64,000 bases of DNA from Pseudomonas fluorescens (GTDB lineage: Bacteria; Pseudomonadota; Gammaproteobacteria; Pseudomonadales; Pseudomonadaceae). Shown one piece after another: positions 1 to 64,000 of the stretch. The stretch covers positions 2,046,001 through 2,110,000 of the forward strand of contig LR782234.1 of NCBI GenBank assembly GCA_902825215.1, in the 5' to 3' direction. Each line of letters opens with the position of its first letter. The first letter of the stretch is position 1. The notes below the pieces were generated by a model, which saw nothing but the letters and a program-made list of their open reading frames with translations, had not been told where the DNA came from and did no database searches. Position numbers and translations under genes: made by a program.

Positions 1-1363
1 AATGCCCGCTGAGCAGGTAATACAGGGTCACGCCGACCGCATACAGATCCTGCTGCACGCTTGGCGAATCCCCGCGAAATCCCTCGGGGGCAATAAAACT
101 GGGGGTTCCCGGCAACGTCGACGGCGCGTCTTGCGACAGACCGGGGCAGTAGGCGAGGCCGAAGTCCAGCAGGCGCAATTCGCCGTCATCGCCCCAATGC
201 AGGTTTTCCGGTTTGATGTCGCGGTGCAGAATCTGCCGCCGATGCAGCAGGCCAACCGCGCGCAGCAAGCGCTCGGCAATGTCCTGCCACTGCGCCAGCG
301 GCAGTGGGCCGTGTTGTTGAAACAATCGGGCGAGGGTCGTGCCGGGGTATTCGCGCATCACGTAATACAGATGCTGGCGCTGCGGGCAGGCGTGTACTTC
401 GGGAAAGTGCCGACCGGCGACGCGCCTGAGAAACCATTCTTCGGACAGCAGTGCTTGCCCGGCCTGCGGATCATCCTCCAGACGCGCCGGCAAGGTTTTC
501 AACAACCACGACTGGCCCTGGCCATCGGCGACCCGATACAGCAGCGATTGCTGGCTCTGCGCAACAATCCCTTGCACTTGCCAGCCTTCGAATGACTGGC
601 CGGGTTTCAGCAGCGGCGGCAAGGGCCATTGCTGCAGATGAATCAAGGCGTCGCCAATGCTCGATTCACCGAGCGCATCGACGCGCACCAGCAAGGCACT
701 GGCGTTGTCCTGACTGCCGGCCAGATGCGCGGCGTTGATCAGCGTTTGTGCGGCGTTCGTCAGATCCGGTTGATCACGCAGAATCGCCGCGATCGCGGTA
801 TCGCCCAGCGTCGACCAGACGCCATCGCTGAGCAGCACGAAGCTTTCGCCTTCCTGCAGTTCACCATCGAGAAAATCCAGTACCAGGTGCTGATCCAGGC
901 CCAGCGCGCGCTTGAGCACATGTTGCATGCCCGGTTGGTCCCAGACGTGATCCTCGGAGATGCGCTGCAACGTGTCGGTGTGCCAACGATACGCCCGACA
1001 ATCGCCGACGTGGGCGAGGGTGAAGCGCCGGCCGCGCAGCACCAGTGCACTGACCGTGGTCAGCAGCGGTTGCCCGCCGCCATTGGCCTGCAACCAGCGG
1101 TTTTGCGCGAGCAACAGACGATCCAGCGCTTGTGCCACGCTCCAGGTTTCCGGCGTGGCGTAGTAGTCCAGCGCCAGCGCCTGCAAGGTCGAACGCGCGG
1201 CGAGGCCGCCATCGGCGCACTGGCTGACGCCGTCGGCGATGGCGAACAGATAACCTTTGCTTGCGGCCAGCGCTGGCGCCGGCGTCACCGCACGCAGCGC
1301 GTCCTGATTTTCCGCGCGCGGGCCGGTGGCGCTGGCTTCGGCAAAGCTCAGTTGCAGAGCCAT
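1..1363 (-). CDS. Bifunctional PP2C phosphatase / Ser-Thr protein kinase (3' end outside window)
   Basis: This is a fusion of a PP2C-type phosphatase (about residues 1-240) and a eukaryotic-type Ser/Thr kinase (from about residue 260). 454 codons are visible and the C-terminus lies beyond the window start. The PP2C part shows ENQD near the N-terminus, ADGVS, GDCRAY, LSDGVW and GSQDN, the usual metal-binding aspartate motifs. The kinase part shows HRDIKPEN with HRD at 380-382 and DFG at 400-402, so both halves look catalytically intact. The ATG is 7 nt after the nasA stop, so the gene is probably co-transcribed with the nitrate transporter. Such fusions are known next to nitrate/nitrite assimilation genes in pseudomonads; their substrate is unknown to me. 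Nitrite reductase genes may follow outside the window (inference). Confidence 0.88.
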   Translation of the reverse strand, partial: MALQLSFAEASATGPRAENQDALRAVTPAPALAASKGYLFAIADGVSQCADGGLAARSTLQALALDYYATPETWSVAQALDRLLLAQNRWLQANGGGQPLLTTVSALVLRGRRFTLAHVGDCRAYRWHTDTLQRISEDHVWDQPGMQHVLKRALGLDQHLVLDFLDGELQEGESFVLLSDGVWSTLGDTAIAAILRDQPDLTNAAQTLINAAHLAGSQDNASALLVRVDALGESSIGDALIHLQQWPLPPLLKPGQSFEGWQVQGIVAQSQQSLLYRVADGQGQSWLLKTLPARLEDDPQAGQALLSEEWFLRRVAGRHFPEVHACPQRQHLYYVMREYPGTTLARLFQQHGPLPLAQWQDIAERLLRAVGLLHRRQILHRDIKPENLHWGDDGELRLLDFGLAYCPGLSQDAPSTLPGTPSFIAPEGFRGDSPSVQQDLYAVGVTLYYLLSGH

Positions 1364-1370
1364 CGACGCC

Positions 1371-2582
1371 TCAGACCCGCGCCGCCGTCACCGCTGCCGA
1401 ACCCCAGGTGGTCCTCCAGCGACGCTTGACGCCGTGCAGGCCAAACCATGCCAGTACGCCGAGGCTGGCGAACAACCACAGCGCCAGTTGATAACTGCCG
1501 GTGCTCTGTTTGATCGCGCCCATGCCAGCCGCCAAAGCGAAACCGCCGATGCCGCCGGCCATGCCGATCAACCCGGTCATCACGCCGATTTCCAGACGAA
1601 AGCGCTGCGGCACCAGTTGGAACACCGCACCGTTGCCGGCGCCCAGACCGAGCATGGTGCAGACGAAAAGCGCCAGCGCAGCGTAGGAACTTGGCAGGTT
1701 GAAGCCGACGGCGGCGATGCAGATGGCGGCGACGGTGTACATCGCCAGCAAGGTGCGGATGCCACCGAAGCGATCGGCCAGCGCGCCGCCCAACGGGCGC
1801 ATCAGGCTGCCGCCGAACACGCAGGCGGCGGTGTAGTAACCGGCGGTGACCGGGCTCAGGCCGTATTGATCGTTGAAGTAGCCGGGCAGGGCGCTGGCCA
1901 GGCCGATGAAGCCGCCGAAGGTCACGCTGTAGAAAAACATGAACCACCAGCTGTCGCGGTCGCCAAGGGCTTTGAAGTAATCGGCCATGGCTTTTGGTTT
2001 CGGCCGCTGCGGGGCGTTTTTCGCCAGCAAGGCAAACAGCACCAATGTCAGGATCAGCGGGATCAGCGCAAAGCCAAAGACATTGCTCCAGCCGAACGCG
2101 GCGGCAATCACTGGCGCGAGCAGTGCGGCGAATACCGTGCCGGAGTTGCCCGCACCGGCAATGCCCATGGCTTTGCCCTGATGCTCTGGCGGATACCATT
2201 GCGAGGCCAGCGGCAGGGCCACGGCGAACGAGGCGCCGGCCATGCCGAGGAACAGGCCGAGGATCAGCGCCTGTTCATAACTGTGAATGCCGAGTTTCCA
2301 CGCACCGAACAGTGCGCAGATGACGATGACCTGGCCGATCAGCCCGGCGGTTTTCGGCGACAGCCGATCAGCCAGCATGCCCATGATGAAGCGCAGCACC
2401 GCGCCGGCGAGAATCGGCGTGGCGACGACCAGGCCGCGTTGTTGGGTGGTCAGTTGCAGGTCGGTGGCAATCTGCACCGCCAGCGGGCCGAGCAGATACC
2501 AGACCATGAAGCTCAGGTCGAAATACAGAAAAGCCGCGAACAATGTCGGGGTGTGGCCGGATTTCCAGAAGCTTGAATTCAT
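1371..2582 (-). CDS. nasA: MFS nitrate/nitrite transporter (NasA/NarK family)
   Basis: This 403-residue major facilitator superfamily protein imports nitrate for assimilation at the inner membrane. The translation is hydrophobic throughout and carries Gly-rich segments typical of nitrate porters, such as GAGNSGTVFAALLAP and GLGAGNGAVFQLVPQ. I chose the ATG at 2582, giving MNSSFWKSGH, because an upstream in-frame extension would read Arg/Pro-rich leader sequence. A sigma-54 promoter and an attenuator-like leader lie directly upstream, and nasST lies beyond the IS element. Together these indicate nitrogen-limitation control plus nitrate induction. The kinase/phosphatase fusion follows after 7 nt. 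The family call is firm; the assimilatory role is inferred from context. Confidence 0.9.
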   Translation of the reverse strand: MNSSFWKSGHTPTLFAAFLYFDLSFMVWYLLGPLAVQIATDLQLTTQQRGLVVATPILAGAVLRFIMGMLADRLSPKTAGLIGQVIVICALFGAWKLGIHSYEQALILGLFLGMAGASFAVALPLASQWYPPEHQGKAMGIAGAGNSGTVFAALLAPVIAAAFGWSNVFGFALIPLILTLVLFALLAKNAPQRPKPKAMADYFKALGDRDSWWFMFFYSVTFGGFIGLASALPGYFNDQYGLSPVTAGYYTAACVFGGSLMRPLGGALADRFGGIRTLLAMYTVAAICIAAVGFNLPSSYAALALFVCTMLGLGAGNGAVFQLVPQRFRLEIGVMTGLIGMAGGIGGFALAAGMGAIKQSTGSYQLALWLFASLGVLAWFGLHGVKRRWRTTWGSAAVTAARV

Positions 2583-2679
2583 CGCGCACCTCAGCTGATA
2601 AGAGTCTCGGGAGTCATGCACAGCAGGTGGAGCGCCTGCACGGCCGCACCACCGGCCCCGGTCTGTGGGGCCAAAACGC

Positions 2680-2735
2680 AAAAACGCCGCTACCGGATTC
2701 GCGATTGGGCGAATGGGTGAGCGACGTCTTTGTCG
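2680..2735 (-). promoter_or_regulatory. Candidate NasT (ANTAR) antitermination leader with terminator
   Basis: In the nasA leader RNA (minus strand) one hairpin, CGAC/GTCG at 2735-2722, has the six-base loop AAAGAC, with A at loop position 1 and G at 4 as in ANTAR target hairpins. A second hairpin, ATTCGC/GCGAAT at 2714-2697, has the six-base loop CCAATC, which lacks that A1/G4 signature. The segment CGTCGCT (2726-2720) can alternatively pair with AGCGGCG (2691-2685), enclosing hairpin 2 and followed by TTTTTG. The GTCG strand is shared, so hairpin 1 and the terminator exclude each other. This fits NasT-type antitermination (NasR/NasT family knowledge). The pairing was read by eye. Confidence 0.65.
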
Positions 2736-2776
2736 TGGGTGGGGCAACCGCCGTTGGTTACCTGTGCGTTTTACAT

Positions 2777-2792
2777 AGCGAGATTTGTGCCA
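2777..2792 (-). promoter_or_regulatory. Sigma-54 promoter of nasA
   Basis: The minus strand reads TGGCACAAATCTCGCT, with the -24 GG and -12 GC separated by exactly 10 nt as required for RpoN. The predicted start is near 2765, giving a leader of about 180 nt before the nasA ATG. This fits NtrC-activated nitrate assimilation. I see no clear NtrC enhancer pair between this promoter and the IS element. Confidence 0.75.
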
Positions 2793-2810
2793 ACAGGGAA
2801 AGATCAAAAG

Positions 2811-2844
2811 CCCCTCACCCTAGCCCTCTCCCAGAGGGAGAGGG
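2811..2844. repeat. REP palindrome, CCCTCTCCC type (first REPIN arm)
   Basis: The sequence CCCTCACCCTAGCCCTCTCC is followed by the mirror arm GGGAGAGGG. It is inverted relative to the copy at 2953-2971 plus 4257-4275. The pair forms a REPIN whose right arm was split by the IS element. Confidence 0.8.
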
Positions 2845-2971
2845 AACCGAGCGGGGGATGGCCGAGTGATTTGCCGATCTGAACGATTTCGAGTGAATCC
2901 ATAATCGACTCGGTCGTTCAGGTCGGCGGACAGCGCAAGACAGCGCGGTCGGTCCCCTCTCCCTCCGGGAG

Positions 2972-4256
2972 TGTATGTACCGGACACATGGTGGACAGGT
3001 GTTCGGAGACATGGTGGACACTTTTTAATAGGCACATTGCTCATCATCAAGGAGATGACCTGTGTCCTGGCAAGAGGCATCCACCATGCAACTTCGTACA
3101 GAGTTTGTGCATTTGGCTCGGCAAGAAGGAGCGAATGTTCGGCAGCTTTGCCGTCGATTCAATATCAGCCCAAGTACTGCCTACAAATGGCTCAACAGGT
3201 TTGAAATATCAGGTGTAGAGGGGTTGCACGATCAGTCCCGTCGACCGAAAACATCACCGAAACGTTGTGCTGATGAGGTTGAGCAGCAGATTCTGACCAT
3301 GAGTCAGCAATACGACGCCTGGGGTGCCCGCAAGCTCAAGCGCGTGCTGGAAGATGAAGGCGCTGTGATGCCCTCTGTCAGCACTGTGCATGCGGTTTTG
3401 CAGCGTCATTCGCGTGTTGATCCAAAGGCTACCGAGATCAAACCATTTATCCGCTTTGAGCACGAAGCGCCTAACGATCTATGGCAGATCGACTTCAAGG
3501 GACATTTCAGTCTGAGCCACGGACGCTGCCATCCATTCACAATACTGGACGACCACTCACGCTTTTCGCTGTGCATTGCCGCATGTGCCAATGAGCAGCG
3601 CCAAACTGTACAAGACCATCTAATCCGGACGTTTCGACGCTACGGTCTGCCGTTGCGCATGACGATGGACAACGGCTCGCCATGGGGCGATCAGACTGGC
3701 GTTTATACTGCGCTGGAAGTCTGGCTGATGAGCCAAGGCATTAAGGTCGGTCACTCCCGGCCTTATCATCCGCAGACTCAGGGAAAACTGGAGCGCTTCC
3801 ACCGCAGCCTGAAAAATGAAGTCCTGCAAGGCCGGTTTTTCACCGATCTCGACGACGCACAACGGGCGTTTGATACCTGGCGCGACATCTACAACCAGAA
3901 ACGCCCTCATCAGGCGCTGGGCATGGCGGTGCCGGCGGCTCGTTACAGTGGCAGCCCACGGGAATATCAGGAGCGACCGGCGGAACCGGAGTACAACGAC
4001 GCAGATGTGGTCAGGAAGGTACAGGTGGGAGGCGAAATCTTCTGGAGGAATCGGGAATACAAGATCGGAAAGGCTTTTTATGGCAGGTGCATAGCGATCA
4101 GGGAGACGACGGAGGACGGCATCCACGATGTCTACTGGAGTGGACATCGTATCGCCCGAATCGACTTGAACTTGCAGATCGTGACGGCAGGTAAGAAGAT
4201 CTAAAACCGTCCACTATGTCTCCGAACATGTGTCCACCATGTCTCCGGTACATACA
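2972..4256 (+). mobile_element. IS481-type insertion sequence, copy 1
   Basis: The element is 1285 bp long. It begins TGTATGTACCGGA and ends TCCGGTACATACA, with imperfect terminal inverted repeats of about 50 bp that repeat the theme ACATGGTGGACA. A 5-bp target duplication GGGAG flanks it (2967-2971 and 4257-4261). One transposase gene fills it. It lies inside the right arm of a CCCTCTCCC-type REPIN between nasT and nasA. Copy 2 at 15434-16718 has the same length and encodes an identical protein. Confidence 0.93.
3062..4204 (+). CDS. IS481 family transposase
   Basis: This 380-residue DDE transposase has an N-terminal helix-turn-helix (LCRRFNISPSTAYKWLNRF, about residues 27-45) and an rve-type catalytic core. 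The likely catalytic residues are D in WQIDFKGHF, D in MTMDNGSPWG and E in GKLERFHRSL. The GTG start at 3062 is preceded by AAGGAG at 7 nt spacing; an in-frame ATG at 3086 is the alternative. The gene is uninterrupted, so the copy is probably active or recently inserted. The encoded protein is identical to that at 15524-16666. Confidence 0.92.
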   Translation: MSWQEASTMQLRTEFVHLARQEGANVRQLCRRFNISPSTAYKWLNRFEISGVEGLHDQSRRPKTSPKRCADEVEQQILTMSQQYDAWGARKLKRVLEDEGAVMPSVSTVHAVLQRHSRVDPKATEIKPFIRFEHEAPNDLWQIDFKGHFSLSHGRCHPFTILDDHSRFSLCIAACANEQRQTVQDHLIRTFRRYGLPLRMTMDNGSPWGDQTGVYTALEVWLMSQGIKVGHSRPYHPQTQGKLERFHRSLKNEVLQGRFFTDLDDAQRAFDTWRDIYNQKRPHQALGMAVPAARYSGSPREYQERPAEPEYNDADVVRKVQVGGEIFWRNREYKIGKAFYGRCIAIRETTEDGIHDVYWSGHRIARIDLNLQIVTAGKKI

Positions 4257-4275
4257 GGGAGAGGGCTAGGGTGAG
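4257..4275. repeat. Remnant of REPIN right arm beyond IS copy 1
   Basis: GGGAGAGGGCTAGGGTGAGG immediately follows the IS end. It is the inverted match of the arm at 2811-2844. Together with 2953-2971 it restores an uninterrupted REP when the IS and one GGGAG duplicate are removed. Confidence 0.8.
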
Positions 4276-4300
4276 GAGCTCTTGATTTGCAACGAAGATT

Positions 4301-4876
4301 TCAGCCCAGCAACTCGCTCATCGCAATTATCTGCTCCGCCACCTGTATCAGCTTCTGCTGCCGGCTCATGGCCTGGCGTCGCATCAGCGTGTAGGCCTCT
4401 TCTTCATTGCAATCCTTCATCTTCATCAACAAGCCCTTGGCCAGTTCGATGCGCTTGCGCTCGGCCAGTTGCTGGTCCCGTGCCTGCAACTGCGCGCGCA
4501 AGGCCTGGTCGCTTTCGAAACGCGCCATCGCCACGTCGAGAATCGGCTGCAGGCGCTGGGCGTGAATGCCCTCGACGATGTAGGCGCTGACCCCGGACTT
4601 GATCGCCTGGCGCATCACCTTCGGGTCATGCTCGTCGGTAAACATCACGATCGGCCGTGGCTGGTCGCGGCTGACCAGCACTACTTGCTCCATGACATCG
4701 CGCCCCGGTGACTCGGTATCGATCAGGATCACGTCCGGGCGCACCGTTTCGACGCGTGCAGGCAGGTCGATGGTCAGACCGGACTCGTCGATCACCTCGA
4801 AACCGGCCTCGGTCAACGCGGCCTTCAGACGGCCGACTTTTTTCGCGGTGTCGTTGATCAGCAGAATGCGCAACAT
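4301..4876 (-). CDS. nasT: ANTAR-domain antitermination regulator NasT
   Basis: This 191-residue regulator has an N-terminal receiver-like domain (LRILLINDT, DVILIDTESP, about residues 1-120) and a C-terminal ANTAR RNA-binding domain (about 130-190: AERKRIELAKGLLMKMKDCNEEEAYTL begins this part). NasT proteins bind paired six-base-loop hairpins in nas leader RNA to prevent termination, and are held inactive by NasS without nitrate. It lies 15 nt downstream of nasS, forming a nasST pair. The matching candidate RNA target is at 2680-2735. The IS element begins only 45 bp beyond its stop, so nasT itself is intact. Confidence 0.93.
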   Translation of the reverse strand: MLRILLINDTAKKVGRLKAALTEAGFEVIDESGLTIDLPARVETVRPDVILIDTESPGRDVMEQVVLVSRDQPRPIVMFTDEHDPKVMRQAIKSGVSAYIVEGIHAQRLQPILDVAMARFESDQALRAQLQARDQQLAERKRIELAKGLLMKMKDCNEEEAYTLMRRQAMSRQQKLIQVAEQIIAMSELLG

Positions 4877-4891
4877 GTTCGCGGCCTCCGG

Positions 4892-6103
4892 TCAGCGCTG
4901 GGCAAGCAGGGGAGCGTCGTCGCTCAGCGCGTGCAGCTTGAAGCTGCGCGCATAGCCGGCCGGATCGCTGCCGTCCCAGACCTTGCCGTCGAGCAACTGG
5001 CTGCTGCGCATGTCGGTGCCCCAGGCGGCCACGCCAACTGCCGTTGCGGCATCGCGATACAGCTGCAGTTGCTGAACCTGACGGGCCACGGCGAGGTAGT
5101 CCGGGTCGCTGCGCAGCAGACCCCAGCGGCGGAACTGGGTCATGAACCACATGCCGTCGGAAAGGTACGGCAAGTTGACCTCGCCATGGCCGTGAAAGCG
5201 CAGCGCGTGCGGGTCTTGCCAGCGATTGCCGAGGCCGTCGGCGTAGTCGCCGAGAAAACGCGGTTCGATGCACGCCACCGGCGCATCAAGGTATTCCGTT
5301 GCGCTGAGCAGGTGCGCGGTGCTGCGACGATTTTCCGGGCTGGCTTCGATGAAGCGGCTCGCCTCGAGAATCGCCATCACCAAGGCCCGCGCGGTATTCG
5401 GGTATTGCTCGACGAATTCACGGGTGCAACCGAGGACTTTTTCCGGGTGATCGGGCCAGATGGTCTGGCTGGTGGCAAGGGTGAAACCGAGGTCCTGCTG
5501 CACCGCGCTGGCGGCCCACGGCTCGCCGACGCAAAAACCGTCGATGCGCCCGGCTTGCAGGTGCGCGACCATTTGCGGCGGCGGCACCACCACACTGTCG
5601 ACGTCCTGCAACGGATGAATGCCTTGGCTCGCCAGCCAGTAATACAGCCACATCGCATGGGTGCCGGTGGGGAAGGTCTGGGCGAAGGTCAGTTTTGCGC
5701 GGCTTTGGTGCACGTGGCGGTCGAGCGCTTCAGGACTGTTCACGCCGAGGTTTTGCAGACCTCGCGACAGGTTCAGGCTTTGGCCGTTCTGATTGAGGCC
5801 CATCAGCACCGCCATGTCGGTCGGTGCGACACCGCCGATGCCCAGGTGCACGGCGTAGATCAAGCCGTACAAACTGTGCGCGGCGTCGAGTTCGCCGCTC
5901 ACCAGGTTGTCGCGCAGGTTGGCCCACGAGGCCTGGCGCTTGAGGTTCAGGGTCAGGCCGTAAGGCTGGGCAAAGCCCTGCGTGGCCGCGACGACGACCG
6001 AGGCGCAGTCGCTCAGGGCCATGAAGCCGAGGTTGATCGCGCTCTTTTCCGGCGCATCGCTGCCATTGACCCAGGCCAGCGGCCCGACCGTCAGTTCATT
6101 CAT
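4892..6103 (-). CDS. nasS: Nitrate-responsive sensor NasS (NrtA/CmpA-type binding protein)
   Basis: This 403-residue protein belongs to the nitrate/bicarbonate binding family (NrtA/CmpA). It begins INLGFMALSDCASVVVAATQG after a short N-terminus and has no secretion signal. That points to the cytoplasmic regulator NasS rather than an ABC periplasmic component. In known systems NasS sequesters NasT until nitrate or nitrite binds. I chose the ATG at 6103, giving MNELTVGPLAWVNG, because a GAGGTGG motif lies about 7 nt upstream and the residues before it are Arg-rich non-family sequence. nasT follows after 15 nt. Confidence 0.9.
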   Translation of the reverse strand: MNELTVGPLAWVNGSDAPEKSAINLGFMALSDCASVVVAATQGFAQPYGLTLNLKRQASWANLRDNLVSGELDAAHSLYGLIYAVHLGIGGVAPTDMAVLMGLNQNGQSLNLSRGLQNLGVNSPEALDRHVHQSRAKLTFAQTFPTGTHAMWLYYWLASQGIHPLQDVDSVVVPPPQMVAHLQAGRIDGFCVGEPWAASAVQQDLGFTLATSQTIWPDHPEKVLGCTREFVEQYPNTARALVMAILEASRFIEASPENRRSTAHLLSATEYLDAPVACIEPRFLGDYADGLGNRWQDPHALRFHGHGEVNLPYLSDGMWFMTQFRRWGLLRSDPDYLAVARQVQQLQLYRDAATAVGVAAWGTDMRSSQLLDGKVWDGSDPAGYARSFKLHALSDDAPLLAQR

Positions 6104-6283
6104 ATACCGCCACCTCGAAAAAAAAGCGCCGCCGCGGACTTTGCCCAGGCAAACCCGTCGACGACGCCATTGTCCGTGCTCGTCTGCCGTCATTGGCCGG
6201 CGAGTTGATAACCGGGAAAGTGCAAGGCATATGCCACCGGCGCGATTTGCGCGTGCGCCTCGCGCCGCAGGGCGATGCCCGGC

Positions 6284-6289
6284 TATAAT
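6284..6289 (+). promoter_or_regulatory. Candidate -10 box for pyrD
   Basis: A consensus TATAAT lies 37 nt before the pyrD ATG. No good -35 hexamer is visible at 16-18 nt upstream, so this is a partial promoter call. Confidence 0.45.
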
Positions 6290-6325
6290 CGCCGCCTCTT
6301 TTCGCCGCCCGAGTCATCGCCGCCC

Positions 6326-7345
6326 ATGTACACCCTGGCCCGTCAGCTGTTGTTCAAACTTTCCCCGGAAACCTCCCACGATCTGTCGCTGGATCTGATC
6401 GGCGCGGGTGGGCGTTTGGGCCTCAACGGCTTGCTGTGCAAGGCGCCGGCGCAGGTGCCGGTGACCGTCATGGGCCTGGAGTTTGCCAACCCGGTCGGGC
6501 TGGCGGCGGGTCTGGACAAGAACGGCGCGGCCATCGATGGTTTCGCACAACTGGGTTTTGGCTTTGTCGAAATCGGCACCGTGACCCCACGTCCGCAGCC
6601 GGGCAACCCGAAGCCACGGATTTTCCGCCTGCCGGAAGCCGAGGCGATCATCAATCGCATGGGCTTCAACAACCTCGGCGTCGACAACCTGCTGGCGCGC
6701 GTCGCCGCAGCGAAATACAAGGGCGTGCTGGGCATCAACATCGGCAAGAACTTCGACACCCCGGTCGAACGTGCGGTCGACGATTACCTGATCTGCCTCG
6801 ACAAGGTTTACGCCCACGCCAGCTACGTGACGGTCAACGTCAGCTCGCCAAACACCCCGGGCCTGCGCAGCCTGCAGTTCGGTGACTCGCTCAAACAGCT
6901 GCTGGCGGACCTGGCCACGCGCCGCGCCGAACTGGCGCTGCGCCACGGCAAACATGTGCCGCTGGCGATCAAGATCGCCCCGGACATGACCGACGAAGAA
7001 ACCATGCAGGTGGCGCAGGCGTTGATCGACACCGGCATGGACGCGGTGATCGCGACCAACACCACCCTCAGCCGGGTCGGCGTTGAAGGCATGGAGCATG
7101 GCGACGAGGCGGGCGGTCTGTCCGGCGCACCGGTGCGCGAGAAGAGCACCCACACCGTGAAGGTGCTGGCGGGTGAGCTGGCCGGGCGTTTGCCGATCAT
7201 AGCCGCCGGCGGTATCACCGAAGGCAAGCACGCGGCCGAGAAAATCGAGGCGGGTGCCAGCCTGGTGCAGATTTATTCCGGCTTCATCTACAAAGGCCCG
7301 GCGCTGATTCGCGAAGCGGTCGACGCCATTGCCGCGCTGCGCTGA
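6326..7345 (+). CDS. pyrD: Dihydroorotate dehydrogenase (quinone), class 2
   Basis: PyrD oxidises dihydroorotate to orotate with quinone reduction in pyrimidine synthesis, on the inner face of the membrane. The protein is 339 residues, close to the E. coli length of 336. It has the class 2 amphipathic N-terminus ([15 protein letters not shown]) and family blocks [43 protein letters not shown]-like text, [15 protein letters not shown] and IAAGGI. The catalytic serine lies in the NVSSPNTPG block. I chose the ATG at 6326, matching the family N-terminus, over an in-frame start 17 codons upstream. A REPIN and a terminator separate it from the convergent rmf. Confidence 0.96.
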
Positions 7346-7370
7346 GCCATCTGACACCACGGTGATCCCT

Positions 7371-7460
7371 TGTAGGAGCGAGCCTGCTCGCGAAAGCGGT
7401 ATGTCAGTCACATTATTGGGTCTGGTACACCGCCTTCGCGAGCAGGCTCGCTCCCACAGG
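7371..7460. repeat. REPIN, GGGAGCGAGCCTGCTCGCGA type
   Basis: Two inverted REP units (TAGGAGCGAGCCTGCTCGCG and its reverse complement CGCGAGCAGGCTCGCTCCCA) are separated by about 40 nt, downstream of pyrD. This is the commonest repeat family in the window, called type A below. Confidence 0.88.
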
Positions 7461-7491
7461 CTATCTGTTCAGCTCAATGATTTCGCAGGCA

Positions 7492-7517
7492 ATAAAAAGG
7501 GCTCCTCGAAGGAGCCC
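7492..7517 (-). terminator. Rho-independent terminator of rmf
   Basis: An 8-bp stem GGGCTCCT/AGGAGCCC with a 3-nt loop is followed on the minus strand by TTTTTAT. It lies 87 nt past the rmf stop. Confidence 0.8.
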
Positions 7518-7603
7518 CTGGGCCGTAGCCCGCCGTCCGGGAGGGACGTGCGTGGTTAATTCGTTACAGATTCAGATTGTCGTGTCGGAATAAATGCCCT
7601 GTG

Positions 7604-7819
7604 TCAGCCGACGGCGTGAAGTTCGTTGAGTCTGTGGATTCCCGCAGTGCCGGTCATACCGTCCCAGTTGTCGCCGCGTCCTTCTCGCCAGCCGTTGATC
7701 CAGGCTTGACGTACCGACGGTAGAGTAAATGGGCAAAGCTCACGGGATTTGCCACCAACGCCATATTGATATCCGCGCAAAAACGCTCTTTCCAACGGAT
7801 CACGCTTAAGTCTTCTCAT
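7604..7819 (-). CDS. rmf: Ribosome modulation factor
   Basis: This 71-residue basic protein matches RMF, which dimerises 70S ribosomes into inactive 100S particles in stationary phase. The start MRRLKRDPLERAFLRGYQYG and the segment VRQAWINGWREGR are family hallmarks. The C-terminal tail (TAGIHRLNELHAVG) is longer than in the 55-residue E. coli protein. A strongly structured leader lies upstream (7858-7950) and a terminator downstream, so it is a monocistronic unit with likely post-transcriptional control. Confidence 0.94.
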   Translation of the reverse strand: MRRLKRDPLERAFLRGYQYGVGGKSRELCPFTLPSVRQAWINGWREGRGDNWDGMTGTAGIHRLNELHAVG

Positions 7820-7857
7820 AGGGTGTTTCCCTCACTTGTTGACTGTAGTGTCGCGTT

Positions 7858-7950
7858 GACCTCAATTGAGGTCTGGCAGAAAAAACCTGCCATGGTGCGG
7901 CTCGCTGCCGGCGTGGCGAGCCAAGGTGTTGACGCCGTTGCGACGTCAAC
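7858..7950 (-). ncRNA. Structured rmf leader (consistent with the rmf RNA motif)
   Basis: Read on the minus strand, four successive perfect hairpins precede rmf. They are GTTGACG/CGTCAAC (7950-7928), GGCTCGC/GCGAGCC (7922-7899), TGGCAG/CTGCCA with a T-rich loop (7892-7874), and the 16-bp palindrome GACCTCAATTGAGGTC (7873-7858). A conserved rmf RNA motif upstream of Pseudomonas rmf genes is known from comparative genomics. I assign it by position and hairpin density, not by covariance-model scoring. Confidence 0.62.
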
Positions 7951-8245
7951 CTGTATGCAGTTCTAACCAATGAGTCACAGCGAGGGAATGACCGTTTTGT
8001 CATAAGCACGTAACGGAAAGGATGCTATGGCAATAAGTAACCGCGTATTAATTGAACGATTCTTGAGCAAACCCCGGTATGATCGGCGCCGCGCTGGATG
8101 ATGGGGTTAATTCTTTAGTGAGAATGACCCACGTTTGCGCTCAGGTAATAAGCGACGAAGGGTCACTTCGAGACATTTTGTTGCTTCAACTTTTTTATCT
8201 GTCCCGGCATCTAAGCTCTTTTAACCCGAGCAGCGGGGATGGAAC

Positions 8246-8324
8246 GGCACACCTTCGTGCCACGCGGGCGCTCTTTCAGAAAAGCGCCTGATTGAAAACC
8301 GGATCGGCAATGCGTTGCCGATCC
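8246..8324 (+). promoter_or_regulatory. Three-hairpin 5' leader of rlmKL
   Basis: Three hairpins follow one another: GGCAC/GTGCC (8246-8261), GGCGCT/AGCGCC (8267-8288) and a perfect 10-bp stem GGATCGGCAA/TTGCCGATCC with loop TGCG (8301-8324). The last ends 26 nt before the ATG and has no T-tract, so it is not a normal terminator. The rest of the gap from rmf (7951-8245) shows no gene; a TATGAT near 8086 may be a -10 box. Confidence 0.45.
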
Positions 8325-8350
8325 ACTAGCCAAAGGCTCTGGAAATCACC

Positions 8351-10621
8351 ATGTCCGACCGTTTCGAACTCTTCCTCACTTGCCCCAAAGGCCTTGAAGG
8401 CCTGCTCATCGAGGAAGCCGTCGGGCTTGGCCTTGAAGAAGCGCGCGAGCACACCTCCGCCGTGCGTGGCATGGCGACCATGGAAACCGCCTATCGCCTG
8501 TGCCTCTGGTCGCGTCTGGCCAACCGTGTGTTGCTGGTGCTCAAGCGCTTCCCGATGAAAGACGCCGAAGACCTGTACCACGGCGTGCTCGACATCGACT
8601 GGCAAGACCACATGCTCAGCGACGGCACCCTGGCCGTTGAATTCAGCGGCCACGGCTCGGGCATCGACAACACCCACTTCGGCGCCTTGAAAGTCAAAGA
8701 CGCCATCGTCGACAAGCTGCGCACGCCGCAGGGCGACCGCCCGTCGATCGACAAGCTCAATCCGGACCTGCGCATTCACCTGCGTCTGGATCGTGGCGAA
8801 GCGATCCTCTCCCTCGACCTCTCCGGCCACAGCCTGCACCAGCGCGGCTATCGCTTGCAGCAGGGCGCGGCGCCGCTGAAGGAAAACCTCGCGGCCGCCA
8901 TCCTGATCCGTTCCGGCTGGCCGCGCATTGCCGCTGAAGGTGGCGCACTGGCTGACCCGATGTGCGGTGTCGGCACGTTCCTCGTCGAAGCGGCGATGAT
9001 CGCCGCCGATATGGCGCCGAACCTGCGCCGTGAGCAATGGGGCTTCACCGCCTGGCTGGGTCACGTTCCGGCTTTGTGGAAAAAACTCCACGAAGAAGCC
9101 GTTGAACGCGCTGCGGCCGGTCTGGCCAAGCCACCGCTGTGGATTCGCGGTTACGAAGCCGATCCACGCTTGATCCAGCCGGGCCGCAACAACGTTGAGC
9201 GCGCCGGTCTGAGCGAGTGGATCAAGATCTACCAGGGCGAAGTCGCGACCTTCGAACCGCGTCCGGACCAGAACCAGAAAGGCCTGGTGATCTGCAACCC
9301 GCCGTACGGCGAGCGTCTCGGTGACGAAGCCAGCCTGTTGTATCTCTACCAGAACCTCGGCGAGCGTCTGCGTCAGGCCTGCCTGAACTGGGAGGCGGCG
9401 GTGTTCACCGGCGCCCCGGATCTGGGCAAGCGCATGGGCATTCGCAGCCACAAACAGTATTCGTTCTGGAACGGCGCGCTGCCGTGCAAGCTGCTGCTGA
9501 TCAAGGTCCTGCCAGATCAGTTTGTCACTGGCGAGCGGCGGACCCCGGAGCAGCGTCAGGCCGAGCGTGAGCAAGCGGCCTACGATCAGACCCCGGACGA
9601 GCCGCAGGAACGCAAGTTCAACAAGAACGGCAACCCGATCAAGCCGACCCCAGCCCCGGCACCGGTGATCGAACAGCCGCGCTTGAGCGAAGGCGGGCAG
9701 ATGTTCGCCAACCGCCTGCAGAAAAACCTCAAGGCCATGGGCAAGTGGGTCAAGCGCGAAGGCATCGATTGCTACCGTGTCTACGATGCCGACATGCCGG
9801 AATATGCGATGGCGATCGATCTGTACCACGACTGGGTGCACGTTCAGGAATACGCCGCGCCGAAATCCATCGACCCGGAAAAGGCCTCGGCGCGCATGTT
9901 CGACGCGCTGGCAGCGATTCCGCAGGCGCTGAACGTCGACAAGAGCCGCGTGGTGGTCAAGCGTCGCGAGCGTCAGAGCGGCACCAAGCAGTACGAACGT
10001 CAGGCGGCACAGGGCAAGTTCGTTGAGGTCAATGAAGGCGGGGTGAAGCTGCTGGTCAACCTCACCGACTACCTCGACACCGGCCTGTTCCTTGATCACC
10101 GGCCGATGCGCATGCGCATTCAGAAAGAGGCCGCCGGCAAGCGCTTCCTCAATCTGTTCTGCTACACCGCGACCGCCAGCGTGCACGCGGCCAAGGGCGG
10201 CGCGCGCAGCACCACCAGCGTCGACCTGTCGAAAACCTACCTGGACTGGGCGCGCCGCAACCTGTCGCTGAACGGTTTCTCGGACAAGAACCGTCTGGAG
10301 CAGGGCGACGTGATGGCCTGGCTGGAAAGCAGTCGTGACGAGTACGACCTGATTTTCATCGACCCGCCGACCTTTTCCAACTCCAAGCGCATGGAAGGCA
10401 TCTTCGACGTGCAGCGTGATCAGGTGCAGTTGATCGATCTGGCCATGGCGCGTCTGGCACCGGGCGGGGTGCTGTATTTCTCCAACAACTTCCGCAAGTT
10501 CCAGTTGGAAGAAAACCTCGCCGAGCGTTATGCGGTCGAGGAAATCAGCGCACAGACCATTGATCCGGATTTCGCCCGCAATACCAAGATCCACCGCGCC
10601 TGGAAAATCACGGCTCGTTGA
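8351..10621 (+). CDS. rlmL: Bifunctional 23S rRNA methyltransferase RlmK/RlmL
   Basis: This 756-residue fused enzyme methylates 23S rRNA at G2445 (RlmL half) and G2069 (RlmK half). The N-terminus is a THUMP RNA-binding region (about residues 1-160). The first methyltransferase domain has DPMCGVGTFLVEAAM and the N-methylation motif NPPYGERLG. After a Pro-rich linker (about residues 430-460) the second domain shows DTGLFLDHRPMRMRI, FLNLFCYTATASVHA and DPPTFSNS. E. coli RlmKL is about 702 residues; the linker accounts for the extra length. The ATG at 8351 starts MSDRFELFLTCPKGLE, the family N-terminus. It stands alone, with a structured leader upstream. Confidence 0.95.
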   Translation: MSDRFELFLTCPKGLEGLLIEEAVGLGLEEAREHTSAVRGMATMETAYRLCLWSRLANRVLLVLKRFPMKDAEDLYHGVLDIDWQDHMLSDGTLAVEFSGHGSGIDNTHFGALKVKDAIVDKLRTPQGDRPSIDKLNPDLRIHLRLDRGEAILSLDLSGHSLHQRGYRLQQGAAPLKENLAAAILIRSGWPRIAAEGGALADPMCGVGTFLVEAAMIAADMAPNLRREQWGFTAWLGHVPALWKKLHEEAVERAAAGLAKPPLWIRGYEADPRLIQPGRNNVERAGLSEWIKIYQGEVATFEPRPDQNQKGLVICNPPYGERLGDEASLLYLYQNLGERLRQACLNWEAAVFTGAPDLGKRMGIRSHKQYSFWNGALPCKLLLIKVLPDQFVTGERRTPEQRQAEREQAAYDQTPDEPQERKFNKNGNPIKPTPAPAPVIEQPRLSEGGQMFANRLQKNLKAMGKWVKREGIDCYRVYDADMPEYAMAIDLYHDWVHVQEYAAPKSIDPEKASARMFDALAAIPQALNVDKSRVVVKRRERQSGTKQYERQAAQGKFVEVNEGGVKLLVNLTDYLDTGLFLDHRPMRMRIQKEAAGKRFLNLFCYTATASVHAAKGGARSTTSVDLSKTYLDWARRNLSLNGFSDKNRLEQGDVMAWLESSRDEYDLIFIDPPTFSNSKRMEGIFDVQRDQVQLIDLAMARLAPGGVLYFSNNFRKFQLEENLAERYAVEEISAQTIDPDFARNTKIHRAWKITAR

Positions 10622-10765
10622 CGCCTGCCGGGGTTGGATCCTCAGAGCCTTGATTTTAAAAGGCTCCGCGGATCTGCCCGCGCTAGCTAAATTAGTGGCT
10701 AATAGCTATAACTCACACACGGTCAATGGGGTTTTCCCGTAATGCTCGCGCAGTGAGTGGTCTTT

Positions 10766-13150
10766 ATGTCGTTGCACCCCGTGCGCCCGAAGATACTGGG
10801 CTTTATCAGTGAAGACGTCTCGGCCTGGCTGGTCGCGATGCTGGTATTGCTCGCCGGCGGGATTCTCACGGGGCTGCTCGCCTGGGCCAGTTACAACCAG
10901 TTTCAACAACAATTGCGTCAGCGCTTCCAATTGCTGGCCAACGAACGCTACAGCCGCATCGAAGAACGCTTTCAGGATCAGGAACAACGCCTCGATAGCC
11001 TGCGGCGGTTCTTCGCCAATTCCGAATCAGTCTCCCGCGCCGAATTCGACGGTTACACCCGACCGTTACTGCTGCGCACCCAAGCCTATACCTATGCCCC
11101 CAGAATCAGCGGCGCCGAACGTGCACTGTTCGAGCAGCGTGTGCGTGACGAAGGCCTGAGCACATTCACCCTGCGTGAGCTGGACGCAAACGGCGAACTG
11201 CAACTGGCGGCGCCGCGCGATGAATACGTGCCGGTGCTGTACACCCAGACGCAGAGCCGACTGCCGGCGCCGCTGGGCTATGACTTGCTCGCCCAGCCAT
11301 TGCGCCGAGAAACCCTGCAACGTGCCGACCAACTGCGCAGCCTGGTGGTGTCGCAACCGATGCACCTGGTCGGTATAGAACCGTCCTATGCGCGCGGTGT
11401 ATTGCTACTCGCACCGGTGATACGCCCTGGCGAGGCACAACCGTTCGGCTATGTGATGGCGGTGATCAGCATGCGTCAGTTGCTCGCCGACGGCTTGCCG
11501 GATGCGCTGCATGATTATCTCTCGGTGCGCATCCTTGATCTGTCGACCCAGGACCAGCATGAGGTGCTGTTCGAGTCGAGCAATCAAGCGGTGCCGAGCG
11601 ATCTGGCGACCACGCGACTGGTGCGCATGGCCGATCATGACTATCAGGTCGATATCCTGCCGAGCGAAGGGTTCATGCAGGCCAATCACTCGTCAGTCAG
11701 CAGCGTGGTTGTGCTGGGCAGCTTGCTCAGTCTGTTGCTCAGCGCGTTGCTCTACGTGCTGGTCAGCCAGCGCCAGCGCGCCTTGCGCCTGGTTGAGCTG
11801 CGCACTCAGGAACTGCACGCCAGCGAACAGGAACTGCGCGGCACCCACGGCCAGTTGCGCGGAGTGCTCAACGCGGCCACTCAGGTGGCAATCATCGCCA
11901 CGGACTTGCGCGGTGTGATCAATACCTTCAACCCCGGCGCCGAGCAGATGCTCGGCTACAGCAGCGCCGAAGTCGTCGGCCGCATGACTCTGGAAAACCT
12001 GCACCTGCCCCGCGAACTGGCCGCCCGCGCGGCCGAGCTGAGCGCGCGTTACGGCAAAAGCATTCCGACCTGCCATGCCATGCTGGTCGAGGGCGGCGAA
12101 GTCGGCGGTCACGAGGCCCGCGAATGGACGCTGGTGCGCAGCGACGGCAGTCACCTGCCGGTGAACATGCTCGCCACCCCGGTGCTCGATGAGCAGGGTT
12201 TGTGGGTCGGGCATCTGGCGATCTGCATCGACATCACCGAGCGCAAGCGCGTGCACGAAGTGCTCGCCGCGCGCGATGTACTGCTAAAGAAGCTCAGCGC
12301 CCATGTGCCCGGTGGCATCTACCAGTTCAAGATGGAATTCGATGGGCGTTTCAGTGTGATTTACGCCAGCGACGGTATCCGCGAGATCTACGAACTGGAG
12401 CCGGATGTGCTGCTGTTCAACGCTGAGGCGATCTTCACCCGCATCCACCCGCAGGACGTGACCCGAGTGCGCTCCTCGATTCGCGCCTCGGCCGAAAGCC
12501 TCAGCCCGTGGCGCGAGGAGTACCGCGTGCAACTGCCCGAGCGCGGCCTGCGCTGGGTACGCGGTGAAGCGACGCCCGAGGAGCAGCCGGGCGGAGGCGT
12601 GTTGTGGCACGGCTACATCTCGGACATTTCCGACCTCAAACGCGTGGAAGAAGAACTGCGCGCGTTGTCGATCACCGACTCACTGACCGGCATTTACAAT
12701 CGCCGCTACTTCCAGGAACGCCTGACCACCGAAATGGCCCGGGTCGAGCGCGGCGGTGGCGAGTTGTCGGTGATCATGCTCGATATCGATCACTTCAAGC
12801 GCATCAACGACCACTACGGCCACGCCGTCGGCGACCGAGTGTTGCAAGCGGTGTGCGAACGGATTGGCCATCGTTTGCGCCGCACCGATGTGTTCTGCCG
12901 TCTGGGCGGCGAGGAGTTCATGGTGCTGTGCCCGGACATCGACGGCGAACACGCCTATATGCTGGCGATGGAGCTGTGGGAAGGTTTGCGTAGTGCGCCG
13001 CTGGATGTGGTCGGCGTGGTTACGGCGAGTTTCGGCATCGCCAGCTGGCGACCGGGGGAGGGCGCGGATGCGTTGTTGCTGAGGGCAGACTCCGGCGTGT
13101 ATGCGGCGAAGCAGAATGGTCGGGACCGGGTTGAGCGGCAGATGAACTGA
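10766..13150 (+). CDS. Membrane diguanylate cyclase with CHASE, PAS and GGDEF domains
   Basis: This 794-residue protein makes the second messenger cyclic di-GMP. It has a membrane segment at about residues 16-38, a periplasmic CHASE-type sensor (about 40-300), and a second membrane segment (LLSLLLSALLYVL, about 320-338). Two PAS regions follow (about 365-495, starting ATQVAIIATDLRGVINTFN; then about 500-625), then a GGDEF domain (from about 640, LTGIYNRRYFQERL). The active-site signature is GGEEF near 714, intact. No EAL domain is present. I chose ATG 10766, with GAGTGG upstream, over GTG 10757. It is monocistronic between rlmKL and a REPIN. The ligand is unknown. Confidence 0.92.
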   Translation: MSLHPVRPKILGFISEDVSAWLVAMLVLLAGGILTGLLAWASYNQFQQQLRQRFQLLANERYSRIEERFQDQEQRLDSLRRFFANSESVSRAEFDGYTRPLLLRTQAYTYAPRISGAERALFEQRVRDEGLSTFTLRELDANGELQLAAPRDEYVPVLYTQTQSRLPAPLGYDLLAQPLRRETLQRADQLRSLVVSQPMHLVGIEPSYARGVLLLAPVIRPGEAQPFGYVMAVISMRQLLADGLPDALHDYLSVRILDLSTQDQHEVLFESSNQAVPSDLATTRLVRMADHDYQVDILPSEGFMQANHSSVSSVVVLGSLLSLLLSALLYVLVSQRQRALRLVELRTQELHASEQELRGTHGQLRGVLNAATQVAIIATDLRGVINTFNPGAEQMLGYSSAEVVGRMTLENLHLPRELAARAAELSARYGKSIPTCHAMLVEGGEVGGHEAREWTLVRSDGSHLPVNMLATPVLDEQGLWVGHLAICIDITERKRVHEVLAARDVLLKKLSAHVPGGIYQFKMEFDGRFSVIYASDGIREIYELEPDVLLFNAEAIFTRIHPQDVTRVRSSIRASAESLSPWREEYRVQLPERGLRWVRGEATPEEQPGGGVLWHGYISDISDLKRVEEELRALSITDSLTGIYNRRYFQERLTTEMARVERGGGELSVIMLDIDHFKRINDHYGHAVGDRVLQAVCERIGHRLRRTDVFCRLGGEEFMVLCPDIDGEHAYMLAMELWEGLRSAPLDVVGVVTASFGIASWRPGEGADALLLRADSGVYAAKQNGRDRVERQMN

Positions 13151-13170
13151 TTCAAACCTGATGCTTGCTT

Positions 13171-13265
13171 CTGTGGGAGCGAGCCTGCTCGCGAAAGCGG
13201 TCGTTCAGTCGGTATTGATGTCGACTGACACTCCGCATTCGCGAGCAGGCTCGCTCCCACAGGGG
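13171..13265. repeat. REPIN, type A
   Basis: Two inverted copies of the GGGAGCGAGCCTGCTCGCGA unit lie between the diguanylate cyclase and the convergent dacB. Confidence 0.88.
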
Positions 13266-13288
13266 CTTATGGTGTTTGCAGAATCCGG

Positions 13289-14749
13289 TTACAGCACCGA
13301 AGCGGTCTGCGGCAGCTTCGGCTGTTTGTACAGGTCCAGCAGCACCTGATCGAGCACCGACGATGCGCCGAACGGTGCCTTGTCATTCAGAATCGCCACC
13401 ACCGCCCAGGTGTTGCCGTTCACATCACGGCTGAACCCGGCGATTGCCCGCACGGTGTTCAACGTGCCGGTCTTGATGTGCGCTTCACCGCGCATGGCGG
13501 TGGTCTTCAGACGTTTGCGCATGGTGCCGTCGGTACCGGCGATGGGCATCGAGCTGATGTATTCGGCAGCATACGGACTGTGCCACGCGGCCTGCAGCAT
13601 GCTCGCCATTTCACGGGCGCTGACACGTTCGGCGCGGGACAGGCCGGAGCCGTTCTCCATCACCAGATGCGGCGCGGTAATACCTTTCTTCGCCAGCCAC
13701 TGGCGTACTACACGTTGCGCGGCCTTGGCATCGTCACCGTCGGCTTCGTTGCGAAAACGCTGGCCGAGGCTGAGAAACAGCTGTTGGGCCATGGTGTTGT
13801 TACTGTATTTGTTGATGTCGCGGATGATCTCGGCGAGGTCCGGCGAATAGGCGCGCGCCAGCAGCTTGGCATTGCCCGGCGTCGAGGCCAGACGATCCTG
13901 GCCCTGGATGCTGCCACCCAGTTCTTTCCAGATTGCCCGCACGGCACCTGCGGTGTAGGTCGCGTGGTCGAGCAGCGACAGGTAGGTCTGCGAGCTGCAA
14001 CCTTCGCCCAACTGCCCGGCGACGGTCACGTTGACGCTGCCGTCAGCCTGCGGCACCGGGTTGTAGCGCACGCCGCCGGTGCACTGCTTGGACGGCAGCG
14101 CCTTGACGGTGTTCTGGATATGGATGCTGGCGATCGGCGGTTCCACCGAAATCAGTACGCGGCCACCGTCATTGCGTGCGACGAAGCGCAGCGCCTTGAG
14201 GTTGACCAGCAGCGAGTCGGGTTTGACCAGAAACGGCTTGTTGTCGTCATTGCCGTCGTCGTTGAATTCGGGCAGTTGCGGCTGGATGAAGAAGTTGCGG
14301 TCGAGCACCAGATCCCCGGTGATCTGAGTCACGCCGTTGGCGCGCAGGTCGCGCATCAGCAGCCAGAGCTTTTCCATGTTCAGCTTCGGATCGCCGCCAC
14401 CCTTGAGGTAGAGGTTACCGTTGAGAATGCCGCCGCTCAGATCGCCGTCGGTGTAGAACTCGGTTTTCCACTGGTGGTTGGGGCCGAGCATTTCCAGCGC
14501 CGCGTAAGTGGTCACCAGTTTCATCGTCGAGGCCGGGTTCACCGACACGTCGGCGTTGAACACAGTCGGCGTGCCCGGACCTTCCAGCGGCACCATAACC
14601 AGCGACAGGGCGCTGGGCTGCAGCTTGCTGGCCTTGAGGGCTTTTTCGACGTTGGGGGTGAGGCTGGTGTTGATGGTGGCAGCGGAAACAGGCAGGGCCA
14701 GCGGCAGAAGAAGGCCGGCGAGGAGCAATGGACGCAACGATTTGATCAT
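13289..14749 (-). CDS. dacB: D-alanyl-D-alanine carboxypeptidase/endopeptidase (PBP4)
   Basis: This 486-residue penicillin-binding protein 4 cleaves D-Ala-D-Ala ends and cross-links of peptidoglycan in the periplasm. A signal peptide runs to about VSAA (residues 1-24). The three active-site motifs are present: STMK at 74-77, SNN in NKYSNNTMAQQ, and KTG in HIKTGTLN. I chose the ATG at 14749 (MIKSLRPLLLAGLLL) because it gives a clean signal peptide. A longer in-frame start would add non-signal sequence. Confidence 0.94.
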   Translation of the reverse strand: MIKSLRPLLLAGLLLPLALPVSAATINTSLTPNVEKALKASKLQPSALSLVMVPLEGPGTPTVFNADVSVNPASTMKLVTTYAALEMLGPNHQWKTEFYTDGDLSGGILNGNLYLKGGGDPKLNMEKLWLLMRDLRANGVTQITGDLVLDRNFFIQPQLPEFNDDGNDDNKPFLVKPDSLLVNLKALRFVARNDGGRVLISVEPPIASIHIQNTVKALPSKQCTGGVRYNPVPQADGSVNVTVAGQLGEGCSSQTYLSLLDHATYTAGAVRAIWKELGGSIQGQDRLASTPGNAKLLARAYSPDLAEIIRDINKYSNNTMAQQLFLSLGQRFRNEADGDDAKAAQRVVRQWLAKKGITAPHLVMENGSGLSRAERVSAREMASMLQAAWHSPYAAEYISSMPIAGTDGTMRKRLKTTAMRGEAHIKTGTLNTVRAIAGFSRDVNGNTWAVVAILNDKAPFGASSVLDQVLLDLYKQPKLPQTASVL

Positions 14750-14982
14750 ATGAAATAAAACCCTACAGCCGAGGGGAAAAATAACGAGGGCATGGATGAA
14801 AAAGCCCTCAGTGGTCATGAAAGTGTCGGCATTATGCCCCAAGCTGTAACAGCTTGTGCCTTGTCGGCGCACTGCAAATCGTTATTTTTTACAGGCGGTC
14901 GGCCACAGAGGCCAGAGAGTCGGGCAATCGCCGGCTTAAACTGGTAAAGTGCCGGCCGTTATTACTTAAGAGGATTGTTCCA

Positions 14983-15327
14983 ATGGCGACTAACCGTTCC
15001 CAGCGTCTGCGCAAAAAACTGTGCGTTGATGAATTTCAAGAGCTGGGTTTCGAACTGAACCTGGACTTCAAAGAAGACTTGTCCGAAGAAGCCATTGACG
15101 CTTTCCTCGAAGCATTCATCAAAGAAGCCATGGAAGCCAACGGTCTGGGTTATGTCGGCGGCGATGACTTCGGTCTGGTGTGCCTGCAGAAGCGTGGCTC
15201 GGTCAACGAAGAGCAGCGCGCTGCCGTTGAAGCCTGGCTGAAAAACCGCTCCGAGCTGACCAAGTACGAAGTCAGCCCGTTGCTGGACGTGTGGTATCCG
15301 GAAAAGCCGATCAACGCGGCCAAGTGA
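14983..15327 (+). CDS. yggL: YggL family 50S ribosome-binding protein (DUF469)
   Basis: This 114-residue acidic protein belongs to the YggL/DUF469 family, reported to associate with the 50S subunit. Recognisable text includes SQRLRKKLCVDEFQELGFEL, DFKEDLSEE and the C-terminal DVWYPEKPI. The ATG at 14983 follows AAGAGG by about 9 nt. A strong terminator follows within 11 nt of the stop, so it is monocistronic. The exact role is not established to my knowledge. Confidence 0.88.
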   Translation: MATNRSQRLRKKLCVDEFQELGFELNLDFKEDLSEEAIDAFLEAFIKEAMEANGLGYVGGDDFGLVCLQKRGSVNEEQRAAVEAWLKNRSELTKYEVSPLLDVWYPEKPINAAK

Positions 15328-15337
15328 TACTGAAAAG

Positions 15338-15367
15338 AACGGCGACCTGAGGGTCGCCGTTTTTTTT
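15338..15367 (+). terminator. Rho-independent terminator of yggL
   Basis: A perfect 10-bp stem AACGGCGACC/GGTCGCCGTT with a 4-nt loop is followed by a run of T residues. Confidence 0.92.
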
Positions 15368-15408
15368 CGTCTGGGGTTTGAGTGTCCGGCTCGGGATTTG
15401 CGGTGAGG

Positions 15409-15433
15409 CTACCCCTCACCCCAGCCCTCTCCC
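15409..15433. repeat. REPIN left arm cut by IS copy 2, CCCTCTCCC type
   Basis: The segment CCCCTCACCCCAGCCCTCTC, continuing to CCC, ends at the IS. After the IS the arm resumes as CTCCCCGAGGAGAGGG (16719-16734). The opposite arm is at about 16819-16860. Confidence 0.8.
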
Positions 15434-16718
15434 TGTATGTACCGGACACATGGTGGACAGGTGTTCGGAGACATGGTGGACACTTTTTAATAGGCACATT
15501 GCTCATCATCAAGGAGATGACCTGTGTCCTGGCAAGAGGCATCCACCATGCAACTTCGTACAGAGTTTGTGCATTTGGCTCGGCAAGAAGGAGCGAATGT
15601 TCGGCAGCTTTGCCGTCGATTCAATATCAGCCCAAGTACTGCCTACAAATGGCTCAACAGGTTTGAAATATCAGGTGTAGAGGGGTTGCACGATCAGTCC
15701 CGTCGACCGAAAACATCACCGAAACGTTGTGCTGATGAGGTTGAGCAGCAGATTCTGACCATGAGTCAGCAATACGACGCCTGGGGTGCCCGCAAGCTCA
15801 AGCGCGTGCTGGAAGATGAAGGCGCTGTGATGCCCTCTGTCAGCACTGTGCATGCGGTTTTGCAGCGTCATTCGCGTGTTGATCCAAAGGCTACCGAGAT
15901 CAAACCATTTATCCGCTTTGAGCACGAAGCGCCTAACGATCTATGGCAGATCGACTTCAAGGGACATTTCAGTCTGAGCCACGGACGCTGCCATCCATTC
16001 ACAATACTGGACGACCACTCACGCTTTTCGCTGTGCATTGCCGCATGTGCCAATGAGCAGCGCCAAACTGTACAAGACCATCTAATCCGGACGTTTCGAC
16101 GCTACGGTCTGCCGTTGCGCATGACGATGGACAACGGCTCGCCATGGGGCGATCAGACTGGCGTTTATACTGCGCTGGAAGTCTGGCTGATGAGCCAAGG
16201 CATTAAGGTCGGTCACTCCCGGCCTTATCATCCGCAGACTCAGGGAAAACTGGAGCGCTTCCACCGCAGCCTGAAAAATGAAGTCCTGCAAGGCCGGTTT
16301 TTCACCGATCTCGACGACGCACAACGGGCGTTTGATACCTGGCGCGACATCTACAACCAGAAACGCCCTCATCAGGCGCTGGGCATGGCGGTGCCGGCGG
16401 CTCGTTACAGTGGCAGCCCACGGGAATATCAGGAGCGACCGGCGGAACCGGAGTACAACGACGCAGATGTGGTCAGGAAGGTACAGGTGGGAGGCGAAAT
16501 CTTCTGGAGGAATCGGGAATACAAGATCGGAAAGGCTTTTTATGGCAGGTGCATAGCGATCAGGGAGACGACGGAGGACGGCATCCACGATGTCTACTGG
16601 AGTGGACATCGTATCGCCCGAATCGACTTGAACTTGCAGATCGTGACGGCAGGTAAGAAGATCTAAAACCGTCCACTATGTCTCCGAACATGTGTCCACC
16701 ATGTCTCCGGTACATACA
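15434..16718 (+). mobile_element. IS481-type insertion sequence, copy 2
   Basis: The element is 1285 bp with the same ends as copy 1 and an identical encoded transposase. A 5-bp target duplication CTCCC flanks it (15429-15433 and 16719-16723). CTCCC is the reverse complement of the GGGAG duplicated by copy 1. The insertion point is the homologous position of the same REP family, but the IS faces the opposite way relative to the REP. Confidence 0.93.
15524..16666 (+). CDS. IS481 family transposase (copy 2)
   Basis: This 380-residue protein is identical to that at 3062-4204, with the same HTH and the WQIDF, MTMDNGSP and GKLERFH catalytic blocks. It uses the same GTG start behind AAGGAG. Complete identity between copies about 12.5 kb apart indicates recent transposition or gene conversion. 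Confidence 0.92.
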   Translation: MSWQEASTMQLRTEFVHLARQEGANVRQLCRRFNISPSTAYKWLNRFEISGVEGLHDQSRRPKTSPKRCADEVEQQILTMSQQYDAWGARKLKRVLEDEGAVMPSVSTVHAVLQRHSRVDPKATEIKPFIRFEHEAPNDLWQIDFKGHFSLSHGRCHPFTILDDHSRFSLCIAACANEQRQTVQDHLIRTFRRYGLPLRMTMDNGSPWGDQTGVYTALEVWLMSQGIKVGHSRPYHPQTQGKLERFHRSLKNEVLQGRFFTDLDDAQRAFDTWRDIYNQKRPHQALGMAVPAARYSGSPREYQERPAEPEYNDADVVRKVQVGGEIFWRNREYKIGKAFYGRCIAIRETTEDGIHDVYWSGHRIARIDLNLQIVTAGKKI

Positions 16719-16860
16719 CTCCCCGAGGAGAGGGAGCCGACTTGTGGGCTTTTCAAAACCTGAGTTCGACTCGGTATCCCACGTCGGCGTATGTCTTCCA
16801 GACACCTCGGTCAGTTCCCTCTCCCTTTGGGAGAGGGTTAGGCGGGCGGCGTTCCGATGA
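16719..16860. repeat. REPIN remainder right of IS copy 2
   Basis: The CTCCCCGAGGAGAGGG arm continues from the IS. The inverted partner arm (CCCTCTCCCTTTGGGAGAGG, about 16821-16840) is followed by GTTAGG and GAGGGGCTTTT text like other members of this family. Confidence 0.7.
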
Positions 16861-16873
16861 GGGGCTTTTGATC

Positions 16874-18064
16874 TCAGGCTTTGCGCCAGTTCAAGATCAG
16901 CAACGTCAGCACCCCCGCCACAATCCCCCAGAACGCCGACCCAATCGAAAACAACGTCAGCCCCGACGCCGTAACCATAAAGGTGATCAGCGCCGCCTCA
17001 CGTTCTTTCACCTCAGTCATCGCAATGCTCAAACCATTGATGATCGAACCAAACAGCGCCAATGCCGCAATCGACAGCACCAGCTCTTTCGGCAACGCGG
17101 CAAAGAGTGCCGCCAACGTCGCGCCGAACACCCCGGCAATCCCGTAGAAAATTCCGCACCAGACGGCAGCGGTGTAACGCTTGTTGCGATCTTCGTGGGC
17201 GTGCGGGCCGGTGCAGATGGCGGCGCTGATGGCGGCGAGGTTGATCCCGTGGGAGCCGAACGGCGCCAGCAGCAGCGAGGCGATGCCGGTGGTGGTGATC
17301 AGCGGGGAGGCCGGGACGTTGTAGCCGTCGGCGCGCAGGACGGCGACGCCGGGCATGTTCTGTGAGGTCATGGCGACCACGAACAGCGGAATGCCGATGC
17401 TGATGGTAGCGGCCAGGGAGAAGTGCGGCGTGGTCCACACCGGGGTGGCCACTTCCAGATGAAAGCCGCTGAAATCAAGCAGCCCCATGAAGCCCGACAG
17501 CGCGGTGCCGATCAGCAGCGCCGCGAGCACGGCATAGCGTGGCGACAGGCGTTTGACCAGCAGATAAGTGAAGAACATCCCCAGCACCAGCCCGGTACGG
17601 TGCTGCGCGGCGACGAAGATTTCGCTGCCGATCTTGAACAGGATGCCGGCCAGCAATGCTGCGGCTAGCGAGGCGGGGATCTTTTTTACCAGCCGTTCGA
17701 AGCTGCCGGTCAGGCCGCAAATGGTTACCAGCACTGCGCAGGTGATGTAGGCGCCGATTGCCTCGCCGTAGCTCACGCCGCCGAGGCTGGTGATCAACAG
17801 TGCAGCGCCGGGTGTCGACCAGGCGATGGTGATCGGCGTGCGATAACGCAGCGACAGGCCGATCGAGCACACCGCCATGCCGATCGAGATCGCCCAGATC
17901 CACGAGGAAATCTGCCCGCTGGTCAGGCCCGCCGCTTGCCCGGCCTGAAACATCAGCACCAGCGAACTGGTGTAACCGGTCATCATCGCAATGAAGCCGG
18001 CGACGATGGCGGACGGTGTGGTGTCGGCGAGGGGCCGCAAGCGGGCGTGGGTGGCGTCGGTCAT
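16874..18064 (-). CDS. BenE family H+-coupled transporter
   Basis: This 396-residue inner membrane protein of the BenE (benzoate/H+ symporter) family is hydrophobic throughout. It has the family start TPSAIVAGFIAMMTGYTSSLVLMFQA and the block WSTPGAALLITS. The start MTDATHARLRP at 18064 is the best fit; a longer frame would read through REP sequence. BenE is annotated for benzoate, but no benzoate genes are nearby. It stands divergent from a GntR regulator next to guanine/xanthine catabolism genes, so a purine or related substrate is possible (inference). Confidence 0.85.
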   Translation of the reverse strand: MTDATHARLRPLADTTPSAIVAGFIAMMTGYTSSLVLMFQAGQAAGLTSGQISSWIWAISIGMAVCSIGLSLRYRTPITIAWSTPGAALLITSLGGVSYGEAIGAYITCAVLVTICGLTGSFERLVKKIPASLAAALLAGILFKIGSEIFVAAQHRTGLVLGMFFTYLLVKRLSPRYAVLAALLIGTALSGFMGLLDFSGFHLEVATPVWTTPHFSLAATISIGIPLFVVAMTSQNMPGVAVLRADGYNVPASPLITTTGIASLLLAPFGSHGINLAAISAAICTGPHAHEDRNKRYTAAVWCGIFYGIAGVFGATLAALFAALPKELVLSIAALALFGSIINGLSIAMTEVKEREAALITFMVTASGLTLFSIGSAFWGIVAGVLTLLILNWRKA

Positions 18065-18115
18065 GACGGTGGTGTTCCTTATACCAATGGAGATCCCCGC
18101 CACAGCACAGAGCCC

Positions 18116-18204
18116 CTGTAGGAGCGAGCCTGCTCGCGAAAACGGAGTGTCAGTCAGCATTCATAGTGAATGTGAAATGGCTTTCGCGAGCAGGCTCGCC
18201 CACC
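18116..18204. repeat. REPIN, type A
   Basis: Two inverted GAGCGAGCCTGCTCGCGA units lie in the divergent benE/gntR intergenic region. The right unit is slightly degenerate (GGCTCGCCCACC). Confidence 0.82.
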
Positions 18205-18315
18205 GGGATCACCGGCGTGCAGCGGATTCTGCGATCAAGCCTAAACTCAAACCGGACGGATCGTTGCAATACAGCCGAAGTCGCAAACAGCCGTACAGTC
18301 GTGTTGCCACCATTC

Positions 18316-18327
18316 ATTGTGTACAAT
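18316..18327. promoter_or_regulatory. Candidate GntR operator ATTGTGTACAAT
   Basis: ATTGT-GT-ACAAT is a palindrome resembling the TTGTATACAA sites typical of FadR-subfamily GntR proteins. It lies about 93 nt before the gntR start at 18420, where an autoregulator would bind. The rest of the 18065-18419 gap holds the REPIN and no gene. Confidence 0.45.
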
Positions 18328-18419
18328 CGCGCTGTTTTTTACGCGATACTTGCCAGCGACCTACTGTGCCGTATTACAGTCACGGTCTATTCGCCGCAGT
18401 TCTTCCGACCCGAGTGCCC

Positions 18420-19184
18420 ATGAACGAACAGTTGCAACCCCTCAAGAAACAACCGCGAGCAGGCAAAGCCGGGCGCAGCGGAACCCAGGACGATATTGTC
18501 TACGCGCATATCTTCGAGGCGATCCTCGAGCAGCGTCTGGCGCCCGGCACCAAGTTGAGCGAAGAAGCGCTAGGGGAAATCTTCGGGGTCAGCCGTACCA
18601 TCATTCGCCGTGCGCTGTCGCGTCTGGCCCATGAAGGCGTGGTGTTGTTGCGGCCCAACCGTGGCGCGGTGGTCGCCAGCCCGAGCGTTGAGGAAGCACG
18701 TCAGGTGTTTCTCGCACGGCGTCTGGTCGAGCGTGCGATCACTGAACTGGCGGTGCAGCACGCCACGGCCGAGCAGATCGCCGAGCTGCGGCAGATGGTC
18801 AATGACGAACGCGACAGCTTCTCGCGCGGTGATCGCGGCGCCGGTATTCGCCTCTCGGGTGAGTTTCATCTGAAGCTGGCGGAAGCGGCGATGAACGCGC
18901 CATTGATCAGCTTCCAGCGCAGCCTGGTTTCGCAGACATCGCTGATCATCGCCCAATACGAAAGCGGCAACCGTTCGCACTGTTCGTACGATGAACACAC
19001 CCAGTTGATCGACGCGATCGAAAAACGCGACGGCGAACTGGCGGTGAACCTGATGATGCACCACATGGATCACATCGACAGCAAGCTCAACCTCGACGAG
19101 GAAGGCGCGTCGGATGACCTGCATGCGGTGTTCTCGCATTTGTTGCAGACCAAGAAGCCGGGGCGTCCAGCGGCCAAGCTCTGA
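18420..19184 (+). CDS. GntR family regulator (FadR/FCD type)
   Basis: This 254-residue regulator has a Lys/Arg-rich N-terminal extension (about residues 1-22). A winged helix follows (about 25-95: LSEEALGEIFGVSRTIIRRAL, then NRGAVVASPS), and then an FCD-type ligand domain with candidate metal ligands in EFHLKLAEAA, DEHTQLIDAI and MMHHMDHI. It is divergent from the BenE-type transporter and convergent with guaD, which suggests control of purine uptake or catabolism (inference). A palindromic candidate operator lies upstream. Confidence 0.88.
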   Translation: MNEQLQPLKKQPRAGKAGRSGTQDDIVYAHIFEAILEQRLAPGTKLSEEALGEIFGVSRTIIRRALSRLAHEGVVLLRPNRGAVVASPSVEEARQVFLARRLVERAITELAVQHATAEQIAELRQMVNDERDSFSRGDRGAGIRLSGEFHLKLAEAAMNAPLISFQRSLVSQTSLIIAQYESGNRSHCSYDEHTQLIDAIEKRDGELAVNLMMHHMDHIDSKLNLDEEGASDDLHAVFSHLLQTKKPGRPAAKL

Positions 19185-19204
19185 TCTGAAACCGAGTCGC
19201 TCCA

Positions 19205-19296
19205 ATCGCTGGCAAGCCAGCTCCCACAGGTTTTGCGGCGTATCACAGATTGTGTGAGCCTCACAAAACCCTGTGGGAGCTGGCTTGCCAGCGATA
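19205..19296. repeat. REPIN, GTGGGAGCTGGCTTGCCAGC type
   Basis: Two inverted units of a second REP family (CGCTGGCAAGCCAGCTCCCA and its reverse complement), called type B here, lie between gntR and guaD. Confidence 0.85.
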
Positions 19297-19312
19297 GCTC
19301 CCTGACCGGCAA

Positions 19313-19346
19313 CAAAAATCCCCCGGGGTAAACACCACTGGGGGAT
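19313..19346 (-). terminator. Terminator of the guaD-xdhCBA transcript
   Basis: On the minus strand the stem ATCCCCC/GGGGGAT encloses a GC-containing loop and is followed by TTTTTGTT. It lies about 120 nt past the guaD stop, beyond a REPIN. Confidence 0.7.
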
Positions 19347-19449
19347 GATCGTTCCCACGCTCCGCGTGGGAATGCCTCTTGGGACGCTCCGCGTCCAGTG
19401 ATGCGGAGCGTCACGGGCTGCATTCCCACGCGGAGCGTGGGAACGATCA
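19347..19449. repeat. REPIN, GATCGTTCCCACGC type
   Basis: Inverted units GATCGTTCCCACGCTCCGCG and the mirrored end GCGGAGCGTGGGAACGATC, with an inner pair GGACGCTCCGCGTCC-like, define a third family, called type C here. It abuts the guaD stop. Confidence 0.85.
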
Positions 19450-19464
19450 CGGTGCAAAAAAAAC

Positions 19465-20769
19465 TCAGCGTTGATGCACCAGAGCCCCCGCCGCATAGGT
19501 CTGCGACACGGTTCGGTCATCGCCCAAAGTCATCAGCACGAACAACGTTTCGGCAATGTTATTGGACTGCTTCAACCGGTAGTTCAGCAGCGGCGTGGCG
19601 TTGTAATCCAGCACCAGGAAGTCGGCATCACTGCCGGGTTGCAGGTTGCCGATCTTGTCTTCCAGACGCAGCGCCCGCGCACCGCCCAGGGTCGCCAGAT
19701 ACAGCGACTTGAACGGGCTCAGCCGCGCACCTTGCAGTTGCATTACCTTGTACGCTTCGTTCAGCGTCTGCAGCAGCGAGAAACTGGTGCCGCCGCCGAC
19801 ATCCGTGCCCAGGCCGACATTGAGCTTGTGCTTTTCCGCCATCGGCAGGTTGAACAAACCGCTGCCGAGGAACAGGTTCGAGGTCGGGCAGAACGAGATC
19901 GCCGAACCGGTCTCCGCCAGCCGCGCGCATTCGTCATCGCACAGGTGTACGCCGTGGGCAAACACCGAGCGCTCGCCGAGCAGCTGATAGTGGTCGTAAA
20001 CGTCGAGGTAGCCTTTGCGTTCCGGGAATAGCTCCTTGACCCACTCGATTTCCTTGAGGTTCTCGCTGATGTGGGTCTGCATGTACAGATCCGGGTATTC
20101 GGTCAGCAGTTGGCCGGCGAGGGTCAGTTGTTCCGGGGTGCTGGTCGGCGCGAAGCGCGGGGTCACCGCATAGTGCAGGCGGCCCTTGCCGTGCCAGCGC
20201 TCGATCAACGCCTTGCTCTCGACGTAGCTCGATTCGGCGGTGTCGACCAGGTAGTCCGGGGCGTTGCGGTCCATCATCACTTTGCCGGCGATCATCCGCA
20301 GGTCGAGCTTTTCGGCCGCTTCAAAAAACGAGTTCACCGATTGCGGGTGCACGCTGCCGAACACCAGCGCGGTGGTGGTGCCGTTGCGCAGCAGTTCCTT
20401 GATGAAAATGTCCGCCACTTCGTCGGCGTGAGCCTTGTCGCCGAACTGGCTTTCGCAGGGGAAGGTGTAGGTGTTGAGCCAGTCGAGCAGTTGCTCGCCA
20501 TAGGAACCGATCATGCCGGTTTGCGGCAGGTGGATGTGGGTGTCGATGAAGCCCGGTGTGATCAGCGCGTCTTGATGATGCTCGATTTCGATGTCCGCCG
20601 GCAGGGTCGGCAGCAGGTCGCTGGCGTGGCCGAGGGCACTGATCTTGCCGCCATCGACCACCAGCAGGCCGTCCTCGAAATATTCGTAGGAGGCTTCGAT
20701 GCCGACTTCGGCGGGGTCGGCAATGCTGTGCAGGATGGCGGCGCGGTAGGCTTTGCGAGTCAGAGGCAT
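19465..20769 (-). CDS. guaD: Guanine deaminase
   Basis: GuaD converts guanine to xanthine, feeding xanthine dehydrogenase. The protein is 434 residues, the usual length, and belongs to the metal-dependent amidohydrolase superfamily. The metal-binding HxH is in GFIDTHIHLPQTG; further ligand regions are QTHISEN, FAHGVHL and the aspartate of GLGTDVGGGTS. The ATG lies 13 nt downstream of the xdhC stop, so it is the last gene of the xdhABC-guaD operon. A terminator lies downstream. Confidence 0.95.
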   Translation of the reverse strand: MPLTRKAYRAAILHSIADPAEVGIEASYEYFEDGLLVVDGGKISALGHASDLLPTLPADIEIEHHQDALITPGFIDTHIHLPQTGMIGSYGEQLLDWLNTYTFPCESQFGDKAHADEVADIFIKELLRNGTTTALVFGSVHPQSVNSFFEAAEKLDLRMIAGKVMMDRNAPDYLVDTAESSYVESKALIERWHGKGRLHYAVTPRFAPTSTPEQLTLAGQLLTEYPDLYMQTHISENLKEIEWVKELFPERKGYLDVYDHYQLLGERSVFAHGVHLCDDECARLAETGSAISFCPTSNLFLGSGLFNLPMAEKHKLNVGLGTDVGGGTSFSLLQTLNEAYKVMQLQGARLSPFKSLYLATLGGARALRLEDKIGNLQPGSDADFLVLDYNATPLLNYRLKQSNNIAETLFVLMTLGDDRTVSQTYAAGALVHQR

Positions 20770-20782
20770 GAGGGTTCTCTAA

Positions 20783-21640
20783 TCAGTTTGAGGCTTTGAG
20801 TTTGGCGGACTGGCTGCGGCGCGAGGCCGGCAGCAATCGGGCAATCGGTTCGGCGCTGGCGCTGTGCTGGCCGAAGTTGGCGTTGTAGGTGGCGATGATT
20901 TCGCCGGCGATGGAAATGGCGATCTCCACCGGCAGTTTGCCTTTGACTTCGCTGATGCCCATCGGGCAGCGCATGCGTTGCACCACGCCGGGGTCGAAAC
21001 CGCGATCACGCAGGCGATGTTCGAACTTGACGCGTTTGGTCTTCGAGCCGATCAGGCCGAACCAGGCGAAGTCGTTGCGTTTGAGAATGGCGGCGGTGAG
21101 TTCCAGATCGAGCTGATGGTTGTGGGTCATGACGATGCAATAGCTGCCGGCGGGCAGATCATCGATCTCATCCACAGGCTCTTCGCTGACGATTTTACGC
21201 ACGCCGTGGGGGATGTGCTCAGGGAATTCCGCCGCGCGCGAATCGATCCAGCGCACCCGGCAGGGCAGACTGGCAAGCAGCGGCACGAGGGCGCGACCGA
21301 CGTGGCCGGCGCCGAATACAGCGATCTGCGCCTGCACCTGGCCCATCGGTTCGAACAGCAACACCGTGGCGCCACCGCAGCACTGGCCGAGACTGGCACC
21401 GAGGCTGAAACGCTCCAGATGGGTGTCCTGCTTGCCGCTGGCGAGCATGTCGCGGGCGATCTGCATGGCCTTGTATTCCAGATGCCCGCCACCGATGGTG
21501 TCGAACATCCGGTGGGCGCTGACGACCATTTTCGAGCCGGCATTGCGTGGTGTCGAGCCGAGCTCTTCGATGATCGTCACCAGCACACAGGGCTCGCCCT
21601 GGTTCTGCAGGTCGGCGAGGGCGTCGATCCAGTTGTACAT
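20783..21640 (-). CDS. xdhC: Xanthine dehydrogenase accessory protein XdhC
   Basis: This 285-residue XdhC/CoxF-type chaperone inserts sulfurated molybdenum cofactor into XdhB. It has the N-terminal VTIIEELGSTPRNAGSKMVV block with FDTIGGGHLEY and LGQCCGG. A Rossmann segment IAVFGAGHVGRALVPLL follows, then FGLIGSKTK and RMRCPMGI. I chose ATG 21640 (MYNWIDALAD), preceded by GAGAGG, over a GTG two codons upstream. A REPIN separates it from xdhB, which is unusual inside an operon. Confidence 0.94.
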   Translation of the reverse strand: MYNWIDALADLQNQGEPCVLVTIIEELGSTPRNAGSKMVVSAHRMFDTIGGGHLEYKAMQIARDMLASGKQDTHLERFSLGASLGQCCGGATVLLFEPMGQVQAQIAVFGAGHVGRALVPLLASLPCRVRWIDSRAAEFPEHIPHGVRKIVSEEPVDEIDDLPAGSYCIVMTHNHQLDLELTAAILKRNDFAWFGLIGSKTKRVKFEHRLRDRGFDPGVVQRMRCPMGISEVKGKLPVEIAISIAGEIIATYNANFGQHSASAEPIARLLPASRRSQSAKLKASN

Positions 21641-21652
21641 AAACACCTCTCA

Positions 21653-21765
21653 GATCGTTCCCACGCTCTGCGTGGGAATGCATCACTGGACGCTCCGCGT
21701 CCGCTGTTCAGGGAGCGACGCAGAGCGTCGCGGGCTGCATTCCCACGCGGAGCGTGGGAACGATC
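21653..21765. repeat. REPIN, type C, between xdhB and xdhC
   Basis: Inverted GATCGTTCCCACGC units fill almost the whole gap between the two co-oriented genes, ending 1 nt before the xdhB stop codon. Confidence 0.87.
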
Positions 21766-21766
21766 A

Positions 21767-24160
21767 TCAAACAACCTCGACTTCGGTCGCGGTCGTTTTC
21801 ACCGCTTTGAGCTGGCGCATCTGCTCACATCCCCACAACACCCGCTCCGGGGTCGCCGGTGCGTCGATTTTCGGTTGATGCTTGTAGTCACCGAGGCTCG
21901 CCACCGCATCCTTGATCGCGCACCACGCGGCAATCCCGAGCATGAACGGCGGCTCGCCCACAGCCTTGGAATGGAACACCGTGTCTTCCGGGTTCTTGCG
22001 GTTTTCCACCAGTTTCACCCGCAGGTCCAGCGGCATGTCCGCCACGGCCGGGATCTTGTAACTAGCCGGGCCGTTGGTCATCAGCTTGCCCTTGTTGTTC
22101 CAGACCAGCTCTTCCATGGTCAGCCAGCCCATGCCCTGGACGAAACCGCCCTCGACCTGACCGATGTCGATCGACGGGTTCAGCGAGGCGCCGACGTCGT
22201 GAAGAATGTCGGTGCGCAGCATCTTGTACTCGCCGGTCAGTGTGTCGACGATCACTTCGCAGCACGCCGCACCGAACGCGAAGTAATAGAACGGACGACC
22301 ACGGGCCTGACTGCGGTCGTAGTAGATTTTCGGCGTCTTGTAGAAGCCGGTGCTCGACAGCGACACCTGATTGAAATACGCCTGCTGGATCAGCGCTTCG
22401 AAGGTCAGAATGTGCTCACGCACGCGGACATGGCCGTTGCGGAATTCGACGTCCTCTTCGCTGACCTTGAAGTGCCGCGCGGCGAATTCGACCAGACGTT
22501 GCTTGATGGTTTCTGCCGCGTTCTGCGCCGCTTTACCGTTGAGGTCGGCACCGCTGGAAGCGGCGGTCGGCGAGGTGTTCGGCACCTTGTCGGTGTTGGT
22601 CGCGGTGATCTGTACGCGGTCGATTTCGACCTGGAACACTTCAGCCACAACTTGGGCGACTTTGGTGTTCAGACCCTGGCCCATTTCCGTGCCACCGTGG
22701 TTCAGGTGGATGCTGCCGTCGGTGTAGATGTGGATCAGCGCACCGGCCTGGTTCAAGAAGCTCGCGGTAAAAGAAATACCGAATTTCACCGGGGTCAGCG
22801 CCAGACCCTTTTTCAGGATCGGGCTGTTGGCGTTGTAGCGACGGATCGCTTCGCGGCGCTCGGCGTACTGGCTGCTTGCTTCCAGTTCGGCGGTCATCTC
22901 TTCGAGCATGTTGTGCTCGACGGTCTGGTAGTAGTGGGTGACGTTGCGTTCGGTCTTGCCGTAGTAGTTGGCCTTGCGCACCGCCAGCGGATCGAGGTTG
23001 AGGTGGCGGGCGATCGCGTCCATCACTTCTTCGATGGCGACCATGCCTTGCGGGCCGCCGAAGCCGCGATAGGCGGTGTTCGACGCAGTGTTGGTCTTGC
23101 AGCGGTGACCGTTGATGGTCGCATCGCCGAGGTAGTAGGAGTTGTCCGAGTGGAACATCGCGCGGTCAACGATCGACGCCGACAGGTCCGGCGAGCAACC
23201 GCAGTTGCCGGCCAGGTCCATGTTGATCCCGTGCAGGCGACCGGTGCTGTCGAAACCGACGTCGTACTCGACATAGAACGGGTGGCGCTTGCCGGTCATC
23301 AGCATGTCTTCGACGCGCGGCAGGCGCATCTTGGTCGGCTGGCCGGTGAGGTGCGCGACCACCGCGCAGAGGCACGCCGGGCTCGCGGCCTGGGTTTCCT
23401 TGCCGCCGAAACCACCGCCCATGCGGCGCATGTCGACGACGATCTTGTTCATCGACACGTCCAGCACTTCGGCGACCAGTTTCTGCACTTCGGTGGGGTT
23501 CTGCGTCGAGCAGTAGACGATCATGCCGCCGTCTTCGGTCGGCATCACCGAGGAGATCTGCGTTTCCAGATAGAAGTGTTCCTGACCGCCGATGTGCAAG
23601 GTGCCCTGAATGCGGTGTTCGGCGCTGGCCAGCGCGGACACTGAATCGCCACGCTGATGGGTGTGGCTGTCGAGCACGAAATGGCGTTTGCGCAAGGCTT
23701 CGACCACGTCGAGCACCGGTTCCAGATCTTCGTATTCGATGATCGCGGCCATCGCCGCTTTGCGCGCGGTTTCCAGATCCTTCGCCGCGACGGCGAGCAC
23801 CGGCTGGCCGACGAATTGCACATCGTCGATGGCCAGCAGCGGATCGCCCGGTAGCAACGGGCCGATGTCTTTCAGGCCCGGCACGTCTTCGTGGGTGATG
23901 ACGATGCGCACGCCTTCGAAGGCGTAGCAGGGCTGGGTGTCGATGCTGAGGATTTTCGCGTGGGCACGGTCCGACAGACGCGCGTACAGGTGTAATTGAT
24001 TAGGGAATTCCAGGCGGTCATCGATGTACTGCGCTTCACCGGACACATGCTTGGCGGCGCTGTCGTGCTTGACGCTGCGGCCGACGCCAGTGGTCAGGTC
24101 TTTGGCAAACAGTTCAGCCAGTTCAGCTTGAGTTTTCTCTACGCCGTGATGGTTAGACAT
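21767..24160 (-). CDS. xdhB: Xanthine dehydrogenase, molybdenum-binding subunit
   Basis: This 797-residue large subunit carries the molybdopterin active site that hydroxylates hypoxanthine and xanthine. Family blocks include GEAQYIDD, STQNPTEVQKLVAEVLD, RRMGGGFGGKETQ, YRGFGGPQGM, NHGGTEMGQGLNTKVAQ, SSGADLNGKAA and the C-terminal KAVGEPPFMLG, with the catalytic Glu. Length and motifs are complete. The start overlaps the xdhA stop by 8 nt, indicating coupled translation. Confidence 0.96.
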   Translation of the reverse strand: MSNHHGVEKTQAELAELFAKDLTTGVGRSVKHDSAAKHVSGEAQYIDDRLEFPNQLHLYARLSDRAHAKILSIDTQPCYAFEGVRIVITHEDVPGLKDIGPLLPGDPLLAIDDVQFVGQPVLAVAAKDLETARKAAMAAIIEYEDLEPVLDVVEALRKRHFVLDSHTHQRGDSVSALASAEHRIQGTLHIGGQEHFYLETQISSVMPTEDGGMIVYCSTQNPTEVQKLVAEVLDVSMNKIVVDMRRMGGGFGGKETQAASPACLCAVVAHLTGQPTKMRLPRVEDMLMTGKRHPFYVEYDVGFDSTGRLHGINMDLAGNCGCSPDLSASIVDRAMFHSDNSYYLGDATINGHRCKTNTASNTAYRGFGGPQGMVAIEEVMDAIARHLNLDPLAVRKANYYGKTERNVTHYYQTVEHNMLEEMTAELEASSQYAERREAIRRYNANSPILKKGLALTPVKFGISFTASFLNQAGALIHIYTDGSIHLNHGGTEMGQGLNTKVAQVVAEVFQVEIDRVQITATNTDKVPNTSPTAASSGADLNGKAAQNAAETIKQRLVEFAARHFKVSEEDVEFRNGHVRVREHILTFEALIQQAYFNQVSLSSTGFYKTPKIYYDRSQARGRPFYYFAFGAACCEVIVDTLTGEYKMLRTDILHDVGASLNPSIDIGQVEGGFVQGMGWLTMEELVWNNKGKLMTNGPASYKIPAVADMPLDLRVKLVENRKNPEDTVFHSKAVGEPPFMLGIAAWCAIKDAVASLGDYKHQPKIDAPATPERVLWGCEQMRQLKAVKTTATEVEVV

Positions 24161-25607
24161 AAGCGGTCACCCGAGTCTCGATGTGCGGTGTTTGCAGTTC
24201 GATGAAGTATTTGCGCAGCAGGTTCTGCGCGCTGAGCAGGCGATATTCCTTGCTCGCGCGGAAGTCGCTCAGCGGCGTGAAGTCCTCGGCCAGTGCGGCG
24301 CAGGCGCGTTCGATCACGGCGTTATTGAACGGCTGACCGAGCAGCACGGCTTCGCAATGCGCGGCGCGTTTCGGAATGGCTGCCATGCCGCCGAAGGCGA
24401 CGCGGGCGTCGGCGATCACACCGTTTTCCACGCGCAGATTGAACGCGGCGCAGACGGCGGAGATGTCGTCGTCCAGACGCTTCGACACTTTATAGGCACG
24501 GAACAACTGCTCGGCGCTGGCACGCGGGACGATGATTTTTTCGATGAACTCGCTTTCCTGACGGGCCGTGACGCGGTAATCGATGAAGTAATCTTCCAGA
24601 TTCAACGTGCGGCGGGTTTCGCCTTTGCACAGCACGATCTGCGCGCCGAGGGCGATCAGCAGCGGTGGCGAATCACCGATCGGCGAGGCGTTGCCGATGT
24701 TGCCGCCGAGCGTGCCCTGGTTGCGGATCTGCAGGGAGGCGAAGCGCTGCAGCAGTTCGCCGAAGTCCGGGTACTCGGCCTTCAACGCTTCGTAGCAGTC
24801 GGAGAGTGCGGTGGCGGCGCCGATTTCAATACGGTCTTCGAAAGTTTCGATGCGCTTCATTTCGGCAACGTTGCCGACGTAGATCATCACCGGCAAGGTG
24901 CGGTGGAACTGGGTGACCTCCAGGGCCAGATCGGTGCCGCCGGCGAGCAGCCGGGCTTGTGGATAAGCGTCGTAGAGGTCGGCCAGATCGGCCACGGTCA
25001 GCGGCACCAGGCAGCGTTTGTCGCCGCTGTTGAGCTCGCCGATATCGGTCGGGGCGATGGCTTTGAGGCGGGCGATGGTTTCGGCTTCGCGGGCGTCGAA
25101 CTGATCGGGCTGTTTAGCGCAGCACGATTGCTCGGCCGCCGCCAGAATCGGCCGATAGCCAGTGCAGCGGCAGAGGTTGCCGGCCAGCGCTTCGTGGGCC
25201 TTGGCGTGATCCGGGGCATCGCTGTTCTTTTGCAGGGCAAACAGCGACATGACGAAGCCGGGGGTGCAGAAACCGCACTGCGAGCCGTGGCACTCGACCA
25301 TGGCTTGCTGGACGCTGTGCAGTTCGCCTTTATGTTTGAGGTCTTCAACGCTGATCAGTTGTTTGCCGTGCAGCGACGACACAAAGGTCAGGCACGAATT
25401 GAGGCTGCGATAACGAATGTGCTCACGCCCGGCGTCATCCGTCTGCAACTCGCCGACCACCACGGTGCACGCACCGCAGTCACCGCTGGCGCAACCTTCT
25501 TTGGTGCCGGGCTTGCCGACATGGTCGCGCAGGTAATTGAGCACAGTCAGATTCGGGTCCAGGGCGTGCTCGCTACGGAGTTCCTGGTTAAGTAAAAACT
25601 GGATCAC
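24153..25607 (-). CDS. xdhA: Xanthine dehydrogenase small subunit (2Fe-2S and FAD domains)
   Basis: This 484-residue subunit passes electrons from the Mo centre to NAD. The N-terminal ferredoxin-like [2Fe-2S] motif is CASGDCGACTVVVG. The second cluster domain has QCGFCTPGFVMSLFAL and GNLCRCTGYRPIL. The C-terminal half is the FAD domain, with LLAGGTDLALEV and QIRNQGTLGGNIGNASPIGD. It is first in the xdhABC-guaD operon. Two candidate operators lie upstream at 25666-25702. Confidence 0.96.
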   Translation of the reverse strand: MIQFLLNQELRSEHALDPNLTVLNYLRDHVGKPGTKEGCASGDCGACTVVVGELQTDDAGREHIRYRSLNSCLTFVSSLHGKQLISVEDLKHKGELHSVQQAMVECHGSQCGFCTPGFVMSLFALQKNSDAPDHAKAHEALAGNLCRCTGYRPILAAAEQSCCAKQPDQFDAREAETIARLKAIAPTDIGELNSGDKRCLVPLTVADLADLYDAYPQARLLAGGTDLALEVTQFHRTLPVMIYVGNVAEMKRIETFEDRIEIGAATALSDCYEALKAEYPDFGELLQRFASLQIRNQGTLGGNIGNASPIGDSPPLLIALGAQIVLCKGETRRTLNLEDYFIDYRVTARQESEFIEKIIVPRASAEQLFRAYKVSKRLDDDISAVCAAFNLRVENGVIADARVAFGGMAAIPKRAAHCEAVLLGQPFNNAVIERACAALAEDFTPLSDFRASKEYRLLSAQNLLRKYFIELQTPHIETRVTAYV

Positions 25608-25665
25608 GGAAGGCCTCGCAGACTCATTATTGTTGTTAACCGACGTGAACCGAATTTAGCAGGTC

Positions 25666-25702
25666 TGACTTTTCGGTCAATGGTTTTCTGACTTAAAGGT
25701 CA
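25666..25702. promoter_or_regulatory. Paired operators TGAC-N6-GTCA between xdhA and gntR
   Basis: Two near-identical inverted repeats, TGACTTTTCGGTCA (25666-25679) and TGACTTAAAGGTCA (25689-25702), have centres 23 bp apart, about two helical turns. They lie about 60-95 nt from the xdhA start in a divergent intergenic region, next to a GntR gene. The likely ligand is the GntR regulator at 25876-26535 (inference). Confidence 0.55.
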
Positions 25703-25875
25703 GGAAATTCGCTTTCGCCGATCAACAACGTGTCTATTCAGTATTGACCCTCATCGGTCACTGCGCTTTTTTGCGGGAATCGTGCCAAAAACCGCTGAGT
25801 GGGCACTCCGCCATGACCGTGCATTTGCGCTACACTGCGCCGCTTGTGCAGATCGATAGAGTTTGAAGGACAACC

Positions 25876-26535
25876 ATGACGTTCAAGGCGCCGGACAGCC
25901 TCGCCGAGCAAATCGCTCACCACCTCGCCGAGCGCATCATTCGTGGCGAAATGAAGCCGGGAGAGCGCATCCAGGAACAGAAGGTCACGCTGGCGCTCAA
26001 TGTCAGCCGCGGCTCGGTCCGCGAAGCCTTGCTCATCCTCGAACGCCGCCACCTGATCGCGATCCTGCCGCGGCGTGGCGCCCACGTCACCGAACTCACT
26101 GCGCACAAGGTGCAGAGCCTGTGCACGCTGATGAGCGAGCTGTACATCCTGCTCGGCAATTCGGTGGCCAACGGCTGGCAAGTGCAGTCGGACATGGCGC
26201 CGTTCGTGCAGATCCAGCAGCGCCTGACCGGGCATTACGAACGCGGCGATATCCGCAGCTTCGTCGATGACAGCTTCGCGGTGATGCGCGCGGCTTATCC
26301 GTTCGCCAACAATCCGTATCTGCAGGAAACCGTCGAGAACCTGCAACCGGCGATGAGCCGTGCGTACTTTCTCGCCCTCGAACAGCGCAAGGCAGAAATG
26401 AGCGAGTTCCTTGAGCTGTTCGAACGCCTGCTCGCCGCCGTGCTCGCCCGTGATTTGCCGCAGATCCGCATCGTGCTGACGGCGTACGCCCAGCGCAGCT
26501 GCGATCTGGTGGTGTCTGCGCTGACGGTTGCTTAA
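25876..26535 (+). CDS. GntR family regulator (FadR/FCD type)
   Basis: This 219-residue regulator has an N-terminal winged helix (about residues 8-75: LAEQIAHHLAERIIRGEMKPG, VSRGSVREALLILE, PRRGAHVTEL) and a C-terminal all-helical FCD domain. The ATG follows AAGGAC. It is divergent from xdhA and ends 2 nt before smc. It is the natural candidate to control xdhABC-guaD through the paired sites upstream. The gene order xdhA / GntR / smc is, from memory, the same in P. aeruginosa. Confidence 0.88.
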   Translation: MTFKAPDSLAEQIAHHLAERIIRGEMKPGERIQEQKVTLALNVSRGSVREALLILERRHLIAILPRRGAHVTELTAHKVQSLCTLMSELYILLGNSVANGWQVQSDMAPFVQIQQRLTGHYERGDIRSFVDDSFAVMRAAYPFANNPYLQETVENLQPAMSRAYFLALEQRKAEMSEFLELFERLLAAVLARDLPQIRIVLTAYAQRSCDLVVSALTVA

Positions 26536-26537
26536 GC

Positions 26538-29500
26538 GTGCGGCTCAAGTGCATCAAGCTGGCGGGATTCAAATCCTTCGTCGATCCGACCACGGTGAAC
26601 TTCCCCAGTAACATGGCGGCAGTGGTCGGGCCGAACGGTTGCGGCAAGTCGAACATCATCGACGCCGTACGCTGGGTGATGGGCGAAAGTTCGGCAAAGA
26701 ACCTTCGTGGCGAGTCGATGACCGACGTCATCTTCAACGGCTCGACCAGCCGCAAACCGGTAAGCCAGGCGAGCATCGAGCTGGTCTTCGACAACTCCGA
26801 CGGCACACTGCTCGGCGAATACGCGGCGTACGCGGAAATCTCCATTCGCCGCAAAGTCACCCGCGACAGCCAGACCACTTATTACCTCAACGGCACCAAA
26901 TGCCGTCGGCGCGACATCACCGATATCTTTCTCGGCACCGGCCTCGGCCCGCGCAGCTATTCGATCATCGAGCAGGGGATGATCTCCAAGCTGATCGAGT
27001 CCAAGCCCGAAGACCTGCGTAACTTCATCGAAGAAGCCGCCGGCATCTCCAAGTACAAGGAACGCCGGCGCGAAACCGAAAACCGCATCCGCCGTACCCA
27101 CGAAAACCTCGCGCGCCTGACCGACCTTCGCGAAGAGCTGGAGCGCCAGCTCGAACGCCTGCACCGGCAGGCCGAAGCGGCGAAGAAGTATCAAGAATTC
27201 AAGGCCGAGGAGCGTCAGCTCAAGGCGCAACTGTCGGCGCTGCGCTGGCAGGATCTCAACGAGCAGGTCGGCCAGCGCGAGTCGATCATCGGCACCCAGG
27301 AAATCAGTTTCGAGGCGTTGGTCGCCGAGCAGCGTAACGCTGACGCGGCGATCGAGCGCCTGCGCGACGGCCACCACGATCTGTCCGAGCGCTTCAATCT
27401 GGTGCAGGGGCGTTTCTATTCGGTCGGCGGCGACATCGCCCGGGTCGAGCAGAGCATCCAGCATGGCCAGCAACGCTTGCGCCAATTGCAGGACGATCTC
27501 AAGGAAGCCGAACGCGCGCGCCTGGAAACCGAATCGCACCTGGGTCACGACCGCACCTTATTGCTGACCCTTGGCGAAGAGCTCGACATGCTCGTCCCCG
27601 AGCAGGAAGTCACCAGCGCCGCCGCCGAAGAAGCCGCCGCGGCACTGGAAGATTCCGAAAGCGTGATGCACGGCTGGCAGGAGCAGTGGGATGCGTTCAA
27701 CCTGACCTCCGCCGAACCGCGGCGTCAGGCCGAAGTGCAGCAGTCGCGCATTCAGCAACTCGAGTCGAGCATGGAGCGTCTGGCCGACCGGCAGAAACGC
27801 CTCGGCGAAGAACGCGCGCTGCTGTCCGCCGACCCGGAAGACGCAGCGATCATGGCGCTCAACGAGCAACTCGCCGAGTCCGAAGCGACGCTGGAAGATT
27901 TGCAAACCAGTGAAGAAGCGCAGGTCGAAAAACTCGAACAGCTGCGCCAGGAGCTGCAGCAAGCGCTTACCGCCCAGCAACAGGCGCAGGGCGATCTGCA
28001 GCGGCTCAACGGGCGCCTCGCGTCCCTTGAAGCTTTGCAACAGGCGGCGCTGGATCCGGGCACCGGCACTGCTGAATGGTTGAAGGAACACAACCTCACC
28101 GAGCGCCCGCGTCTGGCCGAAGGCCTCAAGGTTGAGGCCGGTTGGGAGCTGGCGGTGGAAACCGTGCTCGGCGCCGATCTGCAAGCGGTGCTGGTCGACG
28201 ATTTCAGCGGCTTCGATCTGTCCGGCTTCAGCCAGGGCGATCTGCGTCTGCTCAGCCCGGCCAGTGATGGCGTGCGCGTGGCCGGCAGTCTGCTGGATAA
28301 AGTCGAGGCGCAGATCGATCTGTCGCCGTGGCTCGCTCAGGTCAAACCGGTCGACAGCCTCGAGCAGGCTTTAGCCATGCGCGGGCAGCTCGGCACTGGC
28401 GAAAGCCTGATCAGCCGCGACGGTTACTGGGTCGGTCGGCACTTTTTGCGCGTGCGCCGGGCCAGCGAAGCGGAAAGCGGCATGCTCGCCCGAGGGCAGG
28501 AAATCGAAGCACTGCACCTCGAGCGCGAAGAGAAGGAAGCCACGGTCGAGGCCATGGAAGCGCGCCTGCAAACCCTGCGTGCGCAACAGCGTCAACAGGA
28601 AAACGGTCGCGAGCATCTGCGCCGTTTGCTGCAGGACGAAGCCCGTCAGCAAGGCGAATTGAAAGCGCAGTTGTCCGCCGGCAAAGCCAAGGCCGAACAA
28701 CTGACCCTGCGCCGCACGCGTCTCGATGAAGAACTGGTCGAACTCGCCGAACAACGCGAGCTGGAACACGAACAGGTCGGCGAAGCGCGCATGCAATTGC
28801 AGGAAGCGCTGGACGCCATGGCGCTCGATACCGAGCAGCGCGAGTTGCTGCTGGCCCAGCGCGACAGCCTGCGCGAACGCCTCGATCGGGTGCGTCAGGA
28901 AGCGCGGCAGCACAAGGACCACGCCCATCAATTGGCCGTGCGTCTCGGCTCGTTGCGCGCGCAGCACGACTCCACGCGTCAGGCGCTGGAACGTCTGGAA
29001 ATGCAGGCCGAGCGCCTGACCGAAAAGCGCGAACAGTTGAGTCTGAATCTGGAGGAGGGCGAGGCGCCGCTGGAAGAGCTACGCCTGAAACTCGAAGAAC
29101 TGCTCGACAAGCGCATGACCGTCGACGAAGAACTCAAGACCGCACAAATCGCCCTGGAAGACGCCGACCGCGAACTGCGCGACGCGGAAAAACGCCGCAC
29201 CCAGGCCGAGCAGCAATCGCAGCTGATTCGCGGCCAGCTCGAACAGCAACGCATGGAATGGCAAGCCCTGACCGTGCGGCGCAAGGCCTTGCAGGATCAG
29301 TTGCTCGAAGACGGCTACGATCTCAACGGTGTGCTCGCGACATTGACCGCACAGGCCAGTGAACGCGAAGCCGAGGAAGAACTCGAACGCATCAACGCGC
29401 GAATTCAGCGCCTGGGCGCGATCAACCTCGCGGCCATCGACGAATACACGCAACAATCGGAGCGTAAACGTTATCTGGATGCGCAGGATGCCGATCTGGT

Positions 29501-30026
29501 CGAAGCGCTGGAGACGCTGGAAAACGTCATTCGCAAGATCGACAAGGAGACCCGCAACCGTTTCAAGGATACCTTTGATCAGATCAACGGCGGTTTACAG
29601 GCGCTTTTCCCAAAAGTTTTTGGCGGCGGGCGCGCGTATTTGGAACTGACGGGCGAAGATCTACTCGATACAGGGGTGACGATCATGGCGCAGCCGCCCG
29701 GAAAGAAGAACAGCACCATCCATTTGCTCTCCGGCGGCGAAAAAGCCCTGACAGCACTGGCCCTGGTTTTTGCCATCTTCAAGTTGAATCCGGCGCCGTT
29801 CTGCATGCTCGATGAGGTTGACGCGCCACTGGATGACGCTAACGTTGGACGCTACGCACGCCTGGTCAAAGAGATGTCGCAGACCGTGCAGTTCATCTAT
29901 ATCACCCACAACAAGATCGCCATGGAAATGGCCGAGCAGTTGATGGGCGTGACGATGCACGAGCCGGGTTGTTCGCGACTGGTGGCGGTGGATGTCGAGG
30001 AGGCGATGGCGATGGTGGACGCCTGA
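26538..30026 (+). CDS. smc: Chromosome segregation ATPase SMC
   Basis: This 1162-residue condensin subunit organises and segregates the chromosome. The Walker A motif GPNGCGKSN is at 31-39 and the Q-loop region is at about 140-150. Two long coiled coils (about 170-500 and 670-1000, rich in Glu, Gln, Arg and Leu) flank a hinge at about 510-660. The C-terminal head has the signature LLSGGEKALTALAL and Walker B FCMLDEVDAPLDDAN. The start is GTG, as MRLKCIKLAGFKSF is the conserved N-terminus. It is 2 nt after the GntR stop, so some transcription may come from there. No scpA/scpB lie nearby. Confidence 0.96.
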   Translation: MRLKCIKLAGFKSFVDPTTVNFPSNMAAVVGPNGCGKSNIIDAVRWVMGESSAKNLRGESMTDVIFNGSTSRKPVSQASIELVFDNSDGTLLGEYAAYAEISIRRKVTRDSQTTYYLNGTKCRRRDITDIFLGTGLGPRSYSIIEQGMISKLIESKPEDLRNFIEEAAGISKYKERRRETENRIRRTHENLARLTDLREELERQLERLHRQAEAAKKYQEFKAEERQLKAQLSALRWQDLNEQVGQRESIIGTQEISFEALVAEQRNADAAIERLRDGHHDLSERFNLVQGRFYSVGGDIARVEQSIQHGQQRLRQLQDDLKEAERARLETESHLGHDRTLLLTLGEELDMLVPEQEVTSAAAEEAAAALEDSESVMHGWQEQWDAFNLTSAEPRRQAEVQQSRIQQLESSMERLADRQKRLGEERALLSADPEDAAIMALNEQLAESEATLEDLQTSEEAQVEKLEQLRQELQQALTAQQQAQGDLQRLNGRLASLEALQQAALDPGTGTAEWLKEHNLTERPRLAEGLKVEAGWELAVETVLGADLQAVLVDDFSGFDLSGFSQGDLRLLSPASDGVRVAGSLLDKVEAQIDLSPWLAQVKPVDSLEQALAMRGQLGTGESLISRDGYWVGRHFLRVRRASEAESGMLARGQEIEALHLEREEKEATVEAMEARLQTLRAQQRQQENGREHLRRLLQDEARQQGELKAQLSAGKAKAEQLTLRRTRLDEELVELAEQRELEHEQVGEARMQLQEALDAMALDTEQRELLLAQRDSLRERLDRVRQEARQHKDHAHQLAVRLGSLRAQHDSTRQALERLEMQAERLTEKREQLSLNLEEGEAPLEELRLKLEELLDKRMTVDEELKTAQIALEDADRELRDAEKRRTQAEQQSQLIRGQLEQQRMEWQALTVRRKALQDQLLEDGYDLNGVLATLTAQASEREAEEELERINARIQRLGAINLAAIDEYTQQSERKRYLDAQDADLVEALETLENVIRKIDKETRNRFKDTFDQINGGLQALFPKVFGGGRAYLELTGEDLLDTGVTIMAQPPGKKNSTIHLLSGGEKALTALALVFAIFKLNPAPFCMLDEVDAPLDDANVGRYARLVKEMSQTVQFIYITHNKIAMEMAEQLMGVTMHEPGCSRLVAVDVEEAMAMVDA

Positions 30027-30284
30027 TGCGGCGTGCGTCGGAAAGGTAATCGAGGTCTGTAGGACTTTTTTACCGAGACGAATGTGCTGGCGATTCGACA
30101 TATTCGCGCAAGCCAATGAGACAGACGGTGTAAAGTTGCCTTTGGTCGTGCTAGTTTAATGTCAATTTTTCGTATACGTGGGCAAAACGCCTGTCAGAAC
30201 ATAGAGTTGGCGCCACGTTTTAAAGCGGTTTACGCAGTGTAAACCCCTTATTTTTCAGCATTTTTTATAGAGGCACGGGATTAC

Positions 30285-31148
30285 ATGGAAATCGGTCTGC
30301 GCGAGTGGCTGATCGTCATCGGCATCATTGTGATAGCCGGTATTCTTTTCGATGGCTGGCGCCGTATGCGCGGCGGCAAGGGAAAACTGAAATTCCGTCT
30401 TGACCGAAGTCTGTCCAACCTGCCGGACGAGGACAGCAGCGCCGAGCTGCTGGGCCCGGCCCGCGTACTGGACACGCACAAGGAACCGCAACTGGACGAG
30501 CACGATCTGCCGTCGGTGAGCATGCCGGCCCGTGAAGCCCGCGAGCCGCGCGAATCCGCTTCGAAACGTGGCAAGCGGGGCAGCAACGGCCCGGCACAGG
30601 GCGACCTGAACCTTGATCTGGATCTGGATGGCGGCCCGAGCTTCAACAGCCGTGACGACGACTTCGCTGAAGACAGCAAGCCTTCGCCGGCGGTGGCCGA
30701 CAAGGATCAGCCGCAAGCCGAAGAAGTGCTGGTGATCAGCGTGATCTGCCGCGACCCGGCCGGCTTCAAAGGTCCGGCGTTGTTGCAGAACATCCTCGAA
30801 AGCGGTCTGCGATTTGGCGAGATGGATATTTTCCACCGCCACGAAAGCATGGCTGGCAACGGTGAAGTGCTGTTCTCCATGGCCAATGCGGTCAAGCCGG
30901 GCATTTTCGATCTGGACGACATCGACCATTTCAGCACCCCGGCGGTGAGCTTCTTCCTCGGCCTGCCAGGCCCGCGTCATCCGAAGCAAGCCTTCGACGT
31001 GATGGTGGCGGCAGCCCGCAAGCTGTCGCAGGAACTCAATGGCGAGCTGAAAGATGACCAGCGCAGCGTTCTGACCGCGCAGACCATCGAGCATTACCGC
31101 CAGCGCATCGTCGAATTCGAGCGCCGCGCCCTGACCCAGAAGCGTTGA
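30285..31148 (+). CDS. zipA: Cell division protein ZipA
   Basis: This 287-residue protein anchors FtsZ to the membrane. It has an N-terminal membrane segment (about residues 5-24, [20 protein letters not shown]), a charged region and a flexible linker (about 30-145, with a DLDLDLD stretch). The globular FtsZ-binding domain runs from about 150 to 280 ([21 protein letters not shown]). The ATG follows AGAGGCACGGG. The preceding 258 nt hold no gene, only AT-rich promoter-like DNA. A terminator follows. Confidence 0.95.
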
Positions 31149-31193
31149 TACAAAAGGTTGTTCCTGTTTAACGGGACGATCGGCAGAATGATT

Positions 31194-31220
31194 GAGCAGC
31201 CTCGGCTGCTCTTTTGCTTT
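31194..31220 (+). terminator. Terminator of zipA
   Basis: A perfect 8-bp stem GAGCAGCC/GGCTGCTC with a 2-nt apex is followed by TTTTGCTTT. It lies only 14 nt before the ligA ATG, so ligA may depend on readthrough or on a promoter upstream of the hairpin. Confidence 0.7.
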
Positions 31221-31224
31221 ATGA

Positions 31225-33591
<2,367 letters not shown>

Positions 33592-33614
33592 CCTTTTTCT
33601 CACGCCCCCTCAAC

Positions 33615-33647
33615 TGATCGTTCCCACGCGGAGCGTGGGAACGATCA
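33615..33647. repeat. Single REP, type C
   Basis: TGATCGTTCCCACGCGGAGC and its mirror form one compact palindrome without a partner, 23 nt after the ligA stop. It may act as a terminator-like hairpin. Confidence 0.8.
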
Positions 33648-33718
33648 GTCGAGAAGGTGCGGGAACGATCTTCGCGCCAGGATGATCTAGTCTTGGCCAG
33701 TCCCAGGGAGAGATCGCC

Positions 33719-34885
33719 ATGCACCGCTTCTTCGAGCAGCTCAGTTCCCGCATCATCGCGCCGTTCATGGCCGGGTCTTCACGCAACAGCAAAATCTGGC
33801 CGTGCCGCTGCGGCCAGTCGCTGTTCTTTCGCAACAGCCAGTGCCTGGCCTGCAACGCGTTGCTCGGTTATCAACCAGAAGAAAGCCGCCTGACCTCGCT
33901 GCAGCCGGGGCCGCAAGCCGATACATGGACGCTCGACGCCGATCCCGACGCCGGATTGTTTCGCCGGTGCGCCAACCTCGATACAGCCGCTGCGTGCAAC
34001 TGGCTGCTGCCGGCCAACGAGCACGACAGCCTGTGCATCGCCTGCAGTCTCAATCGCACCATTCCCGATCTCTCCGTCCCGGAGAACCCGGAGCGCTGGC
34101 GCAAAGTCGAAATCGCCAAACGCCGCCTCGTCGCGCAACTGATCACCCTTGGCCTGCCGGTCATCCCGAAAAGCGTCGACGAAGAAACCGGACTGGCCTT
34201 CGACTTCATCGGCATCGACCTCGAAGGCAACGCACCGATGACCGGCCACGCCAACGGCCTGATCACCCTCGACATCAAGGAAGCCGACGACGCCCACCGC
34301 GAGCAGGTGCGGGCGCAGATGCACGAACCCTATCGCACGCTGCTCGGGCATTTTCGCCACGAAGTCGGCCACTACTACTGGGATCGCCTGATCGCCAACG
34401 GCCCGTGGCTCGGCGCGTTTCGAAGCCTGTTCGGCGACGAGCGCGCCAGTTACGCCGAAGCGCTCGATCGGCATTACCAGCAGGGCGCCCCGCTGGACTG
34501 GCCGCAGCACTACGTCAGCGCCTACGCGACCATGCACCCATGGGAAGACTGGGCGGAAACCTGGGCGCATTACCTGCACATGATGGACGCCGTGGACACC
34601 GCACTGGGCTTTGGCATGAGCGCGCGGGAAATGGACTTTGACTACCAACCGTTTCCATCCAGCACCTTGTACGACCCGGAGCATCCCGGTGGCGAAGCGT
34701 TTCTGTCATTCGTCAACGCGTGGATCGAACTGGCTGGCATGCTCAACGAATTGTCGCGCAGCATGGGGCAGCCGGATTTCTACCCGTTCGTGCTGCCAGC
34801 GCCGGCGATTGCCAAGCTGCACTTCATCCATCTGGTCATCCAGCAGGCGGGAGGGCGGGCCGACGAGGTGCTCCAGGCGCAATAG
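33719..34885 (+). CDS. Zinc-ribbon putative zinc metallopeptidase
   Basis: This 388-residue protein has two N-terminal zinc-ribbon-like cysteine sets: C29, C31, C42 and C45, then cysteines in FRRC, AAAC and SLCIACS. A metallopeptidase-like core follows with the HExxH motif in FRHEVGHYYWDRL (about 213) and a downstream WEDWAETWAHYLH helix that may supply the third ligand. This matches the family annotated as putative zinc-binding peptidase (formerly DUF2248). In many bacteria relatives sit with transglutaminase/ATP-grasp genes, but not here. The substrate is unknown. It is cytoplasmic by sequence, with no signal peptide. Confidence 0.75.
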   Translation: MHRFFEQLSSRIIAPFMAGSSRNSKIWPCRCGQSLFFRNSQCLACNALLGYQPEESRLTSLQPGPQADTWTLDADPDAGLFRRCANLDTAAACNWLLPANEHDSLCIACSLNRTIPDLSVPENPERWRKVEIAKRRLVAQLITLGLPVIPKSVDEETGLAFDFIGIDLEGNAPMTGHANGLITLDIKEADDAHREQVRAQMHEPYRTLLGHFRHEVGHYYWDRLIANGPWLGAFRSLFGDERASYAEALDRHYQQGAPLDWPQHYVSAYATMHPWEDWAETWAHYLHMMDAVDTALGFGMSAREMDFDYQPFPSSTLYDPEHPGGEAFLSFVNAWIELAGMLNELSRSMGQPDFYPFVLPAPAIAKLHFIHLVIQQAGGRADEVLQAQ

Positions 34886-34927
34886 CAAGTGCTTGAGCCC
34901 CTTGATATTTTTAATCTGCAACCAGGG

Positions 34928-34955
34928 TTGTAACTTCGTCTCAGACAGGTACAAT
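34928..34955 (+). promoter_or_regulatory. Sigma-70 promoter of ffs
   Basis: TTGTAA and TACAAT are spaced by 16 nt. The expected start is near 34962, which leaves a 5' leader of about 25 nt to be trimmed from the SRP RNA. Confidence 0.7.
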
Positions 34956-34987
34956 GGCGCGGCTCGCCGACAGGCAAGCGTCGTTAT

Positions 34988-35100
34988 GGTGACCCCATCG
35001 GTCCCCCCGCAACGATTACCCGTGAACCTGGTCAGAGCCGGAAGGCAGCAGCCACAGCGGGAACATTGTGTGCCGGGGTGTGGCTGGTGGGGTCGCCACC
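34988..35100 (+). ncRNA. ffs: 4.5S signal recognition particle RNA
   Basis: The bacterial small SRP RNA scaffolds Ffh and FtsY for co-translational membrane targeting. The conserved apical domain GGTCAGAGCCGGAAGGCAGC is present, with the GGAAGG tetraloop context. The ends pair as GGTGACCCC with GGGGTCGCCACC, and the internal arms CCCGCAACG and GTGTGCCGGGG-type text follow the E. coli layout. The length is about 113 nt. Confidence 0.93.
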
Positions 35101-35130
35101 TTAACGAACAATCGAACGCTTCAACCAGAA

Positions 35131-35161
35131 CTGCATGGGTTTCGCCCACTGCGGTTTTTTT
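35131..35161 (+). terminator. Terminator of ffs
   Basis: A stem formed by CTGCATGGG and CCCACTGCGG (with a bulge) and loop TTTCG is followed by seven T residues. Confidence 0.65.
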
Positions 35162-35211
35162 GTGTCTGTCGATCTCTCGCTTGATTCTTTGCCGTTGCCA
35201 GGAGGCTTCTC

Positions 35212-35709
35212 ATGTCATTGCCAAAACTTTTCCTCTGCCTGTTGGCCTCTGCGATGCTCGTAGCCTGCGCCACACCGCTGACGCCTGAGCAACAAAAAGC
35301 TCAGGACGCGGAAACCGCAGCCGCCCGCGACTACTTTTCGCGCAAGGTGGAACTCACCGATGATGGTGGCGATACAGCGGGCTACACCATGCTGGAGCTG
35401 AAAAACTCCACGGCAGGTTACATTCTCGCGTACTACGGCGCCGATAAAACGACCCCGCTGTATATCGAAGAAGTCACTAAGTGCGTAGGCAAAATGGGTG
35501 CATTCCCTTCGCTCGAATGCGAGCTTTACGACGGCGTTCACCGTTGGGCGGGCTTTTCCTACACCGTGGCGTCTGAAGACACGGTCGTAAAGGATCCTCG
35601 ACTGATTCCGATGCAAAGCCGGATCAATGTCAAAAAAGGCGACCTGATCGTCATGACTCGCCACTCGCCGCAACACTGGCGATTCGCGGGCCGCTTTGTT
35701 CAAAAATAA
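35212..35709 (+). CDS. Small lipoprotein of unknown function
   Basis: This 165-residue protein has a type II signal peptide ending in the lipobox LVAC (Cys at about 19; MSLPKLFLCLLASAMLVAC). The mature part begins with a charged helix (TPEQQKAQDAETAAARDYF) and continues as mixed strands with two cysteines (KCVGK, LECEL), possibly a disulfide. A good ribosome site AGGAGG precedes the ATG. I do not recognise the family. Codon and GC usage are less extreme than in the neighbours, suggesting an accessory gene. Confidence 0.7.
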   Translation: MSLPKLFLCLLASAMLVACATPLTPEQQKAQDAETAAARDYFSRKVELTDDGGDTAGYTMLELKNSTAGYILAYYGADKTTPLYIEEVTKCVGKMGAFPSLECELYDGVHRWAGFSYTVASEDTVVKDPRLIPMQSRINVKKGDLIVMTRHSPQHWRFAGRFVQK

Positions 35710-35926
35710 AAAGCCAAAATGAGTGGGCAAGGATCACAGCGGATTCACTTTGAAATCTCAGTCTCGTCGCTCGCTCCTCTGATCGAACCCGGCCTAGGGA
35801 TGATGGCAACTTGCCTTGCGCTCGGCCTGCCTAATCTGGAGAATCGCGTTGCTTTGAGTTGCCGGGCAAGCATTGATGCTCGGCGGCGATGCAGTAAGGG
35901 AATTCGACTATCAGAGGAAGAAAGGC

Positions 35927-36415
35927 GTGAAAAAACTTTTCAAGTGGGTTGGCATCATCATCGGTGTCCTGTTCGTTATTGGGTTCATCAGCAACGCGAT
36001 GAAGTCTCCAGAGCAAAAACAAGCCGAAGCCGTTGCGCTTGCTGAAGCGAGCAAAGCTCGTGCGCAAGCGGAACTGGAAAAGGTAAAACAGGAATTGGCA
36101 GCCACTCCTGCGGTCAGCGCCGGTGATATTGCTGTGGCTTACAACGAAAACACTGTTGCTGCGGATCAAAAGTTCAAAGGCAAAAAATTCAAGGTCTCGG
36201 GGACTGTTGCAGACATCAATACTGACTTCATGGGTAACCCGTACCTCACGCTGCGTGGTGGGGTGAATCAATTCATGGAGCCTCAATTCTCGTTCGATAA
36301 AAACGATGCCGGTTCCCTGGCATCCCTGAAAAAAGGAACCAAGGTGACACTGCTCTGTGTCGGCAAGGGTGATGTTGCGAAGATTCCAATGTCGGGCTCG
36401 TGCGCGTTGCTTTGA
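35927..36415 (+). CDS. Membrane-anchored OB-fold (tRNA_anti-like) protein
   Basis: This 162-residue protein has an N-terminal membrane anchor (KWVGIIIGVLFVIGFI), a short Ala/Glu/Lys coiled helix (about residues 28-55) and a C-terminal domain. The pattern VSAGDIAVAYNENTVAADQK, then FKGKKFKVSGTV and GTKVTLLCVGKG resembles the tRNA_anti-like OB fold found in small secreted proteins. I chose the GTG at 35927, preceded by GAGGAAGAAAGG; the frame is open further upstream but without a ribosome site. A strong terminator follows. GC content is lower than in the surroundings. The function is unknown. Confidence 0.72.
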   Translation: MKKLFKWVGIIIGVLFVIGFISNAMKSPEQKQAEAVALAEASKARAQAELEKVKQELAATPAVSAGDIAVAYNENTVAADQKFKGKKFKVSGTVADINTDFMGNPYLTLRGGVNQFMEPQFSFDKNDAGSLASLKKGTKVTLLCVGKGDVAKIPMSGSCALL

Positions 36416-36431
36416 TTTTCATCTCATGAAT

Positions 36432-36461
36432 AAAGGACTCATTTGGATGGGTCCTTTTTTT
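36432..36461 (+). terminator. Terminator after the OB-fold gene
   Basis: An 11-bp stem AAAGGACTCAT/ATGGGTCCTTT (one mismatch-like G-T pair) with loop TTGG is followed by a T-run. It overlaps the 3' end of the convergent gene at 36439. Confidence 0.85.
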
Positions 36462-37230
36462 CTTCTAAAAACTTTAATTCAGATCTGCCGGTATACAACC
36501 GAATAATCTCCTCAATCTCCCCCGACATCTTCATCCGCAGCAACGTGCGCAATATCCGCTGCACCGGCACGCTCGGATCGTTCCTCACGTAACAGCCCAC
36601 TTCCTGCTCCTGCAGCACCGCCACCGCTTGCAGTTGCTGGGCCGGCAGCAGGCGTTGATTGAACCAGTCCAGTGTCCACTGGTTGCTCACCGCATAGCGA
36701 TAACGCCCGGCCAGCAGTTTTTCCAGCACCAGCTCCTGATTGCGTGCGTCTTCACGTTGCAGTTGATCGGCCTCGAACAGCGGTTGCAGTGTCGGGTAGG
36801 TGTAGCCTCGCACGGTGCCGAGTGTCTGGCGGGGCAGGTGGGCGGGATCAATGTTTGGCGGTTGGTCCTTGCGGCTGACCAGCAGGTCGCGCTGGAACAG
36901 CAGCGGCACGCTCCACAGGTAATCGCCGGACTGATTCGGCAGCCACGACTGGGCGGCATAGCAGCGCACATCGATCTCGTCGTTTTCCATGGCGCTTTGT
37001 ACGCGGGCGCGCGGCAGCACGATGAATTCGGCCGGCACGCCGACCTGCGTCGCCAGGCTGAGCATCAGGTCGTAAAGAATGCCCTGGGTCGGGCGGTTGC
37101 GTTCGAGCTGCACCATCGGCATCGCCCAGCTGTCGGACACCGCGAAGCGCAGCGGCGGTTCGGCCGCCGTCGCGCTCAGGCTGATCCCCAGCAATGCCGC
37201 CATCGCCCACCGCATAAACGCTCCGGTCAT
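36439..37230 (-). CDS. Periplasmic substrate-binding protein (PBPb type)
   Basis: This 263-residue protein has a signal peptide to about TAAA (MRWAMAALLGISLSATAAE) and the bacterial solute-binding family 3 fold. Recognisable text includes LRFAVSDSWAMPMVQ, QGILYDLMLSLATQVGV, ENDEIDVRCYAAQSW and LGTVRGYTYPTL. No ABC permease or ATPase is adjacent, so it may be an orphan sensor-like binding protein. The ligand is unknown. An internal start at the fifth codon from MRWAM is an alternative. Confidence 0.8.
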   Translation of the reverse strand: MTGAFMRWAMAALLGISLSATAAEPPLRFAVSDSWAMPMVQLERNRPTQGILYDLMLSLATQVGVPAEFIVLPRARVQSAMENDEIDVRCYAAQSWLPNQSGDYLWSVPLLFQRDLLVSRKDQPPNIDPAHLPRQTLGTVRGYTYPTLQPLFEADQLQREDARNQELVLEKLLAGRYRYAVSNQWTLDWFNQRLLPAQQLQAVAVLQEQEVGCYVRNDPSVPVQRILRTLLRMKMSGEIEEIIRLYTGRSELKFLEEKKDPSK

Positions 37231-37360
37231 TGCCCGTCCCGAGCCGATAAAAGCCTCTGCTGATGCAGCTTAGCCATTTTAGGCGCGGACACCGGATGCA
37301 ATTTTGCCCTTGCTCCGCTAGCATTAGCCGCTTCAGCTTCCTTCGTTGCGACGGTTTTCG

Positions 37361-39466
37361 ATGAGTTATCAGGTTCTTGCACGTAAATGGCGTCCGCGCT
37401 CGTTCCGCGAAATGGTCGGCCAGACCCATGTGCTCAAGGCTCTGATCAATGCCTTGGACAGCCAGCGGCTGCACCATGCGTACCTGTTTACCGGGACGCG
37501 CGGGGTGGGCAAGACCACCATTGCGCGGATCATTGCCAAATGCCTGAACTGTGAAACAGGTATCACCTCCAGCCCGTGCGGCGAGTGCTCGGTGTGCCGG
37601 GAAATCGATGAGGGCCGTTTCGTCGACCTGATCGAGATCGACGCCGCGAGCCGAACCAAGGTCGAAGACACTCGTGAACTGCTCGATAACGTGCAGTACG
37701 CGCCGAGCCGTGGGCGCTTCAAGGTCTACCTGATCGACGAAGTGCACATGCTTTCCAGCCATTCCTTCAATGCGCTGCTGAAAACCCTCGAAGAGCCGCC
37801 GCCGTACGTCAAGTTCATCCTGGCGACCACCGATCCGCAGAAACTTCCGGCAACGATTCTCTCGCGCTGCCTGCAGTTCTCCCTGAAGAACATGACGCCC
37901 GAGCGGGTGGTCGAGCATTTGACCCACGTGCTGACAGCGGAAAACGTGCCGTTCGAAGACGATGCATTGTGGTTGCTCGGTCGCGCCGCTGACGGTTCGA
38001 TGCGCGATGCCATGAGCCTGACCGATCAGGCCATCGCTTTCGGTGAAGGCAAGGTCCTTGCTACCGACGTGCGGGCGATGCTCGGCACGCTGGATCACGG
38101 CCAGGTCTATGACGTCCTGCATTCGTTGATCGAAGGTGATGCCAAAGCGTTGCTTGAAGCCGTGCGGCATCTGGCCGAGCAGGGCCCGGACTGGAACGGC
38201 GTGCTCTCGGAAATTCTCAACGTATTGCACCGTGTCGCCATCGCCCAGGCGTTGCCCGAAGGCGTCGACAACGGCCATGGTGACCGTGACCGCGTATTGG
38301 CGCTAGCCCAGGCGTTGCCGGCCGAAGACGTGCAGTTCTATTACCAGATGGGCCTGATCGGTCGCCGCGACTTGCCGCTGGCACCGGATCCGCGCGGTGG
38401 TTTCGAGATGGTTCTGCTGCGGATGCTGGCGTTCCGACCGGCCGATACGGCGGACGCCCCGAGGCAACCGCTAAAGCCAGTGGGGATCAGCCAGGCCACA
38501 GTTGATTCCGCAAACACCGTGGCTGCCGCGCCCAAGCCTGCGCCGGTGGTCGCCGCGCCCGTTGCGCCAGCGCCGATGCCGACGCCAGTGGCTGCACCTG
38601 CACCTGCACCTGCGCCGGCCACCGCGCCCGCGCCAGTTGCAGCCGCTGCACCGGAACCCGTGGCAGAGCCTGAGCCCGTGGCCGTCGAAGCGGTGGTTGA
38701 TCTGCCGTGGAACGACCCGGTAGAAGCCGAGGCTGAACCTGCGCCAGTGCAGCAGCCCGCCGTCGAGCCGGTGCTGGAAACTGCCGCCGAGCAACCCGAG
38801 TTGCCGCCGATGCCGCTGCCGACCCCGGACAGCGTCGTCCCGGATGCGCCGGAGTGGGCCGCGGCGCCGATTCCTGAGCCGTCGGTCGCGGATGTCGATG
38901 CCGCCACGCCGGGCATTGACCTCGATGACGAACCGCCGCTGGACGAGGATTACATCGAGCCGGACATGGATTCGGCGTATAGCTACCTCGACGAACTGGC
39001 CAGCGAACACGCCGCCGACCCCGAACCGGAACCCGAGCCTGAACCGGCTGCGGCCCCGGCCACCGGTCTGGCTGCGCAATGGCTGGAGCTGTTTCCGAAA
39101 CTGCCGATTTCCGGCATGACCGGCAGTATCGCCGCCAACTGCACACTGATCGCGGTGGATGGCGATCACTGGCTGATGCACCTTGATCCGGCGCACAGTG
39201 CGCTGTTCAACGCCACCCAGCAGCGCCGTCTCAACGATGCGCTGAACCAGTTCCACGGGCGTACGCTGAGCCTGACCATCGAGCTGATCAAGCCCGAGCA
39301 GGAAACCCCGGCCCAGGCTGCCTCACGGCGCCGCGCCAACCGTCAGCGCGAGGCGGAGGAGTCGATCCACGGCGATCCGTTCATCCAGCAGATGGTTCAG
39401 CAGTTCGGTGCGGTGGTGCGACACGATACTATTGAACCTGTCGACGCCTTGGTCACCCAAGGCTAA
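37361..39466 (+). CDS. dnaX: DNA polymerase III subunits gamma/tau
   Basis: DnaX is the clamp-loader ATPase that also organises the replisome. The 701-residue product has MSYQVLARKWRPRSFREMVGQ, the Walker A motif GTRGVGKTT, a zinc module of four cysteines (CLNC, CGECSVC), LIDEVHMLS and SRC. A Pro/Ala-rich linker (about residues 375-560) precedes the C-terminal tau domain. The ATG at 37361 gives the family N-terminus. I found no A-rich slippery heptamer like the E. coli one, so frameshifted gamma is not supported. ybaB follows after 66 nt. Confidence 0.95.
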   Translation: MSYQVLARKWRPRSFREMVGQTHVLKALINALDSQRLHHAYLFTGTRGVGKTTIARIIAKCLNCETGITSSPCGECSVCREIDEGRFVDLIEIDAASRTKVEDTRELLDNVQYAPSRGRFKVYLIDEVHMLSSHSFNALLKTLEEPPPYVKFILATTDPQKLPATILSRCLQFSLKNMTPERVVEHLTHVLTAENVPFEDDALWLLGRAADGSMRDAMSLTDQAIAFGEGKVLATDVRAMLGTLDHGQVYDVLHSLIEGDAKALLEAVRHLAEQGPDWNGVLSEILNVLHRVAIAQALPEGVDNGHGDRDRVLALAQALPAEDVQFYYQMGLIGRRDLPLAPDPRGGFEMVLLRMLAFRPADTADAPRQPLKPVGISQATVDSANTVAAAPKPAPVVAAPVAPAPMPTPVAAPAPAPAPATAPAPVAAAAPEPVAEPEPVAVEAVVDLPWNDPVEAEAEPAPVQQPAVEPVLETAAEQPELPPMPLPTPDSVVPDAPEWAAAPIPEPSVADVDAATPGIDLDDEPPLDEDYIEPDMDSAYSYLDELASEHAADPEPEPEPEPAAAPATGLAAQWLELFPKLPISGMTGSIAANCTLIAVDGDHWLMHLDPAHSALFNATQQRRLNDALNQFHGRTLSLTIELIKPEQETPAQAASRRRANRQREAEESIHGDPFIQQMVQQFGAVVRHDTIEPVDALVTQG

Positions 39467-39532
39467 TAACTGAAGGTGTCCGGCCGACTTCGCCGGGCGC
39501 TGTTTTGATCCAAGCACATTGAGGTGATTACC

Positions 39533-39871
39533 ATGATGAAAGGTGGCATGGCCGGCCTGATGAAGCAGGCGCAGCAGATGCAGGAAAAAATGGCCAAGAT
39601 GCAGGAAGAACTGGCCAACGCCGAAGTCATCGGCAAGGCCGGCGGCGATATGGTCACCGTGGTGATGACCGGCCGTCATGACGTCAAGAGCGTAACCATC
39701 GACCCGAGCCTGGTTGAAGGCATGAGCGAAGACGACAAGGAAATGCTCGAAGCCGTGGTCGCTTCCGCCGTCAACGACGCGGTGCGCAAGATCGAAGCCA
39801 ACAGCCAGGAAAAAATGGGCAGCATGACCGCCGGCATGAACCTGCCAGCAGGGATGAAACTGCCATTCTGA
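39533..39871 (+). CDS. ybaB: YbaB/EbfC family nucleoid-associated protein
   Basis: This 112-residue DNA-binding protein has the Met-rich start [20 protein letters not shown], then [19 protein letters not shown] and a Gly/Met/Pro tail, all typical of YbaB. The ATG at 39533 follows GAGGTG. It is downstream of dnaX as in most gammaproteobacteria. A bidirectional-looking terminator closes the unit, so recR is not simply co-transcribed. Confidence 0.94.
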
Positions 39872-39900
39872 TTCGCCAAGCGGCGGCAGATGAGCTACAC

Positions 39901-39933
39901 AAAATGCCAGGCATTGCGCCTGGCATTTTTGTT
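39901..39933 (+). terminator. Terminator after dnaX-ybaB
   Basis: The perfect stem ATGCCAGG/CCTGGCAT, extended by A and T tracts, encloses a 7-nt loop and ends in TTTTTG. Confidence 0.85.
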
Positions 39934-39960
39934 TCTGCCTGATGGACTTGTGCCGGCGTC

Positions 39961-40076
39961 TGATCATTCCCACGCTCTGCGTGGGAATGCCTCAAGGGAC
40001 GTTCTGCGTTCCAGCTTGCGATAGGGACGCGGAGCGTCCTGGGCTGCATTCCCACGCGGAGCATGGGAACGATCAG
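39961..40076. repeat. REPIN, type C
   Basis: Inverted TGATCATTCCCACGCTCTGC and mirrored end units lie between ybaB and the oxidoreductase. Confidence 0.85.
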
Positions 40077-40166
40077 TCCCGGCCAACTGAAGAAACATCG
40101 AACACACCACCGCCACAACGGTCTGCTCCCTATACCGCCGAATTCCAATTCACAGGAGACGCTGAC

Positions 40167-41201
40167 ATGTCCGACCCTCTCACCCTCAACCAACGCTTCG
40201 TCCTCGCCTCGCGGCCGACCGGTGCGCCGACGCCGGAGAATTTCCGCCTCGAGCGCGAAGCGTTGCCGGACCTCGAAGACGGTCAGGTGCTGCTGAAAAC
40301 CCTGTACCTGTCGCTCGATCCCTACATGCGCGGGCGCATGAGCGATGCTCCGTCTTACGCCGCTCCAGTGCAAATTGGCGAAGTGATGACCGGCGGCGCG
40401 GTCAGCCGTGTCGAGGATTCGCGTCATCCGAAATTCCACAAGGGCGATCTGGTGGTCGGCGCGACCGGTTGGCAGAGCCATAGCATCAGCGACGGCCGGA
40501 ACATCATTCCGATTCCCGCTGGCCTGCCGAGTCCGTCCATGGCCCTCGGTGTGCTGGGGATGCCGGGCATGACCGCGTACATGGGCCTGATGGACATCGG
40601 CCAGCCGCAAGAAGGCGAGACCCTGGTGGTCGCCGCCGCTTCCGGTGCAGTCGGCTCGGTGGTCGGCCAGGTGGCGAAGATCAAAGGCCTGCGTGTGGTC
40701 GGTGTGGCCGGCGGTGCCGAAAAATGCAAATACGTGGTCGAGGAACTGGGCTTCGACGCCTGCATCGACCACAAGGCGGACGATTTCGCCGAGCAATTGG
40801 CCAAGGCCTGCCCCGAGGGCATCGACATTTATTTCGAGAACGTCGGCGGCCATGTCTTCGATGCGGTGGTGCCGTTGCTCAATCCCAAGGCGCGCATTCC
40901 GTTGTGCGGCCTGATTGCCGGGTACAACGCTTCGGAAGCGCCGAAAGGCCCGGATCGCCTGCCAATGTTGCAACGCGCGTTGCTGACCAAGCGCGTGCGC
41001 ATTCAGGGCTTTATCGTCTTCGACGACTACGGTGACCGCCAGCCGGAATTCATCAGCCACATGGTGCCGTGGGTGCGCGACGGCAAGGTCAAGTTCCGCG
41101 AGCACGTGGTCGAAGGTCTGGAGCAGGCGCCCGAGGCGTTTATCGGTCTGCTGGAGGGGCGCAACTTCGGCAAACTGGTGGTGAGGGTCGCTGAGGATTG
41201 A
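40167..41201 (+). CDS. NADPH-dependent oxidoreductase (CurA-like MDR family)
   Basis: This 344-residue medium-chain dehydrogenase/reductase of the zinc-independent leukotriene B4 dehydrogenase/curcumin reductase type reduces activated C=C bonds. It begins LNQRFVLASRPTGAPTPENF, contains LSLDPYMRGRM, the NADP-binding AAASGAVGSVVGQVAK and the block IYFENVGG. The ATG follows AGGAGA. It stands between ybaB and recR but behind a terminator and REPIN, so it is probably transcribed alone. The physiological substrate is unknown. Confidence 0.88.
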   Translation: MSDPLTLNQRFVLASRPTGAPTPENFRLEREALPDLEDGQVLLKTLYLSLDPYMRGRMSDAPSYAAPVQIGEVMTGGAVSRVEDSRHPKFHKGDLVVGATGWQSHSISDGRNIIPIPAGLPSPSMALGVLGMPGMTAYMGLMDIGQPQEGETLVVAAASGAVGSVVGQVAKIKGLRVVGVAGGAEKCKYVVEELGFDACIDHKADDFAEQLAKACPEGIDIYFENVGGHVFDAVVPLLNPKARIPLCGLIAGYNASEAPKGPDRLPMLQRALLTKRVRIQGFIVFDDYGDRQPEFISHMVPWVRDGKVKFREHVVEGLEQAPEAFIGLLEGRNFGKLVVRVAED

Positions 41202-41266
41202 GCATTTGACGCTGGCCGGAGGCGCGGGTATAAACCGCGTCTCGTTGTTTTGTCGGACTTTTCCCC

Positions 41267-41869
41267 ATGAGCTTCAGCCCTTTGATTCGCCAACTGATCG
41301 ACGCCTTGCGCACCTTGCCGGGTGTCGGTCAGAAAACCGCCCAGCGCATGGCGTTGCAGATGCTCGAGCGCGATCGCAGCGGTGGCGTGCGTCTGGCCCA
41401 GGCCCTGAGTCAGGCCATGGAAGGGGTCGGCCATTGCCGGCAATGCCGCACGCTGACCGAAGACGATCTGTGCCCGCAATGCGCCGATAACCGCCGCGAC
41501 GACACGCTGTTGTGCGTGGTTGAAGGTCCGATGGACGTTTACGCGGTCGAGCAGACCGGTTTCCGTGGGCGTTACTTTGTGCTCAAGGGGCATTTATCGC
41601 CGCTCGATGGCCTCGGGCCTGAGGCGATCGGCATTCCGCAGTTGATGGCGCGGATCGAAGAGGCGGGCACGTTTACCGAAGTCATCCTCGCGACCAACCC
41701 GACGGTGGAAGGTGAAGCGACCGCGCATTACATCGCGCAACTGCTGCAGAACAAGGGCCTGATCGCCTCGCGGATTGCGCACGGCGTGCCGCTGGGTGGT
41801 GAACTGGAACTGGTCGATGGCGGCACGCTGGCGCATTCGTTTGCCGGGCGCAAGCCCATCTCTCTGTAA
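41267..41869 (+). CDS. recR: Recombination mediator RecR
   Basis: RecR acts with RecF/RecO to load RecA on gapped DNA. The 200-residue protein has the N-terminal helix-hairpin-helix [16 protein letters not shown], a Cys4 zinc finger (CRQCRTL and CPQC) and a Toprim domain ([32 protein letters not shown]). Length matches the family. It is 66 nt after the oxidoreductase and is followed by a REPIN. Confidence 0.96.
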
Positions 41870-41893
41870 GTTCTTTACTGTTTGTTCTGGCCT

Positions 41894-41986
41894 CATCGCT
41901 GGCAAGCCAGCTCCCACAGGTTTCTTTGTTGAACACAATATTTGTGAACGCCCGAGATCCCTGTGGGAGCTGGCTTGCCAGCGATG
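41894..41986. repeat. REPIN, type B
   Basis: Inverted TCGCTGGCAAGCCAGCTCCC units lie between recR and the acyl-CoA dehydrogenase gene. Confidence 0.87.
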
Positions 41987-42078
41987 ACCGCACCGCGGTC
42001 CGTCAGATTTACACAATTGAGTTGAAAACCAAGCAAGCGCTCGGTTAAGTTCGCCGAACCCCTCCGTGGAGTTCGCCC

Positions 42079-43227
42079 ATGCCTGCCTTCCAGGAATACT
42101 TCGACCCCAGCCATCAATTGGTTCGCGACAGCGTCCGGCGTTTCGTCGAGCGCGAGATCCTGCCAGAGGTTGATCAGTGGGAAGAAGCCGAAAGTTTCCC
42201 TCGTGAGCTGTACCTGAAGGCCGGCGCGGCGGGCATCCTTGGTATCGGCTATCCCGAAGCCCTCGGTGGCAGCCATGCGGGCGATCTGTTTGCCAAGGTT
42301 GCCGCCAGTGAGGAGTTGATGCGCTGCGGCTCTGGCGGCCTGGTGGCGGGGCTGGGTTCGCTGGACATCGGCTTGCCGCCGATCGTCAAATGGGCGCGAC
42401 CCGAGGTGCGTGATCGCGTGGTGCCGCAGGTACTCAGCGGCGAGAAGATCAGCGCCCTGGCTGTGACCGAGCCCGGCGGCGGTTCCGACGTCGCCAACCT
42501 GCAAACCCGCGCGGTACGCGACGGCGACTGCTACCGGGTCAGCGGCAGTAAAACTTTTATCACCAGTGGCGTGCGCGCCGACTTCTACACTGTCGCGGTG
42601 CGCACCGGTGCGCCGGGTTTTGGCGGCATCAGCCTCTTGCTGATCGAGAAGGGCACACCGGGTTTCACCGTTGGCCGCTCGTTGAAGAAGATGGGCTGGT
42701 GGGCGTCGGACACCGCCGAGTTGTTCTTCGACGATTGCCGAGTGCCGCTGGGCAATCTGATCGGTGCGGAAAACATGGGCTTCGCCTGCATCATGGGCAA
42801 CTTTCAGAGCGAACGCCTGGCGCTGGCGCTGATGGCCAACATGACCTCGCAGCTTGCGCTGGAACAGAGCCTGAAATGGGCGCGCGAGCGTGAGGCCTTC
42901 GGCAAACCGATCGGCAAGTTTCAGGTGATCAAGCATCGCCTTGCCGAAATGGCCACGGCATTGGAAGTGTCGCGCGAATTTACTTACCGGCAAGCGGCGA
43001 AAATGGCCGCGGGGCAGAGCGTGATCAAGGAGATCTCCATGGCGAAGAACTTTGCCACGGACACCTCAGACCGGATCACCACCGAAGCGGTGCAGATTCT
43101 CGGCGGGCTCGGTTACATGCGTGAAAGTCTGGTGGAGCGGCTGTATCGGGATAACCGCATACTGTCGATTGGCGGCGGGACTCGGGAAGTGATGAACGAG
43201 ATCATCAGCAAGCAGATGGGGCTTTAG
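42079..43227 (+). CDS. Acyl-CoA dehydrogenase
   Basis: This 382-residue FAD enzyme introduces a trans-2 double bond in acyl-CoA. It shows the three-domain family layout. The N-terminal helical part is followed by SALAVTEPGGGSDVANLQT and the FAD/substrate strand region SGSKTFITSG. The C-terminal part has KPIGKFQVIKHRLAEM and QILGGLGYMRESLVERLYRD, where the catalytic carboxylate of short/medium-chain enzymes is found. Chain-length preference cannot be read. It is monocistronic, flanked by REPINs. Confidence 0.92.
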   Translation: MPAFQEYFDPSHQLVRDSVRRFVEREILPEVDQWEEAESFPRELYLKAGAAGILGIGYPEALGGSHAGDLFAKVAASEELMRCGSGGLVAGLGSLDIGLPPIVKWARPEVRDRVVPQVLSGEKISALAVTEPGGGSDVANLQTRAVRDGDCYRVSGSKTFITSGVRADFYTVAVRTGAPGFGGISLLLIEKGTPGFTVGRSLKKMGWWASDTAELFFDDCRVPLGNLIGAENMGFACIMGNFQSERLALALMANMTSQLALEQSLKWAREREAFGKPIGKFQVIKHRLAEMATALEVSREFTYRQAAKMAAGQSVIKEISMAKNFATDTSDRITTEAVQILGGLGYMRESLVERLYRDNRILSIGGGTREVMNEIISKQMGL

Positions 43228-43250
43228 CCTTGCGGTGTAGCTGCGGGCGC

Positions 43251-43340
43251 CTTCGCGAGCAGGCTCGCTCCCACAGTTGATCGCGTTCCTACAGTTGGAA
43301 TGCGCTCGACAGTGGGAGCGAGCCTGCTCGCGAAAGCGGT
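43251..43340. repeat. REPIN, type A
   Basis: Inverted CTTCGCGAGCAGGCTCGCTC units lie between two convergent genes. The right copy ends 14 nt from the apt stop. Confidence 0.86.
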
Positions 43341-43353
43341 CTATCAGGCGCTA

Positions 43354-43902
43354 CTATTTATCGGTCAAGGCAAACTGCGTCAGGCAGAACGTAGGAATGC
43401 CCATGTCCTGCAGGCGCTGCGAGCCTTGCAGCTCCGGCAAATCAATGATCGCTGCGGCTTCATGCACGCGCGCACCCATGCGGCGGATCAGGTTGGCGGC
43501 CGCGATCAGCGTGCCGCCAGTGGCGATCAGGTCATCGAACATCACCACCGAGTCGCCTTCGCACAGGCTGTCGGCGTGCACTTCCAGAAAGGCCTCGCCG
43601 TATTCGGTGGCGTAACCTTCGGCGAGCACGTCCGCCGGCAGTTTGCCTTGCTTGCGGAACAGCACCAGCGGCTTGTTCAACTGATAGGCCAATACCGATC
43701 CGATCAGGAAACCACGGGCATCCATCGCACCGATGTGGGTGAAGTCGGCTTCGACATAGCGGTGGGCGAAGCTGTCCATCACCAGGCGCAGCGCCGTCGG
43801 CGACTGGAACAGCGGGGTGATGTCGCGAAAGATCACGCCCGGTTTCGGGAAGTCGATCACAGGGCGGATTAGGGATTTGATGTCGAAGGAGTCGAAGACC
43901 AT
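43354..43902 (-). CDS. apt: Adenine phosphoribosyltransferase
   Basis: Apt salvages adenine to AMP using PRPP. The 182-residue protein has [33 protein letters not shown] and the PRPP loop [14 protein letters not shown], all typical. I chose ATG 43902 ([12 protein letters not shown]); an upstream in-frame ATG would add 9 residues without family support. Confidence 0.95.
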
Positions 43903-43989
43903 CGTCGAGGTGTCCTGGCAGGGCTGCAAACGGCGCAGTATACCCGCGGCTGAAACGATTCGCTCAACCGCGGGTCGTGATCGGCCTTC

Positions 43990-44724
43990 TTAGCCTTCGA
44001 TCGAGCCACCGGCCAGCGCGCACAGCTGGATAGGGTCGAGGATGTGAATTTCCTTGCCCTCGGCGGCGATCAGTTCGTTCTGCTGGAAACGCGTGAACAC
44101 CCGCGACACGGTTTCCACCGCCAGGCCCAGATAGTTACCGATTTCATTGCGCGACATGCTCAGGCGGAACTGGTTGGCCGAGAACCCACGGGCGCGGAAA
44201 CGTGCGGACAGGTTGACCAGAAACGTCGCGATGCGCTCGTCGGCGGTTTTCTTCGACAGCAGCAACATCATTTGCTGGTCGTCGCGGATTTCCCGGCTCA
44301 TCACGCGCATCAACTGACGGCGCAGCTGTGGCAGTTGCAGGGCCAGTTCGTCGAGACGTTCGAAGGGGATTTCGCAGACCGAGGTGGTTTCCAGTGCCTG
44401 GGCCGATACCGGGTGTTTCTCGGTGTCCATGCCGGACAGGCCGACCAGTTCGCTCGGCAGGTGGAAACCGGTCAATTGCTCTTCGCCGCTGTCGCTGAGG
44501 CTGAACGTCTTGAGGGCGCCGGAGCGTACTGCATAAACGGAATCGAATGTGTCGCCCTGGCGGAACAGGAATTCACCCTTTTTCAACGGGCGGCCGCGTT
44601 TAACGATTTCGTCCAGCGCGTCCATGTCTTCCAGATTCAACGAGAGTGGCAGACACAGCGGGGCCAGGCTGCAATCCTTGCAATGGGCCTGGGTGTGAGC
44701 GCGCAGTTTGACTGGCTCGGACAT
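43990..44724 (-). CDS. anr: Oxygen-sensing regulator Anr (FNR family)
   Basis: Anr activates anaerobic and micro-aerobic genes when its oxygen-labile [4Fe-4S] cluster is intact. The 244-residue protein has cluster cysteines C15, C18, C24 and C117, a cyclic-nucleotide-binding-like fold ([21 protein letters not shown]) and a C-terminal HTH ([23 protein letters not shown]). The recognition helix carries E-SR as in FNR, so it should read TTGAT-N4-ATCAA. I chose ATG 44724 ([10 protein letters not shown]). Its probable targets hemN and cco lie in the same block. Confidence 0.96.
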
Positions 44725-44878
44725 TTCTTCAATCCTTGTGGGAAAACACACATAAGACGTAAGGGTAACTCACCGAAGGACCTTCAGGCCAGCGCATGGC
44801 GATGTTGTCCTTCAGACATAAAGCCCTACCCAAAGCGGCCGATAAACAGGTATCAGACCGCATGAAAGGAAGGATCCG

Positions 44879-45361
44879 ATGACTGCCATTGGCACGCTAG
44901 GCCCCGGTAACAGCGGCGTTCCGGCATTGCCGGAGGTCGCCAGCAACGACGTCGCCAACGAGCGCGACGCTGACGCGTTGAACAGCACAACCCCGACCTT
45001 GGTCGAGGGCGTCAAAGTGTCGCTGTCCGGTGCGTCGATCGCCAAGGCCGCCACTGTCGGCGGTGAAAACAGTGATATCGACAACAGCGGTCTGCCGGAA
45101 AACATCCAGCAGTTGCTGAAGATGATCCGCAAGTTGCAAAAACAGATTGCCGAGAAGAAGGCGCAAATGAACAAGGTCATGGCTGACAAGAGCCTGTCCA
45201 ACGAAGAGCGGATCAACAAGCTTGCCGCCCTGCGCGGGGCCATTGCCGCGCTGAACAGCGGCGTGGTCACCGCCAACCTGGCCCTGTCCAAAGTCATGGG
45301 CCAGTCGGCGATGACCCCGGACCAGAACCTCAAGGTCGGCGCCTTGCTCACCAAAAACTAG
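44879..45361 (+). CDS. Hypothetical protein with central coiled coil
   Basis: This 160-residue protein has a low-complexity N-terminus (residues 1-75, Asn/Ala/Ser/Gly-rich), a clear heptad region (about 80-115: IQQLLKMIRKLQKQIAEKKA) and a helical Ala-rich C-terminus. No signal peptide or membrane segment is visible. The pattern resembles FlxA-like proteins, but I cannot assign a function. The ATG follows GGAAGGATCCG. It is divergent from anr, and its stop codon overlaps the hemN stop in the shared CTAG. Confidence 0.72.
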   Translation: MTAIGTLGPGNSGVPALPEVASNDVANERDADALNSTTPTLVEGVKVSLSGASIAKAATVGGENSDIDNSGLPENIQQLLKMIRKLQKQIAEKKAQMNKVMADKSLSNEERINKLAALRGAIAALNSGVVTANLALSKVMGQSAMTPDQNLKVGALLTKN

Positions 45362-46740
45362 ATCACCCGTGAAAAGCGCTGACGATTCTGTTGTTGCAGG
45401 TATGCGTCGAACACCATGCACACCGAGCGCACCAGCAGACGCCCGGCCGGCGACACACTGATCCGCTCGCGATCCAGTTCAATCAGGCCGTCAGCGGCCA
45501 TGCCTTGCAGTTGCGGCCACAGTTCAGCGAAATAGCCCTCAAAGTCGATGTTGAACCGTTGCTCGATGTCGGTGAATTCCAGGCTGAAGTTACAGATCAG
45601 TTGCTGAATCACTTCGCGGCGCAAACGATCGTCGGCGTTGCACACCAGGCCACGGCTGGTTGCCAGCTGCGCGCTCGCCAAGGTGTTTTGGTATTGGTTG
45701 AGATCGCTGGTGTTCTGGCAGTACAGGTCACCGATCTGGCTGATCGCCGAAACGCCCAGGCCAATCAGGTCGCAATGGCCGTGGGTGGTGTAGCCCTGGA
45801 AGTTGCGTTGCAGGGTCTGTTCTTCCTGAGCGATCGCCAGTTCGTCGTCGGGCAGGGCGAAGTGGTCCATGCCGATGTAGCGATAGCCGGCGGCGGTGAG
45901 CTGTTGAATGGTGCGTTCAAGCATTTCCAGCTTTTGCGCCGGCGCTGGCAGTTCGTGGCTATTGATCCGCCGTTGCGGCATGAAGCGTTCCGGCAGATGC
46001 GCATAGTTGAACACCGAGAGCCGATCCGGCTGCAGGCTGATCACTTCCTCGACGGTGCGCGCGAAGTTGTCCGGGGTCTGTTTGGGCAGGCCGTAGATCA
46101 GGTCGATGTTGATCGAGCGAAATTGCAGGGTGCGCGCGGCGTCGATCACCGCGCGGGTTTCTTCCAGGCTTTGCAGGCGATTGACGGCGCGCTGCACGGC
46201 CGGATCGAGGTCTTGCAGGCCGATGCTGACGCGGTTGAAGCCCAGCTCGCGCAGCAGGCCCATGGTCGACCAGTCGGCCTCGCGTGGGTCGATCTCAATA
46301 CCGTAATCACCGGAATCATCATCGAGCAGATTGAAATGCTTGCGCAGGTGCGCCATCAGTTGCCGCAGTTCGTCGTGGCTGAGAAAGGTCGGCGTGCCGC
46401 CGCCAAAGTGCAATTGCTCGACTTTCTGGGCCGGGTCAAGGTGGCAGGCGATCAGCTGGATTTCCTGCTCCAGCCGTTGCAGGTACGGCGCGGCGCGTCC
46501 GCGGTCCTTGGTGATGACCTTGTTGCACGCGCAGTAGTAGCAAATGTTCGCGCAGAACGGCACATGCACGTACAGCGATAATGGGCGCTGAGCTTTGCGG
46601 CTGTCGCGCAGGGCATGGAACAGATCGAACGTGCCGACCTGACCGTGAAATTGCACGGCGGTCGGATACGAGGTGTAGCGCGGCCCCGCCAGGTCATAGC
46701 GGCGGATCAAATCGGTGTCCCAACGAATGGCGTCGAGCAT
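45358..46740 (-). CDS. hemN: Oxygen-independent coproporphyrinogen III dehydrogenase
   Basis: HemN decarboxylates coproporphyrinogen III without oxygen in heme synthesis. The 460-residue radical-SAM enzyme has the cluster motif CANICYYCACNK, SAM-binding GGGTPTFLS, and the family texts RYTSYPTA, NRVSIGLQDLDPAVQ and MDHFALPDDELA. The start MLDAIRWDTDLIRRYD is the family N-terminus. An exact Anr box 65-78 nt upstream of the ATG indicates low-oxygen induction. Confidence 0.96.
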   Translation of the reverse strand: MLDAIRWDTDLIRRYDLAGPRYTSYPTAVQFHGQVGTFDLFHALRDSRKAQRPLSLYVHVPFCANICYYCACNKVITKDRGRAAPYLQRLEQEIQLIACHLDPAQKVEQLHFGGGTPTFLSHDELRQLMAHLRKHFNLLDDDSGDYGIEIDPREADWSTMGLLRELGFNRVSIGLQDLDPAVQRAVNRLQSLEETRAVIDAARTLQFRSINIDLIYGLPKQTPDNFARTVEEVISLQPDRLSVFNYAHLPERFMPQRRINSHELPAPAQKLEMLERTIQQLTAAGYRYIGMDHFALPDDELAIAQEEQTLQRNFQGYTTHGHCDLIGLGVSAISQIGDLYCQNTSDLNQYQNTLASAQLATSRGLVCNADDRLRREVIQQLICNFSLEFTDIEQRFNIDFEGYFAELWPQLQGMAADGLIELDRERISVSPAGRLLVRSVCMVFDAYLQQQNRQRFSRVI

Positions 46741-46776
46741 GCGGGCATTCCCCCGGATAGGCTGGCAGTGTGGGCG

Positions 46777-46818
46777 AGTCTAGGGGAGGGGGCTGCGGGG
46801 CATCTTGATTTGCATCAA
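46777..46818 (-). promoter_or_regulatory. Anr-dependent promoter of hemN
   Basis: The box TTGATTTGCATCAA (46818-46805) is a perfect match to TTGAT-N4-ATCAA. A TAGACT at 46782-46777 serves as -10, placing the start near 46770 and the box centre at about -41.5, the class II activator position. Confidence 0.8.
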
Positions 46819-46848
46819 CAGGGGATTTGTATTGTTTGTGCGAGCCTC

Positions 46849-46926
46849 TTCGCGAGCAGGCTCGCTCCCACAAGGGATTTGCAGTGTTCACTAGATCAGT
46901 GTGGGAGCGAGCCTGCTCGCGAAGGC
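46849..46926. repeat. REPIN, type A
   Basis: Inverted CGCGAGCAGGCTCGCTCCCA units lie between the TauE/SafE-type gene and the hemN promoter. Confidence 0.85.
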
Positions 46927-46937
46927 CGCACCGCCGA

Positions 46938-47621
46938 TCAATGGCCCATAAGCCAATGCTGATGCGGGCCGGGAAGGGTCCAGACACCAAACACAATCAC
47001 CAACAACCCGCCGGCCATGCGCACACTGCGCTTGCGCAAAATCGCGGTCACCCGTTCCGCCGCCAGCCCGGTCGCCAGCAGAACCGGCCAGGTGCCCAGG
47101 CCAAACGCGAGCATCAACAAGGCGCTATCGAGCGCATTGCCCTGACTCGCCGACCACAGCAACGTGCTGTAAACCAGCCCGCACGGCAGCCAGCCCCACA
47201 ACGCGCCGAGCAACAATGCACGCGGCAGACTCGACACCGGCAGCAAGCGATTGGCCACGGGCTGGATGAAGCGCCACAACCCACGCCCGAGCGCCTCAAT
47301 GCGCGTCAGCCCGCTCCACCAACCGGCGAGATACAAGCCCATGGCGATCAGCAGCAACCCGGCCAGCACGCGCATGAACAGCGCCGCCGGGCTGTTGGCG
47401 ACCGCCCAGCCGGCGAGGCCGATGAGCAGGCCGGCTGTGGCATAGCTGAGAATCCGCCCGAGGTTGTACGCCAGCAGCAGACGAAAGCGCCGGCTGCGCT
47501 GCTCCTTGGGAATCGCCAGGGTCAGCGCGCCCATCAAGCCGCCGCACATGCCCAGGCAATGGCCGCCGCCCAGCAGGCCAAGGATCAGGGCGGATACCAG
47601 CAGTGGCGCCAGTTCAAGCAT
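46938..47621 (-). CDS. TauE/SafE-type (CcdA-like) membrane protein
   Basis: This 227-residue protein has about six membrane segments, with the starts LVSALILGLLGGGHCLGMCGGL and LPCGLVYSTLLWSA. The paired Cys in GHCLGMCGG and the PCG motif resemble cytochrome-biogenesis relatives annotated as the sulfite exporter TauE/SafE family. Its ATG overlaps the ccoS stop by 8 nt, and it ends the ccoGHIS transcript. A role in copper handling or thiol chemistry for cbb3 assembly is plausible (inference). Confidence 0.82.
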   Translation of the reverse strand: MLELAPLLVSALILGLLGGGHCLGMCGGLMGALTLAIPKEQRSRRFRLLLAYNLGRILSYATAGLLIGLAGWAVANSPAALFMRVLAGLLLIAMGLYLAGWWSGLTRIEALGRGLWRFIQPVANRLLPVSSLPRALLLGALWGWLPCGLVYSTLLWSASQGNALDSALLMLAFGLGTWPVLLATGLAAERVTAILRKRSVRMAGGLLVIVFGVWTLPGPHQHWLMGH

Positions 47622-47826
47622 GCGGTGGCGCCTTGTCGTCCGGTTTGCCGGCCTTGGCTTCGTCCACGGCAGCGGTATGGTTCGGGTCCTGATCGTCGAA
47701 CAGGATGCTGTGCGCCGGGCCGTCGAGGTCGTCGTACTGGCCGCTGTCCACCGCCCAGAAGAAGATGTACACGGCGATGGCCACGATCAGCAGTGCAGCG
47801 GGAATCATCACGTAGAGAGCTGGCAT
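47614..47826 (-). CDS. ccoS: cbb3 oxidase maturation protein CcoS
   Basis: This 70-residue single-span protein (MPALYVMIPAALLIVAIAVYIFFWAV) has the family block SGQYDDLDGPAHSILFDDQ. CcoS is needed to insert redox cofactors into CcoN. I chose ATG 47826; a longer frame would overlap the ccoI 3' end with non-family sequence. It is 22 nt downstream of ccoI. Confidence 0.92.
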   Translation of the reverse strand: MPALYVMIPAALLIVAIAVYIFFWAVDSGQYDDLDGPAHSILFDDQDPNHTAAVDEAKAGKPDDKAPPHA

Positions 47827-47848
47827 CGGTACTCCGGGCTCGCGCGGC

Positions 47849-50299
47849 TCAGGCCGGTAGCGGGCGGGTTTCTGAACGGGTGCTGGTGTGCGGCGCACCC
47901 GGCAGGCGAGTCAGGCGCAGGGCATTGAGCACCACGGTCAGCGAACTGATCGACATGCCGACCGCAGCCCACACCGGAGTGATCCAGCCGAGGGCGGCGA
48001 ACGGCAACATGAGACCATTGTACAGCGCCGCCCACAGCAGGTTTTCGATGATTACCCGCCGCGTACGGCGTGCCAATGTGAAGGCTTGCACCAGCGCGTC
48101 GAGGCGGTTCGACAGCAACACCGCATCGGCACTGGTTTTCGCCAGATCGGTGGCCGAGCCCATGGCCACACTGATGTCCGCGGCTGCCAGTACCGGCACG
48201 TCGTTGACGCCGTCGCCGAGCATCAGCACTTTGCGTCCTTCTCTGTGCAGTTGTTGCAGCACTTGCAGCTTGTCATCCGGGCGCAAACTGCCGCGTGCCT
48301 CATCAATGCCCAGTTCGGCGGCGACGCTGGCGACCATCGGCGAGCTGTCGCCGGACAGTAGCAGCGTGCGCCAGCCGCGCGCCTTGCACGCGGCGAGCAG
48401 GGCGGGGGCATCGTCGCGCAGGCGATCGTCGAGCACCAGCCACGCCAGCGGAGCGTTTTCGTCACCGAGCAGCAACCATTGGCCTGCCTCATTCGGCATC
48501 GCCGGGACGCTCGCACCGCTCAGCGCGCAAACGAAGTCTGCCTGACCAATGCGCAAGCGCTGCCCGGCCACCGAGCCTTCAAGGCCTAGCCCCGGCGTGC
48601 TGTGTACTTCATCAGCGGCCAGCGGCGCACGGCCGAAAGCGCGGGCGATCGGGTGTTCGGAGCGGTTTTCCAGGGCGGCGGCGAGGCTCAGACACTGCTC
48701 GCTGTCGAGTGCGCCGAGCGGTCGGATCGAGCGCAGCACCAGGCGGCCTTCGGTGAGGGTACCGGTCTTGTCAAAAATCACCGTGTCGATCTGGTTCAAA
48801 CCTTCCAGTACATGCCCGCGGGTCAGCAGCAAACCGAGTTTGTGCAAGGTGCCGGTGGCGGCGGTGAGGGCGGTCGGCGTCGCCAGCGACAGTGCGCACG
48901 GGCAGGTCGCGACCAGCATGGCGAGGACGATCCAGAACGCTCGCGACGCATCCAGTTGCCACCACAGCAGGCCGATGGCGACAGCGGCGATCAGCGACAT
49001 CAGCAGGAACCATTGCGCGGCGCGGTCGGCGATTTCTGCCAGGCGCGGTTTCTCGGCCTGGGCGCGGTCGAGCAGGCGCACGATCGCCGACAGGCGCGTG
49101 TCGTGGCCCAACGCCTGAACCTCGACGGTCAACGCGCCTTCGACATTCAGCGTGCCGGCGGTTACAGCATCGCCCAGCGTGCGCGGTTGCGGCAGGTATT
49201 CGCCGGTCAGCAGCGATTCGTCGATGCTTGACTGGCCGTCGATGATCTTGCCGTCCGCCGGCAGCACCGAGCCGGGCTGCACCAGAATCCGCTCGCCGAC
49301 GCGCAGTTCGCTGAGCAGGATGCGCTCGCTCTGACCGTTGGCATCCAGCCGCAAACAGGAGGCCGGCAGCAGGTTGACCAGTTGCGCGGTGGCGGCCGCG
49401 GTGCGCTCGCGGGCGCGCCGTTCCAGATAGCGACCGGCGAGCAGGAATAGCGCGAACATGCCGACCGCATCGAAATACAACTCGCCGACGCCAGTGATTG
49501 CCGTCCAGATTCCGGCGATGTAAGCACTGCCGATCGCCAGCGAAACCGACACGTCCATGGTCAGGTGGCGTGTGCGCAGATCGCGCATCGCCCCTTTGAA
49601 AAACGGTGCGCAGCTGTAGAACACGATCGGCGTGGTCAGAAACAGCGCGACCCAGCGCAGGATCGTGTGCAGTTCCGGGCTGAGGTCGATGTTGAATTCC
49701 GGCCACGTCGCCATGGTCGCCATCATCGCCTGGAACCACAGCAGCCCGGCGACGCCGAGCTGGCGCAGGGCACGGCGGTTTTCGCTGGCCAGTTGTTCGC
49801 TGGCGCGGTCGGCCTGATACGGGTGGGCGGCGTAGCCGATGTGGCGCAGTTCGGCGAGGATCTGGCTCAGCGGTAACTGCGCGTCGGACCAGCGCACGTG
49901 CAGGCGATGGTTGGACAGGTTCAGTCGCGCTTCGGCAACCGCAGGCAGGGTGCGCAGATGTTTCTCGATCAGCCAGCCGCAGGCGGCGCAACTGATGCCT
50001 TCCATCAACAGCGTGGTTTCGGCCAGCTCGCCTTCGTGGCGCACGAACGGTTGCTGGACGTCAGCGCGGTCGTACAGCGCCAGTTCGTCGGTCAATTGCA
50101 CCGGCAGGGCTTCGGGGTTGGCCGAGGCTTCGCTGCGGTGGTGGTAATAGCTTTCCAGCCCGCCGGCAACGATCGCCTCGGCCACGGCCTGACAGCCCGG
50201 GCAGCAGAATTCGCGCGATTGCCCGAGGACGACGGCGGTGAAGCGGCTGCCGGACGGGACGGGCAGGGCGCAGTGGTAGCAGGGGGTTGGGGTGGTCAT
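47849..50299 (-). CDS. ccoI: Copper-exporting P1B-type ATPase for cbb3 assembly
   Basis: CcoI (FixI/CopA2) pumps copper outward across the inner membrane for the CuB site of CcoN. The 816-residue protein has an N-terminal Cys-rich region (CYHCALPV, FCCPGCQAVAE), a heavy-metal domain with GISCAACGWLIEKHL, the channel motif CPCALSLATP, the phosphorylation site DKTGTLTEG and the hinge GDGVNDVPVLAAADISVAMG. I chose ATG 50299 (MTTPTPCYHCALP); an earlier in-frame start runs into a REPIN. Confidence 0.95.
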   Translation of the reverse strand: MTTPTPCYHCALPVPSGSRFTAVVLGQSREFCCPGCQAVAEAIVAGGLESYYHHRSEASANPEALPVQLTDELALYDRADVQQPFVRHEGELAETTLLMEGISCAACGWLIEKHLRTLPAVAEARLNLSNHRLHVRWSDAQLPLSQILAELRHIGYAAHPYQADRASEQLASENRRALRQLGVAGLLWFQAMMATMATWPEFNIDLSPELHTILRWVALFLTTPIVFYSCAPFFKGAMRDLRTRHLTMDVSVSLAIGSAYIAGIWTAITGVGELYFDAVGMFALFLLAGRYLERRARERTAAATAQLVNLLPASCLRLDANGQSERILLSELRVGERILVQPGSVLPADGKIIDGQSSIDESLLTGEYLPQPRTLGDAVTAGTLNVEGALTVEVQALGHDTRLSAIVRLLDRAQAEKPRLAEIADRAAQWFLLMSLIAAVAIGLLWWQLDASRAFWIVLAMLVATCPCALSLATPTALTAATGTLHKLGLLLTRGHVLEGLNQIDTVIFDKTGTLTEGRLVLRSIRPLGALDSEQCLSLAAALENRSEHPIARAFGRAPLAADEVHSTPGLGLEGSVAGQRLRIGQADFVCALSGASVPAMPNEAGQWLLLGDENAPLAWLVLDDRLRDDAPALLAACKARGWRTLLLSGDSSPMVASVAAELGIDEARGSLRPDDKLQVLQQLHREGRKVLMLGDGVNDVPVLAAADISVAMGSATDLAKTSADAVLLSNRLDALVQAFTLARRTRRVIIENLLWAALYNGLMLPFAALGWITPVWAAVGMSISSLTVVLNALRLTRLPGAPHTSTRSETRPLPA

Positions 50300-50314
50300 G
50301 ATGCGCGTTCCGAT

Positions 50315-50426
50315 GATCGTTCCCACGCTCCGCGTGGGAATGCCTCCCCGGACGCTCCGCGTCCGCTTCGGCTGGGACGCAGAGCGTCCCTGGCTGCGTT
50401 CCCACGCTGGAGCGTGGGAACGATCA
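50315..50426. repeat. REPIN, type C, between ccoH and ccoI
   Basis: Inverted GATCGTTCCCACGC units lie 15 nt upstream of the ccoI start, inside an otherwise compact operon. Confidence 0.86.
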
Positions 50427-50487
50427 AAGCGGTGTCAGTCGCCGACATTGCTATGGTCATGCGCAAAACCCTGAGGCGCTGAAGATC

Positions 50488-50544
50488 AGTCCCCTCTCCC
50501 TCTGGGCGGTCCGACGTTTCGGGAGGGTTAGGGTGAGGGGCTTT
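50488..50544. repeat. Degenerate REP, CCCTCTCCC type
   Basis: CCCCTCTCCCTCTGGG and GGGAGGGTTAGGGTGAGGGG flank a short spacer, the same family that hosts the IS insertions. The right end is 10 nt from the ccoH stop. Confidence 0.7.
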
Positions 50545-50554
50545 GGACCTTGAC

Positions 50555-51094
50555 TCACTTTTTCAGATCTTCCGCACCCTGCAACGGCTCATCGCCCAGC
50601 AGCAGTTCCTTGTCATGGCTGACCAGTTCTTCCTCGAACATGCGCCACACATGTTCATCCTGACTGCCCAGCAGCTCGACAAACCGCCGGCCTTCAATCT
50701 TGTCATTCAACTGACCGATGTAACGCCCGGTCTCGCTCTCGCTGCGAGTCAGGACAATCTTGCGATCCTTCTCCGGTTGCGTCGGCGAGATCAGATTCAA
50801 TTCCAGCGTGTTCGGCTGACTGTCACCGCTCAGGCGCAAGTCGACTTCGCCGGTAACATCGTCCAGATGCACCGCCGCGCGCATTTTCAGGGTTTGCGCC
50901 AGCAGTTCACGGTCCAGCGAACGGTTGATGCCTTTGCCGGCCTCGTAATAATTGTCGTTGACCAGATTGTCCGGGTTGTTCACCGCAATCGTCACCATCG
51001 ACAGGGTCAGCGCCACCGAGCAGGCCAGAATGCCGATGATGATCCACGGCCAGAGGTGCTTGTACCAGGGACTTGCAGCGTTTGCGGCAGACAT
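50555..51094 (-). CDS. ccoH: cbb3 oxidase assembly protein CcoH (FixH family)
   Basis: This 179-residue FixH-type protein has one N-terminal membrane span (WPWIIIGILACSVALTLSMVTIAV) and a periplasmic domain with the family text NPDNLVNDNYYEAGKGIN. It interacts with the assembling CcoNOP complex. I chose ATG 51094 (MSAANAASPWYKHLWPW). It is 11 nt after ccoG. Confidence 0.92.
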   Translation of the reverse strand: MSAANAASPWYKHLWPWIIIGILACSVALTLSMVTIAVNNPDNLVNDNYYEAGKGINRSLDRELLAQTLKMRAAVHLDDVTGEVDLRLSGDSQPNTLELNLISPTQPEKDRKIVLTRSESETGRYIGQLNDKIEGRRFVELLGSQDEHVWRMFEEELVSHDKELLLGDEPLQGAEDLKK

Positions 51095-51105
51095 ATGCAG
51101 TTCTC

Positions 51106-52521
51106 TCAACGAATTTGCGGGCCGATGAATCGGCTCTTGGCTTCAATGTGGACGCTGTTGTCATCGGCATCCTTGAGGATGAATTTCACCTCATTGGTGC
51201 TCGATGGCAGTTGTTCCGGTGCGCTCGACAACTCGACCGGCATGCTGACGATATCGCCGGCAGCCACCTTGATCTCGCGCTTGCCTTGCAGACGCAGGTC
51301 CGGCAGACCTTCGGCTTGCAGCACATAGGTGTGATCGCGCTGGTCCTTGTTCATGATTTTCAGGCTGTAGACGTTTTCGATCCGGCCTTCGGCGTTTTCC
51401 CGGTACAGCACACGGTCCTTGCTGACGTCGAAACCGACCAGAGAGCGCATGAAGAAGGCCGCGACCAGCAGGCTGATCATCGCCAGCAACACCACGGCAT
51501 AACCAATCAGGCGTGGCCGCAGTTTATGGGTTTTCTGCCCGGACAGGTTGTGTTCGGTGGTGTAGCTGATCAGCCCGCGCGGGTAATCCATCTTGTCCAT
51601 GATGCTGTCGCAGGCGTCGATACAGGCAGCGCAACCAATGCACTCGATCTGCAGGCCGTCGCGAATGTCGATGCCGGTCGGGCAGACCTGCACGCACATC
51701 GTGCAGTCGATGCAGTCGCCCAGCCCCAGCGCCTTGTAGTCGATGCCTTTTTTACGTGGGCCACGGCTTTCGCCACGGCGCGGGTCGTAGGAAACGATCA
51801 GCGTGTCCTTGTCGAACATCACGCTCTGAAAGCGCGCATACGGACACATGTAGATGCACACCTGCTCGCGCAACCAGCCGGCGTTGCCATAAGTGGCGAG
51901 GGTGAAGAAACCGACCCAGAAGTACGACCAGCCATCGGCCTGGCCAGTGAAGAACTCAATGACCAGTTCGCGGATCGGCGAGAAGTAACCGACGAAGGTC
52001 ATGCCGGTGACAAAACCAATCAATAGCCACAGCGCGTGCTTGGCCGCTTTGCGCAGAAACTTGTTGGCGCTCATTGGCGCCTTGTCGAGTTTGATGCGCT
52101 GGTTGCGGTCGCCTTCGGTGACCTTTTCGCACCACATGAAAATCCATGTCCACACACTTTGCGGACAGGTGTAACCGCACCAGACTCGCCCGGCATACAC
52201 GGTGATGAAAAACAGGCCAAACGCGGCAATGATCAACAGGCCCGACAGCAAGATGAAGTCCTGCGGCCAGAACGTCGCGCCAAAAATGAAGAACTTGCGC
52301 TCCGGCAGGTTCCACCACACGGCCTGATGACCGCCCCAGTTCAGCCACACCGTACCGAAATACAACAGGAACAGCGCCGCACCGCCGAGCATCCGCAGAT
52401 TGCGGAACAGGCCGGTGAAGGCGCGGGTGTAGATTTTTTCGCGTGAGGCGTAAAGGTCGACGCTGTTGTTCGGGTTTTTGCTCGGTGGTGTGACGTCGTG
52501 TACCGGAATCTGGTTGCTCAT
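51106..52521 (-). CDS. ccoG: cbb3 oxidase accessory protein CcoG (polyferredoxin)
   Basis: This 471-residue membrane iron-sulfur protein (FixG family) has several membrane spans in the N-terminal half and two 4Fe-4S motifs, CIDCTMCVQVCP and CIGCAACIDACD. The C-terminal periplasmic Ig-like domain is at about 350-471. CcoG is thought to reduce copper during CuB assembly. I chose ATG 52521 (MSNQIPVHDV), the second of two adjacent ATGs. It is first in the ccoGHIS unit. Confidence 0.95.
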   Translation of the reverse strand: MSNQIPVHDVTPPSKNPNNSVDLYASREKIYTRAFTGLFRNLRMLGGAALFLLYFGTVWLNWGGHQAVWWNLPERKFFIFGATFWPQDFILLSGLLIIAAFGLFFITVYAGRVWCGYTCPQSVWTWIFMWCEKVTEGDRNQRIKLDKAPMSANKFLRKAAKHALWLLIGFVTGMTFVGYFSPIRELVIEFFTGQADGWSYFWVGFFTLATYGNAGWLREQVCIYMCPYARFQSVMFDKDTLIVSYDPRRGESRGPRKKGIDYKALGLGDCIDCTMCVQVCPTGIDIRDGLQIECIGCAACIDACDSIMDKMDYPRGLISYTTEHNLSGQKTHKLRPRLIGYAVVLLAMISLLVAAFFMRSLVGFDVSKDRVLYRENAEGRIENVYSLKIMNKDQRDHTYVLQAEGLPDLRLQGKREIKVAAGDIVSMPVELSSAPEQLPSSTNEVKFILKDADDNSVHIEAKSRFIGPQIR

Positions 52522-53196
52522 CATTGCATCCCACGGCAGTGGAAAAATGCCTTGGTCGATACGTGCCAACCAAGGTCAAAAAGGGCTGTTGCAGTGGCGC
52601 GATGATACGCCTGTCGCTCTGGCTCAAGGGTGCGACCTTTGGTCGCGTTGGGTAAAGGGTACGGATGGTGTAGCGATTGCGTGAAAGCCTGACGCAGATC
52701 AATTGACTTGTTGAGTATGGACGGTTTTGCTGCACTGGCTAATTAGCTGTTTTCAAAGGGCTTGGCAGTGCTCAGCGGCCGACCCTCAAATTACCGTTCA
52801 ATGCGACGATGATTTATTACGGCTCGCGCGGTTTTGAACTCGACTTCAGCTGCCCCGCGCATGACCAGCAGGTCGACAATGCCGGGAGGGGGCAGTTGGT
52901 TTCTGGTGCGTCCCGGACCCGGCAGTCTACCGCCGCCGAGACCGTCCAGACCGCCACCGTTATCTGGGTTGTTCGAGGCGGTTCGGGCAATTGCATGCGC
53001 GCGTGGCGCCTGCGTTTTCGCTGACCTGAATTGATTATCAGGGCAGGGTTGGAAGTGTTTGGGCATTGTCCTTTCGTGCATGTCGGTTTCATCCTTGGAG
53101 ATCAGTCCGATGCGGTTTATCGGCGTGAAAAAAACCTACAGGGCGCCGCTGCACCGGTCCATCAACCAAATGTCTCAAGGCGTGAATGCCAGTATG
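52522..53196. other. ccoG-ccoP1 intergenic region without a supported gene
   Basis: This 675-nt gap is long for this block. It holds the candidate ccoG promoter (52656-52702). Three overlapping frames at about 52791-53092 are open in competing directions and none has a recognisable product. A short open frame from 53110 runs straight through the terminator at 53197 and is therefore unlikely to be a gene. No rRNA, tRNA or REP is visible. Confidence 0.5.
52656..52702 (-). promoter_or_regulatory. Candidate Anr-type promoter of ccoG
   Basis: On the minus strand TTGATCTGCGTCAG (52702-52689) matches TTGAT-N4-ATCAA except at two positions of the second half. A TACCCT (52661-52656) is placed as a -10, giving a box centre near -41.5. 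It is weaker than the hemN box. Confidence 0.5.
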
Positions 53197-53235
53197 AAAA
53201 AGGCCCCGCCAATCGAAACTGGCGGGGCCTTTTTT
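53197..53235 (-). terminator. Bidirectional terminator after ccoP1
   Basis: A long perfect stem AAAAAGGCCCCGCC/GGCGGGGCCTTTTT with a 10-nt loop lies 17 nt past the ccoP1 stop. It has T tracts on both strands. Confidence 0.93.
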
Positions 53236-53251
53236 ACATCGAGCGTCGGCC

Positions 53252-54235
53252 TTATTCGGCGTTCGCTTCCGGTGCTTTTTCACCGTGGGACAGGCTGTAA
53301 ACATACGCCGCCAGCAGGTGCACCTTGTCGTTGCCCTGCAGTTGTTCCTGCGCCGGCATCTGGCCCTGGCGGCCGTAACGGATGGTCTGCTGCAGTTGCG
53401 CGAAGCTCGAGCCGTAGATGAATGCGCCCGGATGGGTCAGGTCAGGCGCGCCCATGGCCGGGGTGCCTTTACCTGCAGGACCGTGGCAGGCCACGCAGTT
53501 GGCCGCGAACAGTTTCTGCCCGTTGGCCGGATCGGCCTTGGTGCCTTCCGGCAGTTTGCGCCCGTCGAGGTTGGTCACGACAAACGCCGCCACGTCGGCC
53601 ACGCCTTGCTCGCCGATGACTTCCGCCCACGCCGGCATCACCGCGTGGCGACCGCCCATGATGGTGGTCTTGATGGTTTCTGGCTCGCCGCCCCAGCGCC
53701 AGTCGGCGTCGGTCAGGTTAGGGAAGCCATAGGCACCCTTGGCGTCGGAGCCGTGGCACACCGAGCAGTTGGAGGCAAACAGGCGACCGCCCATTTTCAA
53801 TGCTTGCGGGTCCTTGGCGACTTCTTCGATCGGCATCGCTGCGAACTTGGCGAAGATCGGACCGAAGCGGGCGTCCGAACGGGCCATTTCCTTTTCCCAT
53901 TCGTGCACGCCGGTCCAGCCGGTCTGGCCGTTGGCGAACGCGGTCTGCTTTTCGTTATCCAGATAGTTGTAGCCCGGCAGCAGACCTTTCCAGTTGCCCA
54001 GACCCGGATACAGCACCAGGTAGCCCAAGGCGAAAATGATGGTGCCGACGAACAGCATGAACCACCATTTCGGCAGCGGGTTGTCGTACTCCTCGATCCC
54101 GTCGAAGGAGTGGCCGACCGTCTCGTCCGTCTGTTCGCTGCGCTGGCCCTTGCGGGTCGACAGCAACAGCCAGGTCAGGGCGAAGATCGTACCGAGACTG
54201 AGGACTGTGACGTACAGACTCCAGAACGTAGTCAT
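53252..54235 (-). CDS. ccoP1: cbb3 cytochrome oxidase subunit III, diheme CcoP (set 1)
   Basis: This 327-residue membrane-anchored diheme cytochrome c passes electrons to CcoO and CcoN. It has two N-terminal membrane spans ([21 protein letters not shown] and [20 protein letters not shown]) and heme motifs CSVCH and CVACH with later axial Met regions. It overlaps the ccoQ1 stop by 4 nt (ATGA). Set 1 is named for the position next to ccoG, as in P. aeruginosa. Confidence 0.95.
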
Positions 54236-54426
54236 TCTTTGTTACTCCTAGAAGCTTGCTCGACGTGCTTGATGGCTTCGGGATCATCCGCAAAAGGCAA
54301 CAAGGTCGCGTCTTCAAACTCCGACTTGCGCTTGGGGCTGAACACCCACAATGCCAGACCGATAAAGGCCACCATCACGACAACGGTGCCCAGGCCGCGA
54401 ATCATCCCGATATCCATCAGATTCAC
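54232..54426 (-). CDS. ccoQ1: cbb3 oxidase subunit CcoQ (set 1)
   Basis: This 64-residue protein has a single membrane span ([18 protein letters not shown]) followed by a cytoplasmic charged tail with LPFADDPE. CcoQ stabilises the cbb3 complex. It overlaps ccoO1 and ccoP1 by 4 nt each, indicating translational coupling. Confidence 0.92.
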
Positions 54427-55031
54427 CGTTTGCTTTTGATGATGGTGCCCAGGCCTTGCAGATAGGCCACCAGCGCGTCCATTTCGGTTTTGCCCTTCAC
54501 GGCATCCTGTGCACCGGCGATGTCTTCGTCGGTGTAAGGAACGCCGAGGGTGCGCAACACTTCCATTTTCTTCGCGGTTTCCTTGCCGTCGAGCTTGTTT
54601 TCCACGAGGAACGGGTAAGCCGGCATTTTCGACTCGGGCACCACGTTGCGCGGGTTGTACAAGTGCGCACGTTGCCAGTCATCGGAGTAACGACCGCCGA
54701 CACGGGCCAGGTCCGGACCGGTACGTTTGGAACCCCACAGGAACGGGTGGTCCCAGACGCTTTCACCGGCAACCGAATAGTGCCCGTAGCGTTCGGTTTC
54801 AGCGCGGAACGGGCGGATCATCTGCGAGTGGCAGCCGACACAACCGTTGGCGATGTAGACGTCGCGGCCTTCCAGTTCCAGCGCCGAGCGTGGCTTCATG
54901 CCCTCGACCGGCTTGTTGGTAACGTCCTGGAAGAACAGCGGAACAATTTGAGTCAAGCCACCGACGCTGACGGCGATGACCATGAAGAAGGCCAGCAGGC
55001 CAATATTCTTCTCGACAGCTTCATGCTTCAT
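54423..55031 (-). CDS. ccoO1: cbb3 cytochrome oxidase subunit II, monoheme CcoO (set 1)
   Basis: This 202-residue membrane-anchored monoheme cytochrome c has one N-terminal span ([20 protein letters not shown]) and the heme motif [12 protein letters not shown]. The family text [15 protein letters not shown] and [14 protein letters not shown], with the axial Met, is present. Its ATG shares one base with the ccoN1 TGA stop. Confidence 0.95.
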
Positions 55032-56473
55032 CAGTGAGCTCCAACGACGGCAATCTTGGCGGCGGCTTCGGCTTCAACCGGGTCCGACGCACGGACGGTG
55101 CGGTACACGTTGTACGCCATCAGCAACATGCCGCTGGCAAAGAACGCCCCGCCCAGCGCGCGGACGATGAAGCCCGGGTGGCTGGCCTGCAGTGCTTCGA
55201 CGAACGAGTAGGTGAGGGTGCCGTCATCGTTGATTGCACGCCACATCAGGCCCTGGGTGATGCCGTTGACCCACATCGAGGCGATGTAGAGCACGGTGCC
55301 GATGGTGGCGAGCCAGAAGTGCGCGTTAATCAGGCCGGTGCTGTGCATCTGCGCACGGCCGAACAGTTTCGGAATCATGTGGTAGATCGCGCCGATCGAG
55401 ATCATCGCTACCCAGCCGAGAGCACCGGCGTGTACGTGGCCGATGGTCCAGTCGGTGTAGTGCGACAGCGAGTTGACGGTCTTGATCGCCATCATCGGCC
55501 CTTCGAAGGTCGACATGCCATAGAACGCCAGCGAGACCACGAGGAAACGCAGGATCGGGTCGGTGCGTAATTTATGCCAGGCACCCGAGAGGGTCATCAT
55601 GCCGTTGATCATGCCGCCCCAGCTCGGCGCCAGCAGGATGATCGACATTGCCATGCCCAGCGACTGTGCCCAGTCCGGCAGGGCGGTGTAGTGCAGGTGG
55701 TGCGGGCCGGCCCAGATGTACAGGGTGATCAGTGCCCAAAAGTGCACGATCGACAGGCGATAGGAGTAGATCGGACGTTCGGCCTGTTTCGGCACGAAGT
55801 AGTACATCATCCCGAGGAAACCGGTGGTCAGGAAGAAGCCCACGGCGTTATGGCCGTACCACCACTGGATCATTGCATCGGTGGCGCCGGAGTAGGCCGA
55901 GTACGACTTGAACAGGCTGACCGGCAGCGACATGTGGTTGACGATGTGCAGCATCGCGGTCACGACAATGAACGCGCCGTAGAACCAGTTACCGACATAG
56001 ATGTGCTTGGTTTTGCGTTTGGTGATGGTGCCGAAGAACACCAGACCGTAGGTGACCCAGACAATCGCCAGCAGAATCGCGATCGGCCATTCCAGCTCGG
56101 CGTATTCCTTGGTGGTGGTGTAACCCAGCGGCAAGGTGATGATGGCGCCGACGATCACCGCTTGCCAGCCCCAGAAGGTGAAGGCCGCGAGGCTGTCGGA
56201 AATCAGTCGCGTCTGGCAGGTTCGCTGCACGACATAGTAGGAAGTGGCGAACAGTGCACAACCACCGAAGGCGAAAATCACCAGGTTTGTGTGCAACGGG
56301 CGCAAGCGTCCAAAGCTCGTCCACGGCAGACCGAAGTTCAGTTCCGGCCAGACCAGTTGCGAGGCGATGAAGACACCGAGCCCCATGCCAAGGATCCCCC
56401 AGACCACCGTCATGATGGCGAACTGGCGGACTACCTTATAGTTATAAGCAGTCGGACTGATTGCTGTGCTCAT
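55031..56473 (-). CDS. ccoN1: cbb3 cytochrome oxidase subunit I CcoN (set 1)
   Basis: CcoN is the catalytic heme-copper subunit that reduces oxygen with high affinity and pumps protons. The 480-residue protein has 12 expected membrane helices. Histidine ligands appear in [43 protein letters not shown] and [11 protein letters not shown]. It differs from CcoN2 mainly at the C-terminus ([15 protein letters not shown]). It is first in ccoNOQP1, with an Anr-like box at class II distance. Confidence 0.96.
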
Positions 56474-56526
56474 TCTAAGGTTCCACGGTTTGGGTATTTT
56501 TATAGGGATAAAATCGGCCGCAAGTA

Positions 56527-56571
56527 TGTATAAAGCAGGGGGTCATTGCAACGCGCCATGACCTGGGTCAA
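56527..56571 (-). promoter_or_regulatory. Candidate Anr-type promoter of ccoN1
   Basis: On the minus strand TTGACCCAGGTCAT (56571-56558) resembles an Anr box with three mismatches to TTGAT-N4-ATCAA. A TATACA (56532-56527) forms the -10, so the box centre lies near -41 to -44. The mismatches suggest weak or Anr-independent expression, as known for cco1 in P. aeruginosa. Confidence 0.5.
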
Positions 56572-56898
56572 TGCTTTCCAACGCTGATTCTGCGGCCTTT
56601 CCATGTGCCGCGTAAGGTCAAAAATGGCCTCTGACAAAATGTCGCAGTGGACGAAAAATCTGCGTGGTCCGGATCGCTGCCGACGGCGTCTGTTCCTGCG
56701 TCGTATTCGGGAGGATGAAGGGCAATCGGCGCAACAGCCGGTATCCATTGGCGTTGGCGGCGAATCGGTCTGCCGGTTCATCGAACGCATCGCGCAAAAT
56801 CGATCTACGACCGCAACGAGCCGGTCCGCTTCGATGAAGCGTAGACCCGAATCCGGGGTTCCGAAAGGAGAGGGTGTGAGGGGTGCGACAAAAAGAAG
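56572..56898. other. ccoN1-ccoP2 intergenic DNA without a supported gene
   Basis: This stretch has open frames on both strands, but none has a family signature, a convincing ribosome site or Pseudomonas-like coding pattern. It includes GGGGTTCCGAAAGGAGAGGG near 56856, which is not followed by a recognisable gene. Confidence 0.4.
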
Positions 56899-57005
56899 CA
56901 GCTACGAGCTGCAAGCTGCAAGCGACAAGTGGGTACAAGTCGCCTGCAGATTTGTATACAGGGATGTCGCTTTTACTTGGAGCTTTCAGCTTGAAGCTTG
57001 TCGCT
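56899..57005. repeat. REPIN of AGCTGCAAGC type overlapping the ccoP2 3' end
   Basis: The left arm is AGCTACGAGCTGCAAGCTGC, continuing AAGCGACAAGT. The right arm, ACTTGGAGCTTTCAGCTTGA and then AGCTTGTCGCT, is its imperfect mirror. The right arm lies inside the last codons of ccoP2. This is a fifth palindrome family in the window. Confidence 0.65.
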
Positions 57006-57929
57006 CAATTGCTCATTATTTCTAGAAAGGCTGTATACATAAGCGGCAAGCAATTGTACTTTATCGTTGCCCAGCAGCTCGTTCTGCGCTGGCATGTGTC
57101 CTTGGCGACCGTGGCGAATGGTCTGCTCCAATTGGGTCAGGCTGGTGCCGTAGATGAAGCCGGCCGGGTGCGTCAGGTTCGGCGCGCCCATCGCCGTAGT
57201 GCCTTGGCCGGTGGCGCCATGGCAGGCGACGCAAGTCGTGCTGAATGCCTGCTGCCCGGCCTGCAGATCCGCCTTGCTGTCGGCGGGTAGCGGCAGGCCG
57301 GCCAGTTCGTGGCGCACGTAGGCTGCAACGTTTTTCACTCCGGCCTCACCGAGTACTTCGCCCCAGGCTGGCATCGCTGCCATCCGCCCGCCCATGATGG
57401 TGGTCTTGATGGTTTCGGCGTCGCCGCCCCAGCGCCAGTCGCTGTCGGCGAGGTTAGGGAAGCCGAACGCGCCTTTGGCATCCGAGCCGTGGCACACCGA
57501 GCAGTTGGAGGCGAACAGACGGCCGCCCATTTTCAGTGCCTGTGGATCCTTGGCCACTTCCTCGAGCGGCATCGCCGCGAACCTGGCGAAGATCGGCCCG
57601 AAGCGGGCGTCGGCCTTGTTCATTTCCTTTTCCCATTCATGCACGCCGGTCCAGCCATCCTCGTAACCGGGCAGGATGCCTTTCCAGTTACCCAGGCCCG
57701 GATACAGAATCAGATAGCCCACAGCAAACACCAGCGTGCCGGCGAACAGCATGAACCACCACTGCGGCAGCGGGTTGTCGTACTCCTCGATGCCGTCGAA
57801 GCTGTGGCCCATGGTCTGGTCGACGCTGCCTTTGGTCTCGCCCCGGCGGGTGCCGATCAGCAGCCAGGTCAGGCCGATCAGGCTGCCAATGGTCAGCACG
57901 CAGATCCACGTACTCCAGAAGGTGGTCAT
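56973..57929 (-). CDS. ccoP2: cbb3 cytochrome oxidase subunit III, diheme CcoP (set 2)
   Basis: This 318-residue protein parallels CcoP1: two N-terminal spans, then heme motifs CSVCH and CVACH, with [23 protein letters not shown] nearly as in set 1. It is slightly shorter, lacking a few residues near position 90. The last residues ([12 protein letters not shown]) are encoded by a REP palindrome and differ from set 1. It overlaps ccoQ2 by 4 nt. Confidence 0.95.
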
Positions 57930-58123
57930 GGCCGGGTACTCCTTGTTTCAGGGGCTGAAGGTGTTTCGGATAGTGGTTCGTCGGCGAACGGCAGCAAGCG
58001 TGCTTCGGCAAACTCCGGCGTGCGCTTGCGGTTGAATACCCACAATGTCAGGCCAACGAAGGCGACGAACACCACGACCGTGCCGAGGCCGCGTATCAGG
58101 CCAGTGCTCATTTCAATGACCAT
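57926..58123 (-). CDS. ccoQ2: cbb3 oxidase subunit CcoQ (set 2)
   Basis: This 65-residue protein has one span ([18 protein letters not shown]) and an Arg/Lys junction, then [16 protein letters not shown]. The tail diverges from CcoQ1. It starts 3 nt after the ccoO2 stop; an internal ATG at codon 5 (MSTGLIRG) is the alternative start. Confidence 0.9.
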
Positions 58124-58126
58124 GGC

Positions 58127-58735
58127 TCACCTCTTGCTCTTGATCGCAGTGCCGAGCACTTGCAGGTAGGCGACGAGGGCGTCCATTTCGGTCTTGCCCT
58201 TGAGGCTGGCGACCGCGCCACTGATGTCGTCGTCGGTGTACGGCACGCCGAGGGTGCGCATGGTTTTCAGCTTGGTTTCGGTGTGGCTGCTGTCGACCGC
58301 TTGGGTGACCAGCCACGGGTAGGCTGGCATCTTCGACTCCGGCACAACGTTGCGTGGGTTGTACAAATGCGCGCGGTGCCAGTCATCCGAGTAGCGCGCG
58401 CCGACCCGCGCCAGGTCCGGCCCGGTACGTTTCGAACCCCACAGGAACGGGTGATCCCAGACGCTCTCACCGGCCACAGAGTAGTGCCCATAGCGCTCGG
58501 TTTCGGCGCGGAACGGGCGGATCATCTGCGAATGGCAACCGACGCAGCCTTCGCGGATATAGATGTCGCGGCCTTCCAGTTGCAGCGCGGTGTAGGGTTT
58601 CATGCCTTCCACCGGTTTGTTGGTGACGTCCTGGAAGAACAGCGGGACGATCTGGGTCAGGCCGCCGATGCTCACGGCGAACACCATCAGCAGCATCAAC
58701 AGGCCGACGTTCTTTTCAATGGTTTCGTGTTTCAT
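58127..58735 (-). CDS. ccoO2: cbb3 cytochrome oxidase subunit II, monoheme CcoO (set 2)
   Basis: This 202-residue protein has one membrane span and heme motif [12 protein letters not shown], collinear with CcoO1. Differences cluster in the tail region ([20 protein letters not shown]). It lies 10 nt after ccoN2. Confidence 0.95.
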
Positions 58736-58745
58736 GGCGGACTCC

Positions 58746-60170
58746 TCAGGCCATCTGCGCGGCAGCGACGACGTCGGCAGGCTGCGAGGCCCGCACGGTG
58801 CGCCAGGTGTTGTAAGCCATCAGCAACATGCCGCTCAGGAAAATCGCCCCGCCAATCAGCCGCACGACAAAGCCCGGATGGCTGGCCACCAGGGTTTCGA
58901 CGAAGGAATAGGTCAGCGTGCCGTCCTCATTCACTGCGCGCCACATCAGGCCTTGGGCGATGCCGTTGACCCACATCGACGCGATGTAGAGCACGGTGCC
59001 GATGGTCGCGAGCCAGAAGTGCGCGTTGATCAGGCCGACGCTGTGCATCTGCGCCTTGCCGAAGACTTTCGGGATCATGTGGTACAGCGCGCCGATCGAG
59101 ATCATCGCCACCCAGCCGAGCGCGCCGGCGTGAACGTGGCCGATGGTCCAGTCGGTGTAGTGGGAGAGGGCGTTGACAGTCTTGATCGCCATCATCGGCC
59201 CTTCGAAGGTCGACATGCCGTAGAACGCCAGCGACACCACGAGGAAGCGCAGGATCGGGTCGCTGCGCAACTTATGCCAGGCCCCCGACAGGGTCATCAT
59301 GCCGTTGATCATGCCGCCCCAGCTCGGCGCCAGCAGAATCAGCGACATGACCATGCCCAGCGACTGCGCCCAGTCCGGCAGCGCGGTGTAGTGCAAGTGG
59401 TGCGGGCCGGCCCAGATGTACAGGGTGATCAACGCCCAGAAGTGCACAATCGACAGGCGATACGAATACACCGGGCGCTCGGCCTGTTTCGGTACGAAGT
59501 AATACATCATGCCGAGGAAGCCTGCGGTGAGGAAAAAGCCCACGGCGTTGTGGCCGTACCACCACTGCACCATCGCGTCGGTTGCACCGGCGTACAGCGA
59601 ATAGGACTTGGTGAAACTTACTGGCAGCTCAAGATTGTTGACGATGTGCAGAATCGCAACGGTGATGATGAAACCGCCGAAGAACCAGTTGCCCACATAG
59701 ATGTGTTTGGTTTTGCGCTGCATGATCGTGCCGAAGAACACGATCGCGTAGGCGACCCAGACAATGGTGATCAGGATGTCGATCGGCCATTCCAGCTCGG
59801 CGTATTCCTTGGAACTGGTGTAACCCAGCGGCAGGCTGATGGCCGCCAGCAGGATCACCAGTTGCCAGCCCCAGAAACAGAACGCGGCGATTTTCGGCGC
59901 AAACAGTTGCGTCTGGCAGGTGCGTTGCACTGAGTAGAACGAACTGGCGAACAGCGCGCAGCCACCGAAGGCGAAGATCACCGCGTTGGTGTGCAGCGGG
60001 CGCAGACGGCCGAAACTGGTCCAGGGCAAATCGAAGTTGAGCTGCGGCCAGACCAATTGCGCCGCGAGAAAAACCCCGAGGCCCATGCCGACGATGCCCC
60101 ACACCACCGTCATAATGGCGAATTGGCGGACCACCTTGTAGTTGTAGGCGGTACTGATAGAAGTGTTCAT
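58746..60170 (-). CDS. ccoN2: cbb3 cytochrome oxidase subunit I CcoN (set 2)
   Basis: This 474-residue catalytic subunit has the same histidine ligand blocks as CcoN1 ([53 protein letters not shown]). Divergence is concentrated in the first helices and loops ([19 protein letters not shown]) and the C-terminus. It is first in ccoNOQP2. The best Anr box for this operon lies inside the divergent hydrolase gene at 60288-60301. Confidence 0.96.
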
Positions 60171-60262
60171 GGTTCCCCATCCACGGTTCAGCCGAAGTGA
60201 GCGCGCGCAGACCGCGCGAATCCTTCGCCTGGAGTTATAGGCAGACTAAAAGCGAGGCAAGC

Positions 60263-60943
60263 ATGGACAAACAGCACAAGGCCAGTATTGACGGGGATCA
60301 ATGGGCGCAGTGTGTGCGTGATCATGGGTGGCTTTGGGATGCCGCTGTTGGTGAGGCTTCGGCGACTCTGATCCTTGCTCACGGTGCTGGTGCGCCGATG
60401 GACAGCGACTGGATGAACGACATGGCTGGGCGCCTTGCCGGGCTTGGGGTCAATGTGTTGCGGTTTGAGTTTCCGTATATGGCGCAGCGGCGGGTGGATG
60501 GGGTTAAACGTCCGCCGAATCCGGCGCCGAAACTTTTGCAATGCTGGCGGGAGGTGTTTGCGCTTGTGCGGCGTCATGTCGCTGGGGTTTTGGCGGTTGG
60601 CGGGAAATCGATGGGCGGGCGGATGGCCAGTTTGCTCGCGGATGAGTTGGGGGTGGATGCGCTGGTGTGTCTGGGGTATCCGTTTTATGCGGTGGGCAAG
60701 CCGGAGAAGCCTCGGGTTGAGCATTTGGCTTCTTTGCAGACTCGGACGCTGATTGTGCAAGGTGAGCGGGATGCTCTCGGCAATCGTGAGGCGGTTGAAG
60801 CGTATTCGTTGTCGGCGAGTATTTCTGTGGTCTGGATGGTGGCTGGGGATCATGATTTGAAGCCGCTCAAGGCTTCCGGGTTTACGCATTCGGGTCATTT
60901 GGCGAGTGCTGCGCAGAAGGTGGCTGAATTTCTCCGTGACTGA
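60263..60943 (+). CDS. Alpha/beta hydrolase (KANL3/Tex30-like)
   Basis: This 226-residue hydrolase-fold protein has TLILAHGAGAPMDSDWMN near the N-terminus and the nucleophile elbow GGKSMGGRMAS (Ser about 116). The acid region is IVQGERDALG and the catalytic His is in VAGDHDLKPLK, so a full triad is present. The substrate is unknown. The ATG at 60263 (MDKQHKASIDG) is chosen over an earlier frame start. Third-position T and G are unusually frequent for this genome, hinting at a different origin. It is divergent from ccoN2. Confidence 0.85.
   Translation: MDKQHKASIDGDQWAQCVRDHGWLWDAAVGEASATLILAHGAGAPMDSDWMNDMAGRLAGLGVNVLRFEFPYMAQRRVDGVKRPPNPAPKLLQCWREVFALVRRHVAGVLAVGGKSMGGRMASLLADELGVDALVCLGYPFYAVGKPEKPRVEHLASLQTRTLIVQGERDALGNREAVEAYSLSASISVVWMVAGDHDLKPLKASGFTHSGHLASAAQKVAEFLRD
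60288..60301 (-). promoter_or_regulatory. Anr box for ccoNOQP2 inside the divergent hydrolase gene
   Basis: TTGATCCCCGTCAA on the minus strand matches TTGAT-N4-ATCAA at 9 of 10 positions. It overlaps codons 9-13 of the hydrolase. A class II start would fall near 60253, about 83 nt before the ccoN2 ATG. No other Anr box is visible in the short 60171-60262 gap. Confidence 0.65.
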
Positions 60944-60975
60944 ATTTGAGCCGGGTCGGGATTTTGCGTTGCATG

Positions 60976-61030
60976 AAGATCTGCCCCCTTTCCCCCTCGC
61001 CCCTTGGGGGAGAGGGTTGGGGTGAGGGGG
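60976..61030. repeat. REP, CCCTCTCCC type
   Basis: CCCCTTTCCCCCTCGCCCC is followed by TTGGGGGAGAGGGTTGGGGT. This is another member of the IS-targeted family, here uninterrupted, directly next to the inverted-repeat-bounded element. Confidence 0.7.
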
Positions 61031-61033
61031 TTA

Positions 61034-61348
61034 GCTTTTGATCTTGCTTCGAGGACATATCCGTTGCTGCGGTAACGGCCGCTTACGGTTTCGCCTGACG
61101 GCGACTCACTTTTTTTACAAACGCCTAAAAAAAGTAAGCAAAAAAACGCTTGCTCCTACGTTCGGCCCTCGCAGGCTCGGGTCCCTTCGCTGCGGGATCG
61201 ATCCGGGCGCAGCGGCTACGGTTTGCTTCGCTGCACCTCCTTCCGCTGTGTCTGGCTGCGCCAGACGGTCGCTGCGCTCCCACGCCCGGATCAATCCCTG
61301 CGCTCAGCCTTCCGACGTCGCCGGTGAGTCAAAAGCAAGATCAAAAGC
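61034..61348. repeat. 315-bp element bounded by perfect 16-bp inverted repeats
   Basis: GCTTTTGATCTTGCTT (61034-61049) is exactly inverted at 61333-61348. Just inside, GACTCAC (near 61104) and GTGAGTC (near 61324) are also inverted. The interior is GC-rich with many short palindromes. An open frame runs through it, but its translation (many Arg, Ala, Cys and Ser) has no protein character. It resembles a dispersed non-coding repeat of the MITE kind. Confidence 0.6.
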
Positions 61349-61468
61349 ACTCGAGCTAACGCTCATTGTTGAGTGGTGCGGCTTCGCCGCGGGCAGCTGC
61401 GCTGCTTTGCTTTTGTGAGCGAGCTTGCTCGCGAAGGCGGTCTGACAGCCGACCTGTTTCTTACGGAT

Positions 61469-62028
61469 GTACCCAATCCAACTGTAGGAGTGAGCCTGCT
61501 CGCGATGACGCCCTGACAACCGACGATTATCTACCGGCTGGACTCAATCCCTGTGGGAGCTGGCTTGCCAGCGATGGCGACCTTCGAGCCGACCAATCCC
61601 CCACTGATGTACCCAATCCAACTGTAGGAGTGAGCCTGCTCGCGATGACGCCCTGACAACCGACGATTATCTACCGGCTGGACTCAATCCCTGTGGGAGC
61701 TGGCTTGCCAGCGATGGCGACCTTCGAGCCGACCAATCCCCCACTGATGTACCCAATCCAACTGTAGGAGTGAGCCTGCTCGCGATGACGCCCTGACAAC
61801 CGACGATTATCTACCGGCTGGACTCAATCCCTGTGGGAGCTGGCTTGCCAGCGATGGCGACCTCCGAGCCGACCAATCCCCCACTGATGTACCCAATCCA
61901 ATTGTAGGAGTGAGCCTGCTCGCGATGACGCCCTGACAACCGACGATTATCTACCGGCTGGACTCAATCCCTGTGGGAGCTGGCTTTCCAGCGATGGCGA
62001 CCTCCGAGCCGACCAATCCCCCACTGAT
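61469..62028. repeat. Four tandem 140-bp repeats, each with two REP types
   Basis: The unit starts GTACCCAATCCAACTGTAGG and recurs at 61469, 61609, 61749 and 61889, with a fifth divergent start at 62029. Each unit holds one type A-like REP (GTAGGAGTGAGCCTGCTCGC) and one type B REP (GTGGGAGCTGGCTTGCCAGC). Copies 1 and 2 are identical by eye. Copies 3 and 4 carry CCTCCGAG for CCTTCGAG, and copy 4 also has ATTGTAGG and GGCTTTCC variants. A further type A unit at about 61415-61442 lies to the left, and one at 62044-62066 to the right. Confidence 0.92.
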
Positions 62029-62160
62029 GTACCCGGTCCAAATGTGGGAGCGAGCCTGCTCGCGAAAGCTCTCGTTCAAACGACATCAAAACCAACCAGC
62101 CTGTCAGAGGTGATCCCAGCACTTAAACATCATCGGATGGCCGCGTTTAAACTACACGAG

Positions 62161-62450
62161 CCGTTACTCCATAACGGCTACAACTCCTTGCGCCATTACC
62201 TACGCCTACGCCAGAATCCGCCGGCTTACACGGCTATGGGTCGGGCTATATCGTTTGTCGGTCACTGCAAATCAGTGATCGGGTTTGGTAGCCCGTCTGT
62301 AATAGCCGTGTGGCGACACCTGATTGAAGCTTCTCTATCGAGGCTTGATTTATGGTGGTCATGCGTGGGGCTCACTTGTGAGCGCCGGGTTCCTATTGCA
62401 GCCGGTCTACCAACCCGCGTATGGCCACCACCCACTCGTTTGGTAGCGAG
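62161..62450 (+). ncRNA. Candidate structured RNA leader upstream of the DUF6124-like gene
   Basis: Several helices are visible: CCGTTA/TAACGG (62161-62177), TCACTG/CAGTGA (62262-62278), and CGGG/CCCG with loop TTTGGTAG (62280-62295). Next come AAGCTTC/GAGGCTT (62327-62346) and a 12-bp stem GGTGGTCATGCG with CGTATGGCCACC (62354-62429, two G-T pairs). That stem encloses GCTCA/TGAGC and CGGGTT/AACCCG. Last is CTCG/CGAG with the same loop TTTGGTAG (62435-62450). CTACCAA at 62407-62413 complements both loops. The frame is open through it, but the DUF6124-like ATG has its own ribosome site. Confidence 0.6.
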
Positions 62451-62487
62451 CGTGATGGCTTCCCAAACTGCGATAGGAGTTTCATCC

Positions 62488-62853
62488 ATGTTCAAAATCA
62501 CACCCAACCCACCCGTCACCGACCAAATCCCCCACGACCCAGCGCTGACCCCGCAAAAGGTCAAAGAAGCCACCGACCGCGCGCTCGATTACTATCTCAA
62601 GCCCGAAGACCTGGCGGCCGCGCCAACCTCGCCAAAAAATCGCCCGGTCTATCTCGTCGACCCGACGCTGGATGACGAAACCCTGCTGGTGGAGGCGAGC
62701 GCGTCGCTTTCATATGCCCATGCCATGGCCGGCAACATCGCCCATTCCATTGGCGGCCCGGAGCGTAAACCGCTGCTGGCGCTGCAACAGGTGATCATGC
62801 TGAACGAGCTGTTGGTCAATCGACTGTTGGATAAGCTGAAGTTGCCTCAATAA
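62488..62853 (+). CDS. DUF6124-like small protein
   Basis: This 121-residue protein has a Pro-rich N-terminus (MFKITPNPPVTDQIPHDPAL), the segment KVKEATDRALDYYL, then VDPTLDDETLLVEASASLSYAHAMAGNIAH and a Leu-rich C-terminal helix. It fits the small DUF6124/DUF3077-like proteins abundant in fluorescent pseudomonads (from memory, unverified). The function is unknown. The ATG at 62488 is preceded by ATAGGAG. The same frame stays open for 148 codons upstream through the structured leader, but that translation is Arg/Ser/Trp-rich and unlike a domain. Confidence 0.7.
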   Translation: MFKITPNPPVTDQIPHDPALTPQKVKEATDRALDYYLKPEDLAAAPTSPKNRPVYLVDPTLDDETLLVEASASLSYAHAMAGNIAHSIGGPERKPLLALQQVIMLNELLVNRLLDKLKLPQ

Positions 62854-62872
62854 TTTCGCTGACTGTTATGGC

Positions 62873-62970
62873 CTCTTCGCGAGCAGGCTCGCTCCCACGG
62901 GGATTGTCGTCGGACACAAATCTGTGATCCCACTACGTTCTAAAATAGGAGCGAGCCCTGCTCGCGAAGG
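62873..62970. repeat. REPIN, type A
   Basis: TCTTCGCGAGCAGGCTCGCT and a mirrored copy with one extra C (GAGCGAGCCCTGCTCGCGAA) lie downstream of the DUF6124-like gene. Confidence 0.82.
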
Positions 62971-63006
62971 TGGTCTGCCAAGCACTATGAATTTCAGACA
63001 CGCAAT

Positions 63007-63038
63007 AAAAAAACCGGAAGCTTTCGCTACCCGGTTTT
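63007..63038 (-). terminator. Terminator-like hairpin downstream of the toxin gene
   Basis: The stem AAACCGG/CCGGTTT encloses a 13-nt loop with A and T tracts outside. On the minus strand it ends in TTTTTTTATT, 108 nt past the toxin stop. Confidence 0.65.
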
Positions 63039-63145
63039 GCAGGATCAAATGATCGCAGCCTGCCACAGCCCTTACAGATCATCGGCATGGACGGTGCGCA
63101 GGTAGCGATCTTTCGCTTGTTGCTGGTCTCGATTAGCGCTTTGAT

Positions 63146-63565
63146 TCACAAATCATCCAGATCGGGAAAGATAATCCTGCCTAATGCCCAGGGTTCAACG
63201 ATTTCACAATGCACGGTGCGCAGAAATGACCCCCACTCGCTTCGGTTATGGGCATCCGGGCCGGTGATTGTCAGTAGCAAGTACTCATCCCGAAAAGCGT
63301 CATAGGCATAAATCAGCCAAAAGTCATTGTCAGTATCATTAACCAATGCTGTCCGGTAATACTGGCGATTTATTTTTGCCCATCGAGTCTGCAGTGACTT
63401 TGTACTGGCAAGGTGGATGTGGTGCATGTCGCTCAGATCGAGTCGTTCATCCCGCCCGAAAATGGCAGGTAATTCATCGCAAATTTTGTAGTTGTAGAAG
63501 TGTGCAGCGAAGTTTTGCCAGTTATTGATTCGTTCAAAAAGTGCAGAAATTTTGATGGCTGGCAT
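63146..63565 (-). CDS. YafO family type II toxin (mRNA interferase)
   Basis: This 139-residue protein resembles E. coli YafO, a ribosome-dependent mRNA interferase. Shared text includes an N-terminal helix, then LPAIFGRDERLD (E. coli LPDIFGRDALYD), MHHIHLAS (VAHIHLAN), a Trp/Tyr-rich strand region (WLIYAYDAF versus HLVYCQGAF) and LLLTITGPDAHNR. Length matches the family. It starts 6 nt after the small upstream gene, the usual antitoxin-toxin order. GC content is lower than in the core genome, which supports acquisition. Confidence 0.8.
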   Translation of the reverse strand: MPAIKISALFERINNWQNFAAHFYNYKICDELPAIFGRDERLDLSDMHHIHLASTKSLQTRWAKINRQYYRTALVNDTDNDFWLIYAYDAFRDEYLLLTITGPDAHNRSEWGSFLRTVHCEIVEPWALGRIIFPDLDDL

Positions 63566-63571
63566 CCAGGC

Positions 63572-63718
63572 CTACTTTGTAATAGGTAGCCTGCCAGTGA
63601 TCACAAATTTATCGAACACTTTCTGCCCATCACGCGCGGCTTGCCGAACATCAAGGAATGTCAGTTCTTCACGGACTGCCTTTTTGCTGGGTTTGTCGGT
63701 TTTTCGAGTGGTGGCCAT
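63572..63718 (-). CDS. Putative antitoxin partner of the YafO-like toxin
   Basis: This 48-residue basic protein (MATTRKTDKPSKKAVREELTF begins it) ends DGQKVFDKFVITGRLPITK. The start at 63718 is decided by GGAGG six nt upstream; an earlier in-frame ATG at 63742 is possible. It is much shorter than YafN and lacks its recognisable Phd/YefM DNA-binding part. It may be a minimal antitoxin with only the toxin-binding segment. The assignment rests on size, order and 6-nt spacing to the toxin. Confidence 0.65.
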   Translation of the reverse strand: MATTRKTDKPSKKAVREELTFLDVRQAARDGQKVFDKFVITGRLPITK

Positions 63719-63882
63719 CGGAGCCTCCGAAGGATGTGTATTCATGCTGACCAGCTTATGTGAATAAGTTTTGACCGGCAAACGATAGAACCTTGCCTCA
63801 ACGAGCACCAGTCGGCGCATTCTGGGCGAGTTGTAGGCAGTGTCGGCATTGCTTGAGTGAGATCGTCGTCGGCAGAGAAGGC

Positions 63883-63983
63883 CTCTTCGCGAGCAGGCTC
63901 GCTCCTACAAGGGATCGTGACCGGGTACATAAACCTGTGATCACCGCAGATCCAATGTAGGCCTTCGCCTGTTCGCGATGACG
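63883..63983. repeat. REPIN, type A (degenerate right copy)
   Basis: TCTTCGCGAGCAGGCTCGCT is followed about 60 nt later by a partly decayed mirrored unit (GTAGGCCTTCGCCTGTTCGC). Confidence 0.65.
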
Positions 63984-64000
63984 ATCTGCCGGCGACCAAA

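Follow-up and report, generated by a model that had tools for sequence, protein, structure and literature searches.

What kind of element precedes the small DUF6124 gene that lies towards the end of the window (by which we mean the whole 64,000-nucleotide stretch of Pseudomonas fluorescens DNA analysed here), and what does it do to the gene that it adjoins? The first-pass annotation had seen in positions 62161-62490 a single large structured leader, in which two hairpins with different stems present one common loop (CGGG-TTTGGTAG-CCCG and CTCG-TTTGGTAG-CGAG) and could compete for a single anti-loop, CTACCAA, in the manner of a switch acting in cis. Both hairpins are present in the sequence (Table 1), and a structured element beyond chance was borne out: the plus strand folded better than 100 of 100 shuffled sequences (z -5.66), the minus strand also folding better than its shuffles, more weakly (z -3.0). 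The fold, however, is one already described in phages P1 and P7, that of their C4 antisense RNA. A cmscan search of the window against Rfam matched the central domain to C4 (RF01695) over the full length of the model, positions 1-87 (78.8 bits, E 9.3e-14), and 62248-62299 to the c4-a1b1 element (RF03163; 55.2 bits, E 3.3e-11). Both matches exceed the Rfam cut-offs of 45 bits for C4 and 46.7 bits for c4-a1b1, and their order, c4-a1b1 and then C4, is the one expected for a C4 system. The structured stretch is a C4 antisense RNA with an upstream a1b1 site, and it most likely works as other C4 antisense RNAs do, not as a novel switch.

Table 1. Features of the C4 module, in positions of the window.
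Feature	Position	Strand	Basis or remark
Whole module, cassette of about 700 bp	62143-62853	+	86% copy at another site
Putative sigma70-type promoter: TTACAC 62226-62231, 17 nt, TATCGT 62249-62254	62226-62254	+	Candidate picked by eye
5' hairpin of the transcript, TCACTG / CAGTGA	62262-62278	+	Sequence; recurring words among 85 loci
a1 hairpin, loop TTTGGTAG 62284-62291, upstream site for a'	62280-62295	+	RF03163; perfect 7-nt match
b1 site, CTGTAATAG, complementary to b'	62297-62305	+	9 pairs including G-U
C4 antisense RNA (RF01695)	62348-62435	+	cmscan; stems read from sequence
C4 closing stem P1	62354-62369 / 62414-62429	+	16 pairs, three G-U
C4 stem P2	62370-62383	+	Read from sequence
C4 stem P3, CCGG	62385-62388 / 62402-62405	+	Read from sequence
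b' segment of C4, GGGTTCCTATTGCAG, P3 loop and two stem bases	62387-62401	+	15-pair match to b2
a' segment of C4, CTACCAA (the earlier anti-loop)	62407-62413	+	Read from sequence
a2 hairpin, loop TTTGGTAG 62439-62446, downstream target of a'	62435-62450	+	Perfect 7-nt match
b2 target site, CTGCGATAGGAGTTT	62468-62482	+	15 pairs with b', including G-U
DUF6124 gene, 121 aa, ATG start	62488-62853	+	PF19619, 55.8 bits (cut-off 27), E 4.4e-15

In terms of this model CTACCAA is the a' segment of C4. It is complementary to both twin loops, as had been claimed, over seven of the eight loop bases, and it does lie in a three-way junction, one closed by 16 pairs, three of them G-U, where a stem of 12 bp had been described. 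What had been overlooked is a second arm: b' is complementary to both b1 and b2. Pairing at the window locus thus comprises 7 pairs for a'/a1, 7 for a'/a2, 15 for b'/b2 and 9 for b'/b1. Two sites lie before the next gene and one of them covers its Shine-Dalgarno sequence, since b2 contains AGGAG at 62475-62479, ending eight bases before the ATG; the ribosome site is part of the element, as had been suspected, and the upstream a1b1 site is likewise in place. C4 RNAs are characteristically released by RNase P at a length of about 77 nt; the GGT at the base of P1 (62354) is consistent with the GGW motif described in PMC5320573. The downstream gene is indeed DUF6124-like, matching PF19619.

The reading that we favour, with a probability of roughly 0.88, is that of a self-silencing C4 antisense module that regulates the adjacent DUF6124 gene. 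A single transcript from a promoter near 62226-62254 would carry a1-b1, C4, a2-b2 and the DUF6124 gene; C4 would fold into its three-stem form and then be excised as an RNA of about 80 nucleotides, here with GGT at 62354, and once released would act both in trans and in cis. The a' segment would grip a2 while the b' loop covered the Shine-Dalgarno sequence at b2, and because ribosome start would then be prevented, the gene would be silent for as long as C4 is produced. Titrating C4, and so tuning it, or else helping to release it is the probable role of the upstream a1-b1 copy, and competition between a1b1 and a2b2 for C4 is a possible added layer. For the window locus we infer C4 processing, translational block and a default-off state by analogy with phages P1 and P7. 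In those phages RNase P processes the C4 antisense RNA by a cut at the P1 base, and reads of the C4-like RNAs of Acinetobacter baumannii start at the GG at that base, where the GGW motif lies (both from the available part of PMC5320573). Likeness to P1/P7 C4 extends to the three-stem fold, the a' and b' segments, the upstream a1b1 and downstream a2b2 sites, the position of b2 on the ribosome site and the adjacent target. The differences are that the guarded gene is a chromosomal DUF6124 gene in the window and icd/ant in P1, that Pseudomonas has many copies per genome with different codes, and that C1-type control is known for P1/P7.

We consider it very improbable that the loops compete for the anti-loop within one leader, with no separate RNA and with a ligand or condition deciding the outcome. 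All of the sites do lie on one stretch, pairing of a' with a1 precludes its pairing with a2, and a1/b1 has been kept as well as a2/b2; yet the central domain matches end to end the model of an RNA known as released and trans-acting, and loop competition alone leaves the b'/b2 arm that covers the Shine-Dalgarno sequence unexplained. The probability that the leader belongs to a longer, conserved protein, read in the frame that is open from 62044 to 62853 and continues into the gene, is negligible, and as a main account this is refuted. The window copy does have the frame open, and among the 108 loci of the DUF6124/DUF3077 cluster 31 keep it open through C4; but in 77 of these loci, and in 11 of 14 in the window genome, a stop lies in it between C4 and the gene, and the variation of the leader preserves base pairs.

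The extent of the leader also needs revision, as the part from 62161 to about 62260 probably consists of promoter DNA signals, with the start of the RNA expected near 62261. This placement was read by eye from 177 C4 loci whose upstream sequences had been aligned at a1; in them a hairpin lies directly upstream of a1 and TTGC-like and TA-rich hexamers can be seen 5' of that hairpin. In 85 non-redundant loci the recurring words of the first hairpin arm were GTCGCTG (35) and GTCACTG (10). A simple promoter scan gave no consensus match at the window locus.

Comparison with relatives bears directly on the pairing, for which the first-pass annotation had proposed selection on structure. Four homologous modules share 76-86% DNA identity with the window module over the matched part. 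Across all five (the window module and the four relatives) a', a1 and a2 are unchanged, while b', b1 and b2 have all changed yet still pair in three of the four relatives, the fourth having a wholly identical code. Because b', b1 and b2 change together and keep pairing, selection on base pairs is supported. Between encoded amino acids and base pairs, which had been set against each other at the outset, these concerted changes and the closed leader frame both point to base pairs. Relatives of the DUF6124 protein, up to 93% identical, occur at 78 named loci, all of them in Pseudomonas; parsing succeeded for 74 of these and gave 25 b' strings, and a1 and a2 both reach 7 nt in 73 of the 74.

The correspondence between C4 and its flanking sites was counted over a larger set of 190 C4 loci, comprising 164 from seven genomes and the 26 single best from other genomes, from which two fragmentary loci were dropped to leave 188 for the pairing counts; 4090 same-genome pairs served as a non-cognate control. 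Complementarity of at least 7 nt was found between a' and a2 at 170 of 188 cognate loci against 214 of 4090 non-cognate pairs, and between a' and a1 at 176 of 188 against 253 of 4090, and b'/b2 pairing of at least 8 at 146 of 188 against 680 of 4090. Against the reading that we favour, the 7-nt a'/a2 match is missing in 18 of the 188 loci and b'/b2 falls below 8 in 42. The 170 exact a'/a2 matches include 40 distinct a' seven-mers. Exact complementary runs separate cognate from non-cognate sites better than ranking by RNAduplex energy, which is noisy on such broad segments. By summed duplex energy the cognate target was strictly best for 113 of 162 C4s, so part of the repertoire could be open to cross-talk or may have decayed. 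The only other module of the window genome with the window's a code (L010) has mismatched b codes, with runs of 5 and 6. Beyond the genus, where cognate sites alone were counted, a'/a2 complementarity of at least 7 nt was present in 14 of 15 uncut loci at class level (18 in total, three cut by contig ends; the miss is L222) and in 16 of 17 uncut loci at order level (21 in total, four cut).

Selection of the codes within a genome for orthogonality was not supported, as avoidance of cross-talk was not detectable. Identical b' segments occurred in 7 of 2045 within-genome pairs and 11 of 10996 between-genome pairs, and cross-matches of a plus b (b run of at least 9) in 10 of 4090 within and 77 of 21992 between genomes, neither of which supports avoidance; simple divergence may thus account for the differences among codes. 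A few loci depart from the common pattern. The leaders of L009 and L012 have a well-paired b2 with no clear AGGAG (TGGAATTAGC and GGTTTCGAGCA), and the ribosome site may have drifted there along with the code. At L016, L018, L152, L162, L165 and L195 C4 is kept although the guarded gene seems to be absent, truncated or frame-displaced, which gives the impression of an RNA that has outlived its gene. Tandem pairs of C4, 64-80 bases apart, occur at L185 (G061:C1:1136623-1136875) and L191 (G061:C1:868644-868881), where the next genes are apparently broken or unlike the usual families.

The closest copy of the window module lies in another genome at another chromosomal site, where it adjoins what by eye is a ribB-like gene. 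It carries the same a and b codes and is 86% identical over 62143-62838, to which homology is confined. Because a copy so similar and with the same code is found at another site, with homology limited to the module, the module behaves as a compact cassette. Two less similar relatives (L211 and L212) have their upstream neighbourhood in common with the window module. Directly 5' of the window module, 61463-62065 holds a 140-base unit repeated head to tail about four times; the copies match one another at 95-98% and contain the REP-like GAGCCTGCTCGCGA. Just downstream, on the minus strand at 63146-63820, lies a YafO-type toxin gene (PF13957, E 4e-9), preceded by an ORF of 82 aa without a Pfam match that could be a candidate antitoxin.

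How widely such modules occur was assessed at the levels of genome, genus, order and class. The window genome has 18 C4 matches, 17 of them over the cut-off; 5 of its 17 DUF6124 genes lack a C4 of their own among those 18 matches, a further count against the favoured reading, though one of the five takes second place after a gene led by C4 and another follows what by eye is a degenerate C4. Counting the window genome, C4 is present in 184 of 199 sampled Pseudomonas genomes, with at least 10 matches in 118 and at least 20 in 68, counts that are lower bounds since at most 20 candidates were scored per genome. Fuller scoring of six chosen genomes gave 35, 24, 20, 21, 36 and 10 matches, a few of them under the cut-off, and 36 is the maximum among the seven fuller counts, window genome included. 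Again with the window genome included, C4 occurs in 15 of 115 genomes at order level and 18 of 274 at class level. DUF6124 was absent from the 251 other genomes of the class that were searched, its single occurrence in 252 being the window genome itself. On these counts C4 is broad, and its large DUF6124-linked expansion is, on this sample, a genus trait. The first-pass annotation had held that similar text recurs ahead of other small DUF genes in fluorescent pseudomonads, and recurrence of the element upstream of DUF6124/DUF3077 genes is supported by the survey of C4 loci.

Turning to what C4 guards, when the first ORFs after C4 were clustered by sequence, this ORF fell into the DUF6124/DUF3077 cluster at 108 of the 190 loci and into a third family at 33; 13 loci had a related short ORF (about 50 residues), 10 a Bro-N-type gene and 2 another short ORF, with 20 singletons and 4 loci that gave none. 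DUF6124 was matched in 61 of 62 aligned members of the DUF6124/DUF3077 cluster, a divergent member (L068) giving no family match when scanned singly, and profile comparison links DUF6124 with DUF3077 (hhalign 94.9%). The third family is not linked to the DUF6124 and DUF3077 profiles by hhalign (1.7% and 3.4%), and none of its 32 scanned members matches Pfam. The DUF6124 protein is under purifying selection, with a median dN/dS of 0.13 (35 relatives of equal length, 46 considered), and its predicted fold is an N-terminal helix followed by a two-helix hairpin (pLDDT 83.5), for which the PDB gave no match at E <= 0.001. The best row of a second structural look was the ferritin-like EncB (Z 9.7, rmsd 1.4, 61 residues), in a range common for helical hairpins. 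The third-family model (pLDDT 90.2) also had no PDB match at E <= 0.001 and reached at most Z 7.0 in the second look (rmsd 2.9, 66 residues). None of the domain and family libraries scanned assigns a function to DUF6124, to DUF3077 or to the third family, and the PADLOC models of 2023, a date that bounds this negative, gave no family for one representative of each.

The P1 operon consists of c4, icd and ant (available part of PMC8198154), and one may tentatively regard the guarded proteins as domesticated regulators of the antirepressor type, descended from such a P1-like c4-icd-ant arrangement and tuning regulators of the host or of prophages. C4 precedes the Bro-N cluster at 10 of the 190 loci, in eight genomes (L037, L038, L040, L043, L044, L046, L047, L050 and two further loci), and the one Bro-N protein scanned matches the anti-repressor Ant families of PHROGs; the copy at L046 looks broken. 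Genes that by eye resemble phage antirepressors also follow C4 in the class- and order-level groups. At 22 of 39 loci inspected among the 190, the ORF that comes first is short and the gene after it begins 4 or 8 bases inside it, reminiscent of the c4-icd-ant order, and the matches of one DUF3077 protein are phage families without an assigned function. DUF6124 itself, however, has no Bro-N, KilA-N or DNA-binding match in the family scans, and the failure of its model to match the PDB at that threshold likewise tells against this origin. At the window locus the layout of P1-type immI, with C4, a short coupled ORF and an antirepressor, was not found, DUF6124 following directly after C4.

Mobile elements offer a further view of these genes. 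Plasmid records held no DUF6124 match and phage records a single one (37.9% identity), located close to the end of a record 22.7 kb long. DUF6124 was found on 16 predicted viral contigs (L317-L332), all 16 with a C4 over the cut-off just before the gene; a second C4 over the cut-off lies upstream of that one in L328, L329 and L331. In 10 of the 11 viral contigs displayed, out of the 16, the module stands ahead of an ORF that by eye is a tape measure gene, and in several of those displayed it is also ahead of a tail assembly chaperone, a tail-gene context that Pfam and PHROGs bear out for L317, the one contig so checked. The cargo beside the module is variable and partly defence-like: it comprises, among others, a PLD-like protein, a RelA/SpoT-domain protein and an AAA_13 protein with a match to PADLOC PDC-S06. 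Of the 10 cargo proteins scanned, 5 gave no match in PADLOC. The position in viral contigs, together with the antisense control of a small gene, suggests a possible role in defence or addiction.

Type I toxin-antitoxin systems use an antisense RNA to keep the small gene next to it from being translated, and the same is proposed for the C4 module; C4 differs in that it is transcribed off its target's own strand and works by way of two short segments. It is nevertheless rather unlikely, in our estimation, that the guarded genes belong to a module of this kind or of the abortive-infection kind, in which C4 would be the antidote and the DUF6124 protein would harm or arrest the cell upon C4 loss, and we are as reserved about the suggestion that this loss would come, for example, on phage infection or with loss of the cassette. 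The RNA has complementarity to the beginning of the small gene beside it, copies are many, with differing codes and cassette behaviour, the viral-contig modules sit before tail genes and beside the cargo described above, and a YafO-like gene adjoins the window module. Set against this, none of the three representatives has a PADLOC match, nor does half of the cargo scanned, and DUF6124, with 121 residues and a predicted helical hairpin, is unlike typical type I toxins, which are short and hydrophobic. It is more of a long shot that Pseudomonas chromosomes and prophages hold a repertoire of up to about 36 antisense-locked effectors, mostly with their own two-part code, in small mobile cassettes acting as tripwires or addiction modules, such that a phage or other event which removes or titrates one C4 would cause that DUF6124/DUF3077 protein to be made and to hit the invader or the cell.

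Returning to the self-silencing C4 module that we favour, the RNA family itself is already known. The c4-a1b1 element was listed in Weinberg 2010 (PMC2864571). The upstream loop and stem of the window module match that Rfam family (RF03163); no gene association is given in the available part of the PMC2864571 account, and here b1 changes with b' and b2. The closest parallel in copy number is the Group 1 C4-like sRNAs of A. baumannii AB5075, with 21 copies in one chromosome, variable a' and evidence of processing at the GG motif, for which a variety of target RNAs has been suggested for the a' variants (available part of PMC5320573); in Pseudomonas, by comparison, each C4 is matched to its flanking sites and both a and b vary. 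No report tying C4 to DUF6124/DUF3077 was found in the open-access literature searched, and the available portions of PMC2864571 and PMC8198154 draw no link between C4 and these genes. DUF6124 had no mention in the open-access literature searched, and the sole mention found of DUF3077 is in a mutation list of evolved P. putida, in the portion of that source available. On the literature searched, the new elements are the scale, the module-matched two-part codes and the link to DUF6124/DUF3077. If our reading holds, a class of uncharacterised Pseudomonas proteins gains a regulator and a default state (off), and the modules make the large unknown gene family DUF6124/DUF3077 experimentally testable. 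For the A. baumannii C4 set, the neighbouring genes are the first place to seek targets, because in the other genera sampled C4 usually matches a site before its own downstream gene. The remaining Rfam matches in the window are rmf at 7838-7970 (-), narK at 2721-2791 (-) and the bacterial small SRP RNA at 34996-35092 (+).
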